A stretch of 64,000 bases of DNA from Sulfurimonas sp. (GTDB lineage Bacteria > Campylobacterota > Campylobacteria > Campylobacterales > Sulfurimonadaceae), in NCBI RefSeq assembly GCF_028694605.1, contig NZ_JAQVKP010000002.1:62001-126000 (forward strand), given 5' to 3'. The position numbers and the translations under genes are program-made. Shown piece by piece: positions 1-64,000 of this stretch. The notes below the pieces were generated by a model, which saw nothing but the letters and a program-made list of their open reading frames with translations, was not told where the DNA came from and searched no databases. The stretch's first letter is position 1. Every line of letters begins with the position of its first letter.

Positions 1-1
1 A

Positions 2-76
2 AAAGATGGATGTGAAAATCTCTCTTCTTCCATTGCCAAGAGCATTGAAGAGATAGAGATGATGTCTAAAAATTAG
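2..76 (+). CDS. C-terminal fragment of a gene entering from the left edge (tentative)
   Basis: An open frame runs from the window edge to a TAG at 74-76 and would encode about 24 C-terminal residues rich in Glu, Ser and Lys (ending ...EIEMMSKN). It converges on the minus-strand gene whose stop begins at 73, an end-to-end overlap typical of this packed genome. The fragment is too short to assign to a family, and it could be chance. Only its composition and its neat meeting with the neighbouring stop support it. Confidence 0.35.
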   Translation, partial: KDGCENLSSSIAKSIEEIEMMSKN

Positions 77-504
77 CTATCGTAAACATAGCTCCATCCG
101 GTAAGGCTGTTTGTTTTTGCTTCGCTAAAATTTTGGGAATCCGCCAAAAAGTCCATTACAAACATAGGAGTGTGAGGGATATTTTGCATATCCTCTTGTT
201 TTACAAGAAGAAGCGGCATATGCGTTTCATGTACGCCCTTGCCAAATCCCACAGGCATTATCCGGCTTATAACTTCTTTGGGGTTTCTGATACCGTGTTC
301 ATCTAAAAATTTCTCAAAAACAGCCTCTTGAATCTTTTGCGGTAAATTCTCATGTGTGTTTAAAAAAAGCGTAAAATGAATGGGTGTCTCTTTAAAGTGC
401 TCTGGAGCCGGTGCAGCCATGATAATATAAGAAACACCACCAAGGTGTTTTTGAATCTCGGCTGGCTCAAGATAACTTAGCGTTTGTATAGCTTTTGCTT
501 CCAA
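73..504 (-). CDS. Uncharacterised nap-operon distal protein (143 aa)
   Basis: I do not recognise this 143-residue protein. It starts 5 nt after the preceding 96-residue gene and is the last minus-strand gene of the nap run, so it is probably co-transcribed with napAGHBFLD. It has no signal peptide, membrane segment or cysteine cluster, so it is likely cytoplasmic. It is mixed alpha/beta in appearance, with several His and Met residues in the middle (GKGVHETHMP) and a hydrophobic stretch near residues 25-32. By position it could be an accessory factor for NapA maturation or nitrate metabolism, but that is inference only. Confidence 0.8.
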   Translation of the reverse strand: MEAKAIQTLSYLEPAEIQKHLGGVSYIIMAAPAPEHFKETPIHFTLFLNTHENLPQKIQEAVFEKFLDEHGIRNPKEVISRIMPVGFGKGVHETHMPLLLVKQEDMQNIPHTPMFVMDFLADSQNFSEAKTNSLTGWSYVYDS

Positions 505-509
505 ATCTC

Positions 510-800
510 TTAGTTTCCTTTGATAAGCGGCTCGCCAATCTCATCTTCTAGTTCACGTTGAAGTTTTGACATCTCAAAGCGGATGCCATCCATGACATAA
601 GGCGGAACATTGAGATCTTTTGTCCATCTTACCTCAATATTTCCGTCATAAGCTTTGCCTAACTCCTCTATCTTTTTAGAATACTCCTGCAAATCTGCAC
701 AGATTTCAGTTTTATTTTCAAAAAGGTCTCTTAACTCTATATACCAATCTTCACGGCTGTCTTGTGCCATTTTTATGGTTGATTCAAATACTGCCGCCAA
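510..800 (-). CDS. Uncharacterised small acidic nap-operon protein (96 aa)
   Basis: This is a small, charged and predicted helical protein with no signal peptide, no transmembrane segment and a single cysteine (ICADL). It sits 3 nt after napD and 5 nt before the final gene of the run, which suggests translational coupling in the nap transcript. It resembles no family I can name. The helical, Glu/Lys-rich pattern (residues 10-50) would suit a small cytoplasmic binding or chaperone protein, but there is no direct evidence. An opposing frame on the plus strand here has no ribosome site or context and is treated as a shadow. Confidence 0.75.
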   Translation of the reverse strand: MAAVFESTIKMAQDSREDWYIELRDLFENKTEICADLQEYSKKIEELGKAYDGNIEVRWTKDLNVPPYVMDGIRFEMSKLQRELEDEIGEPLIKGN

Positions 801-803
801 AAT

Positions 804-1193
804 CTACCTCTTTGTAGCGTCGAATTTTTTAGTAAATGTTACTAAATCATCTTTTGTTTTTAAGTCGCCGTTGTATTTGATGGCAGCTAAATCAATATTG
901 TCGTCATTAAGCATTTTAGGAACAGCATCGCCGTTTGCTATAACTTCCATGTGTGAATCAAGCTCATCTTCACTATATGACATCTGCATATCAGCAGTAA
1001 CAACATGGGGAATCGCTTCAATAACTCTTAGTTTTTCAAGCTCCTGCGCAACATTTTCACCCTCAATAGTGATAATAATTCTTCCTTGACCATCATGCAT
1101 ATGATAATCACAAACTTCACAATCCTTAAGACTTTGTACTACTTCATCTATATATTTTGGAGCAGTCTTTACCACAATACTCGATATATTCAT
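804..1193 (-). CDS. napD: NapD, chaperone for periplasmic nitrate reductase
   Basis: NapD is a small cytoplasmic chaperone that binds the twin-arginine signal peptide of NapA and delays export until the molybdenum cofactor is inserted. The N-terminal 85 residues fit the family: MNISSIVV start, an alpha/beta pattern, and the DGQGRIIITIEG segment around residues 34-45. At 129 residues it is slightly longer than usual, with an extra acidic C-terminal tail (residues 90-129). It lies 25 nt after napL and 3 nt before an unknown small gene. The terminal napL-napD order matches nap operons of Campylobacterota. Confidence 0.9.
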   Translation of the reverse strand: MNISSIVVKTAPKYIDEVVQSLKDCEVCDYHMHDGQGRIIITIEGENVAQELEKLRVIEAIPHVVTADMQMSYSEDELDSHMEVIANGDAVPKMLNDDNIDLAAIKYNGDLKTKDDLVTFTKKFDATKR

Positions 1194-1218
1194 CTGTTTA
1201 TCCTTTTTTTTGTAAATT

Positions 1219-2169
1219 TTATTTTATACTATATAAATTAATGGTTTTGTCATCACTCCCAACCAAAAATCTATTTTCATCAATGAACTCTATCTTTGTC
1301 AGCGTCATTTTGTTGCCTCCAAACTTCCCAATCGTTGCTTTAGTGATAGTGTCAAAAACTGTTACATTATTTTGTTCGTCTGAAGCAAAAGCGGCAGTTT
1401 TGCCACTTGGAGATAGACCTACACTATAGATTAGGAACCCAGATACTATAAAATAGGCAGAATTTACCTTTGGAACATAGATAACTGTTCTTCTGTCTTG
1501 TCCGGCAGTAGCAACAACACCTTTTTTATAGTCAACTTGAAAAACATTGTCAAGGTTTTGATCAGCCAAAGTTTTTATGCGTTTGCCGTTTTTTGTGTCA
1601 AAAATCCCAAGATCTCCGCTTTCATCTGCCACTATAACTTCGTTTTTTTGCTCATTTAAAACAAAATCGGAAAACTTTGCTCCAGATACCTGCATCGACC
1701 AGTTATATGTTTTTTTGTTTATGTCATAGGAGATAAGTTCATTACTTAAAAGTCCGAGTAGAATTGTATTTTTACTTAAAAATTTCGCTTTTGCAACAGC
1801 GAGTGACTTACTACTGTCAAAAAGTATCTCTGTTTTGCCATTTTGGTAAATATGAATCCTTCTAAAACCACTTTTATCCTGTGAGAGAATAAGAATTTTA
1901 TCTTCAACCACATCAACCGAATATACTTTCGAATGAACCAAGTCACCGGCAAAATCAACAATTTTTGGAACTTCTATCTTTTGCAGCAGTTTTTTTGTTT
2001 CTAAATCAAAAATATCTACGCTACTGTTGGCAGTTGCGCTGTAAACTTTTCCATCCTTATAAACAATATCTACGACTGGACCGCTCGCCTCAAGCTTGCT
2101 AATCGGCTCTTTAAGAGAGGCGCCAAAAAGCGAAGTAAAAAGAAAAACCAAACTTAAAAAAAGTTTCAT
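1219..2169 (-). CDS. napL: NapL, periplasmic beta-propeller nitrate-reductase accessory protein
   Basis: A 316-residue protein with a clear Sec signal peptide (residues 1-17, hydrophobic core LFLSLVFLFTSLFG) followed by repeated beta-strand units of WD40/YVTN character, for example VVDIVYKDGKVYSATAN and GVVATAGQDRRTVIYV. This matches NapL, the propeller-like protein found in nap operons of Wolinella, Campylobacter and relatives. Its biochemical role is poorly defined, though it is needed for full Nap activity. Its ATG overlaps the napF stop by 4 nt (ATGA), so translation is coupled. The assignment rests on signal peptide, propeller-like repeats and position. Confidence 0.85.
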   Translation of the reverse strand: MKLFLSLVFLFTSLFGASLKEPISKLEASGPVVDIVYKDGKVYSATANSSVDIFDLETKKLLQKIEVPKIVDFAGDLVHSKVYSVDVVEDKILILSQDKSGFRRIHIYQNGKTEILFDSSKSLAVAKAKFLSKNTILLGLLSNELISYDINKKTYNWSMQVSGAKFSDFVLNEQKNEVIVADESGDLGIFDTKNGKRIKTLADQNLDNVFQVDYKKGVVATAGQDRRTVIYVPKVNSAYFIVSGFLIYSVGLSPSGKTAAFASDEQNNVTVFDTITKATIGKFGGNKMTLTKIEFIDENRFLVGSDDKTINLYSIK

Positions 2170-2651
2170 GACAACACCTTTATTTCAATTGCATCTGTTG
2201 GACATCTACTGAGGCAAAAGCCACAAGCTGTGCATTTGTCGTCTATTTGCGGCATAAACATCGCTTTAAAGTCAATCGCGTTTTCAAGACAAGGATCCTT
2301 GCAGGAAAAACACATTGTGTGATCCCAGCTCAAACACTTCTCTTTATTGATGGTAACGGTTGCGGCAATTTGGTGTTTTGCTTCAACACTCAGCACACCA
2401 AAAGCACATGCTTCCGCACACTTGTCACAGTACGTACAACCATTTTTTAAAAAGAGAAGATAAGGAGTTTTATCGCTTGCGATAAATATTATATCTTCTT
2501 CACAAGCAGCGGCGCAACTACCTAAGCATTTGCTACACTCATTGTGAAAAAGAGATAAATCACTGTAATAAGGAGGACGGATAAACTCTTCTTGCTTTTT
2601 CTCTTCTTTGTGAAAAGAAGCAAGAGAGCTAAAGAGCTCTCTTCTCTCCAT
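2166..2651 (-). CDS. napF: NapF, iron-sulfur ferredoxin of the Nap system
   Basis: A 161-residue cytoplasmic ferredoxin. Cysteine groups typical of [4Fe-4S] binding appear at about residues 39-49 (CSKCLGSCAAAC), 72-82 (CTYCDKCAEAC), 113-124 (CFSCKDPC with a preceding Cys) and 139-149 (CTACGFCLSRC). The N-terminus (MERRELFSSLASF) carries the short RRELF motif seen in NapF proteins, which interact with NapA in the cytoplasm. It overlaps napB by 1 nt and napL by 4 nt. Family knowledge suggests a role in NapA maturation or electron supply to the NapGH branch. Confidence 0.92.
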   Translation of the reverse strand: MERRELFSSLASFHKEEKKQEEFIRPPYYSDLSLFHNECSKCLGSCAAACEEDIIFIASDKTPYLLFLKNGCTYCDKCAEACAFGVLSVEAKHQIAATVTINKEKCLSWDHTMCFSCKDPCLENAIDFKAMFMPQIDDKCTACGFCLSRCPTDAIEIKVLS

Positions 2652-3358
2652 TAGTGTTTTGCGCCGCCTAGTGTACCGGCTTTAGAATTTTTGTTTGCTA
2701 AGTCATCCTCAGTAACAAAACTTGCCGCACCAACCGTATTTAGAGATTTTGTATATTTGCTCTCATCCCACGCAGATCTGTTAGCACCGTCTTTTGATGT
2801 AAATACCGGTTCAAAAGTATTTTCAACAACCAATGCTCCCTGTGATTGTGGTGCATGGCATTGTGAACAGTTAAATCTTGCATTTTGAAGATGATCGCTT
2901 TTGACGATTTTAGTCTCATTTTTGTAGTTGTTTACCGTATCTACCGCCATACCGTTTACGATTTTAGCTCTTGGTCTGAAATCTGTAAAGTGTGACACAG
3001 GAATCGGAGTTGCACCCATTGCCGGAGCGACTGCAGGCATGTGACATCCAACACAGCTGTTATCACCGGTTTTGATTGGAAGCATTCCGTTTGTATCGTG
3101 TGGAATCATTGGAGGAGCATCTTGAAACGCTCTTTTGATTCTTGTACTTGTGCTTGCCTGAGCTGTACCATAGGCAGTTTTATCAGCCACCGTGTTGCTC
3201 TCAGTGTAAAGAGTCGTTTTTCTAAGACCTAAAGACTCTTCGCTGATTGAAGGTTTTACTACCTCTTTTTGTGCGCTTTTGACACCATCTGTCGCACAAC
3301 CTACTATAAGGAGTGCAGCGGTTGCCAAACCGATTGTTAATTTCCCCATTGCTTTCAT
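2651..3358 (-). CDS. napB: NapB, di-heme cytochrome c subunit of nitrate reductase
   Basis: NapB passes electrons to NapA in the periplasm. Two heme c sites are visible, CVGCH at residues 102-106 and CSQCH at 164-168, with conserved flanks such as DNSCVGCHMP and NARFNCSQCHAPQ. At 235 residues it is longer than the soluble enterobacterial form. The N-terminus (hydrophobic residues 8-19, then IVGC with Cys21) looks like a lipoprotein signal, suggesting membrane anchoring; this is inference. It lies 1 nt after napH and overlaps napF by 1 nt. Confidence 0.95.
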   Translation of the reverse strand: MKAMGKLTIGLATAALLIVGCATDGVKSAQKEVVKPSISEESLGLRKTTLYTESNTVADKTAYGTAQASTSTRIKRAFQDAPPMIPHDTNGMLPIKTGDNSCVGCHMPAVAPAMGATPIPVSHFTDFRPRAKIVNGMAVDTVNNYKNETKIVKSDHLQNARFNCSQCHAPQSQGALVVENTFEPVFTSKDGANRSAWDESKYTKSLNTVGAASFVTEDDLANKNSKAGTLGGAKH

Positions 3359-3359
3359 T

Positions 3360-4187
3360 TTATTCTCCCGATTTATTATTTTTTATGAGATCTCTGATTG
3401 AAAAATTTAGAGCATCATCATCACACACTTCTATACATCTTGCACAATTTGTACACTCTCCGGAGAGGACCGGCATAGTCTCTTTTCCTATCATGTACAG
3501 AACCTGTTGCTCAGGACAAACAACCTTGCATTTCATACAAAGTGTACAGTTCTCCTGTGTGTGATGTACCCTTACTAAACTATACTTACCAACAAGTGAA
3601 TAAAATCCACCAAGTGGGCAGATATGCCCACACCAACCGTTTTTTAGAACCAAAAGATCGAAATTAAAGATAATGAGCACTGCTGCCCATCCAAAACCCA
3701 TCCCAAATATAATGCCTCTGTGAAGCATTGATATCGGCGATACAAACTCAAAAGCCGTTACTCCCATTGCAAATGAGATAATGAGACTTAAACCTAAGAC
3801 CCAGTAACGAAGGTTACGCGTCGCAGGTTGCTTTTTTGCAAAATCATCTACTTTTATCTTTCTTCTCAAAAATGCAGCAGCATCCGTAATGAGATTGACA
3901 GGGCAGACCCAGCTACAAAAAGCACGACCGCCTACTACAAAGTAGAAGACGGTAATAATAAGCGCTCCGACAACCAAATCCACTGCTAAAACAGCGCCTG
4001 CTGCAAGCATCTGAAGTGCTGCATAAGGATCGCTCAGTGGAATAATGCCAAAAAGCGAAGAGGAGCTAAGATTTCCCATCAAAGCAGTCCATCCCCATGC
4101 ATTTGCACCAAAATAGAGAAAAAGCAGACCTACTTGTGTTGTTCTTCTAAAAAAAAGATATCGATATTTATTCCAAAGTGTTTTCAT
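3360..4187 (-). CDS. napH: NapH, membrane quinol dehydrogenase iron-sulfur subunit
   Basis: A 275-residue integral membrane protein with about four transmembrane helices (near residues 14-35, 60-85, 130-155 and 165-185). It has CxxxCP motifs facing the cytoplasm (CSWVCP near 93-98 and CGHICP near 189-194) and two C-terminal [4Fe-4S] sites (CTLCMKCKVVCP and CTNCARCIEVC). With NapG it forms the menaquinol-oxidising module that replaces NapC in this phylum. It overlaps napG by 1 nt and is followed 1 nt later by napB. Confidence 0.95.
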   Translation of the reverse strand: MKTLWNKYRYLFFRRTTQVGLLFLYFGANAWGWTALMGNLSSSSLFGIIPLSDPYAALQMLAAGAVLAVDLVVGALIITVFYFVVGGRAFCSWVCPVNLITDAAAFLRRKIKVDDFAKKQPATRNLRYWVLGLSLIISFAMGVTAFEFVSPISMLHRGIIFGMGFGWAAVLIIFNFDLLVLKNGWCGHICPLGGFYSLVGKYSLVRVHHTQENCTLCMKCKVVCPEQQVLYMIGKETMPVLSGECTNCARCIEVCDDDALNFSIRDLIKNNKSGE

Positions 4188-4975
4188 TAGTATAAACCCT
4201 TATCGCTATTTAAAGAATCAACAGCACTCTCTTTGCTTATCTCTGTCGTGGACTTAATTTCTTGGGCATTTTCAAGTCTCTTCTCATCCTTTTTATCCCA
4301 GCCTTTGATATAGTAGTTACCAGCCTTGCCCATTGCTACTTCTTTTGGAAGTATGAAAATAGCAGGTTTTTCGGTAACACACGCTTTCTCGCAAAGACCA
4401 CATCCCGTACATGCATCTGCATGTACAACCGGAGTGAGATAGGCATGTTTTCCCGTCCTCTCATTTTTGTGGTACTCAACAGAGATAGCCTGACCCAAAA
4501 TAGGACATGCCCGATAACACGCATCACACTGGATACCCCAAAAAGCGATACACGTCTCCCTGTCAATGACTGCTAAACCCATCTCAGCTATATTGATATC
4601 AAGCTTACCGTCTGTTGTGACACTCGCTTCATCAAGTGCACCTGTTGGGCACACAGGAACACAAGGAATGTCCGGACACATATAGCAAGGGATGTCCCTA
4701 GGGATAAAATAAGGTGTCCCTAAAGGCTTGTGATCGCCTGGTTTTGCTAGCAATAGCGTATCATACGGGCAGGCTTCAACACAAAGCCCGCACTTGACAC
4801 ACGTTTTTAGAAAATCTTCTTCTTTGATAGCTCCGGGTGGGCGCAAAAGGAGTTGAGAAGCTGTTACTTCATCAACATACGCACTCCACACGAAACCGCC
4901 AAGAGCAGCTATACCCGCACCTCTTGCCATTCTCAAAATAAATTTTCTTCTATCACTCTCTTCTCTTGCTGTCAT
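4187..4975 (-). CDS. napG: NapG, periplasmic ferredoxin of the quinol dehydrogenase
   Basis: A 262-residue ferredoxin with an N-terminal twin-arginine-like signal (DRRKFILRMARG, then a hydrophobic GIAALGGFVWSAYV). Four [4Fe-4S] sites follow: CVKCGLCVEACP, CYMCPDIPCVPVCP, CDACYRACP and CTGCGLCEKAC. NapG docks on NapH and relays electrons from menaquinol to NapB. It is second in the operon, 55 nt after napA, and overlaps napH by 1 nt. The tail after residue 225 is Lys/Glu-rich and carries no motif. Confidence 0.95.
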   Translation of the reverse strand: MTAREESDRRKFILRMARGAGIAALGGFVWSAYVDEVTASQLLLRPPGAIKEEDFLKTCVKCGLCVEACPYDTLLLAKPGDHKPLGTPYFIPRDIPCYMCPDIPCVPVCPTGALDEASVTTDGKLDINIAEMGLAVIDRETCIAFWGIQCDACYRACPILGQAISVEYHKNERTGKHAYLTPVVHADACTGCGLCEKACVTEKPAIFILPKEVAMGKAGNYYIKGWDKKDEKRLENAQEIKSTTEISKESAVDSLNSDKGLY

Positions 4976-5030
4976 CTTTTGCAGAGAACACCGCGTAGCG
5001 GAGTTCTCTCTCCTTTAAATTTTGGTTAGC

Positions 5031-7865
5031 TTATGCTTTGTAAATTTTTACAGCACACTTTTTAAAGTCTGTCTGTCTTGACATTGGACATGTCGCATCA
5101 AGACAAACTTTGTTGATAAATACTTTTTCATCAAACCATGGAACAAATACAAGTCCTCTTGGAGGTCTGTTTCTACCACGAGTCTCAACCCTTGCTTTTA
5201 CCTTGCCACGGCGAGATTCAACCCAGCAAAGCTCACCTTGTTTAACGCCTTTTGCATCAGCATCTTTTGGGTGCATATAGCATAGAGCTTCAGGAACCGC
5301 ACGGTAAAGTTCAGGAACACGCATAGTCATAGTTCCAGAGTGCCAGTGCTCAAGCACACGACCTGTACATAACCAAGTATCGTATTTTGCATCCGGCATT
5401 TCTGGAGGATCCATGTATGGGCGTGCAAATATTTTAGCTTTATTTGGCAGTGGCTTCGGTTTGCCGTCTTTGTCTGTAACTCCAGTTAAGTTACCTTGTT
5501 TCAACGCTTTTGCAAGTGTTCCATAGAATGCATGCGAATTGCCGCTATCTTTAGTAGCTTTTGCTGCATAAGGGTCATACTTGGCATTAAATCTCCACTG
5601 TGTCTCTTTACCGTCAACAACCGGCCACTTAAGACCACGAACTTTATGATACATGTCAAACGGTGCAAGGTCATGCCCGTGTCCACGTGTAAATGCCGCA
5701 TACTCTTCAAAAAGATATTTTTGAATAAAGAAGCCATAGCCTTCAAATACTTTACCGTCACTTCCGACAACTTTTCTGCTGTCTCCGTACGCTTCGGTAT
5801 TGTCATATCCTTTTTGGATAGGGTCGTTTTGGTCAAGTTTGTATGATTTTGCAATATCGTTAGCAAAAAGAATCTCAAACATTGTTGTGTCTTCTTTGTA
5901 ACCCATAGCTTTTGCTTTTTCAATCATGCTTGGAAGAGCCTCTTTTCTTGGACCGCTTGGCTTCCACTCACCCCATACATCTTTTACCGTAAATCTCTTA
6001 GAGAGTTCAACCCACTGCCACGTATCACTCATAGCATCTCCGACAGGAAGTACTTGTTGTCTCCATAGTTGAGTTCGTCTCTCAGCATTACCGTAACCAC
6101 CCCACTTCTCATAAATCATAGCCGAAGGTAAGATAAGGTCTGAAACTTTTGCAGAGATACCAGGGTAACCATCAGATGTTACGATGAAGTTATCCATCTC
6201 ACGTGCTGCTTTTAACCAGTGCTCAGCTGAAGCTGTATCTTGGTATGGGTTACAAACGTTTACCCATGCAAATTTGATAAGACCATCTTCGATATCACGG
6301 TGAATCTTCATAATGTGCTGTACGCCGACAGGGTTGATTGTTCCCTCCGGAACCATCCACTTGTTCTCTGTGATTTTTCTGTCAGCAGGATTTGCTACCA
6401 TCATATCGGCAGGTAGTCTGTGTGTAAATGTACCAACTTCACGAGCAGTTCCACACGCTGAAGGCTGACCTGTTAGAGAGAATGCACCCTCACCCGGATT
6501 TGCTTGTTTGTTTAGTAGGAAGTGAACATTGTAAGAGAGTGTATTTACCCAAGTACCACGTGTATGCTGATTCATACCCATTGTCCAGAAAGATACTACT
6601 TTTCTACCTTTTTCTATGTAAAGGTTTGCAAGTGCTTGAAGTTTTGCTTTGAACTTTTCTATATCTTCATCAGGGTCACCTTTTGAAATTTTAGCAGTAT
6701 AGTCAAGTGTGTATGGTGCTAAAGCTTTTTTGTACTCTTCAAACGAGATTTCCCAGTGACCAAGGTTGCCAAGAGGTGCATCTTGGTTTTTCATAATGTC
6801 ACCCTCTTTGTACCCGTAAGGTGCCAGCGCCGGCGCTTCTTTAGCAGACACTGCTTTGCTCATCTCTTTTGAAACGGTTTCCATCTCAAGAGCCGTATAT
6901 TTACCTTCTTTGAGTGACTTTTCACCATCTTTTCTCATACCATAACCGATATTTACCGGGCTAGCTGCGAAAATCATATGTTTTTTGACAAAGTCCCAAT
7001 CAATAATCTTCTCTGCATCATCTCTATAAACGATTTCTCTTGCAATATAGTTCCAAAGAGCCAAGTCTGTATTTGGAGAGAAGATGATTTCGATATCAGC
7101 GATATCTGAAGTTCTGTGTGTATATGTCTGGATAGAGACAATTTTTACACGCTCAGGGTCTGATAACTTTCTATCTGTTACACGAGACCATAAAATCGGG
7201 TGCATCTCTGCCATGTTTGAACCCCAAGATACGATAGTGTCTGTGAGTTCGATATCATCATAACAACCAGAAGGCTCATCCACACCGAATGTTTGGTAAA
7301 AACCTACAACAGCAGATGCCATACAGTGGCGAGCATTTGGATCGATTGCATTTGATCTAAATCCGCCCTTCATCAATTTTTGAGCTGCGTAGCCTTCCAT
7401 GATTGTGTATTGCCCTGAAGCAAATACGCCAACACCCTCAGGACCGCTTGCTTTAAGTGCTTTTTTGATGTGGATTTCCATCTCATCAAAAGCTCTCTTC
7501 CATGAAACCGGAGCAAATTTACCTTTTTTGTCAAAGTTTCCATTTGCATCAACTCTAAGCAGTGGCTGCGTAAGTCTATCCGCACCGTACATAATCTTAG
7601 CATTAAAGTAACCTTTAATACAGTTAAGACCACGATTTACTGGTGCAGCCGGGTCTCCCTTAACAGCAACGATTTTACCGTTTTTTGTTGCCATCATAAT
7701 ACCACAACCTGTACCACAGAAACGACAAGCTGCCTTGTCCCATCTCCAGTCGCCCTCAGCTTCTGCTGCTGCTGCTTCTAGCTCCGCCGGTACACTCATA
7801 CCAATCGCTGCTGCTGCAGATGCTGCCGCTGAACTTTTAAGAAATTCTCTTCTTGAAAGTGACAT
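5031..7865 (-). CDS. napA: NapA, catalytic subunit of periplasmic nitrate reductase
   Basis: The 944-residue molybdenum enzyme reduces nitrate to nitrite in the periplasm. A classic Tat signal (SRREFLK at residues 4-10, then an Ala-rich core) is followed by the [4Fe-4S] site CRFCGTGCG plus a fourth Cys in NCIKGYF. The probable Mo-ligating Cys lies in NARHCMASA near residue 180. Length and motifs are those of full NapA, and the C-terminal cofactor-binding domain is intact ([13 protein letters not shown]). The ATG is preceded by AAGGAGAAAAT, a strong ribosome site. It is the first gene of the operon, with an FNR-type box and extended -10 upstream. Confidence 0.98.
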
Positions 7866-7948
7866 ATTTTCTCCTTAAATAATTTTAGAAACACGAATAT
7901 TGTAAGTTAATAAACCTTGCCCCAATGAAGTTAAGGTGCCCATTAACA

Positions 7949-7997
7949 TAGCTAAATAATAGCACGTAAAAGTAACAAATTCTTTGATTTAAGTCAT
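7949..7997 (-). promoter_or_regulatory. nap operon promoter with FNR/CRP-type operator
   Basis: On the minus strand an extended -10 (TGCTATTAT; hexamer at 7961-7956) predicts a start near 7949. A palindrome reading TTGAT-TTAA-GTCAT on the plus strand (7984-7997, TGA-N6-TCA core) is centred at 7990.5. That is about 41.5 bases upstream of the predicted start, the class II activator position for FNR/CRP proteins. The leader of about 83 nt ends in a strong ribosome site. The rest of the gap 7866-8077 is AT-rich and shows nothing else I can name. Confidence 0.6.
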
Positions 7998-8077
7998 AAG
8001 AGTAGTTTTTATACTTAAGAATAGTTTAAAATTATAAGAAATGTAAATATAAGTAACACTTACAAAGATAATAAGTT

Positions 8078-8110
8078 AAAAAAATAGAGCTTGCAGGAGA
8101 ACTCTATTTT
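8078..8110 (-). terminator. Intrinsic terminator of the PilJ-like gene
   Basis: On the minus strand AAAATAGAG and CTCTATTTT (plus-strand positions 8102-8110 and 8081-8089) form a 9-bp stem with a 12-nt loop, followed by a T-run to 8078. The stop codon of the upstream gene lies within the stem. It separates that gene from the nap promoter region. Confidence 0.7.
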
Positions 8111-9111
8111 AAGTCTTGGCAGCTTTTAATAAGTTTGTCAAGCTCTTCTTTGAGGTCTATGAGCTTTTTGGTTGAGTTGATAAGCACTTCCGTTGACTCT
8201 ATTACCATGTCTTCGCTGTTTGTCAAATGTCTGGATGCCGAAGCATTATCTTTTAGTTCTGCGAGAATGGTGTCAAACTCATCCGTGAGTTCTTCAAGTT
8301 TGAGTGAAGCTTTTTGTGATTGAAGCAGTGCTTCGTTGGAACACTCAACAGCAGAGTTGATTTTGTTGATAAAGCAGTTTATGGTATCACTTACTTGCAC
8401 AATCTCGCTTTCGCTTTCAGCTTCAAGCTGTATGGGAGCAAGATTTGCTATATCTTCATTGTCCACGAGCATTTTAGAGTATTGCATAAAAGAGTCCACG
8501 TGCGCTTCAATCGATTTTAGTTGTATCATTGAGTATAAAAAGAGTAAAAAGAGTACAACGCCGGCGCTGTATTGGAAGTTTTTTATAAAGTTTGTCTTCT
8601 CTTCGCTGTAGTTTGTATAAAGTGTGACAAGAATATCAACGTTATGCAGGAGTGTCGTATTTTGAGTATGTATCGATGAAACGATTTGTTCAAGTCTCTC
8701 TTTGTCTTGAGTTTGTGATATTTCAAGGTTTTTGAAATTTTTCACATCGTCATAAAATTTATGCCAAAGGGTATCTACTTTAGAGAGTTGTGCAGCTATT
8801 TCATGTGTATGAAAAGGGTCTATTTTTTTAATTGTGTTTCCAAATTTAAGAGTAGTTAACCCATCGATAAAAGTGTCGCAAGCAGTGTCTAGTTCTTTAA
8901 AATCATCCAAAGAGTAGTGATAGAGATAAAATACATTTTTTGCAATTTTTTGTGTCAACATTCTTTGCTTTCCGGCGATATTGATAACAAGCGCGTCTTT
9001 GATGTTTTGCTGGTTAAGATAGATAGTCGTACCGATAACAGAGGCGATTAGTAGGATAAGAAGTGCCCCGATAAATTTGATTTTTGTACTGATTTTGTTG
9101 AACTTAAGCAT
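8104..9111 (-). CDS. PilJ/NIT-type periplasmic sensor protein without an output domain
   Basis: A 335-residue membrane protein: TM1 at about residues 12-32, a periplasmic helical domain, TM2 near 185-203, then a HAMP-like segment and a coiled coil. Just after TM1, INIAGKQRMLTQKIAKNVF matches the P-box-like region of PilJ and NarX-type nitrate/nitrite-sensing four-helix domains. No kinase, GGDEF or complete methyl-accepting signalling domain follows, so the partner is unknown. I prefer the ATG at 9111 (AAAGGGG ribosome site) over an upstream GTG. It overlaps the upstream Crp-family gene by 8 nt, so the two are probably translated together. Confidence 0.8.
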   Translation of the reverse strand: MLKFNKISTKIKFIGALLILLIASVIGTTIYLNQQNIKDALVINIAGKQRMLTQKIAKNVFYLYHYSLDDFKELDTACDTFIDGLTTLKFGNTIKKIDPFHTHEIAAQLSKVDTLWHKFYDDVKNFKNLEISQTQDKERLEQIVSSIHTQNTTLLHNVDILVTLYTNYSEEKTNFIKNFQYSAGVVLFLLFLYSMIQLKSIEAHVDSFMQYSKMLVDNEDIANLAPIQLEAESESEIVQVSDTINCFINKINSAVECSNEALLQSQKASLKLEELTDEFDTILAELKDNASASRHLTNSEDMVIESTEVLINSTKKLIDLKEELDKLIKSCQDLK

Positions 9112-9775
9112 GGGAAGCCCCTTTGTAGATGTCACAAAGCATCTCTTTGTCTAAAATAATAATATTTGTATTTTCCGTATCTATGATAGAACTTCTTTTA
9201 AGTTTATTTAAGACTCTTGAGAGTGTTTCAGGTTGGATATGAAGCATAAAAGAGACCTCATGCCTTTTGTGTGAGTTAAACATCTCTAGGTCATTTGCAA
9301 GAGCAAAAGCAACTTTTGCAGTTGCGTCAAATACAAGCTCTCTGTTGACAACACAATGAAGCTGGTGTGTTTTTGAGAGAATCTCGTTGATAAACTCATT
9401 GTTGAGAATGTTTTTGGACAAAAATTCCTGCTTGAACTTTAAAAAATCTACCTCCAAAACAACACTCTCTTCCATAAATTCTGTATTTGAAAAACAGTGG
9501 ATAGTGTCGCTGCTTACTGTAGTAAGCTCAGAAATCATAGTGTCTTTGTAGATGTAGTAGAGAAATATTTCATTCTCATATTTGTCGATTTTATAAACTT
9601 TTATAAGACCGGAGATAAGAAAAAATATCTTATTGTTACGATCGTTTTCGTAGTACAAAACAGAATTTTTTGTGTAGTTGCTTATCTTTGAGATAGCGTC
9701 AACAGCATTAAGTTTATCTTCATCAAGAGAGCTGAAAAAGGATAACTTTTTAATAAGATTTAATTTTTCATTCAT
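9104..9775 (-). CDS. Crp/Fnr-family transcription regulator
   Basis: A 223-residue regulator with an N-terminal cyclic-nucleotide-binding-like barrel (residues about 15-120; NSVLYYENDRNNKIFFLISGLIKVYKI) and a C-terminal winged helix whose recognition region reads MLHIQPETLSRVLNKLKRSSII (about 175-196). No FNR-type Cys cluster is present, so direct oxygen sensing by a [4Fe-4S] cluster is unlikely. It overlaps the PilJ/NIT-like sensor and sits upstream of nap, whose promoter carries a Crp/Fnr-type box. It is therefore a good candidate for the nitrate-respiration regulator (functionally like NssR of Campylobacter), which is inference. Confidence 0.88.
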   Translation of the reverse strand: MNEKLNLIKKLSFFSSLDEDKLNAVDAISKISNYTKNSVLYYENDRNNKIFFLISGLIKVYKIDKYENEIFLYYIYKDTMISELTTVSSDTIHCFSNTEFMEESVVLEVDFLKFKQEFLSKNILNNEFINEILSKTHQLHCVVNRELVFDATAKVAFALANDLEMFNSHKRHEVSFMLHIQPETLSRVLNKLKRSSIIDTENTNIIILDKEMLCDIYKGASHA

Positions 9776-9842
9776 ACTTCTTCTCTGTTTTGTAGTCTTT
9801 GAATTTTAGCATAAAAGAGCTTTTGTTGGCATGCTGTTTGCT

Positions 9843-9857
9843 TTGTTTATAAAACAA
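9843..9857. promoter_or_regulatory. Perfect palindrome between divergent crp-like and GGDEF genes
   Basis: TTGTTT-ATA-AAACAA is a perfect 15-bp palindrome placed 13 nt before the diguanylate cyclase start and 67 nt before the Crp-family gene. It includes a possible -10 (TATAAA). It could be an operator, perhaps for the adjacent regulator, but no second copy supports this. Confidence 0.35.
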
Positions 9858-9870
9858 TGTTGGGGAAGTG

Positions 9871-11124
9871 ATGGATTTTATAGATACTTTAAAATCAAGA
9901 AGCAAGCTTTTTTCTATTTTTTTGATTATTACGCTTAGTCTTTTGGTTATAGGGGCTATGGGAACAATCAACCTGAGGGCTATGAAAAAAAACCTTGATT
10001 CTCTCTATTTTGGTTCACTTGTTCCTATTGTAGAGCTAAACAGTATCCTTCAAACATATCATGACAATCTTGCCGGTACGCTCTATAGAGCAAAGGATGC
10101 GCAAGTTGCGCCGGATGAGCTAAAATCAGAAATAGAGTCTGCCATCACGCTTATTGGCAAAGAGTGGAAAAGTTACGAGTCGCATTTTAAAAGAGATGAA
10201 GAGCTTGAGTATGTTGCCTATACGGCAGTTGAATTGCAAGAGACGAATAAATACTTTCTTGCTGTCTTAAAGGCTTTTGAGGATGGGCAAGATATGAAAA
10301 ATCTCTCCTTTGGACAGCTTGAAAAAAAGGTAACCCATATCAATCAAGTAATAAAAAAACTTATCAAATATGAGATTGATATCGCAAAATATGAACGAAA
10401 AAATTTTTTAAATATCTATGAATCCCTTTTACTAAAGCTAGGAGTTCTTTTGGTTATGGTTATTTTGGGTGTTATGGTTGTTTCATACTATGTGCTTAAA
10501 AGTATTCAGCTTGATCAAAGTGCTCTTGAAGCAAGTGCAAAAAAATTGAAAATCGCAAACAAAAAGCTGGAAAATGCCTCTTATACCGATTCTTTAACAT
10601 CTTTGTTCAATAGGAGATATTTTAACCTTGTTTATGAGCGGGAGATAAAAAGAGCAAAAAGAAACCATACGTTCATCACTTTTATGATGTTAGACATCGA
10701 CTACTTTAAACAGTATAACGATATGTATGGGCACATCAAAGGAGATGCGGTTCTTAAGCAAGTAGCATCAGTTTTTCAAGATATTCTAAAACGTCCGAGT
10801 GATTATGTCTTTAGGCTTGGCGGAGAGGAGTTTGGAGTTTTGCTCATAGATACATCGGAGATAAGCAGTGCTAATGTTGCAGACGCTATTTGCGATGCTG
10901 TTAGAGCGTGTGAAATCACACATGATGGTTCTAAGATAGAGAAGTATGTAACAATCTCAATCGGTGTGGCAAGCTGTGTAGCTGATAGTGCTTTAGATGA
11001 AGAACTTCTTATGGCAAGAGCCGATGAGATGCTATATGATGCAAAAGAGAGCGGGAGAAATAGATATAGCATAACCACAAATATAAGTGCGGCAACTTTG
11101 CATGAGATAGAAGAGAGTGCTTAG
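9871..11124 (+). CDS. Membrane diguanylate cyclase with four-helix-bundle sensor
   Basis: A 417-residue protein predicted to make cyclic-di-GMP. TM1 lies near residues 14-33 and a periplasmic four-helix-bundle domain of chemoreceptor type covers about 34-190. TM2 lies near 190-208 and a GGDEF domain spans about 245-400. The active-site motif is GGEEF, preceded by an RxxD inhibitory site (RPSD, five residues before), so it should be catalytic and product-inhibited. The ATG at 9871 follows TTGGGGAAGTG; an adjacent GTG is less likely. It converges on the eIF1-like gene with a 4-nt overlap. Confidence 0.9.
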   Translation: MDFIDTLKSRSKLFSIFLIITLSLLVIGAMGTINLRAMKKNLDSLYFGSLVPIVELNSILQTYHDNLAGTLYRAKDAQVAPDELKSEIESAITLIGKEWKSYESHFKRDEELEYVAYTAVELQETNKYFLAVLKAFEDGQDMKNLSFGQLEKKVTHINQVIKKLIKYEIDIAKYERKNFLNIYESLLLKLGVLLVMVILGVMVVSYYVLKSIQLDQSALEASAKKLKIANKKLENASYTDSLTSLFNRRYFNLVYEREIKRAKRNHTFITFMMLDIDYFKQYNDMYGHIKGDAVLKQVASVFQDILKRPSDYVFRLGGEEFGVLLIDTSEISSANVADAICDAVRACEITHDGSKIEKYVTISIGVASCVADSALDEELLMARADEMLYDAKESGRNRYSITTNISAATLHEIEESA

Positions 11125-11465
11125 TGTCCGTGTTTAAAGCGAAAGTTGTTTTCAAGTAATAAAGGTTTTAGTTTATCTTTTAGTTCGCCCTGAAATTCCA
11201 TCCATCCCTCTTTGAGCGTACCGCCGCATCCAAGCCTCTTTTTGAGCATTTTTAAAGTAGCCTCTGCATCGTTTTGAGTAAGATGAAATTCGCCTACCAA
11301 AGTAACCGTTTTTCCGTTTCTTTTCTCTTTTTTAAAGAATAAAAAGTGCTTTTGCGGCTCCAAAATCTCGTTAGACACATCTGTTTTTCTGGGAGAGGCA
11401 ACTTCTGCCCACCCGTCCTCTATCTCGGCATCGATAAAAATATCGAGCTTTTTGCCTCTGCTCAT
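11121..11465 (-). CDS. SUI1/eIF1-like translation factor (YciH family)
   Basis: A 114-residue protein ending in the SUI1 fold, shown by LTQNDAEATLKMLKKRLGCG, GGTLKEG and the basic loop. This matches bacterial YciH, a relative of eukaryotic eIF1 that can affect initiation fidelity in vitro. The N-terminal 40 residues are less conserved. It overlaps the upstream DUF5718-like gene by 4 nt and is third in a probable operon behind an ABC-F ATPase, another ribosome-associated factor. Its cellular role in this phylum is not established. Confidence 0.88.
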   Translation of the reverse strand: MSRGKKLDIFIDAEIEDGWAEVASPRKTDVSNEILEPQKHFLFFKKEKRNGKTVTLVGEFHLTQNDAEATLKMLKKRLGCGGTLKEGWMEFQGELKDKLKPLLLENNFRFKHGH

Positions 11466-12301
11466 AAGCGCACCTTTTGTTTTAAAAGGCTTGTCCCTTC
11501 CAAAAGAGGGGCGTTTGCTTCAACCATTTCAAGAAGAGAGGATGCGTTTGTTGTTATGTTGTTGTATAGCATAATGATAACTTCGTCGCCGTCTTGTAAA
11601 AAAGTATGTTCTCCATATAAGGTATATCTTGTTGCGCCTATACTAATAATGGCTTTTGATGGGTGGTTACACGCAGCTATGTAGTTGCTCAAATGTTCTA
11701 GTGGTCCAAAATCTTCTTGTGTATTTATCTGCTTCACCATCCACTCAAGTAGTTTTTCATAGAAATAGCTATATCCCTTAAGTTCTACATCTTCGCCGTA
11801 TGCATGGATGTTGCCATCTCTTTTTAAAAATGAGCAGATAGAGTAGCTGTCCATAATACCGCCATCGCTGAACTTGTCAATCTCAAGGAGGTTTTGGCTA
11901 ACTCCTTTGGAATTTTTGCCCCAGTTTTTCTTATCGCTGATTTTACTTGCTCCTGCAACTCTGATGGAGCAGTCGTTGTATGCGCCAAAATGGGTCGGAA
12001 TAATCTTTAAAAGGGTGTTGTTTTCATAGATAAAATCGCAGATAAGAGCAACTTCCGGTTCTGCTTGAACATTGACTTTGTCGTCAGGGAGTTGAATGGT
12101 AGAGCTTGAGAAAGGGTAGGTGCTTAGTATCTCTTTTGCGCCTAGTACGTGCTTTGGCAGATAAAAAGGGAACATTCCTTTTGGAGCGGCTTCATCGGCG
12201 GTGATAATCTCTTTAAAATCTTCCAACTCTCCCGCCTGAGCCAAATGCAGTGCAAAATTGCCTGCAATACCCAGCCCTAAAAACTCCCTATATGCGTCCA
12301 T
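11462..12301 (-). CDS. DUF5718-like protein of unknown function
   Basis: A 279-residue soluble protein that I believe belongs to DUF5718. Motifs include GLGIAGNFALHLAQAGE near the start, PKGMFPFYLP, EPEVALICDF and CSIRVAGASKISDKKNWG; the last two recall fumarylacetoacetate-hydrolase-type folds, but I cannot confirm this. I chose the ATG at 12301, which overlaps the ABC-F stop by 14 nt with AGCGAAAGAA ahead of it. The longer frame only extends into the ABC-F gene with non-family sequence. It has no signal peptide or membrane segment. Confidence 0.8.
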   Translation of the reverse strand: MDAYREFLGLGIAGNFALHLAQAGELEDFKEIITADEAAPKGMFPFYLPKHVLGAKEILSTYPFSSSTIQLPDDKVNVQAEPEVALICDFIYENNTLLKIIPTHFGAYNDCSIRVAGASKISDKKNWGKNSKGVSQNLLEIDKFSDGGIMDSYSICSFLKRDGNIHAYGEDVELKGYSYFYEKLLEWMVKQINTQEDFGPLEHLSNYIAACNHPSKAIISIGATRYTLYGEHTFLQDGDEVIIMLYNNITTNASSLLEMVEANAPLLEGTSLLKQKVRL

Positions 12302-13892
12302 TTTCTTTCGCTTCCGCAAACTCTTCGTAAGAGCCTTTGAAGTCCACATACGTACCATCGGCTCTGAGTTCGATAACACGGTTTGCAAATGCATCTAAAA
12401 GTTCACGGTCATGTGAAACACAGATAACATTGCCTTTGAAGTTGTAAAGTGCTTCTCCCAGCGCTACGATAGCTTCAAGGTCAAGGTGGTTTGACGGCTC
12501 GTCAAGTACAAGAAAGTTTCCGCCCTCAAGCATCATTTTACTTAGCATCATTCTATGCTTCTCGCCGCCTGAAATACTTACAACAGACTTTTCTTGCTGC
12601 TCACCGGAGAAGAGCATACGCCCTAAACAGTTTCTAATCTCTGCGATATCTCTCTTTGGATCAAACCCTCTAAGCCAGTCATAAAGAGTTCCATCCCCTT
12701 TGATGATATCTGCCGTATCTTGCGGGAAGTAGCTATTCTCAATCGTTGCACCCCAGTGAATGTCGCCGCTTGTCGGCTTCATCTCTTCCATAATTATTTT
12801 AAGCAGAGTTGTTTTTCCAACACCGTTAGAGCCGATAAGTGCTACTTTTTCATCCGGCTCAAATTTGAGGTTGATATCTTTTAAAACAGCGTTGTCACCA
12901 TAAGAGTGGCTGACATTTTTGACTTCCAGTGCCTCATCTCCCATAGTTCTTTTTGCCTTAAAGACGATACTAGGATCTCTTCTTGAAGATGGTTTGATGT
13001 CGTCGATAACAAGTTTGTCAAGTTGCTTTTGTCTTGAAGTTGCCTGTTTTGCCTTTGAAGCGTTTGCGCTAAAGCGGCGGACAAACGCCTCTAGCTGCTC
13101 TTTTTCTTTCTCTTTTTTAGCGTTATTTAGCTCTTGTTGTTTTGCTATGACATTTGCAGCGATGTACCAGTCGTCATAGTTGCCCGTAAATTCACGGATT
13201 TTTTGATAGTCAACATCAAGGATATGTGTAACAACGGAGTTTAGAAAGTGTCTATCGTGCGAGATGACGACCATTGTTCCCTCATGGCGTTGCAACTCAT
13301 GTTCCAGCCAGCTGATAGTCTGAATGTCTAGGTTGTTGGTAGGCTCATCGAGAAAGAGAACATCAGGCTTTGGAAAGAGAACCTGAGCAAGCAAAACCTT
13401 AAATTTGTCGGCACTGTCAAGCGTACTCATAAGTTCCCCGTGTTGGCTTGCAGGTATCCCGACATTTTCTAAAACTTTGGCGATATTTACATCGTACTCG
13501 TAAGTCGGATCCTCTTCAACACAGATAACTTCCAGCTCTGCAAGACGGTCATTTACTGCATCATCCTCAAAATCACCTGTTGCATAAATCTCTCCCTTTT
13601 CTTTAATCGCATCATAAAGTCTTTTGTTGCCGCATAAAACAGCATCTGCAATTGTGTAATTTTCGTAAGCATACTGATTTTGTCCCAAAACACCGACTTT
13701 GAGTCCGTTTTCGACAATAACATCGCCTTCATACTCTTTTATCTGTCCGCTTAGAATTTTTAAAAAAGTTGTTTTTCCTGCGCCGTTTGCGCCGATAAGA
13801 CCATATCTTTTGTGACGGTCAAGTTTGAGGTTGATATCTTGGAAGAGGATTCTGCTTCCATAACGCATTGTTAGATTTTGTACTATTACCAT
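12288..13892 (-). CDS. ABC-F family ATPase (YbiT-like)
   Basis: A 534-residue soluble protein with two ABC ATPase domains and no membrane segments. The Walker A motifs are GANGAGKTT (about residues 35-43) and GSNGVGKTT (about 355-363), and the second domain has a full SGGEKHRMMLSKMML signature. The domains are joined by a Lys/Glu/Ala-rich linker of P-site tRNA interaction type near residues 245-300. Length and layout are closest to YbiT. ABC-F proteins act on the ribosome, relieving stalls or protecting from antibiotics; nothing here points to resistance. It heads an operon with the DUF5718-like and eIF1-like genes. Confidence 0.92.
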   Translation of the reverse strand: MVIVQNLTMRYGSRILFQDINLKLDRHKRYGLIGANGAGKTTFLKILSGQIKEYEGDVIVENGLKVGVLGQNQYAYENYTIADAVLCGNKRLYDAIKEKGEIYATGDFEDDAVNDRLAELEVICVEEDPTYEYDVNIAKVLENVGIPASQHGELMSTLDSADKFKVLLAQVLFPKPDVLFLDEPTNNLDIQTISWLEHELQRHEGTMVVISHDRHFLNSVVTHILDVDYQKIREFTGNYDDWYIAANVIAKQQELNNAKKEKEKEQLEAFVRRFSANASKAKQATSRQKQLDKLVIDDIKPSSRRDPSIVFKAKRTMGDEALEVKNVSHSYGDNAVLKDINLKFEPDEKVALIGSNGVGKTTLLKIIMEEMKPTSGDIHWGATIENSYFPQDTADIIKGDGTLYDWLRGFDPKRDIAEIRNCLGRMLFSGEQQEKSVVSISGGEKHRMMLSKMMLEGGNFLVLDEPSNHLDLEAIVALGEALYNFKGNVICVSHDRELLDAFANRVIELRADGTYVDFKGSYEEFAEAKENGRI

Positions 13893-14000
13893 AATTTATC
13901 TCTTATTTTGACAGAGTGGAACTGCCTGTGATTTTTTGCGATTGTACCTAAGAGTTGTTTAAAAACTGATTACTGTTGCCAAGAGATTGGCTTTTTGTGG

Positions 14001-14076
14001 TGGTGGAGTGTAGGGGGTTCGAACCCCTGACCTCGACGCTGCCAGCGTCGCGCTCTCCCAACTGAGCTAACACCCC
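14001..14076 (-). tRNA. tRNA-Ala (anticodon GGC)
   Basis: Read on the minus strand this 76-nt sequence forms a full cloverleaf: a 7-bp acceptor stem, D arm, anticodon arm CGACG/CGTCG with loop CTGGCAG, TTCGAAC T-loop and an encoded CCA. The anticodon at 34-36 is GGC, which reads GCC and GCT. The acceptor stem has the G3:U70 pair, the identity element for alanyl-tRNA synthetase. The rest of the gap between the ABC-F gene and the acetyltransferase shows no other clear feature. Confidence 0.97.
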
Positions 14077-14167
14077 AAAAAAGTAAGAGAATTTTATGAA
14101 AAAATGGCTTATTGCAAACTTATACCAAATGCATGGTATGATATGTGTAAAAATGAGAGTAGCGATA

Positions 14168-14584
14168 ATGCAAATTAGAGAGCTTGGCTTAAAAGAACTT
14201 TTTATGATTTACGAGGTGGTTTCACAACTTCGAACATCACTCTCTTATGATGAATTTGAAGATTTGGTTTATGAGATGCAAAGCATGCAGTATAAGATGC
14301 TTGGGATTATAGAACGAGACAAACTTGTAACATATGCAGGCGTGGCGATACAGACGAATCTTTATGACAAAAGACATCTTTTTGTTTTTGATTTGGTAAC
14401 GGATGAAGCGCTTAGAGGCAAAGGTTATGGGAAGATGATGCTTGAGTATCTGCACGACTATGCAAAAATGGGAATGTGTCAAAACATAGTTTTATCGTCA
14501 GGTTTTGCACGGGAAGAGGCGCATCGTTTTTACGAAAAAAATGGATTTTCTAAGAAAAGTTTTGTTTTTTTTAAGAGTGTTTGA
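14168..14584 (+). CDS. GNAT-family N-acetyltransferase
   Basis: A 138-residue protein with the GNAT fold. The acetyl-CoA binding motif A is visible as VTDEALRGKGYGKMMLEYL (Q/RxxGxG/A type, about residues 76-94), followed by the motif B-like GFAREEAHRFYEKNGF. The substrate is unknown. I chose the ATG at 14168, preceded by GAGAG, because earlier in-frame starts add about 24 residues outside the fold. It starts shortly after tRNA-Ala on the opposite strand, and its end faces the cold-shock gene. Confidence 0.82.
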   Translation: MQIRELGLKELFMIYEVVSQLRTSLSYDEFEDLVYEMQSMQYKMLGIIERDKLVTYAGVAIQTNLYDKRHLFVFDLVTDEALRGKGYGKMMLEYLHDYAKMGMCQNIVLSSGFAREEAHRFYEKNGFSKKSFVFFKSV

Positions 14585-14613
14585 GCGAAACGAGTATAAA
14601 TGAATACAGAAGT

Positions 14614-14633
14614 TTGCGGGCAAAAACCCGCAA
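14614..14633. terminator. GC-rich hairpin between convergent genes
   Basis: TTGCGGG and CCCGCAA form a perfect 7-bp stem around a CAAAAA loop, between the acetyltransferase (+) and cold-shock (-) genes. There is no long T-run on either side, so it may stop transcription weakly or mainly stabilise 3' ends. Confidence 0.5.
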
Positions 14634-14641
14634 GGTAAACC

Positions 14642-14860
14642 TTAAAGAGGTGTTACGTTCTCAGCTTGAGGACCTTTTTGACCCTCACCGAGTTCGAAAG
14701 TTACTCTTTGACCTTCAGTCAAAGAAACACGACCCGGACCTGTTCTGTTTACTTGGCGAAAATGTACAAATACATCTTTTCCACCATTTTCTTGTTGAAT
14801 AAAACCATAACCTTTTTCTTCATTGAACCATTTAACTGATCCGTCTAGCAATTCTGCCAT
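14642..14860 (-). CDS. CspA-family cold-shock protein
   Basis: A 72-residue single-domain cold-shock protein. RNP1 (KGYGFI, residues 16-21) and RNP2 (DVFVHF, about 29-34) are intact, with the usual GSVKWFN start. It binds single-stranded RNA and DNA as an RNA chaperone. The ATG is preceded by AGAGG at 8 nt, and the mRNA leader is predicted to be about 118 nt, as in cold-regulated csp genes. Confidence 0.96.
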
Positions 14861-14991
14861 GTGTAGTACCTCTTTGGTAAAAATTCACTTCTTTAAAAAA
14901 GTGGAGTCAAAATAAAGGGAGAGTCGTTTGTCTAGCAGAATATACTATAGATGAACTCGCACACAAAAATCTTTCATCAAACAGAAGTATA
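14861..14991 (-). promoter_or_regulatory. Promoter and long leader of the cold-shock gene
   Basis: On the minus strand TATACT (14991-14986) is a plausible -10, predicting a start near 14979 and a leader of about 118 nt. The leader holds a local hairpin (CACTT...AAGTG around 14888-14905) shortly before the ribosome site. Long structured leaders are typical of temperature-controlled csp mRNAs; regulation here is inferred. Confidence 0.45.
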
Positions 14992-15030
14992 ACGAAAATT
15001 TTAAATTTTGCACAGAAAAATAAAAAGTTT

Positions 15031-15052
15031 AAAAAAAACGGCAAATCTGCCG
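15031..15052 (-). terminator. Strong minus-strand intrinsic terminator with no obvious gene upstream
   Basis: Read on the minus strand: CGGCA-GATT-TGCCG followed immediately by eight T. It lies between a plus-strand gene (15086) and the minus-strand csp promoter, so no annotated minus-strand gene feeds it. It may end an antisense or small RNA, or insulate csp. Confidence 0.6.
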
Positions 15053-15085
15053 ATAATTATGGTAACTAAACTCAAAGGATTTGTT

Positions 15086-15628
15086 ATGCAAGTTACATCA
15101 GATACAGCTCTTGTCGGCAAAACAAAAGGTGGTGCGGAAATCAAACCTCTCTTTACGGAGAGGATTTCAAAAGATGAAGCCAAAGAGATAAAAGAGCAGA
15201 TTCAAAAGAGTGCAAATGAAATGGCTTTCAAGTCGGCGTCGGTGCAAAGTGCGCTTTTTAGAAAGGATGATGCTTTTGCAAAAGAGTATGATGAGTTTCA
15301 GACATTTTTGCAAGATATAGGGTATGATGGAAAGCCTATAGCAGAGCTTTCACAAGAGGAAGCAAGTGCGCTTGTCAGTGAGGATGGTTTTTTTGGTGTT
15401 GCGCAAACATCGCAAAGAATTGCTGATTTTGTTATCAACGGAGCAGGCGGTGATGAAAAGATGCTTCGTGCGGGACGTGAGGGAATGCTTAGGGGATTTA
15501 AAGAGGCTGAGGAGATGTGGGGAGGCAAGTTGCCTGAAATCTCACAAGAGACTATGAAAAAAGCATTGGAAATGGTCGATAAGGCGATTTACGATCTTGG
15601 TTTTTCCGTACTAGACACAGAGGCATAG
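15086..15628 (+). CDS. Uncharacterised soluble protein (180 aa)
   Basis: A 180-residue acidic, helix-rich protein without signal peptide or membrane segments. I do not recognise the family with certainty; related sequences in Campylobacterota have, as I recall, been labelled loosely as a hydrogenase-4 component, which nothing in the sequence supports. The N-terminus is Thr/Lys-rich (MQVTSDTALVGKTKGGAEIK), with a conserved-looking GREGMLRGFKEAEEMWGGKLP in the C-terminal third. The ATG at 15086 has an AAAGGA ribosome site. It is followed after 3 nt by the S4 gene. Confidence 0.8.
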   Translation: MQVTSDTALVGKTKGGAEIKPLFTERISKDEAKEIKEQIQKSANEMAFKSASVQSALFRKDDAFAKEYDEFQTFLQDIGYDGKPIAELSQEEASALVSEDGFFGVAQTSQRIADFVINGAGGDEKMLRAGREGMLRGFKEAEEMWGGKLPEISQETMKKALEMVDKAIYDLGFSVLDTEA

Positions 15629-15631
15629 GCA

Positions 15632-15835
15632 ATGAGATTTGAACTCAAAGAGGAGTATATTGAACTGTATAAGCTTTTTAAACTCTTAGAGCTTGTTGAC
15701 AGCGGTGCGGAGGCTAAGCTTATCATTGCAGATGGGCATGTGAAAAGAAACGGCGAGGTTGAGTTACGAAAAAGGGCAAAAATTCGAAGAGGGGATGTAA
15801 TCGAGGTTGCTGATGTAGTTGTTGAAGTTGTATAG
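15632..15835 (+). CDS. Small S4-domain RNA-binding protein (YbcJ-like)
   Basis: A 67-residue protein made of one S4-type RNA-binding domain: LFKLLELVDSGAEAKLIIADGHVKRNGEVELRKRAKIRRGD. This is the YbcJ / ribosome-associated Hsp15-like type. It probably binds structured RNA, but the target is unknown. It starts 3 nt after the preceding stop, implying co-transcription. Confidence 0.88.
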   Translation: MRFELKEEYIELYKLFKLLELVDSGAEAKLIIADGHVKRNGEVELRKRAKIRRGDVIEVADVVVEVV

Positions 15836-15895
15836 CTTCGTCATGGGCAATAAAGCAAAATTGTATTAAAATGACGAAAAAACGGATGCTTATTG

Positions 15896-16369
15896 ATGAA
15901 ACAAGAGATATATGAGCTTTTTAAAAGTGCTGCGGTGCAGGCGATTTTGGAAGTTATAGGGAGTGAGTTGCAAAAAAGAAACGAGTCCCCTTTTTGGAGA
16001 GAGAAGGTTGTCCCTTTTAGTGAAGCGATTTTAAGTGTTTTAGTGCCATTAAGAGACCAAGGAGTGCTTTTTGATCCTCAAGGGGATAGGGTTAGCACTC
16101 TTACGCCTGAGATTTTCTTTGCATGGAGTGATTTTGTTAGTCTTAAAACACTTGCTTTTACAATTCAAAAATCAAACGAGGCAGGAGTTTTGCTTCGAAC
16201 AAAACTTGATGAGACGCTGTGTAAAAAATATACCTCTGTTGACTTGACGATTTTGGGTGCTTATCTCTCAAAAAACAGAGTCAATTTGGAAAACGAGTAT
16301 CTTGATTTCCCGATTTCTAGCTACAACCTTCATCAAGGTGTAAGCAACGTTATCAAATCGCTTCTTTAA
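15896..16369 (+). CDS. Uncharacterised soluble protein (157 aa) upstream of an RND transporter
   Basis: I do not recognise this 157-residue protein. It has no signal peptide or strong membrane helix and looks largely helical. The ATG at 15896 is chosen over the TTG one codon earlier; the ribosome site is weak. It ends 9 nt before the RND transporter start, so the two are likely in one transcript. It is not a membrane-fusion protein of efflux type, because it lacks the length and a leader. Confidence 0.72.
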   Translation: MKQEIYELFKSAAVQAILEVIGSELQKRNESPFWREKVVPFSEAILSVLVPLRDQGVLFDPQGDRVSTLTPEIFFAWSDFVSLKTLAFTIQKSNEAGVLLRTKLDETLCKKYTSVDLTILGAYLSKNRVNLENEYLDFPISSYNLHQGVSNVIKSLL

Positions 16370-16378
16370 GAGTCTGCT

Positions 16379-19300
16379 TTGATAAAGCTTATAGACTATT
16401 TCATCAAAAACAGCAGGCTTAATTACGCTATTTTATTTTTCTTGATTTTTATGGGAATTAACTCATATATCGCTATTCCTAAAGAGATTTTTCCGGATGC
16501 TCAGCTTGACCAGATAAGTGTTATCGGCTCTTATGGCGGTACGAGTGCTTCTGTTATGGATAAGATGGCGGTTCGTGATATTGAGGATGAGCTTAGCAAC
16601 GTAACGGGTATCAAAAAAACGGAAACGACTATTACCCCCGGAGCGTTTGCAATACTGCTCACACTTGATAAGAATACCAATAGAGAGATAACACTGGGGC
16701 GTGTAAAAGATGCCATTGCTCTGACACGTCAGTATCTTCCATCAGACATGAATGAGCCGGTTGCAAGACTTTTGGATAAGACGCGTTCTCTTATCAAAGT
16801 TGCAGTCTCTTCGGCTACTCTGCCTATCGGTGAGCTTACGGTTATAGCACAGGATGTCAAGACAAAAATAGCTAAAGTAGATGGGATTAGCGAGGTATTG
16901 GTTCGTGGGGATTCAGATGAAGAGGTCACCATAAAAATTGATTCTCAAGCCATTTTGGCGTATGGTTTAGGTCATGAAAATGTGCAAAAAGCTATTGCAA
17001 ATCTATCTTATATCTTTCCGGTTGGCAATATTGAACAGATGGGAAAGTTTGCTTATGTATCGACTTCCAACGGTAAGGCGAATGCCAAAGAGTATGAGGA
17101 TAGTATCTTAGAAGTCGGTGGAAAATATATACGGCTTGGAGATATCGCAACGGTAAAGATAGAGTATCCGCAAACCGATACCCTTGCCACTTTTAACAAC
17201 AAAAAAACAATCTCTCTCGTTGTTTCCAAAGCGGTTGAGGGTGATGCTATAGTTCTATCTAAAAAGCTGCAAGAGTATGTGCGCTCCATTGAGAAAAACT
17301 ATAAAGATGTAGATTTTTACTTTTATGAAGACTCTTCAAAACCGGTTCAGCAGAGGCTTGATGTTATTATCTCCAACTTGATGTTTGGGCTTATTTTGGT
17401 TTTTGTGTCAATGGCGATTCTTATCAATGTGCGTATTGCAATAATTGTGGCGCTGGGTATTCCTTTTTCCTTTATCATAGGTCTTTTAAGCATCTACTAT
17501 ATGGGTTACTCCATCAACATTGTTTCGCTTCTCGGCGCGCTTATCGTTATAGGTATAGTTGTGGATGATGCTATTATTGTTAGTGAAAATATCCAGCGTT
17601 ATATTGATGAGGGGATGAGTAATTATGATGCGGCAATTGCAGGTGTAAAGGAGATGATGCTGCCTGTAACTCTTGCGACTGTTACTACGGTTGTGGCATT
17701 TTTGCCTATTTTTATGCTTCAAGGTGAAATTGCTCTTTTTATCATGCTTATTCCTATTACTGTTATTATCATCTTGCTTGGATCGCTTTTGGAGAGTTTT
17801 CTTTTTCTCCCTTTGCATGCACAGGAGTTTTTACGAAAAAGCAGTAACTCTCTAAGCTGGGTGCCTTTTGAAAATCTTTATGAAAAAGCCGTTCTTTACT
17901 TTTTGCAATACAAAAAAATAACACTTTTTCTCTTTCTTCTTTTGATTCCAATCGCAACTGTTTATACGGCAAAATCAATGAAGTTTCAGTTTTTTCCAAA
18001 TTTTGACGGAAATTATCTCTACATTTCCGGTAAACTCGATATCAACACGCCGCTTGAGAACAGTTATGAAGTTTCAAAAGAGATAGAAGCTGAACTGATG
18101 AAGCATGCTGAGGAGTTTTCACTTAAGTCTATCTCTTCGGTTGTCGGATACAGACGCAGTCTCTCCGGCGATACGCAAAGAAATAACGGCGTTTTTATGA
18201 TAACTATGGAGCTTTACGACAGAGAGGAGACAAATTGGGTTGATAAGTATATAAATCCTGCTCTTAATTTTAGTTTTGCGTTTAATAATCCTGAAAATAT
18301 CCGCAAAAAACAGACTTTTGAACTCTCTCCTCGTGCCAAAGAGATAATTGAGCCTTTTAGGGCAAAATACAATATGGAAGATTTAGGCGTTATGGAAGAC
18401 AAATCAGGGCTTATTAAGAGTGATATCCAGATAAATCTCTCAGGAAGCAATGATGCAGCACTGCAAGATGGAATCAAAAAGCTAGAAGAGCAGTTATCAA
18501 AAATAAAAAATGTGCGGGATTTTAGCGATAACATCAGATATGGAAAAATGGAGTATGTCATCAAAATAAACTCTTATGGAGAGAGTTTGGGCTTAAGCGA
18601 GGGAGCTGTCGCTAAAACTTTGAGCACCTACTTTTTAGAGAAAAAACAGGCAACTACATTCAACGATTTGGGTGTTATGGATATAAAAACCGAGGAGAGT
18701 ACAAAAGACAGTATCGCTACTTTTTTAGATTTTAGCATAGCCTTGCAAGATGGAAGATATGTAAAGCTATCTGATATTGCGGAGATTTCACAGGTAAGAG
18801 ATTATGAAAAAATCGATAAATTAAATGGAAATATTATTAAAACTGTTTATGCAAATATAGACAAAAGAAAGATTACTTCACAAGAGATTTTAGATATGCT
18901 TGAACCTACACTCAATGAAGTCAGGGCCTCAGGTGTAGATGTGGCGCTTCTTGGGGAAAAAGAGAAAAATCAGCAACTTAAAACAGATATGCAAAAAGCG
19001 GTGTTGCTTGCGCTCTTTTTGATTTTTTTGACATTACTGCTTATTTTTCCAAAGGTAAAGTATGTTTTGATGGTAATGAGCGTTATTCCTCTTTCTATTT
19101 TGGGAGCGCTTTTAGGGCATAAACTGCTTGGTCTTAATCTCTCAATGCCGTCTATTATAGGGATTTTGGGTTTAGCAGGTGTTGTTATCAATGATGGTAT
19201 TATCATGCTTGATTTTCTTCATGGAACGCATAAATTAGAGGAGTTTTTGCAAAGAGCAAAATTGAGACTTCGTCCGATTATGATTACATCTATAACAACC

Positions 19301-19489
19301 TTTTTGGGACTTTTTACGCTGATATTTTACGCAAGCGGTCAAGCGGTTATTTTGCAGCCTATTGCAATCTCAATAGGATTTGGACTTGTCTGGGGTACAG
19401 TGCTCAATCTTCTTTATCTTCCAACGCTTTACGCATTGGTCAATAAAATCGAGATAAAGAATATTACTTCTGAGAATATGGCAAAATAG
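16379..19489 (+). CDS. RND-family efflux transporter (AcrB/MexB-like)
   Basis: A 1036-residue inner-membrane proton-driven transporter with RND architecture: TM1 near residues 10-30, a large periplasmic loop, a TM2-6 block near 330-480, a second loop, and TM8-12 near 850-1020. The proton-relay Asp pair is seen in GIVVDDAIIVSENIQRY (about 397-398), and the matching C-terminal GVVINDGIIMLDFL motif is present. The start is TTG with AAGAG upstream. No membrane-fusion or outer-membrane gene lies beside it, so partners must be elsewhere. Its end overlaps the opposing rhodanese gene by 26 nt. The substrate is unknown. Confidence 0.93.
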   Translation: MIKLIDYFIKNSRLNYAILFFLIFMGINSYIAIPKEIFPDAQLDQISVIGSYGGTSASVMDKMAVRDIEDELSNVTGIKKTETTITPGAFAILLTLDKNTNREITLGRVKDAIALTRQYLPSDMNEPVARLLDKTRSLIKVAVSSATLPIGELTVIAQDVKTKIAKVDGISEVLVRGDSDEEVTIKIDSQAILAYGLGHENVQKAIANLSYIFPVGNIEQMGKFAYVSTSNGKANAKEYEDSILEVGGKYIRLGDIATVKIEYPQTDTLATFNNKKTISLVVSKAVEGDAIVLSKKLQEYVRSIEKNYKDVDFYFYEDSSKPVQQRLDVIISNLMFGLILVFVSMAILINVRIAIIVALGIPFSFIIGLLSIYYMGYSINIVSLLGALIVIGIVVDDAIIVSENIQRYIDEGMSNYDAAIAGVKEMMLPVTLATVTTVVAFLPIFMLQGEIALFIMLIPITVIIILLGSLLESFLFLPLHAQEFLRKSSNSLSWVPFENLYEKAVLYFLQYKKITLFLFLLLIPIATVYTAKSMKFQFFPNFDGNYLYISGKLDINTPLENSYEVSKEIEAELMKHAEEFSLKSISSVVGYRRSLSGDTQRNNGVFMITMELYDREETNWVDKYINPALNFSFAFNNPENIRKKQTFELSPRAKEIIEPFRAKYNMEDLGVMEDKSGLIKSDIQINLSGSNDAALQDGIKKLEEQLSKIKNVRDFSDNIRYGKMEYVIKINSYGESLGLSEGAVAKTLSTYFLEKKQATTFNDLGVMDIKTEESTKDSIATFLDFSIALQDGRYVKLSDIAEISQVRDYEKIDKLNGNIIKTVYANIDKRKITSQEILDMLEPTLNEVRASGVDVALLGEKEKNQQLKTDMQKAVLLALFLIFLTLLLIFPKVKYVLMVMSVIPLSILGALLGHKLLGLNLSMPSIIGILGLAGVVINDGIIMLDFLHGTHKLEEFLQRAKLRLRPIMITSITTFLGLFTLIFYASGQAVILQPIAISIGFGLVWGTVLNLLYLPTLYALVNKIEIKNITSENMAK

Positions 19490-19862
19490 GGAGTTTTAGG
19501 TGTTTGGCATAAACAATGCCGCTTTTAATGTTGACTACTTCATAGCCCAATTTCTGCGAGAGAAAAGCTGCTAAAATCCTCGTTCTGCTGCCTGTGCGGC
19601 AGATAATGGCAAAACGTTTTTTAGTATCGACTGCTTGATTGAGTTTAGTGAGAAAGTCTTGAAGGTCGTAATTACCTTTTTCATCAAAAAGCATGATGGG
19701 AATGGAACCTTGCAAAAGCCCTGTTTCTTTCCATTCCGCAGGTGTTCTAATGTCCACTATAGCCATTTTTGAGTCAAGAAGCTGTTGTGAAGCCTCTTCA
19801 TTGATTACAGTCGCCAAAAGCGAAACACTGAGCAGTAAAAGCAACGCTATAGTTTTTTTCAA
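19464..19862 (-). CDS. Periplasmic rhodanese-domain protein
   Basis: A 132-residue protein with a signal peptide (MKKTIALLLLLSVSLLA from a TTG start) and one rhodanese domain. The active-site loop is CRTGSRT (about residues 90-96), preceded by AIVDIRTPAEWKETG. It probably handles sulfane sulfur or acts as a periplasmic sulfur carrier. I chose TTG at 19862 because GGAGAG lies 5 nt upstream and the signal peptide then begins cleanly. It overlaps the 3' end of the RND gene by 26 nt tail-to-tail. Confidence 0.85.
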   Translation of the reverse strand: MKKTIALLLLLSVSLLATVINEEASQQLLDSKMAIVDIRTPAEWKETGLLQGSIPIMLFDEKGNYDLQDFLTKLNQAVDTKKRFAIICRTGSRTRILAAFLSQKLGYEVVNIKSGIVYAKHLKLPILPYSQK

Positions 19863-19888
19863 TCCATCTCTCCATAGTTTATAATCCT

Positions 19889-19970
19889 CCCGCTTTATGC
19901 GGGTAGCTTTAGGGGGTTGCAAGGGACACTTGTGTCCCTGCCATAAATAGGGGCTTTGCTCCTATTTATG
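19889..19970. repeat. Cluster of three tandem inverted repeats
   Basis: Three stem-loops sit side by side between divergent genes: CCCGC/GCGGG (19889-19903, loop TTTAT), AGGGACA/TGTCCCT (19922-19939, loop CTTG) and CATAAATAGG/CCTATTTATG (19942-19970). The set resembles an intergenic palindromic element such as a REP or short MITE more than a terminator, since both neighbours point away. No transposase is adjacent. Confidence 0.6.
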
Positions 19971-20020
19971 TGTCAAATCAGTGTATAATTATATCAACAA
20001 ATAAATAATAGGTTTTGAGA

Positions 20021-20389
20021 GTGGCATCACAAAAAGCAATAGACAATGCAGCGAGACTTCGTTATGTACGGGCTATAGAGAGATTTCACAAGAGTATCAC
20101 CTCTTACCTTGCGAGCACGGCGGCTCTTACAAGAGAGGGGTATGATAAAAAAATTGATAGTGGTTTAAAAATACTTCAGAGAGTTGAAGAGATAGCACTA
20201 TACAAAGGCGACTTGCAGGAGTTGCAAAAACTTGTCCAAAAGATGATTTCTTATAAAGAGAGCGACAAGGAGATAGGGGAGATAAAAGAGGATATTTTGT
20301 ATCTCTCAAACCAGCTTGAAAAAACAAAAAATGCAAGACGCTACAAAAAAGAGAAGCACTCCCGCTCTATCTATGAAGAGTGGGAGTAG
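20021..20389 (+). CDS. Uncharacterised helical protein (122 aa)
   Basis: A 122-residue Lys/Glu-rich protein predicted to be mostly helical, with a coiled-coil-like second half (KLVQKMISYKESDKEIGEIK...). It has no signal peptide, membrane segment or known motif, and I cannot assign a family. A -10-like TATAAT (19984-19989) lies upstream. The GTG at 20021 is preferred, with AGG eight bases upstream; a TTG two codons earlier is possible. It ends 4 nt before the convergent chemoreceptor stop. Confidence 0.65.
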   Translation: MASQKAIDNAARLRYVRAIERFHKSITSYLASTAALTREGYDKKIDSGLKILQRVEEIALYKGDLQELQKLVQKMISYKESDKEIGEIKEDILYLSNQLEKTKNARRYKKEKHSRSIYEEWE

Positions 20390-20393
20390 TAAT

Positions 20394-22292
20394 TTATTTT
20401 GACTCTTGAAGCATCTTATCTAAAAGTCCAAAAAGCTCTTCGGAAGCTTTTTCCATATTGTCAAAATTTTCAATAATATTTTGAGCATTGTTGAGTGTTG
20501 TTACCTCTGCATCACGGTCAAGATACGCTAGATTTGAGTTTGCGTTTTTATGTACCGTTTCATGTGGAGCCGCTAGTTTGCCAAATGATGCAGTTTGGGA
20601 AAATCTTCTCTTTCCTTCAGCATCATGCCACGTACCAAGCGAACACTCATGAGTATTTTGCTGTTCAAGCATTTTGTTAAGCGAAATGATAGAGTTGTAA
20701 ACACGTGATTTGTATAAGATATGTTCAAGTTTTGCAAGTACGACAAAGACACTGTTTTCCATCCCATAGGAGTAGTCAACCATTTTTGAAGAGTTATCGC
20801 TAAGAGCGATAAGTGTATCTTCGAATCCATTCATTTTCTGCGTTGAATCTTCAACCGTTATTTTCATATTTTCTGAACTTGTTTGAATCTCATTCATGTC
20901 TTGCTGTAGCGATTTTATAGAGACGGAGATTTCGCCTGTTGCTTTATGAGTTCTCTCCGCAAGTTTACGCACTTCATCGGCAACAACCGCAAATCCTCTT
21001 CCATGCTCTCCTGCACGTGCAGCTTCGATAGCCGCGTTAAGTGCAAGAAGATTTGTCTGATCTGCGATATCGGTAATAAGCTGGATAACAGAAGTGATTT
21101 CATTTGCCTGATTTGCAATCTCTGAGATGCTATGGTTGTTGCTGCTGACTTGTTCTGTGAGTGCATTTAGCTCTCTTGTGATATCTGAAATATCATTGCG
21201 TGAATTTATAGCTAGCTCAGAGGCACTTTTTGTTGCAGAGGTAATTGTTTTTAGGTCGTTAATGTTTGAACTCAAATCAGAGATAATAAGCGAAAGTGAC
21301 TCTGAAACATTAACGCTTCTTGTGCTGATTTTTGAGTTGAAAATATCACGCTGTGCTTTTGCATTTTGCGCTTTCATAAAATCTATGCTTTTTCGTACAC
21401 TCTCTACCGCATCAATAAATTCGCCGCTCATTCCCTCTGAGGAGATATTATGCGTGAAAATCCCTTTGGATGCATCCGTAATAGTTGTGTTGATTTCGTG
21501 AATAAGACTCTTTGTATGCTCGATAAGCTGTGAGAGTTCATAACCCATAATCCCAAGTTCCGTGTTTTTATCGGTTGTTGCAGCTTGTTGTGAAAAATCA
21601 CCCCTAGATACACGGCTGATGAGTGATGTAAAATCGTTGATACCGGCAGTTATCGATTTTCTGATAACTGTTGCCAAAACAAGCACAACAATACCTACTG
21701 CAATACCTGCAATAAGTACAAGATATTTGAAAAAATTTATCTCTTTGCCAAGTGAAGAAGAGTCATTTTCTAGCTCTTTTGATTTTAAATCGACAAGCTT
21801 TTTAAAAGAGTCTCTTGAAGCATTTGCGTATGGAGTGAGTTCTTTGGAGTAGTTAGCATAAATTTGAGTTTTATTTTCTTCAATTTCTTTGGGAGTTAAC
21901 TTTTTCATCATGGCAAGAGTGTTGTTTAAAAATAACATTGTAGAGTTTTTTGCCTCTTGAACCATGCCAAGAGAACCCTCTTTTTCCATGAGTTTTTCAA
22001 GTGTGACAAAACCGTCCTCTACATCATGGATTGTTTTTTCAAGATTCGCCACATTTTTATCATAGCTTCCGTTAAGCATAATATCTCTTGAGAGTCTGCT
22101 GACGTAATTAAGGTTTTTTTCAATCGTGAGCGTAGTTAAACCGCCAATCATAGAGTTTTTATGCAGATGCTCATACTTGGTATCAATATGCCCCATTGCT
22201 AAAAAAATAGATATTGCGGCAGAAAAGACAGAAATTGTTACCATCGCGATGAAATAATTCATCTTCTTGTAGATACTTAACTTTTGAAACAT
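20394..22292 (-). CDS. Methyl-accepting chemotaxis protein with C-terminal CZB zinc domain
   Basis: A 632-residue chemoreceptor: TM1 near residues 12-32, a periplasmic helical domain, TM2 near 190-212, a HAMP, then the signalling hairpin with the conserved tip [35 protein letters not shown] (about 415-450). A CZB domain follows (about 525-600), with HECSLGTWH near 547-555 and HETVH near 579-583 giving the His/Cys zinc ligands. CZB receptors sense zinc or hypochlorite in other bacteria; the periplasmic ligand is unknown. It appears to be transcribed alone. Confidence 0.93.
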
Positions 22293-22373
22293 TCAAAACC
22301 CTTTAGCCATTGTTTTGCTGAATAATAGCATATTTTCCCGATAATATTATGAATTTATCTTATAGTTTTAAAT

Positions 22374-22820
22374 TTATAAATACATAAATTGCGAAAGAAG
22401 AATGATAACAACAACAAGGCTAAATGGAAAAAAGTGGCTCTTAAATACCCAAGGATTGATTTTGAAAAGTTTTTGGTTGATGCCTCTTAGACCCAGCCAT
22501 AATCCAAAAAATGCTTTGATGGCAAGAAGTGTTTGAAAGTAGGAGAGTGAGCCGTTTTCTATCTTGCCAAAAACTTGTGAAAAAAGATAAAGCCCGCTTG
22601 CAACTGCTACCATAAGCGCATAAGGTACAACTTTTCTTACATGCATCATGATAGCTTCTCTTGCTTTTGCGTGCTCCTCACTCGTAAGTGTCTGCTGCAT
22701 TTTTGAGAGAAAGAGGATGTCAACAAATAAAAAACCGCCATAGATAAAGACTGAAAAAATATGAATGGTATGTATAAGTGTGTAAATTATGGTAAATCCT
22801 TTTTGGCATAATTTTAGCAT
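22374..22820 (-). CDS. Small four-helix membrane protein, CopD-like
   Basis: A 148-residue integral membrane protein with four predicted helices (near residues 10-30, 60-80, 95-115 and 125-147 from the chosen start). His residues in the first helix (LIHTIHIFSVFIYGG) and the TM spacing resemble CopD/DUF2269-type proteins that may bind heme or copper. The start is uncertain: ATG at 22820 has no clear ribosome site, while AAAGGA further down would suit a rarer start. Its 5' end faces divergent gdhA. Confidence 0.7.
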   Translation of the reverse strand: MLKLCQKGFTIIYTLIHTIHIFSVFIYGGFLFVDILFLSKMQQTLTSEEHAKAREAIMMHVRKVVPYALMVAVASGLYLFSQVFGKIENGSLSYFQTLLAIKAFFGLWLGLRGINQKLFKINPWVFKSHFFPFSLVVVIILLSQFMYL

Positions 22821-22896
22821 ATCAAAAAAGCAATCAATTTGTTTTATGTCAAAATTATGTAGAATGATAGCTTTTATACCAAAGCAGGATGAAAAA

Positions 22897-24252
22897 ATGG
22901 GCATAGCAGAAAAAGAGATAAAAAAATTTGAACAAAACAGAGTAGTGGATGAGGCTATTTTTTATCAGGCGATGGAGGAGATAGTTTACTCTATTGCCCC
23001 GCTTCTGGAGTCTGATGCGCGATACCAAAAATACGCGATTTTAGAGAGACTTGTTGTTCCGGATAGGGTGATTAAGTTTAAGGTTGCCTGGATAAACGAT
23101 AAAAATGAGATAGAGGTAAATACCGGCTACCGTGTACAGTTTAACAATACGCTAGGACCTTATAAAGGGGGACTTCGCTTTCATCCGAGCGTAAACGAGG
23201 GGGTTTTAAAATTTTTAGGTTTCGAGCAAATTTTTAAAAATGCGCTCACTGGGCTTCCAATAGGCGGTGCAAAAGGGGGAAGTGATTTTAATCCAAAGGG
23301 AAGAAGCGAGTTTGAGATTATGCGTTTTTGTACTGCTTATATGCAGGAGTTGCACAAATACATAGGCGCTAGAATCGATGTTCCTGCGGGAGATATAGGG
23401 GTGGGCTGCAGAGAGATAGGCTATCTTTTTGGTGCATATAAAAAAATCACCGCTACGTATGATGGTGTCTTAACAGGAAAGCCTTTCGTGTTTGGCGGCT
23501 CTCTTATGAGACCGGAGGCAACAGGATATGGCGTTGTTTACTTTACTCAAGCTATGCTGGAAATGCAAAAGAGAGAGTCTCTTCAAGGAAAAATTTGTAC
23601 CGTGAGCGGTGCTGGCAATGTAGCACTTCATACCATAGAAAAGCTCTATCAAGTAGGTGCAATACCTGTCACTTGTAGTGATTCCGGCGGCATGATTTAT
23701 GATCCGCACGGGGTAGATTTGGCGCTGCTTCAAGAGATTAAAAATGTTCAAAGAGGTTCGCTGGAGAAGTATGTAGAGACACGCACCGGAGCAAAATATA
23801 TTAGCGTGTCGGAGTATCCGATAGAGGAGCATCCTGTTTGGAGTACTCCTTGTTATGCTGCATTTCCATGTGCAACACAAAATGAGTTGAATGAAGCGGA
23901 TGCTAAAAATCTTATTGCCAATGGGTGCATGTGTGTAGCTGAGGGCGCAAATATGCCATCTACACCACAAGCGATTGAACTTTTTTTAAATCAAAAAATC
24001 TCTTTTGCTCCGGCAAAAGCCGCAAATGCAGGCGGCGTTGCCGTCAGTGGACTTGAGATGAGCCAAAATGCTTCCATGAAGCGGTGGAGTTTTGAGAAGG
24101 TAGATGCAAAACTTAAAGAGATAATGCACCAGATTTGTAAAACAGTTTCCTTGACGGCTCTGGAATACGGAGTTGAGGGAAATTTTGTCGATGGTGCAAA
24201 TATAGCAGGATTTAAACGAGTTGCTGATGCGATGATTGCCGAGGGGGTATAA
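22897..24252 (+). CDS. gdhA: GdhA, NADP-type glutamate dehydrogenase
   Basis: A 451-residue cytoplasmic enzyme that aminates 2-oxoglutarate to glutamate. The catalytic Lys motif LPIGGAKGGSDFNPKG (about residues 122-137), PAGDIGVG and the C-terminal NAGGVAVSGLEMSQNA are all intact, as in hexameric NADP-dependent enzymes. I chose ATG at 22897, preceded by AGGATG, over upstream starts that only add sequence overlapping the probable promoter (TAGAAT, 22860-22865). It is followed 58 nt later by the TorD-like gene, probably as a separate unit. Confidence 0.95.
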   Translation: MGIAEKEIKKFEQNRVVDEAIFYQAMEEIVYSIAPLLESDARYQKYAILERLVVPDRVIKFKVAWINDKNEIEVNTGYRVQFNNTLGPYKGGLRFHPSVNEGVLKFLGFEQIFKNALTGLPIGGAKGGSDFNPKGRSEFEIMRFCTAYMQELHKYIGARIDVPAGDIGVGCREIGYLFGAYKKITATYDGVLTGKPFVFGGSLMRPEATGYGVVYFTQAMLEMQKRESLQGKICTVSGAGNVALHTIEKLYQVGAIPVTCSDSGGMIYDPHGVDLALLQEIKNVQRGSLEKYVETRTGAKYISVSEYPIEEHPVWSTPCYAAFPCATQNELNEADAKNLIANGCMCVAEGANMPSTPQAIELFLNQKISFAPAKAANAGGVAVSGLEMSQNASMKRWSFEKVDAKLKEIMHQICKTVSLTALEYGVEGNFVDGANIAGFKRVADAMIAEGV

Positions 24253-24310
24253 TATTTATACTTTTTAGATAGAATCACAAATCAAAATTACTTATAAAGA
24301 AAAATAAAAA

Positions 24311-24928
24311 ATGCAAAATACAAAAGCAAGAACAAATATTTATGGACTACTCTCTCGAATACTGCTCCAAGAATTAGATGAGGAGATGCTGCAAACAATT
24401 AAAAATGATGCAATTATATTGGATTTTTTTCCAACGCTCAGAGAGTGGAAGCCATTTTTACAAGTGCAAAACAGAGAGCTTTTAGATGAGTATCTTAACC
24501 CTGATTTTGTAAACCTTTCCCTTTTGCATCTGATTCCTTATGAAACTTTTTATATACGAGAAGATCAAAAAATTGAAACCGGCGGTGCAAATCCGGTAAC
24601 AGATATGTATAGTGCATATAATTTTATTGTTGATTATGAAGCAGCGCGTGCAATTTCTTCTGATCATATCGGTGTAGAACTTGAGTTTATGCATCATCTT
24701 GTAGAGGCTGAGTTAAAAGCCTTGCAAGAAGACGATAAAGATGCATGCAAGGCGTTTCAAGAGATACAAAAAGAGTTTTTAAACAAACATCTTTTACGTT
24801 GGGCACCTATGTATCTTATAAATGTAAAGTACGAGGCAAGAACACCTCTTTATTATGATGCGGCGGAGATGGCGCTAGAATTTTTGTTGAGTGATAATGA
24901 ATACCTTGCAAGTGAGCTTGGCGAATAG
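24311..24928 (+). CDS. TorD/DmsD-family molybdoenzyme chaperone
   Basis: A 205-residue helical cytoplasmic protein of the TorD-like chaperone family. Supporting segments are ARTNIYGLLSRILLQELDEEML at the start, then LIPYETFYIREDQ and HIGVELEFMHHLVEAE, near the conserved E(Y/F)xx...D-H-xxxEL pattern. Such proteins bind the Tat signal of a molybdo- or tungsto-enzyme and aid cofactor insertion. No catalytic subunit lies next to it, so its client (perhaps formate dehydrogenase) is unproven. The next gene begins directly after its stop. Confidence 0.85.
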   Translation: MQNTKARTNIYGLLSRILLQELDEEMLQTIKNDAIILDFFPTLREWKPFLQVQNRELLDEYLNPDFVNLSLLHLIPYETFYIREDQKIETGGANPVTDMYSAYNFIVDYEAARAISSDHIGVELEFMHHLVEAELKALQEDDKDACKAFQEIQKEFLNKHLLRWAPMYLINVKYEARTPLYYDAAEMALEFLLSDNEYLASELGE

Positions 24929-26035
24929 ATGATACAGCTCAAAGCTAGCCGTTGCGTGCGTTCTCTTTCAAAAGAGAGCGAGTGCAACAAGTGTGAGGTT
25001 ATCTGCCCGACTAATGCTATTGTTGTTGGGAACAACCCGCTTCCTGCTATCAATTTTTCTGCATGTGTTGGGTGTGGAGCGTGTGATGCTGTTTGCCCAA
25101 ATGAAGCACTCTTTTTAGATGATTTTAACGCTACGGAGTTCTTCTTTAATTTTATAGAAGATGAAGAAAATATTGTCTCTTGCCGAAAAAATGTACCGTG
25201 TATAGCTGCTCTCAATATTGAGCATATCATAGCTATGGCTCTTTTGAAAAAAGAGGTGATTTTTGATATGGGGCATTGTAGTGGGTGTGCTATTGCCTAT
25301 AAATGCGAGATACAAATCAGAAAAAACTATGAAGAGGCATCTTATATCCTTGAGGCTATGCAGAGTGATGCACGCATAAAGCTTGAAAATATCATGTATG
25401 AAAAAGAAGAGCAAGAAAAAAGCACATCAAGAAGGGAGTTTTTTTCCAAAGCCAACCTAAAGGGCGCTCTGAAAACAAAACATGCATTTGAAAAAGAGAT
25501 TCAAAAGGCAACGGATGAGCTTATAGAACATACGCTGCAAAAAAGTGATATAGCACTTTTGAGACAAAAACGTATTACCGAGCGACGAAAACTTTTTTTT
25601 ACGGCACTAAAAAGGGTAAAAAAACCATCTGTTTATCATGTTGTTGAATCAGATGAGCTTACATTTACTTCTATGAAGATTCTTGATAGCGAGACGTGTA
25701 CGGCGTGTCAGATGTGTTATAGAGTTTGTCCGACAGGAGCGCTTGGTTCGGATATAAAAAACTCCAAGATAGATTTTGACCCGTTTTTGTGCATCAAGTG
25801 CCATATCTGCCATGATGTATGCGAGCCGGACGCTATCAAACTCTCTCCAAGCTATCGCATTAAAGAGTTTTTTGAACCTGAGGTGCAAAATCTTATTACT
25901 TTTAAAGTGCGACGATGCAATGAATGCAATATGATTTTTAGTACAAACTCTAACGACAGACTTTGCTACAGATGTAAAGCGGAAGAGGAAGAGGCGCGAG
26001 AACTTTGGGGAATAAGGACTTATCATGATGAATGA
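24929..26035 (+). CDS. Multi-[4Fe-4S] cytoplasmic ferredoxin-like protein
   Basis: A 368-residue iron-sulfur protein. N-terminal sites are CNKCEVICP (about residues 19-27) and CVGCGACDAVCP (46-57); the C-terminal pair is CTACQMCYRVCP and CIKCHICHDVCEP (about 258-290). A zinc-ribbon-like CNEC...CYRC follows. The middle (about 85-126) has more cysteines and the residues at 165-174 read STSRREFFSK, a Tat-like motif in an internal position. It lacks an N-terminal signal. It sits between the TorD-like and AroE-like genes and may relay electrons during molybdoenzyme maturation or turnover; this is inference. Confidence 0.88.
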   Translation: MIQLKASRCVRSLSKESECNKCEVICPTNAIVVGNNPLPAINFSACVGCGACDAVCPNEALFLDDFNATEFFFNFIEDEENIVSCRKNVPCIAALNIEHIIAMALLKKEVIFDMGHCSGCAIAYKCEIQIRKNYEEASYILEAMQSDARIKLENIMYEKEEQEKSTSRREFFSKANLKGALKTKHAFEKEIQKATDELIEHTLQKSDIALLRQKRITERRKLFFTALKRVKKPSVYHVVESDELTFTSMKILDSETCTACQMCYRVCPTGALGSDIKNSKIDFDPFLCIKCHICHDVCEPDAIKLSPSYRIKEFFEPEVQNLITFKVRRCNECNMIFSTNSNDRLCYRCKAEEEEARELWGIRTYHDE

Positions 26036-26822
26036 TGCAAATGAGATATCGCATCACACGATGCTTTATGGATTTATAGGCGAGAGTGCAGGGCAGAGCA
26101 GTTTCTCTGCTACACTCAACAAGCTCTTTAAGGCAAACAATAAAAATGCGATGATGATTCCTATGAATATACGGGAAGATGATTTTTATTATACGCTTGT
26201 CAATATGAAAAAATCACATGTAAACGGAGCGCTTCTTGCAAGGGAATACACAAAAAGCATTATAGAAATTTTAGATGATGCTTCAGATAGAGTGAAGCTC
26301 TCCGGAGTATGCGATATTGTGGTGCGAGATGGTCAAAAGCTCTTTGGAGATGTTATCTTTGCATCTGTTTTGGCTGATGTTTTAAAAAAAAGAGGGGCAA
26401 AAAAAATAGCGCTTCTCGGAGTTAACGGCTATGCAAAAGCATTTTGTTTGGCGGCAGAGGGATTTGAGATAAGCTACTTTTATGATGATTTGGAAGCTTT
26501 AATGCAGTTTGTTGTGCAGATGCAAAGAGAAAATGCGGATATCAACCGTATTGCTTCTGGAATGCAGGTGAATCTTGCATCTTATGACGCAGTAATTGAT
26601 TTTTCGGATTTTGAGAGTTTGGATATGGTCTGTTCGTTGAGTGCTGTCAATCTTGATATAAATGGCAAAAAAGAGCCTTCGGTGCTTAGAACAAGGGCAG
26701 GTGAACTTGGTGTTTCTTACAAAGGTTTTGATGATGTACTAGAAGAGACGGCGCAAGAGGTTTTTGAGTTTTTAAAAATGCAAAAGCACCTTGAGCATGA
26801 TAAAAGCGATATGAAATTTTAA
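26025..26822 (+). CDS. Shikimate-dehydrogenase-like protein lacking catalytic residues
   Basis: A 265-residue protein whose first half follows the AroE pattern: YGFIGESAGQSSFSATLNKLF for YGLIGxPVxHSxSPxxHN, GALLAREYTKSIIEILDD for GANVTIPxKExV, then KLFGDV for the substrate loop and KKIALLGVNGYAKAF for the nucleotide-binding GxGGxxxA segment. The catalytic Lys position appears to be Thr (Lys is next to it), and the Asp of GDNTDG is replaced (GDVIFA). It is probably not a shikimate dehydrogenase. It overlaps the iron-sulfur gene by 11 nt, so a role in the same pathway is likely. Confidence 0.8.
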   Translation: MMNDANEISHHTMLYGFIGESAGQSSFSATLNKLFKANNKNAMMIPMNIREDDFYYTLVNMKKSHVNGALLAREYTKSIIEILDDASDRVKLSGVCDIVVRDGQKLFGDVIFASVLADVLKKRGAKKIALLGVNGYAKAFCLAAEGFEISYFYDDLEALMQFVVQMQRENADINRIASGMQVNLASYDAVIDFSDFESLDMVCSLSAVNLDINGKKEPSVLRTRAGELGVSYKGFDDVLEETAQEVFEFLKMQKHLEHDKSDMKF

Positions 26823-26838
26823 AGTTTAGGAGAATAGA

Positions 26839-27342
26839 ATGAATAGAGAAGATTTTAGAGATTTAAGATCGGAGTTTGAAGCGCTTGTCAAAGAGAACTG
26901 CTCCCTAGACCCGCAAGAGACGCAAAGAGACAGAGATGCCGGTGATAAAGAAGATGAAGAGCCTGTACCGCAGTTTGTAGATGCATTGAGCGCAAAACTG
27001 CTCGCTCCTGCTATAAGTGGTATTTATCTCTCAAGACTGGATATCAAGAGAATTGCAGAGGCAATTGATGAGTCTTTGCCAATCAAAGAGCGTGTTAAGA
27101 TGATTAGAGCACTTTTTAGACACACAAACTCTAAAGAGTACTTAAGAAAAGCATTTGATGAGATAAATAGACATATCAACGGTCGTATCTTGATATATCA
27201 AGAACTAAGCGAGTCTTTTCCACACTCGAAGCCTATTTTTGATGATTATACCCTCAAAGCAAAAAAGACTATGAAGATGTTTGAACAGATTATAGATGAT
27301 TTTGAAGAGATAGAGCCGTCTGAAGACCCGCTGTTTATTTAG
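26839..27342 (+). CDS. Uncharacterised acidic helical protein (167 aa)
   Basis: I cannot name a family. The 167-residue protein is acidic and helical, with a charged low-complexity stretch (about residues 29-42) followed by a more conserved-looking helical region (KLLAPAISGIYLSRLDIKRIAEAID). It has no cysteines in cluster motifs and no signal peptide. AGGAGAATAGA precedes the ATG. It follows the AroE-like gene by 16 nt and probably closes the TorD/Fe-S operon. Confidence 0.75.
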   Translation: MNREDFRDLRSEFEALVKENCSLDPQETQRDRDAGDKEDEEPVPQFVDALSAKLLAPAISGIYLSRLDIKRIAEAIDESLPIKERVKMIRALFRHTNSKEYLRKAFDEINRHINGRILIYQELSESFPHSKPIFDDYTLKAKKTMKMFEQIIDDFEEIEPSEDPLFI

Positions 27343-27357
27343 CAGCGGAAATCTGGT

Positions 27358-27363
27358 TATAAT
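27358..27363 (+). promoter_or_regulatory. Promoter for the small hydrophobic peptide mRNA
   Basis: TATAAT preceded by CTGGT is a consensus -10 just after the stop of the preceding gene, predicting a start near 27370 and an 80-nt leader before the peptide ATG at 27452. No clear -35 is seen, as is usual in this phylum. Confidence 0.5.
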
Positions 27364-27451
27364 TGCCTTGCTAGTTGGCGGTTATGATTGGTTTGATTGT
27401 GTTGTGAAGGAGAAGGTGGGACAGGGTCAGCCTTTTTTTAAGGATATAACA

Positions 27452-27511
27452 ATGCGACTCGCAATCATAATTGTTATAATCATTCTGCTTTTAGCAGAAA
27501 GATTGTATTAA
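27452..27511 (+). CDS. Candidate type I toxin: 19-residue hydrophobic Ibs-like peptide
   Basis: A very short frame encodes MRLAIIIVIIILLLAERLY: a hydrophobic core of about 12 residues with Arg at each end. It resembles enterobacterial Ibs type I toxins, also 18-19 residues with an M(M)RLVII-type start. AAGGAT lies 6 nt before the ATG. TATAACAAT (27445-27453) can pair with ATTGTTATA (27470-27478), burying the start codon. Leader bases 27382-27390 can pair with 27462-27470. A GTG at 27416 in the same frame would give 31 residues, with a close AAGGAG. Too short for gene callers; toxicity is not shown. Confidence 0.5.
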   Translation: MRLAIIIVIIILLLAERLY

Positions 27512-27546
27512 AAAGCTTATAGAGAGTTCTCAGCTCTCTATTTGTC
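27512..27546. terminator. Hairpin after the small peptide, probably bidirectional terminator
   Basis: TAGAGAG (27520-27526) and CTCTCTA (27534-27540) pair around a 7-nt loop. On the plus strand it follows the peptide stop but has only a short T-rich tail. On the minus strand it is followed by AAGCTTTTT and could end pgpA transcripts or a short antisense RNA. Confidence 0.5.
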
Positions 27547-27559
27547 CCAACTAGGCAAA

Positions 27560-27565
27560 ATTATA
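27560..27565 (-). promoter_or_regulatory. Antisense promoter facing the small peptide gene
   Basis: Read on the minus strand, TGTTATAAT is an exact extended -10 (TGnTATAAT), placed 11 nt downstream of the pgpA stop. It would start an RNA near 27552 running antisense across the peptide mRNA, as expected for a type I antitoxin. It has no other gene to serve. A hairpin at 27520-27540 might stop the RNA early, so its length is uncertain. Confidence 0.5.
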
Positions 27566-27575
27566 ACACAGAAAT

Positions 27576-28082
27576 TTAAATAAAGCTAGAGAGTTGCAAC
27601 CATCCGTGCCAAAGCAGAGCACTTACTATTCCTGCGGCAAAACCGGCAACTATATCATCCGCCATCACCCCGACACCGCCTTTTGCCTCACGGTCAAGCC
27701 TTCCGATGATAGAGGGTTTTTTGATGTCAAAATAGCGAAAGAGTGCGAAAGAGAGCAAGCTCTGGATCAAAAAACCATTTTGCAAGTCAGATATTTCACC
27801 CATATTTATACTCATCGCAGGTGCAACGCTCAGGGCAAACCACATTCCTGCAAGTTCGTCTATCACAATGCGTTTGTCATCATGTGTGCCGCTTTGCGCC
27901 TCATATTTGTTAATCTCGCGGATGCCTATAACAGAAAAAAGCACTGCTGCTAAAAAAAGCGTTTGTACATCAAAAAAGAGAAGCACCGCTATGCCGAGTA
28001 TGAGTGCAACCAAAGAACCAACCGTTCCGGGAGCTTTTGGTGAGAGACCGCTGTAACCGAGTGTTATAAAAAACCAGTTCAT
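27576..28082 (-). CDS. pgpA: PgpA, phosphatidylglycerophosphatase A
   Basis: A 168-residue membrane enzyme that dephosphorylates phosphatidylglycerol phosphate. The family motif GLSPKAPGTVGSLVA lies at residues 12-26, and the catalytic-region acids are in KRIVIDELAGMW and DREAKGGVGVMADDIVAG. About three or four membrane helices are predicted. It is last in the ispDF-hp1021-sat-pgpA run, 8 nt after sat; the same gene order occurs in Campylobacter jejuni. Confidence 0.93.
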   Translation of the reverse strand: MNWFFITLGYSGLSPKAPGTVGSLVALILGIAVLLFFDVQTLFLAAVLFSVIGIREINKYEAQSGTHDDKRIVIDELAGMWFALSVAPAMSINMGEISDLQNGFLIQSLLSFALFRYFDIKKPSIIGRLDREAKGGVGVMADDIVAGFAAGIVSALLWHGWLQLSSFI

Positions 28083-28090
28083 TTTGTTCC

Positions 28091-29281
28091 TTATGTTAGC
28101 GATGACGTTTGGTAAAGTTTCATAAGCTCCAGATAAAAATCATTCTCGGTATGCTCTTGTAAAAGACCCTCTGTCGGAAGTATATCATAGTAGAGTTTTT
28201 CAAGGTTTTTAAATCTGTTTGGATGGAGCTGTGAGAGAATGACTGCCGCAATCTCTTTGCGCATCAAGATAGTAGGCGGCAAAATCCCAAGCTCTAAAAG
28301 CTCCAAAATAGAGTTTGAGTGGTAGGAGATTTGATGGTGCTGCCCATGAGGACACGTGTTTTTACTGACCAACGTCGTGCATTTGTCGCAGTAGACATAC
28401 TCGCTCGCGACAGTTATCTCTATATCTATTCCCACTACTTTGTCAACAATAGATTTGTTGGAGTTGCAGTCGTAAAACATCCCCAGTCCTGCATGATTGC
28501 GCCCAATGGTAAGCTTGTCGCAACCGTAATTTTTAGCAACAACCGCATCAATAATAATCTCATTGTACCCTGCAAAAATATAACTGTTTTCAAGAGGAAC
28601 AACTATAACGTGGTTTTTAGTCAAGAAATTATTGATAAAAAAATCAAGAGCTTGTTTTCTAATCTCATAAGATAGATTTGATTCTGTATATGGTTTTAGG
28701 AGAAAGATAACAAGCAAATCAGTATTTTCTAATGTTTGACGAATCAGTTTTTCATGTGCACGATGTAGAGGATTTGCTCCCATGACAAGTGCGGTTGTAT
28801 GTTTTGCATCAATAAGTTTTTTTGCTTCATCTATAGTTTTTTTGTTTGTATTGCTTGACTTGTTGAGAAGAGTATATTCGCCACATACAGCTAAAGAACC
28901 GATTCTCTTCAGTGTTGCCAAAACGCCGGGATGTGAAATGTCATCAGTACCATAAATCTGCTTGATTCTTTGACTTGGGTCGATGTGAAATACTTCATCC
29001 ACAATAAGCGTAGCAAAAGGTTTGTTGTTGAAAAGTATAGTAACCTCTTCACCACTCTCCAAAGAAGATAGAACTTGAGAATTTACTTTGCCTGAGGGTG
29101 CTAAGATAAATGGAAAAGGAAACGACTTTCCATTAAAAAGCCCTGATTCAAGAACGCCTTTGCTTTGCTCTTCATTCATAAGCGATACAACCGGTGAGAG
29201 TAAACCATCTTTTAAAAGTTCCAGCGCCGAAGCAGCTTCCTTGTCAATAAGAATTGTTTTATTTTTTCTTGACGATGTCAT
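28091..29281 (-). CDS. sat: Sat-family protein (ATP sulfurylase-like), divergent active site
   Basis: A 396-residue protein homologous to sulfate adenylyltransferase. The HxxH nucleotide motif is kept (NPLHRAHE, residues 170-177), as are GRNHAG (for GRDHAG) and a zinc site in YCDKC...CPH. The residues before HxxH are MGANP rather than QTRNP, so the sulfate-binding Gln and Arg are missing, and the SGTxIR segment reads HSNSIL. Canonical ATP sulfurylase activity is therefore doubtful. It overlaps the HP1021-like gene by 23 nt and precedes pgpA. The Campylobacter neighbour in this position is annotated as a putative sulfate adenylyltransferase. Confidence 0.85.
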   Translation of the reverse strand: MTSSRKNKTILIDKEAASALELLKDGLLSPVVSLMNEEQSKGVLESGLFNGKSFPFPFILAPSGKVNSQVLSSLESGEEVTILFNNKPFATLIVDEVFHIDPSQRIKQIYGTDDISHPGVLATLKRIGSLAVCGEYTLLNKSSNTNKKTIDEAKKLIDAKHTTALVMGANPLHRAHEKLIRQTLENTDLLVIFLLKPYTESNLSYEIRKQALDFFINNFLTKNHVIVVPLENSYIFAGYNEIIIDAVVAKNYGCDKLTIGRNHAGLGMFYDCNSNKSIVDKVVGIDIEITVASEYVYCDKCTTLVSKNTCPHGQHHQISYHSNSILELLELGILPPTILMRKEIAAVILSQLHPNRFKNLEKLYYDILPTEGLLQEHTENDFYLELMKLYQTSSLT

Positions 29282-30158
29282 ATTTCTTTCGCTTTTCCCA
29301 TAAACTTTTACGGCTGATTCCCAGTTTTTTTGATAGTTCTGTATCCGGAAATTTATGTTGATAGTTTAAAACTATAAACTTGACATACTCTTCAATCGGA
29401 AGAATCTCACCTTGATCAAAGATATTGCTCTCACTTTTTATCTCCAAAAGAGGGTAATCGTCATCATCAATTTTATCAGTGCTTGATAAAATTGCTTTCT
29501 TATTTTCAAGTAGAGTATAGAGTGCTTTTCTTTCGTTCTTTTTTAGCAATTGCAAATCTATGATGTACAAAAGCGCATTTTCCGTAATAGCCTCTATTTC
29601 ATCCATGGCTCTTGCATCACTAAGAGTGATAAAATAAAGCGGCAGGTTTTTTCTTTTTGCATACTCAAATGCAAAAGAATCCGCGTGTTTTTGATATGCA
29701 GAGGAGATAAAAAGAGGAAGCTCTACGTTTTCAAAGTTGTGTCCGGATATAAGTGATGCAAAGTTGTGTGTGAGGTATTTGTCATACGCCACATTTCTCT
29801 TTTTTAGTTTTTCATAATCTTGGTAATGATTGATTTTTCTGATAAGTTCTTCAATCATAAACGGCTTAAGAATATAGTCTTTTGCCCCTGCCGCAAGTGG
29901 CTTGGAAACAGTGTCGTTGCTGATATAAGAGACCATCAAGATGATAATAGAACGCTTAAATGTCTCTATGACAGGGTTGAAGTCTTGTCCGTTGATATTT
30001 GTCGAGAGTAAAACGACATCATAGTTATTGCTCTTGATGGCATCTCTTGTTGATGTGCACATTTCACAAACATGTCCTAACTCGCTTAGTTTTGTAGCGA
30101 TACTCTGTGCGAGATAAACTTCGTTTTCTATAATTAGTATCTTCAAATTTTTGTCCAA
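29259..30158 (-). CDS. HP1021-type atypical response regulator
   Basis: A 299-residue regulator: receiver-like domain (about residues 5-115), a middle region, and a C-terminal Fis-like helix-turn-helix (ELSKKLGISRKSLWEKRKKYDI). The expected phospho-Asp position is Ser52 (VVLLSTN), and the acidic pocket is reduced to EN, so phosphorylation-based control is unlikely. Length, domain plan and the adjacent ispDF match HP1021 of Helicobacter and its Campylobacter counterpart, known as redox-responsive regulators that also act at oriC. It overlaps ispDF by 16 nt and sat by 23 nt. Confidence 0.9.
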   Translation of the reverse strand: MDKNLKILIIENEVYLAQSIATKLSELGHVCEMCTSTRDAIKSNNYDVVLLSTNINGQDFNPVIETFKRSIIILMVSYISNDTVSKPLAAGAKDYILKPFMIEELIRKINHYQDYEKLKKRNVAYDKYLTHNFASLISGHNFENVELPLFISSAYQKHADSFAFEYAKRKNLPLYFITLSDARAMDEIEAITENALLYIIDLQLLKKNERKALYTLLENKKAILSSTDKIDDDDYPLLEIKSESNIFDQGEILPIEEYVKFIVLNYQHKFPDTELSKKLGISRKSLWEKRKKYDIVKKK

Positions 30159-31264
30159 TCAAAATATTTTAAATTTGCATTTGCAATCACGCCGACCCCT
30201 TCACTTCTTCCGATAAAACCTAGTTTTTCAGTTGTTGTTGCTTTGATGTTTACTTTTTGGCTGTGTATGTTAAGCAGAGGAGCAAGCGTTTTTCTCATAG
30301 CCATTTTATAGTCGCCAAGCTTTGGCTGTTGTGCGGCAATAGTAATGTCAACATTGACAATGATATAACCAAAACGGCGCAGTTTGTTAACAACTATGCT
30401 CAAGAGCTCTTTTGAGTTTATCCCTTTGTATGCTACGTCGGTATCTGGAAATAGTATGCCGATATCGCCCATTCCTGCTGCACCCAAAAGAGCGTCTATA
30501 AGAGCATGAATAGCTACATCGCCATCGCTATGTGCGAGAAAACCATAAGGCACATCTATCTTTACACCACCCAGATACATCTGTGCATTTTCGTCAAAAG
30601 CGTGTACATCAAAACCTACGCCACTGAGTATATCTTGCGATGGAGGAATAAGGCATGGAATTTTTTGAAGATCTTGTGCGTGGGTTATCTTGTGTGCACT
30701 CTCTTCTCCCAAAATAAACTCTCTTGTGCCGCCGCTTGCAACGATGGCGCTGCTTTCGTCAGTAAACTCTTCTTCTTGCGATAGAGCCTTATGAAGTGCT
30801 GAGGTGCGTGAGAGTTGAGGTGTTTGCACTCTTTTGACAAGTTCACGATTTATGGTTGTGGTGCCATAGACAACCGTGTCGCTGATGGGAAGATACGGAA
30901 CAATGCAGTCGCTTTTACCGATATACGAGAGGATTGTATGTAAAAAAGCCTCACTTACACAAGCACGTGCAACATCGCTCACCAAAACATACTCCGTATC
31001 AACATGTGCAAGAGCGTTTTTTAGCGAACCTTGGCGTGTTTGCGCACCCTCAATAATGGTATAGTCGGTGCAATATTTCATAAACTTTATCTCATCGGCA
31101 GAGGATGTTACGATAATTTTGTCAAAGTAGCCGGTACTTTCAAATTTATCTGCTACGTATTGCCACAGCGGGAGTTCTCCGACTCTAAGCCACTGTTTTT
31201 TTACACCCGTGCCAAAACGAGAAGAACTGCCGGCGGCAAGTAAAATAAGCGTCAAGTGAGACAA
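30143..31264 (-). CDS. ispDF: IspDF, bifunctional MEP-pathway enzyme
   Basis: A 373-residue fusion of IspD (CTP binding LILLAAGSSSRFG, residues 5-17) and IspF (GVGFDVHAF..., from about residue 215, with metal ligands DVH and the HSDGDVAIHALIDALLGAAGMGDIG segment). It performs two steps of isoprenoid synthesis, making CDP-methylerythritol and later the cyclodiphosphate. The fusion is common in Campylobacterota. The start is TTG at 31264 with AGGAG 5 nt upstream; the upstream ATG at 31300 overlaps a -10 box and would precede the transcript start. Confidence 0.95.
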   Translation of the reverse strand: MSHLTLILLAAGSSSRFGTGVKKQWLRVGELPLWQYVADKFESTGYFDKIIVTSSADEIKFMKYCTDYTIIEGAQTRQGSLKNALAHVDTEYVLVSDVARACVSEAFLHTILSYIGKSDCIVPYLPISDTVVYGTTTINRELVKRVQTPQLSRTSALHKALSQEEEFTDESSAIVASGGTREFILGEESAHKITHAQDLQKIPCLIPPSQDILSGVGFDVHAFDENAQMYLGGVKIDVPYGFLAHSDGDVAIHALIDALLGAAGMGDIGILFPDTDVAYKGINSKELLSIVVNKLRRFGYIIVNVDITIAAQQPKLGDYKMAMRKTLAPLLNIHSQKVNIKATTTEKLGFIGRSEGVGVIANANLKYFDWTKI

Positions 31265-31291
31265 ATGTGCTCCTAAGTTAAGTGTTACGAA

Positions 31292-31297
31292 ATTATA
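31292..31297 (-). promoter_or_regulatory. Promoter of the ispDF-hp1021-sat-pgpA operon
   Basis: Minus-strand TATAAT (preceded by TG) predicts a start near 31285, giving a leader of about 20 nt to the TTG start of ispDF. This placement excludes the upstream ATG as the start codon. A separate plus-strand -10-like TATATT (31385-31390) faces thiC. Confidence 0.5.
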
Positions 31298-31431
31298 CAT
31301 AGCAAAAGCTTTTTTTTATCTTGAAGCTACGCTTTTTTGTGATAAAAATAGAGATAGATTAAATTTAGATTAACTTTATTTGACTATATTTCCAAAAGAA
31401 TGAAAAATGAAAAATCAGTATTGGAGTAATT

Positions 31432-32808
31432 ATGAGAAGCGAATGGGTAAAAAAACGCCAAAATGACCCTATCAGAACGCAGATGTATTATGCAAAAAAG
31501 GGCATTATCACCGAGGAGATGGAGTATGTTGCAAAAATAGAAGATTTGTCTCCTGAACTTGTTCGCAGTGAAATCGCACGAGGAAGACTTATCATCCCTG
31601 CAAATGTAAACCATACAAATCTTGAGCCTATGGCAATCGGGATAGCTTCAAAATGTAAGATAAACGCAAATATCGGCTCTTCTGCAATCGCATCCGATGT
31701 TCAAGGCGAGATAGAGAAGATTCAGGTATCACAGCACTATAAAGCAGATACCGCAATGGATCTATCAACCGGCGGGGATTTGGATGAGATAAGAAAAGCG
31801 GTTATTGCGGCTTCAAAAATTCCTATCGGAACTGTACCGATTTACCAGATACTTCATGATGTCGGCAATAAAATAGAGGATTTGAGCATAGATGTTATGC
31901 TTGAGGTTTTGGAGCGTCAGGCAAAGCAGGGGGTGAGCTATTTTACCATCCATGCAGGATTTTTGCTTGAGACTATGCCAAAAATCGCAAAGCGAAAAAT
32001 GGGGATAGTAAGCCGTGGCGGAAGCCTTATGGCGGCATGGATGATGCATTACCATAGAGAAAATCCGTTTTATACCGCATATGACGCTATTTTAGATATC
32101 TGTGCGAAGTATGATGTCGCACTCTCTCTTGGCGATTCGCTCCGTCCGGGATGCTTGGCGGATGCAAGTGACGATGCACAGCTTGGTGAGTTGAAAGTTT
32201 TAGGTGAGCTGACGCTTCGTGCATGGGAGAGAGATGTTCAGGTTATGATTGAGGGTCCGGGGCATGTGCCGCTTAACCAGATTGAGCGAAACATGAAGCT
32301 TCAAAGAGAGCTTTGCCATGAAGCGCCGTTTTACATCCTAGGACCGCTTGTAACGGATATTGCGGCTGGGTATGACCATATCAGTTCTGCTATCGGTGCG
32401 GCTGTGGGCGGATGGCACGGAGCGAGCATGCTCTGCTATGTTACGCCAAAAGAACACTTGGGACTGCCAAATGCAAATGATGTTCGTGAGGGGATTATCG
32501 CCTACAAGATAGCCGCACATGCCGCAGATATAGCAAGAGGGCGCAAAGGTGCTAGAGATATCGATGATGAGATGAGCGATGCAAGATACCGCTTTGACTG
32601 GAAGAGACAGTTTGAGCTTGCACTTGACAGTGAGAGAGCCCAAGAGTACCATGATGAGACTCTGCCTCAAGATGTCTTTAAAGAGGCGGAATTTTGCTCC
32701 ATGTGCGGACCAAAGTTTTGCTCTTACAAGATAACGCAAAACCTTATGGATAACCCTGAAGCGATAGAAAAAATCATACAGGATGCAAAAGCCAAAGAGG
32801 CTGTGTGA
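31432..32808 (+). CDS. thiC: ThiC, phosphomethylpyrimidine synthase
   Basis: A 458-residue radical-SAM-type enzyme converting aminoimidazole ribotide to the thiamine pyrimidine. The C-terminal [4Fe-4S] motif [10 protein letters not shown] (about residues 423-432) is intact, as are the DLSTGGD and [11 protein letters not shown] segments. Length fits the short bacterial form without the N-terminal extension. GGAG lies 5 nt before the ATG. No thiamine (TPP) riboswitch is recognisable in the 167-nt upstream gap. It is divergent from ispDF. Confidence 0.97.
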
Positions 32809-32923
32809 GTAAAAAAGTTATAGTTTTGAAAAAAAATAGATTAATTGATATAGGATAATTTTTGTCTTATTTAATTATGATAGAGTTACAAAAATAAAAT
32901 TTATATAAAGGAAAGAAATAGAT

Positions 32924-34036
32924 ATGACAAAAGAAGTTGTAAATGCGGCACTATCAAAAGTTCTTTATCCGGGGTTTACCAAGGATATTGTGACGTTTGG
33001 TTTTGTAAACAGTATAGAGATTAATGGAAACGATGTAAGTTTTAATGTTGAGATTACTTCAAGCGCACCTGAAGTGGCACAACAAATCACAGATGATGCA
33101 ACAAAAGAGCTAAAAGCTGCAGGTGCAAACAATGTAAGCGTTAATATCAAAGCTCCAAAGATGCCTGAAGCTCCAAAGCCAAAGAGCAAAAATATCGCAC
33201 CGCAAGTCAAAAACTTTTTGATGGTAAGTTCAGGAAAAGGCGGTGTAGGCAAGTCAACAACCTCGGTAAATATAGCTATCGCACTGGCACAGCAAGGTAA
33301 AAAAGTGGGACTTTTGGATGCTGATATCTATGGACCAAATATCCCAAGAATGTTAGGTGTGGCAGATGTCAAGCCTGAAGTGGTGGGCAACAAAGTGCTT
33401 CCTATCAAAGCTTATGGTTTAGAGATGATGTCGATGGGTTCACTTATGGAAGAGGGACAGTCACTTATCTGGCGCGGTGCTATGATTATGAAAGCAATCG
33501 AGCAGTTTTTAAGAGATATCATGTGGAGTGATTTGGATGTTTTAGTTATCGATATGCCTCCGGGAACGGGTGATGCGCAGCTCACACTTGCTCAAAGCGT
33601 ACCGGTTACTGCAGGTTTGACGGTTACTACACCTCAAGCCGTATCTCTTGATGACTCAAAAAGATCGCTTGATATGTTTCAAAAACTAAATATTCCAATC
33701 GCAGGAATTATTGAAAATATGAGCGGTTTTATCGCACCTGATACCGGTGTGGAGTACGATATCTTTGGAAAAGGGACATCCCAACCAATGGCAGATGCGT
33801 TTAAAACAAAGATAATCGCTGAGATTCCAATCGAGCCTAGCATCAGAACAGGCGGAGATGAAGGAAAACCTATCACTTTTGTAGCTCCTACTAGCCAGAG
33901 TGCAAAACGCTATATGGCGGCAGCTGAGTCCATCTGGGCTACTATAGAAGCTGTAAATGCACAAGGCGGAGCAAGCAATGAAGGCGTGCAACCGACTACG
34001 CCTCCGGGTGTAAGTGCTTGCAGTACTAAGCACTAA
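32924..34036 (+). CDS. mrp: Mrp/ApbC iron-sulfur cluster carrier ATPase
   Basis: A 370-residue P-loop ATPase of the Mrp/NBP35 family with an N-terminal MIP18-like domain (residues 1-80). Walker A is the deviant GKGGVGKST (about 105-113) and Walker B lies in LVIDMPPGTGD. It carries or transfers Fe-S clusters. The usual internal CxxC is not seen in the typical place; the region reads MSGFIAPDTG where many homologues have MSxxxCPxCG. The C-terminus has a single Cys. Campylobacter also keeps mrp near ispDF. Confidence 0.93.
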   Translation: MTKEVVNAALSKVLYPGFTKDIVTFGFVNSIEINGNDVSFNVEITSSAPEVAQQITDDATKELKAAGANNVSVNIKAPKMPEAPKPKSKNIAPQVKNFLMVSSGKGGVGKSTTSVNIAIALAQQGKKVGLLDADIYGPNIPRMLGVADVKPEVVGNKVLPIKAYGLEMMSMGSLMEEGQSLIWRGAMIMKAIEQFLRDIMWSDLDVLVIDMPPGTGDAQLTLAQSVPVTAGLTVTTPQAVSLDDSKRSLDMFQKLNIPIAGIIENMSGFIAPDTGVEYDIFGKGTSQPMADAFKTKIIAEIPIEPSIRTGGDEGKPITFVAPTSQSAKRYMAAAESIWATIEAVNAQGGASNEGVQPTTPPGVSACSTKH

Positions 34037-34095
34037 AAATCAAAATAGCAACGCAATTCACGCCTTTTTTGATGAGTGCGGCAGAATCAATAGCA

Positions 34096-34158
34096 CCGTT
34101 CGCCCTGAGCTTGTCGAAGGGTGTTTTGTGCATGGTTCGACAAGCTCACCACGAGCGG
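34096..34158. repeat. REP-like inverted repeat between convergent genes
   Basis: Two 25-nt arms (34096-34120 and 34134-34158) are inverted copies matching at about 19 of 25 positions, centred on the shared core TTCGACAAGCTCA. This core is a familiar intergenic repeat in many Proteobacteria and is more GC-rich than its surroundings. It lies between mrp (+) and a GGDEF gene (-), where it may end transcription or mark a REP-type mobile unit. The remainder of 34037-34182 holds nothing else recognisable. Confidence 0.65.
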
Positions 34159-34182
34159 AAAGCCGAGTTATGAAAAAGAAGT

Positions 34183-36030
34183 CTAAAACTCATCACCGCT
34201 TTTATGCATCTCTGCTCTAAACTCTACTATCTTGTTTCTTCCGGTCTCTTTTGCCTCATAGAGCGCTGTATCTGCATATTTGATACATTTCCAAATAGTG
34301 TCTCCATCAGTTGGGAATTTTGCTATACCGATACTTATTGTTTTTCTTAAAGGTTCGCCATTTCCCACATCAAAAGCAAGTTTTGCAAATTCTGAGTGAA
34401 TCTTTGTCGCAATGCTCATCATTCCTTCGTCATTTGCATTGTGAAGCATAACTACAAACTCTTCTCCTCCATATCGGATGGCAAGGTCTGATTCGCGGAT
34501 ACTGCTTTTTAAAACTTTTGCCAATGCTACAATAACCCTGTCTCCTACATCGTGACCGTAAGTATCGTTTACCATTTTAAAGAAGTCAACATCAAGCATT
34601 AAAACAGCGTAAGTATCCTTCTTTCTTGTCGCTTGGCTCATGATTTTGTCGATAACCTCTTCTAAAAATCTTCTGTTGTAAAGACCCGTCATACCATCAC
34701 GAAGTGAAGTGTCTCGCAGTTTTTCCATAAGTATCTGACTCTCTATCACCGGTTTTGCAGCTTCGAGATAGTGCTTTATACTTGAGATATTTTTCTTCAT
34801 AAGCTCTACTTCGTCTCGTTGGTTTGAAGTCATTGAGAGAACGAGGCTGATGTCATGGTTGATAGGAAAAGGGATACAAACATAATTGATATCCGATAGG
34901 ATACATGCTTGACAGAGATTTGGAAATTCTGTAGAGATGGTAACGCTATTGGTTCTGTATGCTCTGCACAAAAGGGCATCTTTATTTGTTTTTTCAAAAC
35001 AGATATTTTTCTCTTCTGTAGAGTGGATAAGTTTTCTCTCGCTGCTAACATTGTTGACTTCATATAAAGCAAAATGTCCGACATGATATTTGAGTTTTAA
35101 AATATCTATAATTCTTGTATAAACATCACTTTTTGAAGCATCAAGCTCTATGGTCTTTTTAAACTTGTATATATCGGAGAGTTCGTTGATAATGGTTTTT
35201 GCTTCATGAAGTGGATCGGTAGAAGAGACGCACCCTTGAGGGATAAAAGTAGCAAGGTTGTACTTGATATCGCCAAAAGTCTCTTGCATTTTTCTAAACA
35301 GAGAGTTTATCTGCTCCACAACATTTTTAGCATCGCCTCCTACTTTAGATGTAAACTCATGAGTAAAATCTCCGCTGTAAGCTTTTTTAATACCGCTTTG
35401 TAGATTGGAGAATAGGTTCATATACGGAGTTACAAAGTGGTTAATAAGCAAAAGTGCAACAACAATAAAGAGAAGATTGATACCAAGAATCTTTGCAATT
35501 GTCATAACACCGCTGCTACGCATATCACCTATATCAAACTCCATGCTGATAACGCCAAGAACTTCACCTTTTTGAACATTATGGCAGTTAAGACAGCTTG
35601 CGATAGTGTTGTCCTCTGTTGCTTTGTAAGGAATGCTTACTCTTAGTTTTGTACTTTTTGCGGTTTCTGTGATTTTTTCTACACTGTTGCCGGTTTTAAG
35701 TACCTCTTCATCGATGGCATCACGCAAACTCTCGTGTTCAAACCCTTTTCCATATTGCTTGATAACATTCTCGCCACGTACTAAACGTAAAAATTCCACA
35801 TCATTGCTGCTGGAGATTTGATTAAGATAGTAAGCTCTCTTGTCCATAATCCCATTTACCATATGTGCGGTAATACCGTCTTTTACGATGTTTGCTACCA
35901 TCTGTGATTTTTCAACTGCACTTTTGATACTGTAGTCTCTAAAGTTAAGCGAAACATTGATAATAGTAGCTGCGCTAAGCCCAAGGAGCATAAAGGTGAC
36001 GATAAGTAGAAGGCGTGATTTGGTTGTCAT
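34183..36030 (-). CDS. Diguanylate cyclase with a periplasmic heme c-type sensor motif
   Basis: A 615-residue protein: TM1 near residues 7-27, a periplasmic domain ending in CLNCH (146-150) and the PAS/DUF3365-like SMEFDI strand, TM2 near 180-200, HAMP, then a GAF-like region (about 270-410) with a Cys-rich CRAYRT...CQACILSDINYVC. A GGDEF domain follows (about 440-605) with GGEEF and an RxxD I-site (RESD). The CxxCH motif suggests covalent heme in the periplasm, so the enzyme may set cyclic-di-GMP in response to redox state or a gas ligand. It is preceded by glmS on the same strand. Confidence 0.9.
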   Translation of the reverse strand: MTTKSRLLLIVTFMLLGLSAATIINVSLNFRDYSIKSAVEKSQMVANIVKDGITAHMVNGIMDKRAYYLNQISSSNDVEFLRLVRGENVIKQYGKGFEHESLRDAIDEEVLKTGNSVEKITETAKSTKLRVSIPYKATEDNTIASCLNCHNVQKGEVLGVISMEFDIGDMRSSGVMTIAKILGINLLFIVVALLLINHFVTPYMNLFSNLQSGIKKAYSGDFTHEFTSKVGGDAKNVVEQINSLFRKMQETFGDIKYNLATFIPQGCVSSTDPLHEAKTIINELSDIYKFKKTIELDASKSDVYTRIIDILKLKYHVGHFALYEVNNVSSERKLIHSTEEKNICFEKTNKDALLCRAYRTNSVTISTEFPNLCQACILSDINYVCIPFPINHDISLVLSMTSNQRDEVELMKKNISSIKHYLEAAKPVIESQILMEKLRDTSLRDGMTGLYNRRFLEEVIDKIMSQATRKKDTYAVLMLDVDFFKMVNDTYGHDVGDRVIVALAKVLKSSIRESDLAIRYGGEEFVVMLHNANDEGMMSIATKIHSEFAKLAFDVGNGEPLRKTISIGIAKFPTDGDTIWKCIKYADTALYEAKETGRNKIVEFRAEMHKSGDEF

Positions 36031-36046
36031 AGAGACTCTCTTGCTC

Positions 36047-36073
36047 TTGGTTTTGCTTTTTGCGCAAAACCAA
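36047..36073. terminator. Hairpin downstream of glmS
   Basis: TTGGTTTTGC and GCAAAACCAA pair perfectly over 10 bp around a 7-nt loop in the gap after glmS. The T-rich side (TTTTAAATTTTT) is on the plus strand, so for the minus-strand glmS transcript it is at best a weak terminator. It may instead attenuate transcription into the GGDEF gene. Confidence 0.45.
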
Positions 36074-36134
36074 TTTTAAATTTTTATAGATAGTAGCGAA
36101 GAAAATATAAATTTAATTTTAAACAGTCTCAAAA

Positions 36135-37949
36135 TTATTCGACAGTTACGCTTTTTGCTAAGTTTCTCGGCATATCTACATCATTACCTAATCTTATGGA
36201 TATCTCAAGCGAGAGAAGCTGGAGTGCTACCATCATCTCGAAAAACTCAAGCATATAGTGGTCGCACGGTGAAATCTCTATGAAATCATCCGCTTTGTCA
36301 AATGGAATCTGGCTGATGGCACAGATGGTGGAGTCTCTGGCACTCAGCTCCTCGACATTGCTTTTTGCTTTTTCGTAGTGCAGGTGTTTTGGAAGAAGTG
36401 CGATAGTAAAGAGCTCGGGATCGGCTAGAGCAATAGGACCGTGTTTCATCTCTCCGGCAGGGTAGCCCTCTGCATGAAGGTAGGAAATCTCTTTGAGTTT
36501 AAGAGCGCCCTCTAGTGCGAGCGGGTAGAAGATATCTCTGCCGATAAAGAAAAAACCATGTCCGTGAAGGTATCTTTTGGAGAGCCTTTTGATGCGCTCG
36601 TGCATCTCATCGCTTACTTTTACATGTGACGGCACTTCACGAAGCGTTGCAATGTGAGAAGCTATCTGCTCTTGGGCTAAAGAGCCTTTGATTTTTGCTA
36701 CATAAAGTGAGAGCATCCAAAAAACGGTTATTTGTGTTGCAAAGGCTTTTGTAGATGCAACCCCTTTTTCGATGCCCGCACGAGTGAGAATAGAAGCATC
36801 GGCAAGACGCACCATAGAGGAGTTGTCCACATTGCAGATAACTAAAGTTTTAAGCCCCGCTGCTTTTGCCATCTTAAGTGTTTCAAGTGTATCTGCTGTT
36901 TCGCCGCTTTGTGATATGGCAACAAAAAGCGTATCTTTGGTCATAATCGGCTCTCTGTAGCGAAACTCGCTTGCAACTTCGATGGAAGTTTTTATTTTAG
37001 AGTATCTCTCAAAAAGATAAGATGCACTCATAGCTGAGTGGTAAGAAGTCCCGCATGCACATAGTTTTATCTCACTTATACCATCAAAAAGTGATGCGTC
37101 AAGCTCATCGAAAAGAATTTCATTTTCTGTAACTCTTCCCATTAAAGTGTCAGAAATTACACTGCCTTGCTCATAAATCTCTTTTTCCATAAAAAAGCGA
37201 TATCCCTCTTTTTGGGCAAGAATCTTGTTTTGAGAGAGAGTAACAAACTTTGCCTCTTTTTTTATACCGTTTTTGTCAAAAAGCGCAATCTCTTGCGGTG
37301 TTACATACCCGTAATCCCCGTCTTCTAGGTAAGAAACATTGGTGCAGTGTCCGATAAGGGGAGTGTCTGAAGATGCAAAATACTTCTCATTTGCTTCATT
37401 GACACCTATGAGCAGCGGCGAACCGTGCTTTGCAAAGAAAATAGTCTCCGCTTCTCCCTTTGTCACCAGTAAAATAGCATACGCACCATGAAGCTCTTTT
37501 ATGGTTTTTGCAAATGCCTCAAAAGAGTTTTTTGCTGTTTTTTGGTTTTTTTCAAACTGATGCACGATAACTTCCGTGTCTGTTTGACTTAAAAAAGCGG
37601 TACCGCCTGCTTGAAGCTCTTTTTTAAGCTCTGCATAGTTTTCGATAATTCCGTTATGCACTACATAGGAAAATTCACCTAAATGCGGGTGTGCATTTAA
37701 TTCTGTAGGTTTTCCGTGAGTTGCCCATCTTGTGTGACCTATGCCCATGGCAAAGCCGCTTGTTACAAAATCTTTGGTTTTTTCTTCAAGATTTATCAGT
37801 TTTCCGACTGCTTTAAAGTTATGAAAAGTGCCGTTTTGTAAAACAGCTATACCTGCCGAATCGTAGCCGCGGTACTCTAACTCTTTAAGCCCTGATAGTA
37901 AAATCTCTTTTGTGTTTTTTTCACCCAAGTAACCGACAATTCCGCACAT
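36135..37949 (-). CDS. glmS: GlmS, glucosamine-6-phosphate synthase
   Basis: A 604-residue enzyme making glucosamine-6-phosphate from fructose-6-phosphate and glutamine for cell wall and LPS precursors. The N-terminal class II amidotransferase has the catalytic Cys2 (MCGIVGYLG). Two SIS domains follow, with CGTSYHSAM and SQSGETADT, and the end is LAKSVTVE. It begins 19 nt after glnD, so the two probably share a transcript. No glmS ribozyme is possible in so short a gap. Confidence 0.97.
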   Translation of the reverse strand: MCGIVGYLGEKNTKEILLSGLKELEYRGYDSAGIAVLQNGTFHNFKAVGKLINLEEKTKDFVTSGFAMGIGHTRWATHGKPTELNAHPHLGEFSYVVHNGIIENYAELKKELQAGGTAFLSQTDTEVIVHQFEKNQKTAKNSFEAFAKTIKELHGAYAILLVTKGEAETIFFAKHGSPLLIGVNEANEKYFASSDTPLIGHCTNVSYLEDGDYGYVTPQEIALFDKNGIKKEAKFVTLSQNKILAQKEGYRFFMEKEIYEQGSVISDTLMGRVTENEILFDELDASLFDGISEIKLCACGTSYHSAMSASYLFERYSKIKTSIEVASEFRYREPIMTKDTLFVAISQSGETADTLETLKMAKAAGLKTLVICNVDNSSMVRLADASILTRAGIEKGVASTKAFATQITVFWMLSLYVAKIKGSLAQEQIASHIATLREVPSHVKVSDEMHERIKRLSKRYLHGHGFFFIGRDIFYPLALEGALKLKEISYLHAEGYPAGEMKHGPIALADPELFTIALLPKHLHYEKAKSNVEELSARDSTICAISQIPFDKADDFIEISPCDHYMLEFFEMMVALQLLSLEISIRLGNDVDMPRNLAKSVTVE

Positions 37950-37968
37950 CTAAATTATTTCCTTCATC

Positions 37969-40482
37969 TTATACCAATTTTTTTGTAAGTAGCTTATAAA
38001 TTTTTGCGACATTATTGCATATATCGTTTTGTTTTTCGATTAAGAAACTGTCTCTTACTTTATGTTTGGTACTGTGTATTTTTGCTGTGACTATGTTTAT
38101 GCCCAGCTCCTCGAAGCACTCCATTATATACGCTAAAAGACCTTTTTGGTTATGTGTGTTGACGGTTACTTCTGCAAGAGTGAGCGAGTGTTCACAGTCC
38201 ACGCTAATCTCCTCTTTGTGGATGGTAACATCTTTGAGTTTGACATGGCGGTTCATGTCAAATGCGTTATGAATGATACTCTCTATATGTCCGGCTTCTT
38301 CTGCTTCTACATGTTCTATAAACTCGATTTTAAAGTATTTGACCCCGTCAAAGAGTGTGAAAATTTCCATAGATGCGACATCAAGATGGCTGAGCATTGC
38401 AAGAAGGTAGCCTATGTTAAGCGGGATTTTTCTATAAATCTCTATACTTAGTGATTTGTCCGTGTTGATGGAGAAGTTGTAACTTTGTGTCTCTTTTGCA
38501 ATCTGTGCGATTCTGATATTGTCAAGCTGCGTGTGTTTGAAAAAGAAAAGATTAGACTCTACCCGCAAAAGTTTGCTTTGCAGTAGTTTTGGGAGTTTGA
38601 GAAATTCGGGGAGTTTTTGCAGTTTTTTCTCTATGTTGATTCTCTTGGTCGCTTCGTTGATTCTTCCAAAATCTTCAGCGGCTTCAAGTGCACTGAGGTA
38701 GAGTTCATAAAGAAGATTTGAGTTGAAAGAGTTGAAAACTCCCTCTCCTACGCCGTTGATGTCGGCATAAGTGAGTATGTAGAGAAGTTTTAGGTTAGTT
38801 GCATTTTCGATGGTTGACATAAATTTGTAGAGCGTTTTTTCGTTGTGGATATTCTCTTTAAAGGCGATGTTACTCATGCTAACATGCTGTTTGATGAGTG
38901 TGACGCATCTTTGAATCTCCTCCTCTTTAAACTTCATCTTTTTGACAAAAGGGACGATGAGTTTTGCTCCGACCTCGCTGTGGTCTTGAACCCTTCCTTT
39001 GCCTGTATCATGAAAGAGCACGACTATCTTGAGCAGGAGTTTTTCATCAGCATTAAGCGCGTCATAGAGCTTTTTGATAAAAGCCTCTTTGATGTTCTCT
39101 AATGCCTCAATACACTTAATGGAGTGGATGTCAACGGGGTAGTGGTGGTAGCCGTCAAACTGTGGAAGGTGAAGCACTTTTTTAAAAGCACCAAAGAGAT
39201 GATGGAGTATGCCTGCGTCATAAAAGAGCTTTAAAAAGCTGTACATATTTTGCTTTTTAAATAGCTCTCTCAGGAGTGTATAGCTCTTTGCTTGGAGCGG
39301 ATGAGAGATTTTTGTATAGGTAAACTGGCGTAAAAAACCTGCATCGAAATGGTAAGGTATATCTTCAAGCGAAACTAAAATCTCCAGAAGCGTATTTAGC
39401 GGTTGAATCTCAAGGTTGTATGAGGCATAAACTCTCCCCTCTAGCGTGTAAATGCCTCTGCTTAAGCGGTTTTTCTTGAACTTTGTCACAAGCGACATAT
39501 CAACGATATAGGGACGCACCATTTTTTTTACAAAGATTTGTGTAAAGTTGCTGATGCGCCACTGTGCTTCAAGGACTTTTGTTACCATCTTTTGTTGGTT
39601 TTTAAATCCAAGCATTTGGCTAACATCAGGGATAAGCTCCAAAAGAAGCCTGTCTTCTTGCTTATTTGTGATGAGGTGCAGTGCACTGCGCACACGAAAG
39701 AGAAGTTCCAGTGCGATGCGGTACTCCCTGTACTCCTCTTCCAAAAAAAGTTTTCCGGTCAAATCCTTAAGCGAGTTTACCCCGTAAATGGTTTGCGCTA
39801 TCCAAAAAAGAAGGTTAGAATCACGAAGTCCGCCCGCACTCTCTTTGATGTTTGGCTGCATCACATTTGGGTACTTTTTGCGCCGTACCTGCGCCTCTTC
39901 TATTTTGGCAAGGATAAACTCTTTTTGGTTAAAGAGGCGGATTTTGCCCAGCTCTTTTGTTGTACTGTGCCATGTGAGTGTGGAGCCCGTGACAAACCTC
40001 GCCTCCATAAGTGCCGTGCGGATGGTGATATCGTTTTGGCTTGACGCAAAAAGCTCTTTTGTTTCATGAACTCTGTGTCCAAGCTTTAACCCTGCATCAA
40101 GGGCAAGATAGAAAAACTTTTCGATGATAAGCTTTGTATGAAACCCCTCTACATCTTCATAAGCGATGAGCAGATCGATATCGCTATGAACACACAACTG
40201 CTCCCGCCCATAACTCCCAAGCGCAACAATAGCGATAGGAACAGAGCTGCGCATAGGCATATAGTTTCCAAAAAGACGTCTTAAGACAGTTTTATACATC
40301 AAAGAGATGATAGAATCAAGCCCTTTTGTGTGACGGACTAAAAAATCCTTCCCCTGACTTTTTTCAAAAAGCTCTCCTAAAGAGCTTTTGTACTCTTTGA
40401 TATAGGCTTTGAAAAGTTTGGAGAGCTCAAAATCACTCCCGTTTTTTTCGATAATATCTTCTATCTGCAGAGTTAAATCCAA
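37969..40482 (-). CDS. glnD: GlnD, PII uridylyltransferase / uridylyl-removing enzyme
   Basis: An 837-residue bifunctional nitrogen sensor. The nucleotidyltransferase motif is GSYGREQLCVHSDIDLL (about residues 88-104), an HD domain is seen in VLFHDTGKGRVQDHSEVGAKL, and C-terminal ACT domains bind glutamine (TVNTHNQKGLLAYIMECF in the last). It modifies PII in response to glutamine. A TATAAT on the minus strand (40512-40507) gives a short leader. Co-transcription with glmS links nitrogen status to glutamine use, which is inference. Confidence 0.93.
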   Translation of the reverse strand: MDLTLQIEDIIEKNGSDFELSKLFKAYIKEYKSSLGELFEKSQGKDFLVRHTKGLDSIISLMYKTVLRRLFGNYMPMRSSVPIAIVALGSYGREQLCVHSDIDLLIAYEDVEGFHTKLIIEKFFYLALDAGLKLGHRVHETKELFASSQNDITIRTALMEARFVTGSTLTWHSTTKELGKIRLFNQKEFILAKIEEAQVRRKKYPNVMQPNIKESAGGLRDSNLLFWIAQTIYGVNSLKDLTGKLFLEEEYREYRIALELLFRVRSALHLITNKQEDRLLLELIPDVSQMLGFKNQQKMVTKVLEAQWRISNFTQIFVKKMVRPYIVDMSLVTKFKKNRLSRGIYTLEGRVYASYNLEIQPLNTLLEILVSLEDIPYHFDAGFLRQFTYTKISHPLQAKSYTLLRELFKKQNMYSFLKLFYDAGILHHLFGAFKKVLHLPQFDGYHHYPVDIHSIKCIEALENIKEAFIKKLYDALNADEKLLLKIVVLFHDTGKGRVQDHSEVGAKLIVPFVKKMKFKEEEIQRCVTLIKQHVSMSNIAFKENIHNEKTLYKFMSTIENATNLKLLYILTYADINGVGEGVFNSFNSNLLYELYLSALEAAEDFGRINEATKRINIEKKLQKLPEFLKLPKLLQSKLLRVESNLFFFKHTQLDNIRIAQIAKETQSYNFSINTDKSLSIEIYRKIPLNIGYLLAMLSHLDVASMEIFTLFDGVKYFKIEFIEHVEAEEAGHIESIIHNAFDMNRHVKLKDVTIHKEEISVDCEHSLTLAEVTVNTHNQKGLLAYIMECFEELGINIVTAKIHSTKHKVRDSFLIEKQNDICNNVAKIYKLLTKKLV

Positions 40483-40506
40483 GAGAAATATCCTAATTTT
40501 TTTATC

Positions 40507-40538
40507 ATTATAGTCAAATTACCCATTTTTGCTATAAT
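40507..40538. promoter_or_regulatory. Divergent promoters between glnD and the ABM/lsrK operon
   Basis: Minus-strand TATAAT (40512-40507) faces glnD. On the plus strand an exact extended -10, TGCTATAAT (40530-40538), faces the ABM-domain gene with a predicted start near 40545. The two boxes are only 20 nt apart, so they may share regulation. Confidence 0.55.
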
Positions 40539-40574
40539 CGCTACGATTAAAATTTAAGCATAGGAAAATATGAG

Positions 40575-40862
40575 ATGACAATAACAAAGAAAGTAACATT
40601 TATAGCAAAAAAAGAGGGTGTCGAGAAGATGAAGGAGCTTCTAAGTGCGATGGTAGCACCAAGCAAAGCAGAGGACGGATGTATTTTTTATGACATTTTT
40701 CAGTGCAAAGATAGACCAGAAAAGTTCTTTGCAGTTGAGACTTGGAGAGACGAAGCAGCACTTGAGGGGCATAGAACTTCAGAACACTATAAAATCTATA
40801 AAAGCAGTTATGAGCAGTATTGCGAAGATAAGTACACCGAGGAGCTAAATATACTTGGGTAG
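40575..40862 (+). CDS. ABM-domain protein (YgiN/LsrG-like)
   Basis: A 95-residue antibiotic-biosynthesis-monooxygenase fold protein: GCIFYDIFQCKDRPEKFF, the VETWRDEAALEGHRTSEHYK segment with conserved W and His residues, and a compact dimeric-barrel length. LsrG, which processes phospho-AI-2 in enterics, has this fold and size. Being just upstream of an LsrK-like kinase makes that role attractive, but YgiN-like quinol monooxygenases look similar. Its end overlaps the region just before lsrK. Confidence 0.82.
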   Translation: MTITKKVTFIAKKEGVEKMKELLSAMVAPSKAEDGCIFYDIFQCKDRPEKFFAVETWRDEAALEGHRTSEHYKIYKSSYEQYCEDKYTEELNILG

Positions 40863-40869
40863 TTTGATT

Positions 40870-42447
40870 ATGAAAGAAAAAAAGATGAACTACTTAATGG
40901 CGATAGACGCGGGAACCGGAAGTGTTAGAGCCGTAATATTTGATACTTTTGGCAATCAGATAAGCGTTACGCAAAAAGAATGGACTCACATAGAAGAAGA
41001 GGGTGTGGCTAACTCTATGAGTTTTGATTTTGCTGCAAATTGGCTTTTGGTGTGCGGGTGCATAAGAGAAGCCTTAAAGAGTGCAAACTTAAGCGGCGAA
41101 GATATAGCCGCCCTTAGTGCAACCAGTATGCGTGAGGGAATTGTTCTTTATGACAGAGACGGCAGAGAACTTTGGGCGGTGGCGAATGTCGATGCCAGAG
41201 CAGATAAAGAGGTGAGATACCTAAAAGAGAACTTCAAGGGAATCGAAGAGGAGTTTTACAAAGAGTCTGGGCAAACTTTTGCGCTTGGGGCAATTCCACG
41301 CATTATATGGTTAAAGAACAATAGAGCAGAACTTTATGAGAGAGTTGCGAAAATCTCTATGATTGGGGATTGGATTTTGGCTCGTCTTTGCGGAGTGATT
41401 GCAACGGATCCGAGTAATGGCGGGACAACGGGGATATTCTCTTTGAAAAACCGTGACTGGGCGAGTGAAATGGCAGAAAAAGTCAGTTTAAAAGATGATA
41501 TTTTTCCAAATGTTTTAGAAGTCGGAACTTTAATGGGAAGCGTTAGTGCAAAGGCATCCAAAGAGAGCGGTTTGTCCATAAACACTAAAGTGGTCATGGG
41601 CGGCGGAGATGTTCAGCTTGGATGTGCGGGTTTAGGCGTCGTAGATGCCTCTCAAGCTGCAATTTTGGGCGGCTCCTTTTGGCAGCAGGTCGTAAATATT
41701 GACAAAAATACGCCGCCACCAAGTGATATGAATATAAGAGTAAATCCGCATGTTATTCCAAACCTTTCTCAAGCAGAGGGGATTACATTTTTTAGCGGTT
41801 TGGTTATGAGATGGTTTAGGGATGCTTTTTGCGACATGGAGAAGCTTCAAGCAAAAGAGCAGGGAGTTGATGTTTATGCGCTTATGGAAGAAAAAGCCTC
41901 TAAAGTTCCAGTCGGTTCATACGGAATTTTACCTATCTTTTCAGACAGCATGAAGTATGCAAAATGGTATCACGCAGCTCCGAGTTTTTTAAACCTTAAT
42001 ATAAATCCGGAGATTTGTAATAGAGCGTCAATGTTTAGAAGTCTGCAAGAAAATGCAGCGATAGTGTCAAGCATAAATCTCGATAAAATAAGAGAGTTTA
42101 CGGGTGTAGAGATAGATGAAATTGTCTTTGCAGGCGGTGCGAGCAAAGGCAAACTTTGGTCTCAAATAGTTGCAGATGTGACGGGATGCAGAGTCAAAAT
42201 CCCCAAAGTAACCGAAGCAACGGCGTTGGGTGCGGCTATGGCGGCAGGTGTTGGAGCAGGTATATACAAAGATATGAAAAGTGCTGCAAAAGAGCTTGTG
42301 GTTTGGAAGAGAGCCTATGAGCCAAATCCTCAAAACAAAAAAATATACGATGAGATAAAAATAAAATTTACAAAAGCGTATGAAGCACAATTGAAGTTAG
42401 TTGATGATAATATCACGGCTTCAATGTGGAGAGCGCCTGGTCTTTGA
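40870..42447 (+). CDS. lsrK: LsrK-like autoinducer-2 kinase (FGGY family)
   Basis: A 525-residue carbohydrate kinase of the FGGY family, close in length to enterobacterial LsrK. It has the N-terminal phosphate loop DAGTGSVRAVIFD (about residues 12-24) and the C-terminal ATP site FAGGASKGKLW and TALGAAMAAGVGAG. LsrK phosphorylates AI-2 (DPD) after uptake. No lsrACDB transporter, lsrR or lsrF lies nearby. I chose ATG at 40870; a TTG five codons earlier overlaps the ABM gene, and an ATG at 40885 is also possible. A related pentulose kinase function cannot be excluded. Confidence 0.82.
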   Translation: MKEKKMNYLMAIDAGTGSVRAVIFDTFGNQISVTQKEWTHIEEEGVANSMSFDFAANWLLVCGCIREALKSANLSGEDIAALSATSMREGIVLYDRDGRELWAVANVDARADKEVRYLKENFKGIEEEFYKESGQTFALGAIPRIIWLKNNRAELYERVAKISMIGDWILARLCGVIATDPSNGGTTGIFSLKNRDWASEMAEKVSLKDDIFPNVLEVGTLMGSVSAKASKESGLSINTKVVMGGGDVQLGCAGLGVVDASQAAILGGSFWQQVVNIDKNTPPPSDMNIRVNPHVIPNLSQAEGITFFSGLVMRWFRDAFCDMEKLQAKEQGVDVYALMEEKASKVPVGSYGILPIFSDSMKYAKWYHAAPSFLNLNINPEICNRASMFRSLQENAAIVSSINLDKIREFTGVEIDEIVFAGGASKGKLWSQIVADVTGCRVKIPKVTEATALGAAMAAGVGAGIYKDMKSAAKELVVWKRAYEPNPQNKKIYDEIKIKFTKAYEAQLKLVDDNITASMWRAPGL

Positions 42448-42518
42448 AGGCCAAAATCAAAATGCGTTTTCTGAACTAGTCTGCACTTTTGCGGGCTGAT
42501 AATAACTCAAGGAAAAAG

Positions 42519-43718
42519 ATGTATTTATTTACGAGTGAAGTAGTTAGTCCGGGACATCCCGATAAATGTGCGGATATTATCGCAGACAGCATAGTCGATA
42601 AGCTAATTATCGGAGACCCGAAGTCAAGAGTTGCATCAGAGGTTTTTGTTGCAGGAAAACATATAGTAATCGGCGGAGAGGTAACTTCAAAAACAAGAGT
42701 TACGACTGAAGATTATAAAAAAATTGTTCATGATGCACTTGTAAACATAGGTTACGACGGCAATCCGTACTTTACAAAAGAGGAGTGCCTTCATCCTGAA
42801 GATGTTGAACTTCAAGTGCTTTTAAATGCGCAGTCTCCAGACATCAACCAAGGCGTTGACCAAGAAGACGGAGAAACGGGTGCTGGCGATCAGGGTATCA
42901 TGTTCGGTTATGCCGACATTGAGACGAAAAACTACATGCCAAGTGCCATTACATACGCAAGAGTTTTGATGGAGAAAGTTTATAACTTTGCAAAAGCAAA
43001 TCCCTCAAAACTGGGCGTTGACATCAAGACTCAAGTTACTATGGACTACGGCAAGAAAGAGAACTTTGAGAAGTGCCAACCGCAAAAAATCCACACTATA
43101 GTTGTTTCAGCTCCGTGTGTAAATACCATGGATATAGTTACGGTGCGAAAACTTATCGGCGAACTGATAGACGATGCAGGGCTTCCAAGCGAACTTTACA
43201 ACAAAAACGACTGTATCATTCACATCAACCCGACTGGAAAATATGTATCTCACTCATCACTGCATGATTCAGGACTTACCGGAAGAAAACTCATCGTTGA
43301 CAGTTTTGGCGGTTATGCACCTATAGGTGGCGGTGCTCAAAGCTCTAAAGACTACACGAAAGTTGATAGAAGCGGGCTTTATGCGGCACGCTACATTGCA
43401 AAACATATCGTTGCAGCAGGACTTGCCAAAAAAGCACTGGTTCAAATCTCTTATGCAATCGGGGTTGCTCGCCCGACTTCAGTTGCGGTTGATACTTACG
43501 GAACAGTGATAAACGGTTTGGATGATGATAAACTCTCAGCTTTTGTACAGGAGAAATTTCCGCTTACTCCAAACTGGATAACACGCAAATTCAATCTTGA
43601 CCATCCGTCCAAAGAGACATTTTTGTATGCAGATGTAGCGGCTCGCGGGCAGGTAGGGCAGAGTGACTATCCATGGGAAAAGCTTGATGCGCTTGAGATT
43701 TTTGAGGCTCTAAAATAG
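42519..43718 (+). CDS. metK: MetK, S-adenosylmethionine synthetase
   Basis: A 399-residue enzyme making SAM from methionine and ATP. The signature GAGDQGIMFGYA is intact, as are the start motif SEVVSPGHPDKCAD and the phosphate-binding DSFGGYAPIGGGAQSSKD, which differs slightly from the common GGKAFSGKD. AAGGAAAAAG precedes the ATG at 42519. No SAM riboswitch is evident in the short gap after lsrK. Its stop is directly followed by mqnE. Confidence 0.97.
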   Translation: MYLFTSEVVSPGHPDKCADIIADSIVDKLIIGDPKSRVASEVFVAGKHIVIGGEVTSKTRVTTEDYKKIVHDALVNIGYDGNPYFTKEECLHPEDVELQVLLNAQSPDINQGVDQEDGETGAGDQGIMFGYADIETKNYMPSAITYARVLMEKVYNFAKANPSKLGVDIKTQVTMDYGKKENFEKCQPQKIHTIVVSAPCVNTMDIVTVRKLIGELIDDAGLPSELYNKNDCIIHINPTGKYVSHSSLHDSGLTGRKLIVDSFGGYAPIGGGAQSSKDYTKVDRSGLYAARYIAKHIVAAGLAKKALVQISYAIGVARPTSVAVDTYGTVINGLDDDKLSAFVQEKFPLTPNWITRKFNLDHPSKETFLYADVAARGQVGQSDYPWEKLDALEIFEALK

Positions 43719-43720
43719 TG

Positions 43721-44776
43721 ATGAGCCTTAGAGGGAAGATAGAAGCAGGAGAGAGAGTTAGTTTTGATGAGGCACTCTCTCTTTACGAGATGGATTTGTT
43801 TGAACTCGGCTCGCTTGCATCAGGCATAAGAGAGAGACTTCACGGCAAAAAAACATACTACAACATTAACCGCCACATCAATCCGACAAATGTTTGTGCG
43901 GATGTCTGCAAATTTTGTGCTTACAGCGCAACAAGAAAAAATCCCAACCAATACACCATGACGCACGAACAAATCATGGATATCGTAAAAGATGCCGCAA
44001 AAAGGGATATAAAAGAGGTGCATATCGTCTCGGCGCACAACCCAAATACGGGCTTAGAGTGGTATCTGGAGATTTTTAAAAAGATAAAAACCGCATATCC
44101 GCATCTGCATGTAAAAGCTCTGACAGCCGCTGAGATAGACTTTTTGGCAAGGCATTACGGCAAAAGTTATGATGAGATACTAGATCTTATGGTAGAGTAC
44201 GGCGTGGACTCTATGCCGGGTGGTGGAGCTGAAATTTTTGATGAAGAGGTGCGAGACTATATCTGTAAGGGTAAAGTATCGTCACAAGGCTGGCTTGAGA
44301 TTCATAGAAAATGGCATGAGCGAGGTAAAAAAAGTAATGTTACTATGTTGTTTGGGCATGTAGAGGGCCGAGCAGAGCGCATAGACCACATGATGCGCAT
44401 AAGAGAGCTTCAAGACAAGACGGGCGGATTTAACTGCTTTATCCCGCTTGTTTACCAAAAAGAGAACAACTACTTAAATATCAAAGACCCTATAACAGCA
44501 AACGAGATTTTAAAAACTATGGCGATAAGCCGCATAGTTTTGGATAATGTTCCAAACTTAAAAGCCTACTGGGTTACTTCAACTGTTGGTCTGGCTCTTG
44601 TAGCTCAGGAATTCGGTGCAAACGATTTAGACGGAACGATAGAAAAAGAGTCTATAAACTCCGCGGCGGGCGCAAAAAGCGCAAACGGTATAAAACTAGA
44701 GGATTTTAGAGCGCTCATAAAAAACAGCGGCTTTGTTCCATTTGAGAGAGACAGTCTTTATAACGAATTGGAGTAG
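43721..44776 (+). CDS. mqnE: MqnE, aminofutalosine synthase
   Basis: A 351-residue radical SAM enzyme of the futalosine menaquinone pathway used by Campylobacterota. The CxxxCxxC cluster motif reads CADVCKFCAYS (about residues 58-68). SMPGGGAEIFDEEVRDYICKGKVS and GHVEGRAERIDHMMRIRELQ fit MqnE rather than MqnC. The ATG overlaps a GTG at the metK stop. SAM consumed here is made by the adjacent metK. Menaquinone made by this route feeds NapGH and other respiratory complexes. Confidence 0.93.
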   Translation: MSLRGKIEAGERVSFDEALSLYEMDLFELGSLASGIRERLHGKKTYYNINRHINPTNVCADVCKFCAYSATRKNPNQYTMTHEQIMDIVKDAAKRDIKEVHIVSAHNPNTGLEWYLEIFKKIKTAYPHLHVKALTAAEIDFLARHYGKSYDEILDLMVEYGVDSMPGGGAEIFDEEVRDYICKGKVSSQGWLEIHRKWHERGKKSNVTMLFGHVEGRAERIDHMMRIRELQDKTGGFNCFIPLVYQKENNYLNIKDPITANEILKTMAISRIVLDNVPNLKAYWVTSTVGLALVAQEFGANDLDGTIEKESINSAAGAKSANGIKLEDFRALIKNSGFVPFERDSLYNELE

Positions 44777-44789
44777 ATGGGGGATGCCT

Positions 44790-46919
44790 ATGAGTACATG
44801 GACAAAAGAGACGAAAACAACACTGCTTTACATTGTACTCGCGTTTGCGTTTTCAGTTGCGATGAGGATGGTTTGGCTCTATCAGTTTAGCGGCTATGAG
44901 CCTTTTTATCACAATGCCCAGTTTATGATAAACACAAATGACGGTTATTATTTTGCAGAGGGTGCGAGAGATATCTTAAACGGTGTACATCAAGAAAACG
45001 ACCTCTCTGCACTTGAGAGTGCCGCCTCGCAACTGACTGCATTTTTTGCTTATATCTTGCCTTTTTCTTTTGAGACTGTTATTCTCTTTATGCCCTCTGT
45101 GCTTAGCTCGCTTATCGTTATACCCATTATCCTTATAGCAAAAAACATTGACAGCTTGGAGATGGGCTTTGTAGCGGCACTTTTGGCAAGTATAACGCAC
45201 AGCTACTACAACCGTACGATGATAGGCTACTATGATACCGATATGCTTAACATCGTACTTCCTATGTTTTTGCTCTGGTCGATTATCTGGGCAGTTAGAA
45301 CCAATGAGGATAAATACCTACTTATTACGGCCTTGGATATTTTGGTGTATCGTTGGTGGTATCCTCAGAGTTACTCTTTAGAGTTTGCATTTTTTGGACT
45401 TATCCTTTTTTATGCTTTGGTGTTTGATAGAAAAAACCTCTACAACTACAAGCTTTTAGCCATTATGATGTTTGCGATGGTTGGTCTTGATGGGTATGTA
45501 AGGGCAATTTTGGTTCTTGGAGTATTTTATATATTCAAACAGAAGCAGTTTGATAGGTATATCTACTATGTTTTGGCTCTTTCTGTTGCCCTGTTTTTTC
45601 TATCGGGCGGATTTGACCCTATCTGGTCGCAGTTGAAAAATTATGTATTTAAAGATGCCGTGAGTGCAGGCGAAAAAGGGCTTAAACTTCACTTCTACTC
45701 GGTAATGCAGACGGTAAGAGAAGCTGGGCATATATCTTTTGAGACCTTTGCAAATCGTATAAGTGGGCATACCGTTACATTTGTGCTCTCGGTTGCCGGA
45801 TATATCTATCTCGCATACAAGCATAAAGTGATGCTTTTTGGACTTCCTCTTATCGGTCTTGGCTTTTTGGCGTATGTAGGCGGACTTAGATTTACTATAT
45901 ATGCCGTTCCTGTATTGGCATTTGGAGTTGCGTTTCTTATAACTCAAACTGCTCAGTTTATGCCAACATCAAGACTTAAATTTTTAGCACCGCTTCTTCT
46001 TACGATTTTAGCTATCTACCCAAATATCGTGCATATTCAAAACTACAAAGTTCCTACGGTCTTTAATGCCGATGAGGTAAAAATCTTGGAGCAGTTAAAG
46101 GGCAAGGCGGACAGAGAAGATTATGTAGTCGCTTGGTGGGATTACGGCTATCCGCTAAGATTCTACAGTGATGTTAAAACACTTATAGACGGCGGTAAGC
46201 ATAGCGGAGATGTCAATTTTCCTGTCAGTTTTATATTGACAAATCCTCAAGATGTAGCTGCAAAAATGGCAAGGCTTGATGTGGAATATACAGAGAAAAC
46301 TTTTGCATTTGTAAAAGAGAACAAAGAGCGCGTTAGAGATAAAAATTTAACTATCTTCTCCAACGTAGAGCAGATGACAAAAGAGTATGGATTTAGCGAT
46401 ACAAACGACTTTTTGCTTTCGCTTCAAACAGAGATAGAACTTCCACAAAAAACAAGAGATATCTATTTCTATCTCCCTATAAGAATGATGGACATATATC
46501 CGACAGTAGAGATGTTTTCCAACATTGACCTTATGAGCGGCGAGATGAAAAAGCGCTCTTTTTTCTATATGACAAAGTCTTTTAAACAAGAGGGAAACAG
46601 TATCAATCTTGGTCAGGGAGTCGTGTTTGATTTGCAAGCTGCAATGCTTAGTATCGGAACTCAAAAAGTAGCAGTGAAGAGATTTGTTCAAACAGCATAT
46701 GATAAAAATATGAAACTGACAAAAAGTATGCAGATGGCAAATCCTGCAGGAGAAGTGAGCATAGTTTACATGTCTAACTACAACACTTTTTTAGTTCTTG
46801 ACGAAAAAGCCTACAATTCACTCTATATTCAGTTAGCAGTTTTGGAAGAGTATGATAAAATGCTATTTGAAGAGGTTGTTTTAACCCCTCAAGCAAAAGT
46901 ATATAGATTAAAAATTTAA
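44790..46919 (+). CDS. pglB: PglB, bacterial STT3 oligosaccharyltransferase
   Basis: A 709-residue membrane enzyme that transfers lipid-linked glycan to Asn in D/E-x-N-x-S/T sites of periplasmic proteins. About 12-13 membrane helices fill the first 420 residues, followed by a soluble domain with the WWDYG motif (in YVVAWWDYGYPLRFYSD). The external-loop acid motif NTNDGYYFAEGARD is also visible. I chose ATG at 44790 with a GGGGG ribosome site; ATG at 44784 is too close to it. No other pgl gene lies in this window; galU and pgi follow. Confidence 0.95.
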   Translation: MSTWTKETKTTLLYIVLAFAFSVAMRMVWLYQFSGYEPFYHNAQFMINTNDGYYFAEGARDILNGVHQENDLSALESAASQLTAFFAYILPFSFETVILFMPSVLSSLIVIPIILIAKNIDSLEMGFVAALLASITHSYYNRTMIGYYDTDMLNIVLPMFLLWSIIWAVRTNEDKYLLITALDILVYRWWYPQSYSLEFAFFGLILFYALVFDRKNLYNYKLLAIMMFAMVGLDGYVRAILVLGVFYIFKQKQFDRYIYYVLALSVALFFLSGGFDPIWSQLKNYVFKDAVSAGEKGLKLHFYSVMQTVREAGHISFETFANRISGHTVTFVLSVAGYIYLAYKHKVMLFGLPLIGLGFLAYVGGLRFTIYAVPVLAFGVAFLITQTAQFMPTSRLKFLAPLLLTILAIYPNIVHIQNYKVPTVFNADEVKILEQLKGKADREDYVVAWWDYGYPLRFYSDVKTLIDGGKHSGDVNFPVSFILTNPQDVAAKMARLDVEYTEKTFAFVKENKERVRDKNLTIFSNVEQMTKEYGFSDTNDFLLSLQTEIELPQKTRDIYFYLPIRMMDIYPTVEMFSNIDLMSGEMKKRSFFYMTKSFKQEGNSINLGQGVVFDLQAAMLSIGTQKVAVKRFVQTAYDKNMKLTKSMQMANPAGEVSIVYMSNYNTFLVLDEKAYNSLYIQLAVLEEYDKMLFEEVVLTPQAKVYRLKI

Positions 46920-46935
46920 TGACAAAGGCGAGTAT

Positions 46936-47775
46936 ATGCCACAAAACAACACAAAAATAAGAAAATGCCTTTTTCCGGCTGCCGGATACGGAACTAGATT
47001 TCTTCCTGCTACAAAGGCAATTCCAAAAGAGATGCTTCCAATCCTTACAAAACCGCTATTACAGTACGGTGTAGAAGAGGCTAGAGAAGCGGGTATAAAT
47101 ACCATGGCAATCGTAACGGGACGCGGAAAACGCGCCATCGAAGACCACTTTGACAGGTCGTATGAGCTTGAGCATCAGATAAACGGAACTCCTAAAGAGT
47201 TGCTTATGAAAGAGATACGCGATATTGTAAAGAACTGTACTATTACTTACACAAGACAAGTTGAGATGAAAGGTCTTGGTCATGCTATCCTAACGGGGGA
47301 AACGCTTATAGGAGATGAACCGTTTGCGGTTGTTTTGGTGGATGACTTGTGTGATAATGACGGAGAATCTGTTTTGACTCAAATGGTAAAACTTTTTGAT
47401 AAATATAGATGTTCTATTGTAGCTGTTGAAGAGATACCTTTGGAAGATACAAATAAGTACGGCGTTATTGCAGGTTTTGAAGAGGAGCAGGGCGTTATAA
47501 GAGTAACCAATATGGTTGAAAAACCGGAACCTAAAGATGCGCCTTCAAATCTGGCAATTATAGGAAGATATATACTCACACCCGATATTTTTGACATCAT
47601 AAGAGAGACAAAACCGGGAAAAGGCGGAGAGATACAGATAACGGATGCCCTTTTGGAGCAGGCAAAACAAGGAAGAGTAATCGCCTACAAATTTAAGGGC
47701 AAAAGGTTTGACTGCGGAAGTGTGGATGGATTTGTCCAAGCGACAAACTTTTTTTATAACAAAAACGAAGAGTAG
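46936..47775 (+). CDS. galU: GalU, UTP-glucose-1-phosphate uridylyltransferase
   Basis: A 279-residue cytoplasmic nucleotidyltransferase producing UDP-glucose. The nucleotide-binding start FPAAGYGTRFLPATKAIPKEMLPI (about residues 13-36), MVEKPEPKDAPSNLAIIGRYIL and the RFDCGSVDGF end are intact. It lies 16 nt after pglB and 2 nt before pgi, so sugar nucleotide supply and protein glycosylation are probably expressed together. Confidence 0.97.
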   Translation: MPQNNTKIRKCLFPAAGYGTRFLPATKAIPKEMLPILTKPLLQYGVEEAREAGINTMAIVTGRGKRAIEDHFDRSYELEHQINGTPKELLMKEIRDIVKNCTITYTRQVEMKGLGHAILTGETLIGDEPFAVVLVDDLCDNDGESVLTQMVKLFDKYRCSIVAVEEIPLEDTNKYGVIAGFEEEQGVIRVTNMVEKPEPKDAPSNLAIIGRYILTPDIFDIIRETKPGKGGEIQITDALLEQAKQGRVIAYKFKGKRFDCGSVDGFVQATNFFYNKNEE

Positions 47776-47777
47776 TC

Positions 47778-48989
47778 ATGCACTATCAACATAACTTTAT
47801 TCCGACAATTTCAGATGAAGATGTTTTTAACCATATAGCAGCGCAGAGGGAGTCGGTAGGATACTACAATCTTGTACATCAAGATACTTCTGCTTTTAAA
47901 GAGTATGCTTCAAAAGTAAAACAAAACAATATTGTCGTTATTGGGATTGGTGGCAGTACACTTGGAACTTATGCTATTTATAAATTTTTAAAACACTCTA
48001 AAAATTTGGATAAGAAGCTTTTTTTCCTTGAAACCACAGACCCTATAGATATAAAATCAAAACTCAAAAGAGTTGAAGATTTGCAAGATACACTTTTTAT
48101 CATCATATCCAAATCCGGAACAACGATAGAGACGGTTTCGATTTTTAAATACATAAACTCTTTGGTAAAGTGTGATGAGCATAACACGGTGGTTGTAACG
48201 GAGAGTGACTCAAAGTTAAATCAATATGCCGTTGCAAACGGGCTTAGAAATTTTGAGATACCAAAAAATGTAGGTGGAAGGTTTTCTGTTTTTAGTGCAG
48301 TAGGACTGCTTCCTTTGGCGATTGTAGGTATAGATATTGATGAGCTTTTAGATGGTGCAAAAAAAGTCTATAACTCTTTTTTTGAGCAAAAAGAGGCGTA
48401 TGAGAGGGTGCTTAAAAAGGCCCGTTTTTTTGTAGAGTGCAAAGATAGTTTCAATATCAATGTTGTTTTTTCCTACTCATCAAGACTTGAAGGGTTTAAT
48501 AAATGGTATATTCAGCTTTGGGGTGAGAGCTTAGGCAAGGTAGATCGCAATGCCACAAGACAGGGACTTACTCCTATTGGCATTATCGGACCCATAGATC
48601 AGCACTCTTTTTTACAACTCATCGTTGAAGGCAGACGCGATAAGACTGTTACCGTTATCAAGGTAGAGGATTTTGCAAGTAGTTTGAAAATTCCAAAAAT
48701 CGGACTTCAGGGACTTGAAGAGTTGGATTATATAGATGAGATAGAGTTCTCTGCACTTATAAACAAACAAGCAGACGCTACAATAGAATCTATACAAAAT
48801 TTAGGTGATATTCCGTGTGATGTTATGACCATAGATAGCGTAAATGAGCGAAGTATCGCATCGCTTATGTATGAGTATGAGCTTTTGACATCCGTATGTG
48901 CAGAGTTTATGTACATTAACGCTTACGACCAACCAGGTGTAGAAGCTGGAAAAATTATCCTCAAGCAAAAGCTAAAAGAGGGTAAGTAA
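47778..48989 (+). CDS. pgi: Pgi, glucose-6-phosphate isomerase
   Basis: A 403-residue SIS-fold enzyme interconverting glucose-6- and fructose-6-phosphate. Key segments are VVIGIGGSTLGTYAIYKFL, ISKSGTTIETVSIF and the family signature GGRFSVFSAVGLLPLAIVG. The catalytic-region EGFNKWYIQLWGESLGK is present. It is shorter than the enterobacterial 549-residue form, as usual for compact Pgi types. A hairpin terminator follows directly. Confidence 0.95.
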   Translation: MHYQHNFIPTISDEDVFNHIAAQRESVGYYNLVHQDTSAFKEYASKVKQNNIVVIGIGGSTLGTYAIYKFLKHSKNLDKKLFFLETTDPIDIKSKLKRVEDLQDTLFIIISKSGTTIETVSIFKYINSLVKCDEHNTVVVTESDSKLNQYAVANGLRNFEIPKNVGGRFSVFSAVGLLPLAIVGIDIDELLDGAKKVYNSFFEQKEAYERVLKKARFFVECKDSFNINVVFSYSSRLEGFNKWYIQLWGESLGKVDRNATRQGLTPIGIIGPIDQHSFLQLIVEGRRDKTVTVIKVEDFASSLKIPKIGLQGLEELDYIDEIEFSALINKQADATIESIQNLGDIPCDVMTIDSVNERSIASLMYEYELLTSVCAEFMYINAYDQPGVEAGKIILKQKLKEGK

Positions 48990-48996
48990 AAAAAGC

Positions 48997-49028
48997 GTAG
49001 GGCTGTTTTATACCAAAACATGCCCTAC
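48997..49028. terminator. Bidirectional terminator between pgi and the GspS-like gene
   Basis: GTAGGGC (48997-49003) pairs with GCCCTAC (49022-49028) and the stem continues with TGTTTT/AAAACA, giving about 13 bp around a short loop. On the minus strand it is followed by GCTTTTTTT. It overlaps the 3' end of the GspS-like gene. Confidence 0.75.
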
Positions 49029-50186
49029 AAATTTGCTCATATTGTTCAAAATCTCACCGCCTTTTCTAAAACCAAGCCCGCATGCTTCATAGGCAAAAAA
49101 AACTCCGGCTTGATATTTTGCGCCATCTTTGTCTCTTGGAAGTTCTGCGTACTTTTGATACACCTTTTTATGGTTGCCATAAACTCCCTCTTGCTCTTCT
49201 AAAAGTGCGCCATCGCTTCCAAAAATAGCAATATTTGCTCCCTCTCTGCCAAACATAGGTTTTGCAACATGTTTGACCCCTTTAAGCGGTTCAAATGATG
49301 TCTTGAGCAGGTAAGGCGAATCAGGGAAAAGGTCATAAAGAACCTTGAGCATCCCTTTTGATTGAAGCAGAAGCGTATAGGCAGGGTTTAGGATAATTGC
49401 ATTTTGGTTCTGCATGATATTTGTAAGCGTTGTTGCAAGTTCCGGCTCGTCTGTTGCTATATCTTCCCACGGATATAGTTTAAACCAATACTCGTAAGCA
49501 TTGTCGCCTCTATCATAAATGCCATTTTCATCAAACCTTACATCTCCGAGATACTCAAAACCGGTGTTAAATCCTGCATCCGTTGCCATCTGACGTAAAA
49601 GTTTTGTAGTCGCTTCTTCTTCGTCGTTTCCATGGATAGATGAGAATAGTATTTTCCATCCCTCATAATGCTCATCAAAAAGCTCTGTGTCTTCAAAGAG
49701 TGTTATAAGACGTTTAAAGTTCTCTTTTATAGCTTCATATACGTTGTTGAACTGTTCATTCTCGTCCATGTTGTTGGCTTTGAGCAGCACCCATTGAAGC
49801 AGGGCAGTCTCAAAAAGAGAGGTTGGCGTGTCGGCGTTAAACTCCAAAAGTTTGATAGGTTTTCCATCGATTCCGCCCGCAAAATCAAATCTGCCATAGA
49901 TATGCCAGTGAACATCATTTTCCCAGCTTTTTTTGATGGCGTCAATAAGATTGAAAGGGATGCCAAGTTCAAAAAAGAGGTTGTTTTTTATAACGTACCC
50001 GGCTGCTTCTACATACATGTCGTAAATTTCATTTGCCGCCTCATAGTAAGCCTCTGCCTCTTCGTGCGTTACTTGAACCAATGAATCGCTTATATATCGG
50101 TTGTTATCGCTATCTGTGTGCCAAGTAAATCCAAGCTCTTCAAGCTGCTCGTTTTTGAGAGGTTTTATATGCTGTAGCTGAACCAT
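49008..50186 (-). CDS. Glutathionylspermidine-synthase-like ATP-grasp ligase (YgiC family)
   Basis: A 392-residue protein with the C-terminal synthetase domain of glutathionylspermidine synthase. Typical elements are YGRFDFAGGIDGKPIKLLEFNADTPTSLFE (about residues 100-129), KILFSSIHG and the ATP-binding KPMFGREGANIAIF. The amidase half of true GspS is missing, as in E. coli YgiC and YjfC, so the acceptor is unknown. It lies 3 nt after a UPF0323 lipoprotein gene. A lipoprotein-YgiC-like pairing also occurs in other Campylobacterota and, with YgiB, in enterics. Confidence 0.9.
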   Translation of the reverse strand: MVQLQHIKPLKNEQLEELGFTWHTDSDNNRYISDSLVQVTHEEAEAYYEAANEIYDMYVEAAGYVIKNNLFFELGIPFNLIDAIKKSWENDVHWHIYGRFDFAGGIDGKPIKLLEFNADTPTSLFETALLQWVLLKANNMDENEQFNNVYEAIKENFKRLITLFEDTELFDEHYEGWKILFSSIHGNDEEEATTKLLRQMATDAGFNTGFEYLGDVRFDENGIYDRGDNAYEYWFKLYPWEDIATDEPELATTLTNIMQNQNAIILNPAYTLLLQSKGMLKVLYDLFPDSPYLLKTSFEPLKGVKHVAKPMFGREGANIAIFGSDGALLEEQEGVYGNHKKVYQKYAELPRDKDGAKYQAGVFFAYEACGLGFRKGGEILNNMSKFVGHVLV

Positions 50187-50189
50187 TTG

Positions 50190-50768
50190 TTAACCTCCGT
50201 ATGTTGAACTGCTAGATGAAGAAGAAGTTGCGCTTGAGCCGCCAAAATAGCTTTTTTTGGTTGATGATGCAGCACTTGACGCTCCCGAAGCAGGACGGTT
50301 ATATGCGCTCTGGTTGACTGTTGAAGCTCTTTGGGAAAAGTTTTTGTTGTTCATCAAAGCATTGCCTATCATATTGCCTAAAAGTGAGCCTGCGGCGACT
50401 GCCAAGATAGTTCCCGCAAGTCCCATCCCCGCACTTCCCTCAGAAGAGCTGAGTGTTTCAGAAGTGCCGTCTTGTACTTTTTTGTACTCTTGTTCGGCAA
50501 GTGCTTTCATCTCTGCTTCGCTCATAATACGCTCTGTTTTGTTTCCGTTTGCATCAGTTTCTCGGATAATTGCCCTGCTTGGACCCTCTGTGGGCATCTC
50601 TTCAACAACAACATATTTTCCGTCCGAGAGCTGTTCGATAACCAAAAATTTGTTTTGCTGCTGTTTTTGTTCCTGTTGGCTTGATTCGCATCCGCCAAGA
50701 ACACTCATCATTACTATGCCGGCACTCCCAAGTGCTACCCCGCTGGCAATAGAGTAGATATGTTTCAT
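50190..50768 (-). CDS. UPF0323-type lipoprotein
   Basis: A 192-residue protein with a lipoprotein signal (hydrophobic residues 8-25, then GGC with Cys27) followed by a Gln-rich stretch. A folded part (about 38-95) precedes a Gly/Ala hydrophobic segment (GMGLAGTILAVAAGSLLGNMIGNALM, about 112-138). The tail is Ser/Ala/Tyr/Gly-rich low complexity and ends in repeated Ser then TYGG. This layout matches UPF0323. The function is unknown; its steady pairing with the GspS-like ligase suggests that it is the ligase substrate or partner, an inference. Confidence 0.88.
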   Translation of the reverse strand: MKHIYSIASGVALGSAGIVMMSVLGGCESSQQEQKQQQNKFLVIEQLSDGKYVVVEEMPTEGPSRAIIRETDANGNKTERIMSEAEMKALAEQEYKKVQDGTSETLSSSEGSAGMGLAGTILAVAAGSLLGNMIGNALMNNKNFSQRASTVNQSAYNRPASGASSAASSTKKSYFGGSSATSSSSSSSTYGG

Positions 50769-51208
50769 TTTAATAAATCCTTTTTTTGTAATGTAATTAT
50801 TTTTTCTAGGTTGTAACTATAAAAGGTAATTTTCTCTCTCCCGTCATAGATAATGTCACCGGTGTAGGTATGTTTTGCGCTTTTAAGTGTTGCGTTTTTT
50901 TTCATAAGTATTGTCTCTCCTGCCATATACCCGATATCTTTAAAGAGTGTCAATAAAGTAAGCAAAGCAAGCAGCAACAAAGGAATAATAGAGACTTTAG
51001 AGTTTTTTACATAAACAGATATGTACCCTAAAAGTATTGAGAGTATAAAGTATAGATACCAATTTTGGTTATCTGCAAAAAGAACATTGTAGTAAATTCC
51101 AACTTCATAATGCTCTGTATAGTGAAGAAAAATCCCTAAAAAAAGAAAAAAATCTAAAACAAATGTAATTAGCATTCCTGTTAAAAGTGCTTGAATCGCC
51201 TTGTTCAT
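50765..51208 (-). CDS. Uncharacterised small membrane protein (147 aa)
   Basis: A 147-residue protein with three or four predicted membrane helices (near residues 5-30, 50-70, 78-95) and a soluble C-terminal part (about 100-147) containing TYTGDIIYDGREKITFYSYN. I do not recognise a family. I chose ATG at 51208, which overlaps the TsaC-like stop by 4 nt; an ATG five codons earlier is possible. Its stop overlaps the lipoprotein gene start by 4 nt, so the run is translationally coupled. Confidence 0.78.
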   Translation of the reverse strand: MNKAIQALLTGMLITFVLDFFLFLGIFLHYTEHYEVGIYYNVLFADNQNWYLYFILSILLGYISVYVKNSKVSIIPLLLLALLTLLTLFKDIGYMAGETILMKKNATLKSAKHTYTGDIIYDGREKITFYSYNLEKIITLQKKDLLK

Positions 51209-51636
51209 CGCAATCTTCTCCATTTTTTAGCATTTATCTTGATAAGTCTTGACGAAGTGCTCTCCCTCAGCCCATTGATATCTTCAATAATTATATCAGC
51301 TTTTGATTCACAAAATGCTCTCTCAAAGTTTTCACTGCTTTTATTGGCAGAAGTAGAGTAAAACCATGGAGTTGCTCTTAATAACTCTGAATGTAAAGGT
51401 GGCTTGGCAACTCGAAATGAAAAATCACCTAAGATAAAAGTAGTTTTTTTAGAGCGGCGAACCAGTTTTTTTCTTTTTTTAGGAACTCTTTTACCATCGT
51501 TTTTGAAACTTTTGAAATCTTTATAAACTTTGATAAAAGGCTTAGAAGGAGGGCGAGATTTAATTTCATAGAGTTTTTGTGCATCTTGTGACAAAAAACC
51601 GACCGTAGTGTCGGTTTGTGTGAGCACTACAGGCAT
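51205..51636 (-). CDS. Sua5/YciO/YrdC-family protein (short TsaC-like)
   Basis: A 143-residue protein of the family that makes threonylcarbamoyl-AMP for the t6A37 tRNA modification. Recognisable are TQTDTTVGFLSQDAQKLYEIKSRPPSKPFI (for PTDTVYGL...KxRPxxKP), the RVAKPP and the STSANKSSE motif. It is shorter than E. coli TsaC. The usual PTDT is QTDT, so function is likely but not certain. I chose ATG at 51636, 2 nt past the carB stop; an earlier ATG would overlap carB. Confidence 0.8.
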   Translation of the reverse strand: MPVVLTQTDTTVGFLSQDAQKLYEIKSRPPSKPFIKVYKDFKSFKNDGKRVPKKRKKLVRRSKKTTFILGDFSFRVAKPPLHSELLRATPWFYSTSANKSSENFERAFCESKADIIIEDINGLRESTSSRLIKINAKKWRRLR

Positions 51637-51638
51637 CT

Positions 51639-54600
51639 CTATGCTAGAAAATCTTGCAGCGCTTTTGAGGAGGACCATGAGTCGTTTTTCATTGCATCAA
51701 GAGCAAGGATAAGCGCTCTTGCTGCACTTAATGTTGTAAAGTACGGGATATTTCTCTTTAAAACTTCTTGACGGATAACTACTGCATCTTTTTTGGATGT
51801 ATTGTTGTCAGATGTATTAATTGCCATATCAATTGCATCGTTTTTCATACTGTCTTCGATATTTGGGCGACCTTCCGAGATTTTAAGCACCACTTCACAC
51901 GGGATGCCTGCCTCTTCAATGACTGCTTGGGTACCTTTGGTTGCAACAAGTTTAAAACCGTGTCTATGCAGACCGCGCGCTATCTCAGGCGCATGCTTTT
52001 TGTCCGTATCTACAAACGAGAGGAAACATGTTCCCTCTGTTACGATTCTGTTTCCTGCCGCAATCTGCGCTTTTGCAAAGCTGATGCCAAAGTTTGAGCT
52101 TATACCCATAACTTCACCGGTTGACTTCATCTCAGGTCCCAGAACCAAATCCGCGCCATAGAGTTTATGGAATGGGAAAACTGCTTCTTTAACAGAGATA
52201 TGCCCTTTTAGGCGTGGTTTTAAAAGTCCATTTTGCTCTTCGACAATGTTGTATTTGTCATAGTAAGCAAGTGCATCCCTGAGTGTCTCTCCCACCATAA
52301 CGCGCGTTGCAACTTTTGCCAAAGGCATACCTGTCGCTTTGCTTACAAACGGAACGGTACGGCTTGCTCTTGGGTTTACTTCGATGAGATAAATTTCATT
52401 TTCATAAATTGCATACTGAACATTCATAAGTCCTCGAACTCCAAGACCGAGTGCGATTGTTTTTGTCTGCTGCTCTACTTTGTCAATCATCTCTTTTGAC
52501 AAGTTTACCGGAGGAAGTGAACATGCGCTATCGCCTGAGTGGATTCCAGCCTCTTCGATATGTTGCATAACAGAGCCGATATAAACATCTTTGCCGTCGC
52601 AAATCGCATCAACATCAAGCTCTATGGCTTGATCTAAAAATTTGTCTATAAGTACAGGTGCATTGTTTGAGATGGAGACGGCTAAGTCAATATACTGTCT
52701 TAGTTCGTTCTCACTATAAACGATTCTCATCCCACGACCGCCAAGAACAAATGATGGACGCACAAGTACCGGATAGCCTAGTTTTTCTGCAATAACAAAA
52801 GACTCCTCTTTTGTGCGAGCAAGTCCGTTTGCAGGCTGTTTTAGTCCATGGCTGTTTACGAAGTTGGAAAACTGCTCTCTATCTTCTGCCAGGTCAATTA
52901 CATGAGAAGGTGTTCCTGCGATTTTTGCGCCTATTTGAGTTAAAGGGTTTGCTAGTTTAAGCGGAGTTTGACCGCCAAAGTGGACAATGATGCCGTCTGG
53001 GTTTTCATTTTCAATCACCTCTCTTACATGCTCTAAATCAATCGGCTCAAAGTAGAGAACATCTGAAGTATCGTAGTCCGTTGAAACTGTTTCAGGGTTA
53101 CAGTTGTACATGATAGTCTCTATGCCCATTTCTTTAAGAGCAAAAGCCGCATGAACACAACAGTAGTCAAACTCTATACCTTGACCGATTCTATTTGGTC
53201 CGCCACCGATAATAAGAACTTTTTTCTTATCGCTTGCTCTGTTTTTGACATTTGGCAATTTCGTAATGTTTGTCGTAGAGTAGAGGTATGGCGTAAGTGC
53301 TTCAAACTCTGCCGCACATGTATCGACTTCGTTATACTCCAAGTTTATGCTAAGTGCTTTTTTGGCTCTGTAAACATCCTCTTCAACTACTTTTTTATCT
53401 GAGTTTTGAGTGATAAGCTGCGCAATTCTCTTGTCAGAGAAACCGTCAACCTTAACGCTTCTCATAAATTCTGCATCGCCCAAGATGCTCTCGTTGATTG
53501 CTCCCTCGCTCTTTATAATCTCTTCTATCTGGTATAAAAACCATGGGTCGATGTTGCATGTCTCAAACATCTCTTCTACGCTCATACCGTGTCTAAAGCC
53601 CTCTGCAACATAAAGCACTCTGTCTGCATTTGGACGGCGAATTTCGTGTTTGATAAAATCAAAATCAGCATCAATCGGATCAAATCCGCATAGTCCTGTC
53701 TCAAGTGAACAGAGCGCTTTTTGGATTGACTCTTTAAAAGTACGCCCGATTGCCATTACTTCGCCGACACTTTTCATGCTTGTGCTGAGTGTGTTTTGCG
53801 CTTCAGGGAATTTTTCAAATGTAAAACGAGGAATTTTTGTGACAACGTAGTCAATTACCGGTTCAAATGACGCAGGAGTTCCCGTAATGTCGTTTGTGAT
53901 TTCATCAAGCGTAAAGCCGACAGCCAAAAGAGTTGCAACTTTTGCGATAGGATAGCCTGTTGCCTTGGAAGCCAGAGCCGATGAGCGAGAAACACGAGGA
54001 TTCATCTCGATAACTATCATACGCCCTGTTTTTGGGTTGATGGAGAACTGGACATTGCTTCCGCCCGTGTCAACGCCTATCTCTCTTAGGATATCAAAAG
54101 AAGCATTACGCATTCTTTGGTACTCTTTGTCTGTAAGCGTCAACGCAGGAGCAACCGTGATAGAGTCACCAGTGTGAACGCCCATCGGGTCAAAGTTTTC
54201 GATAGAGCAGACGATGATGCAGTTATCAGCTTTGTCACGGATAACTTCCATCTCATACTCTTTCCATCCCAAAAGTGACTCTTCTATAAGGATTTCGGTA
54301 ACAGGAGATTCGTCAAGACCGCGTTTTGCAAGTTCTTTGAACTCATCCATGTTGTACGCAACACCGCTTCCTCCGCCTGCCAGAGTGAAAGATGCACGGA
54401 TAATTATCGGAAAGCCGATTGTCTCGGCAGCTTTTAGTGCGTCATCCATGTTGTAGGCATACATCGAAAACGGCAAATCCATCCCGATTTTAATCATCGC
54501 TTCTTTGAATGCTGAGCGGTCTTCGCCTTTATGGATAGCTTCAGGAGATGCACCTAAAAACTCCACTCCCTCAAGAAGTCCTTTTTCATACATTTTTGTA

Positions 54601-54896
54601 GCGACGTTAAGTGCTGTTTGTCCGCCCATTGTAGGAAGAACTGCATCGACTTTTTCATCTTTGATTATTTTTGCGATGATATCTTCTCTGATAGGCTCAA
54701 TGTATGTTCTGTCTGCAAACTCAGGGTCTGTCATGATAGTAGCAGGGTTTGAGTTGATGAGAACTACGCGGTAACCCAACTCTTTTAGAGTTTTAACGGC
54801 TTGCGTACCGGAGTAGTCAAATTCACAAGCTTGACCGATAATAATCGGACCTGAACCAATAAGTAAGATAGTGTGAATGTCGGTGCGTTTTGGCAT
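51639..54896 (-). CDS. carB: CarB, carbamoyl-phosphate synthase large subunit
   Basis: A 1085-residue enzyme forming carbamoyl phosphate for arginine and pyrimidine synthesis. Two homologous ATP-grasp halves are visible, each starting with an ATP-binding glycine-rich unit ([18 protein letters not shown] near residue 13 and [16 protein letters not shown] near 560). A C-terminal allosteric MGS domain carries SFVDTDK and INTSDN. Length is normal. The TATAAT at 54940-54935 gives a leader of about 30 nt. carA is not in the window. Confidence 0.97.
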
Positions 54897-54934
54897 TGTT
54901 TACCTTTAATATTTGTACATAAAAAAATTTGTAT

Positions 54935-54940
54935 ATTATA
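54935..54940 (-). promoter_or_regulatory. Promoter of carB and following genes
   Basis: Minus-strand TATAAT lies in the gap between mreC and carB, with a predicted start near 54928 and AAAGG before the ATG. It would serve carB, the TsaC-like gene, the small membrane gene, the lipoprotein and the GspS-like gene, which are all closely spaced. Confidence 0.45.
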
Positions 54941-54967
54941 GGTAAAAAGCACTTAATCTTTGATGAG

Positions 54968-55735
54968 TTAGCGTACTTTTTTTATGATATGGAAGTAGTT
55001 TGGATTATTGGCTTTATAGAAAGGCTCAACTACCGCGGTTTGATACCCTTGTGATTTTGTAACAGAGATAACTTTTCCAACATTCAAACCTTCAAAAAAT
55101 ATCTCATCAAGTCCGGAAGTTACAACTCTGTCTCCCTCTTGAATAAAAAACCATGCAGGGATAAATTTTACAATCAGATGGTTTGAATTATTTCCGTGTA
55201 CGATACCGGGAGCTTTGTTTTCGCCTACATAAACGGCATAGGAACTTTTGACGTCACTGTTTAAAAGAGCCAAAGGTCTTTGGTTTTGAGAAATGACGAT
55301 ACCCGCAACAAAGTTGTTATAAACAAGCCCGTATATACGTGAAGCGTTGTAATCATCCATATCAATCCACACTCTATTGTAATCGCCAAAAGCCTGATAA
55401 GAGATGGTTCTTACAAGCTCAACTTCATGGAGTGCTTGAAGCTTTGAGTGGTTCTCTAAAAAAAGGTTGTTTAGCTCAGAAGATAGTTGAGATATGACAA
55501 GATGATTGTTTTCATAAAGTTTGAGCTTCTCTTCAAGTTCGGCAATATGTGCTGCTTGAAAAAAATGTCTCTCAACTTGTTGTGCTACAAATGCAATGGA
55601 TGTATGATAATGAGATTTTATGCCATTAAGCAGAGATAAAAAAGGGGATTGTATAGTATTTGTGTAGTAGAGTGCACCCATAATGAGTGCAATCATCATT
55701 AAAAAAAAGCTAAGAAGCCCCTTATTCATTTTCAA
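54968..55735 (-). CDS. mreC: MreC, rod-shape determining protein
   Basis: A 255-residue bitopic protein: one membrane helix (residues 8-25), a coiled coil (about 50-95; HIAELEEKLKLYENNHLVISQ), then the periplasmic beta-rich domain with VVTSGLDEIFFEGLNVGKVISV. It organises the elongasome in the periplasm. It overlaps mreB by 14 nt. mreD and rodA are not adjacent. Confidence 0.92.
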   Translation of the reverse strand: MKMNKGLLSFFLMMIALIMGALYYTNTIQSPFLSLLNGIKSHYHTSIAFVAQQVERHFFQAAHIAELEEKLKLYENNHLVISQLSSELNNLFLENHSKLQALHEVELVRTISYQAFGDYNRVWIDMDDYNASRIYGLVYNNFVAGIVISQNQRPLALLNSDVKSSYAVYVGENKAPGIVHGNNSNHLIVKFIPAWFFIQEGDRVVTSGLDEIFFEGLNVGKVISVTKSQGYQTAVVEPFYKANNPNYFHIIKKVR

Positions 55736-56759
55736 AAAGTTCTTGTAGTAAATCTATCTCTTCAAGTGCGCGTCCCGTACCGCGTGCAACTGCAAGAAGC
55801 GGTTCGTCTGCGACATAAACAGGAATTTTAATAATATCCGCAAGATATTTGTCAAGCTTTCGAATAAGCGCTCCGCCGCCTGTAAGGATAATTCCGTGGT
55901 TTACGATGTCTCCGGCAAGATCCGGCGGCATCTGCTCCAGTACGTCACGAAGCGCTTCCGCAATCTCTTTAAGAGGCTCTTTCATTGCCTCTCTTGCATC
56001 TTCCGAAGTCAATTCAACGGTGCTTAAGAGTCCCTCGACTTGGTCTCTTCCCGTAATAATCATATGCAGCTCTTCTTCAAGTGGCACCGCTGTACCTATG
56101 TTTATTTTAATCTCCTCAGCGATACGCTCCCCGATAAGAAGATTGTACTTTCTTCTGATATAGTTAACGATAGCAAGGTCTATCTTATCTCCCGCCGTTC
56201 TTATTGATTTGGAGAGTACAAGTCCGCCCAAAGAGACAACTCCTATTTCAGTCGTGCCCCCGCCGATATCAACAACTAAGTTTCCTTGTGGCTCACGTAT
56301 GTCAACTCCTGCTCCGATTGCCGCTGCCATAGGCTCTTCAATCAGATAGACCTCTCTTGCTCCGGCGCTTAGAGCTGATTCGCGAACTGCTTTTCGCTCA
56401 ACCTGCGTTAAGCCGTATGGAACACAGATGATGATTCTAGGACTGATAAGATAGCTTCTTCCATGCGCTTTTTCGATGAACTTTCGTATCATCTTCTCTG
56501 TCATGTCAAAGTCTGCTATGACACCATCACGCATCGGGCGAATCGCTTTTATGTTACCCGGGGTTTTACCTACCATCTCTTTGGCTTCGTGTCCTACTGC
56601 CAAAACTCTTTGCTGTCCGAATTTGCCTGTTTTTACTGCAACAACCGATGGCTCATTAATGATGATGCCGCGTCCTTTTGCTATGACGATAGTATTTGCC
56701 GTTCCTAAGTCTATGGATAAGTCGTTTGAAAAAAGACCGATTAGTTTGTTAAATATCAT
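55722..56759 (-). CDS. mreB: MreB, actin-like cell-shape protein
   Basis: A 345-residue actin homologue that directs lateral wall growth. The phosphate-1 motif [26 protein letters not shown] (about residues 17-42), the phosphate-2 motif [18 protein letters not shown] and the adenosine motif [15 protein letters not shown] are intact. It follows clpX by 9 nt and overlaps mreC by 14 nt, so stress proteolysis, lipid A synthesis and shape genes share a transcript. Confidence 0.97.
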
Positions 56760-56768
56760 TATCTTACC

Positions 56769-58013
56769 TTATGCACTCTGCTTGGAGTGTTTTTTTATAT
56801 ATATAGGAGCTTCTCCGCCGTCAATTACCGCTTTTGTAACTAAAACTTCATACCCGCTGTATTCAGGAAGTTCGTACATGATGTCAATCATGTTTTCTTC
56901 CAAAATTGCGCGAAGACCGCGGGCGCCCGTTTTTCTTTTGAGAGATTTCGCAGCTATGGCTCTGAGTGCTTCATCTTCAAAATTAAGCTCTACGTTGTCA
57001 ATAGAGAAGAGTTTTTTGTACTGTTTAATAATAGAGTTCTTAGGTTCAGTGAGGATGCGTACCATATCATCTTCCGTGATTTCGTTAAGTGAAGCAATGA
57101 TAGGAAGTCGCCCGACCAGTTCAGGGATAAGACCAAAGCTTACCAAATCATCGGGTTCTACCGTGTCATAACTCATTTTTTGCTCTTTTTTGCTCTTTTT
57201 TTCCTGCCCAAAACCTAAAACATTTTCGCCTTGTTTTTTCTTGAGTATCTCATCAAGTCCGTCAAATGCACCGCCGCAGATAAAAAGAATACCGGTTGTG
57301 TCGATGGCTATGAACTCTTGGTTTGGATGTTTGCGTCCGCCTTTTGGCGGAATGTTGACAACAGAACCCTCAATAATCTTTAAAAGCGCTTGTTGTACTC
57401 CTTCGCCTGAAACATCACGGGTGATGGAGCGGTTTTCGCTCATGCGAGAAATCTTGTCTATCTCATCGATAAAAACTATGCCTCTTTGAGCTTTTTGTAC
57501 ATCGCCGTCTGCTGCTTGAAGTAGTTTTGTCAAGATGTTTTCTACATCCTCGCCGACATAGCCGGCTTCAGTCAGGCTTGTGGCATCTGCTATGGCGATA
57601 GGAACATTGAGCACTCTGGCGATTGTTTGCGCCATAAGCGTTTTGCCGCTTCCTGTCGGTCCGATAAGCAAGACGTTTGATTTTGCTATCTCCGTATCAT
57701 CATTTTTTACGTCATGTGTCTTAAAGATTCTTTTGTAGTGATTATAGACTGCAACGCTAAGAAGCTTTCTTGCTCTCTCCTGCCCGATGATGTAGTCTGC
57801 CAAAAAAGCATCCAGCTCTTTTGGTGTCATCAACTCGCCCTCTGCTCCGTCAAAATCACTCTCTTTTGATGATGCGTGGAGTTTGTCATCCCCAAACATT
57901 ATTTTATAAGCAGAGATGACACAATTTTTGCAGATATAGACGCCGTTTCCTGCTATAAGGGGATTGGTGTCGCTTTCATGTGCATTACAAAAGCTGCATG
58001 TTCTAAAAATCAT
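56769..58013 (-). CDS. clpX: ClpX, ATPase subunit of the ClpXP protease
   Basis: A 414-residue AAA+ unfoldase. The N-terminal zinc-binding domain has CSFCNAHE...CKNC (about residues 6-33), Walker A is [12 protein letters not shown] (about 118-129), Walker [11 protein letters not shown], and an RKH-like pore region is in the expected place. The IGF-type ClpP-binding loop region reads VLGFGQEKK. The gene overlaps lpxA by 4 nt. Confidence 0.97.
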
Positions 58014-58795
58014 AGATGTTTCCTTTCATACGGAATACCGCGTTTTGTTTTAAGAACAAAGTTGCAAAGAGATTGCACATGGTAGTTCGTTGTTTTTTCA
58101 AGAAGCTCGTTTGCGACATCTTTTAAAGGTTTTCCTGCCTCAAAAAGCTCTTTGTATGCGTGTTTTATCTCGTCAATTTCTTCTCTGTCTATATTGCGTC
58201 TTAGACCCGTGAGGTTTAGTCCTCTGAGCGTTGCGCGGTTGCCTTCTGCCATACAAAACGGCGGAACATCTTGGGCAAGTGCAGAAGCACCGGCTATCAT
58301 TGCATATTCGCCTATATGTACAAACTGATGGATAGGCGTCATACCGCCGATAACGGCATAGTCGCCCATCTCGACGTGTCCGGCAAGTGTTGCCGCATTT
58401 GCAAGGATGCAGTGGTTGCCGATGATAACATCATGCCCGATATGGACATATCCCATAAAAAGGTTGTGCGAACCGATGATAGTTTTGCCGCCGCCGCCTT
58501 TTGTTCCAGGGTTAAAGAGAGTAAACTCTCTGATTTTATTGTTGTCGCCGATGATAAGCTCTACATCTTCTCCCGCAAACTTTAAATCTTGCGGCTGTGA
58601 ACCGATAACTGCATGTGAAAAGATATGGTTGTTTTTGCCGATGGTTGTTTTGCCGTAGATACAGCTGCTTTGTTCTATCTTTGTTCCATCGCCTATGGTT
58701 GCATCTTTGGAGATAAAGCAGTATGCTCCGATTTCAACGTCGCTGCCTAAATTTGCGCCATCTTCGATGATGGCTAATGGGGATATTTTGCTCAT
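58010..58795 (-). CDS. lpxA: LpxA, UDP-GlcNAc acyltransferase
   Basis: A 261-residue left-handed beta-helix enzyme, the first committed step of lipid A synthesis. Hexapeptide repeats run through residues 5-190, and the catalytic His is in [15 protein letters not shown]. The C-terminal helical part is normal (about 195-261). It shares 1 nt with fabZ and 4 nt with clpX. The fabZ-lpxA pairing supplies and uses hydroxyacyl-ACP. Confidence 0.96.
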
Positions 58796-59244
58796 TATTT
58801 ATCTACTATCATGGCTTTGAGTTCAGCTTCCGATACCAAAACATCATCGACATAAGCTTTGCCCTCAAGTACCCAAATCTGACCTTTGTTTTTTATGACA
58901 CTGATGCGGTACTCAAGTCTGTCGCCCGGCTTTACCGGAGCACGGAATTTTGCTCTGTCTATACTCATAAAGTAAACAACTTTGTTCGCTGCCTCTTCTT
59001 CAGTCATGCTGCCCATGCTTTTAAATGCCAAGATGCCGCCTGCTTGTGCCATGCCTTCTAGTATCATAACACCCGGATAAATAGGGTGTCCCGGAAAATG
59101 TCCTTGAAAAACATTGTCGCCGATAGTAACATTTTTAAATCCGATAAGAGATTCGTTCTCTTTTATCTCGGTAACTCTGTCAAGCAGTAAAAAAGGGTAG
59201 CGGTGGGGTATAATTTTTTGAATTTCAGTAACATCCATAATCAT
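58795..59244 (-). CDS. fabZ: FabZ, 3-hydroxyacyl-ACP dehydratase
   Basis: A 149-residue hot-dog-fold enzyme of fatty acid synthesis. [12 protein letters not shown] (about residues 13-24) and the active-site segment [20 protein letters not shown], with catalytic His and Glu, are intact. The start may be the first ATG or a second one two codons later; neither has a strong ribosome site. It is the first gene of the fabZ-lpxA-clpX-mreB-mreC run. Confidence 0.96.
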
Positions 59245-59292
59245 AGAAAGAAAGCCTTTATAAAATTTTTGGCTATTCTAGCTAAAAAAAGA

Positions 59293-60375
59293 TTATAGAA
59301 GGATTATTTTTTCTTGCACATCTTCATATACTTTTGCGTCAAGCTCTATAAAAAGTTTTGATGAGGGGATGGTATCGACGATAATAACAGGGCTTAAATC
59401 ATAAGGTGTATTTGTCAATATGTTGCGAAAAAAGAGCTCTTTTTCTATGGATAGCACGCTAAATAGAAGCTCTTTGACACTTTTGTAGTGTGTGTTGCAT
59501 GCTGTGTTAAAAAACTCAAGTGTGACAAATTTTATCTCTTCGCGGTTGAAATAGTGGATGTTGTTGTGTGAAAATTCTATCTTTCCCTCTGCTTTTTTTC
59601 TTGGAAGCGTGGAGTAAAAAAGAGCATAGGCCGGGATGACTTCCTCTTTGTTTACGGTAATTTTAAAGTTAAACTGACGATAGTTTAAAAACTTCTCTTT
59701 GATGATTTTGTAGGGCTTGTTTTGCTCTTCAAGTGCGCATCTCTGCTCATACATCTCAAGGCGCTCTTCTATGGATGCGGGAAGTGTTTGGTTGGAGATA
59801 GGCGAGAACATCTCGTCCATCAGCCGCTCTTGGGATTCTCGCTGAATGGTAAGTCCATAGATACATCCGCAATAGTCTTGGCGATATAGCTGCTCCTCTT
59901 TGCTTACACGGCTCTGCTCGCTTGTTCCGCCGTTTGTGCGGTAATCAAAAGAGATAAACTCTATACCGTGTTTTTGAAAAAATAATTCACCGCTTTTTTT
60001 GAGCTGCTCTTGAGATTTGAGAGGGCTGACCAGCAATGAGGTGGTAAAGCTCTTTTCGCCTAGCTCAAGCGCTTTTTGTGCCGTGACTTCAAAGCGTTTG
60101 TCAAAACAGACCTCGCATCTTTTGCCTTTTTCCGGTTCATTTTCCAAACCACGCACTGCTTGCATCCATGCTTCAAAGTCGTAAGCTCCCTCAAGGAGTT
60201 CAATGCCCAGTTTTTTGCATGAGCGCTCTACATCCAGCAGACGCAGTCGGTATTCGGAATAGGGGTGGATATTTGGGTCATAGAAGAAGCCGATAAGCTT
60301 CTCCTGCGGGTAGTCGCGTTGCAGTTTTTCTAAAAAAAAGTGTGAATCAACACTGCAACAGATATGTACTAGCAT
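59293..60375 (-). CDS. queH: QueH, epoxyqueuosine reductase, with long C-terminal extension
   Basis: A 360-residue protein. The first 190 residues are QueH (DUF208): adjacent cysteines in HICCS, FYDPNIHPYSEY, CEVCFDKR and a closing YCGC that together bind Fe-S and metal. QueH reduces epoxyqueuosine to queuosine in tRNA. A C-terminal region of about 165 residues (about 195-360) has no motif I know and is not in the minimal enzyme; it includes FNYRQF-like and beta-rich stretches. It follows the cyclophilin gene by 13 nt. Confidence 0.9.
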   Translation of the reverse strand: MLVHICCSVDSHFFLEKLQRDYPQEKLIGFFYDPNIHPYSEYRLRLLDVERSCKKLGIELLEGAYDFEAWMQAVRGLENEPEKGKRCEVCFDKRFEVTAQKALELGEKSFTTSLLVSPLKSQEQLKKSGELFFQKHGIEFISFDYRTNGGTSEQSRVSKEEQLYRQDYCGCIYGLTIQRESQERLMDEMFSPISNQTLPASIEERLEMYEQRCALEEQNKPYKIIKEKFLNYRQFNFKITVNKEEVIPAYALFYSTLPRKKAEGKIEFSHNNIHYFNREEIKFVTLEFFNTACNTHYKSVKELLFSVLSIEKELFFRNILTNTPYDLSPVIIVDTIPSSKLFIELDAKVYEDVQEKIILL

Positions 60376-60388
60376 TTAGTATGCGGTT

Positions 60389-60892
60389 TTATGAACGAGC
60401 TTCAAAAATCTCAATCGAGTTGATACCGTCTTGCATTTTTATACTATCAAGAGTTGCAAAACTCTCGGCGTCATCTTTTTCAATCGCTCCAAAAACAGTG
60501 TGAACGCCATCAAGATGCGGTGTTGCAACAAAAGTGATGAAGAACTGGCTTCCGCCCGTATTTGGTCCGGCGTGTGCCATAGAGATGACGCCTCTTCTGT
60601 GTTTTGTGACATTTGTTTTTGTCTCGCATGGGATAGCCCAGTCCGGTCCGCCCGTACCTGTGCCGTATGGACAGCCGCCTTGTGCCATAAATCCCGGGAT
60701 AACACGGTGAAAATTAAGACCGTTGTAAAAACCTGACTCTGCTAAGTGTGCGAAGTTTGCTACAGTGTTTGGAGCCTCCTCAGGAAGAAGTTTTAACCAG
60801 ATGTCGCCTTTGCTCGTTGCTATTTTTGCCCATTGAAGTTTGCTGACCTCTGCGTCTGTGAGTTCATATCGTCTTAGTTTTTTGCCAAACAT
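60389..60892 (-). CDS. Cyclophilin-type peptidyl-prolyl isomerase
   Basis: A 167-residue cytoplasmic cyclophilin; there is no signal peptide. Core segments are [14 protein letters not shown] with the catalytic Arg, [20 protein letters not shown] and [10 protein letters not shown] (commonly LDGxHxVFG). It speeds proline isomerisation during folding. It is first in a two-gene run with queH and diverges from the histidine kinase. Confidence 0.95.
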
Positions 60893-60923
60893 TTTTTACC
60901 TTTTAAAAAAAATTGCATTATTA

Positions 60924-60929
60924 TATAAT
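60924..60929 (+). promoter_or_regulatory. Promoter placing the transcript start at the kinase ATG
   Basis: TATAAT ends 7 nt before the ATG at 60937. With normal spacing, transcription would begin at or within a base or two of the start codon. No ribosome site is visible, so the kinase mRNA may be leaderless. Confidence 0.45.
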
Positions 60930-60936
60930 CTCAAAC

Positions 60937-62154
60937 ATGAAAATAAAGTCACTCTTTCAAAATATTACCATCAAGCAGGCAGACATCTTTACGATACTGG
61001 TTGTTTTTTTCTTCACCATGGTCTTTGTGGGTGTTTTGGTAGAAGAGATGTACAAAGATTATGAGAGAGCGCTTGAGCAGAGTTCTGCTGTAAAAAGTTC
61101 CGAGCTCCCAAGCAATGTGATTTTAAAACAAAATCAAAAAAAACTAAAATCGCTTCTCGTCAAAACGGTTTTAGCTATTATTACCCTCTCTTTTATCATC
61201 TTTGCCATCTTTTTGGGACTCAATACGCTTTTTAGCAAACTGCTGCAAAGAGATACCCAGACATTTTTGGATGCGCTTAAAAATGCTCTGGATATGGAAG
61301 AACCTATCAGTTCTAAAAATATATTTTTTCAAGATTTTAGAGAGATGACCGGATATGCCAATGAGATGGTTGCAAAGATAAATGAGCAAAAAAAGAGCCT
61401 AAAAGAACTTAATTTAGGACTTGAAGAGAGAGTGAAGAATAAGACGGCAGCCCTTTTGGAGATAAATAAAAATCTTGAAGCAGAGAAGATTTTTTCACAA
61501 GAGCTTCTCAAATCGCAAAAGGAGTTTTTGCGTTATACAGTCCATGAGACAAATACGCCATTGAGCGTGATACTTACGAGTATGGAACTTTATCTTATGA
61601 AACATCCAAAAGATAGGCAGCTCTCCAAAATCGAAGCGGCGACGAAAAATATCTTTAGTATCTATGATGACTTGAGCTACCTTGTCAAAAAAGATCATAT
61701 AGAGTATAAAAGAACTGTTGTTAATCTTAACAATTTTATAAGCAGCAGGGTTGATTTTTTCCGTGATGTGGCGGTGTTTTCGCTTTTGGAGCTACTTTAC
61801 CATGCGCCGCAGGAGCAGCTTTATATCCATTTTAATGAAACGAAACTTCAGCGCATCATCGACAACACACTTACAAATGCCATCAAATACACACTTCCAA
61901 ATGAAAAAGTAGATGTAACACTGCTGCAAGTCGGTACTTTTGCGGAGTTTGTGGTAAGCTCCAAATCAAAGACGATTCAGGATACAGATAGAGTTTTTGA
62001 CGCCTACTACCGAGAAGAGAAAGCAAAAGAGGGTTTTGGACTGGGACTAAGACTTGTTAAGAGCATTTGTGAAGAAGAGGGAGTCGGTGTGAGTGTTGCC
62101 TCTGATGCGTTGCTTACTACATTTCGCTACAGATTTCAAGTGATGGGGGAGTGA
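60937..62154 (+). CDS. Membrane sensor histidine kinase
   Basis: A 405-residue kinase: TM1 near residues 15-37, a short periplasmic loop, TM2 near 75-98, a coiled coil, then the H-box EFLRYTVHETNTPLSV with the phospho-His (about residue 205). The N-box is IIDNTLTNAIKYTLPNE and the last glycine box is GFGLGLRLVKSIC. The first glycine box, normally DxGxG, reads SSKSKTIQD and is degenerate. It overlaps its response regulator through TGATG. The signal is unknown; a porin gene follows the pair. Confidence 0.9.
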   Translation: MKIKSLFQNITIKQADIFTILVVFFFTMVFVGVLVEEMYKDYERALEQSSAVKSSELPSNVILKQNQKKLKSLLVKTVLAIITLSFIIFAIFLGLNTLFSKLLQRDTQTFLDALKNALDMEEPISSKNIFFQDFREMTGYANEMVAKINEQKKSLKELNLGLEERVKNKTAALLEINKNLEAEKIFSQELLKSQKEFLRYTVHETNTPLSVILTSMELYLMKHPKDRQLSKIEAATKNIFSIYDDLSYLVKKDHIEYKRTVVNLNNFISSRVDFFRDVAVFSLLELLYHAPQEQLYIHFNETKLQRIIDNTLTNAIKYTLPNEKVDVTLLQVGTFAEFVVSSKSKTIQDTDRVFDAYYREEKAKEGFGLGLRLVKSICEEEGVGVSVASDALLTTFRYRFQVMGE

Positions 62155-62810
62155 TGAAGATACTTCTGTTAGAAGATGAAGTAATGCTCAATGAATCTAT
62201 CAGTGAGTATCTGGAATCAGAGGGACATCAGGTAGAGAGTTTTTTTAACGGACTTGATGCGCTTCATGCCATACAAGAGCGCTCTTATGATTTGCTTGTC
62301 CTAGATATTACAGTTCCGGGGCTTGATGGGCTCTCTTTTTTAGAGAAGATTCATGAACTCAAAATCCATACAAACGCTATCTATATCAGCGCACTTGTTG
62401 ACATAGAAGATATCTCCCGTGCTTATGATTTGGGGTGTCATGACTACTTAAAAAAACCGTTTCATCTCAAAGAACTCTCCTTGAGGGTAGATAGAATTAA
62501 AATAGCTCAAGAGACTCCAAGAGTACATCTCCGCCTCTCTAAAAACTACAGCTACAACCAAGAACACTCCACGCTTCTTTTCAGCCAAGAACCTCAAATC
62601 CTTACCAAACGCCAATCCCAAATCATCGACCTTCTATCAAGAAACCGCGGACGCATCGTCGATTTTGAGCAGTTTCAAGAGTATGTCTGGAGTGACCAGA
62701 TGGTGGACAACGCCACCATCCGAGCAGAGATTAACCGCCTCAAAAAAAATCTCAAAGAGGATTTTATCATCAATGTGCGGGGGATGGGGTATATGGTAGA
62801 TAAACCGTAG
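62154..62810 (+). CDS. OmpR-family response regulator
   Basis: A 218-residue regulator with an intact receiver domain (acid pair EDE near residue 8, phospho-Asp in LLVLDITVPG near 52, Lys in LKKPF) and an OmpR-type winged helix (about 130-218; AEINRLKKNLKEDFIINVRGMGYMVD). Its ATG overlaps the kinase stop, preceded by GGGGGAG. It is the probable partner of that kinase and may control the adjacent porin. Confidence 0.93.
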   Translation: MKILLLEDEVMLNESISEYLESEGHQVESFFNGLDALHAIQERSYDLLVLDITVPGLDGLSFLEKIHELKIHTNAIYISALVDIEDISRAYDLGCHDYLKKPFHLKELSLRVDRIKIAQETPRVHLRLSKNYSYNQEHSTLLFSQEPQILTKRQSQIIDLLSRNRGRIVDFEQFQEYVWSDQMVDNATIRAEINRLKKNLKEDFIINVRGMGYMVDKP

Positions 62811-62908
62811 AACTGTTTTCCCAAAATCCATCTGTTACCTTTTCACACATATTTTCTCATAAAAGAGGCTCTTTGTGTAAATTTGTGTAGATGCTACGTT
62901 CATGCTAT

Positions 62909-62947
62909 TTTTCTCTTTTAGGATTAGGGTGTTTAAAAAAGAGAAAA
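62909..62947 (+). repeat. Inverted repeat just before the porin ribosome site
   Basis: TTTTCTCTTTT (62909-62919) and AAAAGAGAAAA (62937-62947) are perfect 11-nt inverted copies. The right arm touches the ribosome site (AAAAGGG) of the porin, so pairing could hide it if both arms are in the mRNA. The gap 62811-62956 shows no other gene. Confidence 0.4.
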
Positions 62948-62956
62948 GGGAAAAAG

Positions 62957-64000
62957 ATGAAAAAGTATATCGCGCTTAGCGCAGTGGCAATGAGTTTTGT
63001 TGCAGCAGCTTCTTTGAATGGGGCTGATGATTTAAGTGGTATGTTTAGCGGCGGTAAGGCTAGCGGGCAGATACGAGAGTTTAGTATCTCAAGAACTATG
63101 GATTATAGCAATCCTGCTTTAAATGACTATACAAGGAACGCCAATGCAATCGGCGGTTATTTAAAGTATGAGACGGCTGATTTTAAAGGGCTTAGCTTTG
63201 GAGCTGCATTTTATACGACAAACGGCTTTTTTAATGACAGTCCTAAAACAGACTATACAGAGGTAGATCCTACTCTTCTTGGAGAAAACAACGATAACTA
63301 CTCTATGCTTGGAGAGGCGTATATCCAGTATAAAATGGCAAACACGACATTTAAAGCAGGTCGCCAAAGACTAGATACCCCGATGCTTGGAAGCGATGAT
63401 GCAAGAATGGTGCCAAACTTGTTTGAAGCGTATGTTCTTACAAACAAAGACATAGCCAACACTACTCTTATGGCTGCACATGTAACTAAGTTTGCTCAAG
63501 GGACGTTCGGTCGTGCTTACGGTGCAGGCGGGATTTTAGGTTCTACGGCAGGTTACTCTTCATGGGATGCTTCAAATCAAGTCGGCGAATTTAAAAATAT
63601 GGGAACTTATGCGGCAAATGAGTCAACGGATGGCGTAAGCATACTCTCTGCAACACATACATTTAACAAAAACCTAAAAGTACAGCTTTGGGATTACTAT
63701 GCCCATGACATTATGAACACTATTTATGGACAAGTTGACGCTTCTTGGAACTGCTTGGTTACAGATGCTATCAAGCCTTCTCTCTCTATCCAGATGATAA
63801 AAGAAAATGATATCGGCGATGAACTTCTTGGTAAAATCGACAGCACTTACTGGGCTGCAAAGTTTGATGCTAAGATTCAAAACTTTACGGCTTCTCTTGC
63901 TTACTCTCAAACAAGCAAAAATAGCGCAACGGATGCCGCAAGAGAAAATGCAATCACTTCTACATGGGGCGGTATGCCGGCATTTACTCAGGGTATGGTT
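62957..64000 (+). CDS. OprD-type outer membrane porin (5' part, cut by window end)
   Basis: The frame opens at an ATG preceded by AAAAGGGAAAAAG and stays open to the end of the window, giving 348 residues. A signal peptide is clear (MKKYIALSAVAMSFVAAASLNGA). The rest alternates hydrophobic and polar residues like a beta-barrel, and GQIREFSISRTMDY and AGRQRLDTPMLGSDDARMVPNLFEAYVL match the OprD-like major porins of Campylobacterota. Substrate is unknown. It follows a two-component system that may regulate it. Confidence 0.88.
   Translation, partial: MKKYIALSAVAMSFVAAASLNGADDLSGMFSGGKASGQIREFSISRTMDYSNPALNDYTRNANAIGGYLKYETADFKGLSFGAAFYTTNGFFNDSPKTDYTEVDPTLLGENNDNYSMLGEAYIQYKMANTTFKAGRQRLDTPMLGSDDARMVPNLFEAYVLTNKDIANTTLMAAHVTKFAQGTFGRAYGAGGILGSTAGYSSWDASNQVGEFKNMGTYAANESTDGVSILSATHTFNKNLKVQLWDYYAHDIMNTIYGQVDASWNCLVTDAIKPSLSIQMIKENDIGDELLGKIDSTYWAAKFDAKIQNFTASLAYSQTSKNSATDAARENAITSTWGGMPAFTQGMV

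What the first reader, a model, noticed from the sequence alone, without database searches (positions are those of the whole stretch)
27343..27575. Candidate type I toxin-antitoxin locus with an Ibs-like 19-residue peptide
The gap between two operons encodes MRLAIIIVIIILLLAERLY with a well-spaced ribosome site. Length, Arg-flanked hydrophobic core and first residues resemble the enterobacterial Ibs toxins. The ATG can be buried in a 9-bp stem (27445-27453 with 27470-27478), and a distant leader segment (27382-27390) pairs perfectly with the codons after the start (27462-27470). A consensus -10 on the plus strand (27358-27363) and an exact extended -10 on the minus strand (27565-27560) face each other across the locus. 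This is the layout of a type I toxin mRNA with an antisense RNA. The weak point is a hairpin at 27520-27540 that might end the antisense RNA early.
Basis: partly seen in the sequence, partly recalled or inferred. Interest (0 to 1): 0.82.

Follow-up and report, generated by a model that had tools for sequence, protein, structure and literature searches.

The report
New toxin–antisense RNA family in Sulfurimonas
[quoted passage not shown] toxicity itself has not been tested.

Summary
The locus (27358-27575) is one member of a repeated family: 67 intact copies analysed here, in about 27 of 135 Sulfurimonas genomes and up to 9 of 175 Sulfurovaceae genomes, up to about 10-12 copies per genome, in unrelated intergenic sites. 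At the window's own site many relatives have only 16-60 bp instead of 233. Every intact copy encodes an 18-20 residue hydrophobic peptide ending (R/K)(L/V/A/I)(Y/F), under protein-level selection in this frame only. The mRNA fold is supported by compensatory changes on the sense strand: 5' end with 3' end, 5' leader with codons 6-8, start codon buried. The minus-strand extended -10 is nearly invariant (exact TATAAT in 64 of 66). It works like the Helicobacter aapA/IsoA systems with an Ibs-sized peptide, but matches neither family by the tests made. Best reading: a new family of type I toxin-antitoxin module. Transcripts and toxicity remain untested.

The parts
27358..27363 (+). sense (toxin mRNA) -10 TATAAT; mRNA predicted to start near 27370
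   Evidence: Exact TATAAT at this place in 27 of 66 copies, 5 of 6 letters in 25 more; 3% exact expected in shuffles. Start site inferred from spacing.
27371..27378 (+). 5' end element CTAGTTGG, pairs with 27547-27554 (5'-3' long-range helix, LRI)
   Evidence: 98.3% of cells paired in 61 copies, 37 double changes vs 14.3 in shuffles; single-side changes G-U 15 vs A-C 2; in the MFE of 60 of 61 copies.
27379..27385 (+). leader element CGRUUAU pairing with codons 6-8 (27467-27473)
   Evidence: 96.4% of cells paired; G-U 106 vs A-C 0, so pairing is selected in the sense RNA. Extended pairing to 27390/27462 covaries.
27401..27405 (+). leader element (A/G)UUGU pairing with ACAAU of the start codon (27449-27453)
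   Evidence: 95% of cells paired, mostly invariant, so little covariation evidence.
27413..27433 (+). invariant leader motif AAGGTGGGACAGGGTCAGCCT
   Evidence: 28 of 135 Sulfurimonas genomes, zero hits for the reversed control; present also in nearly all copies found by model R1, which does not contain it.
27440..27443 (+). Shine-Dalgarno AAGG
   Evidence: Sequence; an AAGGA/AAAGG-type site at a similar spacing in the copies.
27445..27478 (+). start-codon hairpin 27445-27453 / 27470-27478, mutually exclusive with the closed form
   Evidence: 92.7% of cells paired, near-invariant, no covariation; in the MFE of only 2 of 61 copies: at most a transient structure.
27452..27511 (+). toxin ORF, MRLAIIIVIIILLLAERLY, TAA stop
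   Evidence: 18-20 aa in all intact copies; pN/pS 0.58 in frame vs 1.00 and 1.41 out of frame; 2nd codon position T 96-100% at codons 5-14; TAA in all 50 nineteen-codon copies.
27508..27553 (-). predicted antisense RNA, about 45 nt, from near 27553 to the U-tract opposite 27510-27514
   Evidence: Inferred from the promoter, the terminator-like hit 27541-27519 on minus and the conserved TAAAAGC. No transcript data.
27519..27541 (.). hairpin, probable antisense terminator
   Evidence: 90.1% of cells paired; 7 of 9 pairs with double changes, 67 cells vs 20.1 in shuffles.
27543..27554 (+). 3' element TGTCCCAACTAG; complementary to the mRNA 5' end, to the leader motif (27414-27424), and to the antisense RNA 5' end
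   Evidence: LRI; the leader pairing is 98.7% paired but invariant, so untestable by covariation.
27560..27568 (-). antisense promoter, extended -10 TGTTATAAT
   Evidence: TATAAT 64 of 66, TACAAT 2 of 66; G of the extended motif 66 of 66; TG 48 of 66.

Best explanation
It is a chromosomal type I toxin-antitoxin module of a new family confined, as far as seen, to Sulfurimonas and Sulfurovaceae. A weakly conserved sense promoter makes an mRNA of about 185-200 nt for a 19-residue single-helix membrane peptide (toxin, inferred). The full-length mRNA closes on itself: its 5' end pairs with its 3' end, the next leader segment pairs with codons 6-8, and AUUGU pairs with the start codon, so it is translationally inert (structure shown by covariation; inertness inferred). 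A strong extended -10 promoter just past the 3' end drives a short antisense RNA, about 45 nt, ending at the conserved hairpin. It pairs with the mRNA 3' UTR and marks it for decay and/or competes for the 3' element (inferred). Loss of antisense, or mRNA 3' trimming, would free the start codon and let the peptide depolarise the inner membrane (inferred by analogy with aapA/IsoA and IbsC).
For: Family: 21-base leader motif in 28/135 genus genomes with zero control hits; 64 of 65 contigs found in the genome collection are Campylobacterota; model R1, built without the leader, finds the same copies. Peptide: frame-specific constraint and hydrophobic second positions; (R/K)(L/V/A/I)(Y/F) end in all 63 distinct peptides. 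mRNA fold: covariation, sense-strand wobble asymmetry, MFE z mean -5.2 over 61 copies, LRI in the MFE of 60. Antisense: near-invariant promoter, covarying hairpin with U-tract. Decay pattern: a copy that lost the ORF (L158) has also lost the consensus antisense -10 (TATAAT to TGTAAT), and L123 has decayed in both stop codon and antisense -10, whereas no intact copy lacks a -10. Multi-copy dispersal with empty sites.
Against: No transcript, TSS or toxicity data. No U-tract follows the hairpin on the plus strand, so how the mRNA ends is unknown. The antisense terminator is AT-rich with a gap of a few nt before the U-tract, so read-through into the ORF is possible. The direction of control by a 3' UTR antisense RNA is not obvious: binding the 3' element could also open the 5' end. 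Covariation counts related paralogues, so shuffles overstate significance.
Confidence: 0.8

Rival explanations
1. A regulated small membrane protein that is not a toxin (for example a partner that tunes a membrane complex), with antisense control to keep it scarce.
For: Peptide under purifying selection and tightly regulated; no toxicity shown.
Against: Multi-copy, patchy, in unrelated intergenic sites and absent from most relatives, unlike a housekeeping partner; peptide size and composition are those of type I toxins.
Confidence: 0.1
2. A dispersed structured RNA or palindromic repeat in which the ORF is incidental.
For: Strong RNA structure, repeat-like distribution, very constant leader motif.
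Against: Reading-frame constraint, in-frame length changes only (18, 19, 20 codons), ATG in 60 of 61 copies and GTG in one, out-of-frame pN/pS 1.0-1.4.
Confidence: 0.05
3. A true member of the enterobacterial Ibs/Sib family acquired or retained in Campylobacterota.
For: Same length, MRL start and hydrophobic core as IbsC MMRLVIILIVLLLISFSAY; the best R1 hit in the E. coli stretch falls on ibsC, 21 bits, E 0.099, not significant.
Against: Pfam Ibs below cut-off or absent; no Rfam match; IbsC matched by 276 of 2000 shuffles against our profile; SibC covers the whole ibsC ORF, here the antisense should end before it.
Confidence: 0.03
4. A divergent aapA/IsoA system of the Helicobacter type.
For: Same phylum; in aapA3 the full-length mRNA has an inert 5'-3' long-distance fold plus transient start-site hairpins (PMC6733600), the same logic as here.
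Against: AapA is 30 aa; IsoA3 is 80 nt, its promoter lies inside the ORF and the duplex masks the SD; here the promoter lies beyond the 3' UTR. An order-wide search found no copies outside Sulfurimonas and Sulfurovaceae.
Confidence: 0.02

Closest known systems
aapA/IsoA type I TA of Helicobacter pylori
   Same: Phylum; chromosomal, several copies; small membrane peptide; full-length mRNA held inert by a 5'-3' long-range interaction; start region also buried by transient hairpins (PMC6733600, PMC8322730).
   Different: 30-aa peptide; antisense about 80 nt, promoter within the ORF, covers the SD. Here 18-20 aa and an antisense promoter downstream of the ORF.
ibs/sib type I TA of Escherichia coli
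   Same: 19-residue peptide with MRL start and hydrophobic core, several dispersed copies (last point from general knowledge).
   Different: SibC (141 nt) covers the ibsC ORF. No match by Pfam or Rfam thresholds. C-terminus here always basic-x-aromatic; IbsC ends FSAY.
3'-overlapping type I pairs such as yonT/SR6 of Bacillus
   Same: Antisense RNA overlaps the toxin mRNA at its 3' end (PMC5848175 abstract).
   Different: 58-aa toxin and 100-nt antisense RNA; no sequence relation claimed or tested.

Membership tests
type I toxin-antitoxin (general) | short hydrophobic peptide under coding selection | tested here: met
type I toxin-antitoxin (general) | convergent promoter on the opposite strand overlapping the mRNA | tested here: met
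   (sequence and conservation only, no transcript)
type I toxin-antitoxin (general) | antisense RNA is made and represses the peptide | not testable with these tools
   needs RNA and fusion assays
type I toxin-antitoxin (general) | peptide is toxic when over-expressed | not testable with these tools
   needs expression experiment
Ibs/Sib | matches Pfam PF13956 above its cut-off of 27 bits | tested here: not met
   none at E<=10 in the own genome; best scores 12-13.5 bits in sister genomes
Ibs/Sib | antisense RNA spanning the whole ORF and ribosome site | tested here: inconclusive
   the conserved hairpin predicts an end before the ORF; read-through not excluded
Ibs/Sib | Rfam match of the antisense RNA | tested here: not met
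aapA/IsoA | 5'-3' long-range fold of the toxin mRNA | tested here: met
aapA/IsoA | antisense promoter inside the ORF, 80-nt antisense over the SD | tested here: not met
   the near-invariant promoter lies beyond the 3' UTR; feature from PMC6733600
aapA/IsoA | 30-aa AapA peptide | tested here: not met
   18-20 aa in all intact copies

The most novel reading that the evidence does not exclude
The antisense RNA is a mimic of the toxin mRNA's own 5' end: both RNAs begin with the same covarying CUAGUUGG-type sequence and compete for one 3' element, so control would be by strand displacement at the 3' end, remote from the ribosome site. This would be a new control principle for type I systems.
Probability: 0.25. 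Interest if true: 0.8.

Novelty: new variant of a known kind. Interest (0 to 1): 0.62.

Why it matters
No type I toxin-antitoxin family turned up for free-living Campylobacterota in the literature searched here. This one is multi-copy, patchy and apparently mobile, and has a comparative data set (67 copies, two families of bacteria) good enough to fix the mRNA fold before any experiment. It gives a second, independent case in this phylum of a toxin mRNA silenced by end-to-end folding, and a minimal 18-20 residue peptide with a fixed basic-x-aromatic end for comparison with Ibs and AapA.

Tried and rejected
Rfam at gathering and relaxed thresholds: only a tRNA and one chance hit. Pfam and NCBIfam on 20-aa natural variants: nothing of weight. 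Plasmid, phage and viral collections: no copies. A leader reading frame in phase with the toxin (GTG at 27404) looked possible in the window, but the spacing leader-to-ATG varies in all three phases among copies, so rejected. The pairing 27396-27400 with the start codon drawn by the window's own fold is not well conserved; the neighbouring 27401-27405 is. The leader-motif/3'-element helix of RNAalifold is invariant, so neither supported nor refuted, and it is never in the MFE. Weak R1 hit G081 (L157) is not a copy; the Phenylobacterium contig L064 is a chance motif. Weak R1 hits in G152:C8 and G511 were not examined closely.

Full report
WHAT IS THERE. The 233-bp gap 27343-27575 lies between an unknown 167-aa ORF (+, 26839-27342) and pgpA (-, 27576-28082), which converge. 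Every item in the finding was confirmed by reading the sequence: the 19-codon ORF 27452-27511, the 9-bp start-codon stem, the perfect leader/codon pairing, both -10 boxes and the hairpin. The sense RNA folds 5.4 standard deviations better than shuffles, the minus RNA 3.7.

A REPEATED FAMILY. A BLAST of the locus hit three congeners at 74-79% identity in different gene contexts, and the peptide was intact with synonymous changes in two. The leader motif AAGGTGGGACAGGGTYAGCCT then hit 28 of 135 Sulfurimonas genomes, up to 5 times per genome, with no hit of the reversed control. A scan of the genome collection gave 65 contigs, all Campylobacterota (Sulfurimonas, Sulfurovum, related MAGs, the isolate S. 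indica NW8N, two single-cell genomes) but for one chance hit. To avoid circularity, a covariance model (R1) was built from ATG to the antisense -10 without the leader: it found the same set, 29 of 135 in the genus (one of these, G081, is not a copy and one, G118, is a remnant), 8 of 399 across the order, all in two families, and 9 of 175 in the Sulfurovaceae family with up to 12 matches in one genome (a few matches are weak or are halves of a split copy). None was found in plasmid, phage or viral collections.

INSERTION AND LOSS. At the same convergent gene pair the element is present in the window's genome, G079, G149 and G142, and absent in many others, several of which have only 16-60 bp between the genes. 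Neighbours of the other copies are unrelated in orientation and distance (a rough ORF-based count). Tandem copies occur (three in 1.6 kb of G156 C22; three in 0.7 kb of L073).

THE PEPTIDE. 67 intact copies give 63 distinct peptides of 18-20 residues, all ending (R/K)(L/V/A/I)(Y/F). Length changes inside the ORF are whole codons, whereas the spacer before the ATG varies freely. pN/pS is 0.58 in frame and 1.00 and 1.41 in the other frames; the second codon base is T in 96-100% at codons 5-14 while first and third bases mostly vary; the stop is TAA in all 50 nineteen-codon copies, although long ORFs of the window use all three stops (22 TAA, 11 TAG, 7 TGA). TAA overlaps the antisense U-tract, which may explain that.

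THE mRNA FOLD. On 61 distinct copies (alignment A5): 5' end 27371-27378 with 3' end 27547-27554, 98.3% paired, 37 double-change cells against 14.3 +/- 2.7 in shuffles, and slid controls at most 52%. Leader with codons, 80.8% over 17 pairs, 50 double changes against 29.6. The refined closed form (end helix, 27379-27385 with 27467-27473, 27401-27405 with 27449-27453): 96.8% paired, 45 against 17.9. One-sided changes are G-U and almost never A-C (15:2 and 106:0), so selection acts on the plus-strand RNA. The end helix is in the minimum-energy fold of 60 of 61 copies and the mean z-score is -5.2. That last step is inference.

THE ANTISENSE SIDE. The minus -10 is exact TATAAT in 64 of 66 and TACAAT in 2; the G of the extended motif is present in all. 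The sense -10 is exact in 27 of 66. The hairpin next to it has seven of nine pairs with double changes, is followed on the minus strand by a conserved GCUUUUA, and scores as terminator-like on the minus strand. An antisense RNA of about 45 nt opposite the stop codon and 3' UTR is therefore the simplest reading (inferred). The antisense 5' end has the same sequence as the mRNA 5' end, and both are complementary to the 3' element.

DECAY PATTERN. No intact copy lacks the antisense -10. In G118 the ORF has been deleted and the antisense -10 has drifted to TGTAAT, while the copy in G068 in the same flanks is intact. L123 has lost its stop codon and its antisense -10; L101, L038 and L058 lack both ORF and antisense promoter. 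In L066 the copy is split by an insertion at the stop codon and the antisense half persists. This is suggestive, not proof, because a single deletion can remove both parts.

RELATION TO KNOWN SYSTEMS. Pfam Ibs (PF13956) is absent in the own genome and below threshold in sister genomes. Against our peptide profile IbsC scores 3 bits and 276 of 2000 of its shuffles do as well. R1's best hit in the E. coli stretch fetched falls on ibsC, but with E 0.099: too weak to claim kinship. The regulatory logic is closest to aapA/IsoA but the antisense position, antisense length and peptide differ. I file it as a new type I family, not as Ibs or AapA. The literature searches held no description of it, though the main type I catalogue papers were not in the library, so an earlier listing cannot be excluded.

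WHAT IS SHOWN AND WHAT IS INFERRED. Shown: family, peptide constraint, sense-strand fold, conserved opposing promoter and hairpin, patchy multi-copy distribution. Inferred: transcription of both RNAs, their ends, translational inertness, antisense action, toxicity and membrane target.

Noticed in passing
L030 about 1440-1490, L033 about 1590-1625, L042 about 1588-1620: A palindromic repeat of about 31 bp (roughly AGAAATTYTGNTTANGAATTTCACGTNATAA) has inserted into three copies: once in the leader and twice just before the stop codon, extending the peptide.
   Followed up: no
L187-L196, L207, L210 (gap before pgpA in other Sulfurimonas): Another dispersed repeat (AAAATAGC..GCATTT..TGCGTTGTTGC..CTTCCTCA..CTGCATCACTCTTTTAATT) occupies the same intergenic site in relatives without the toxin element.
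   Followed up: no
window 24311-27342: Operon with a NarJ/TorD-like chaperone, a multi-cluster Fe-S protein, a protein weakly like the shikimate dehydrogenase N domain and the unknown 167-aa ORF; the latter is found in 114 of 135 Sulfurimonas genomes but has no Pfam match.
   Followed up: partly
window 27413-27433: The leader motif AAGGTGGGACAGGGTCAGCCT is more constant than any pairing explains; it contains an SD-like AAGGTGG and may bind something (ribosome standby, protein or the 3' element).
   Followed up: partly
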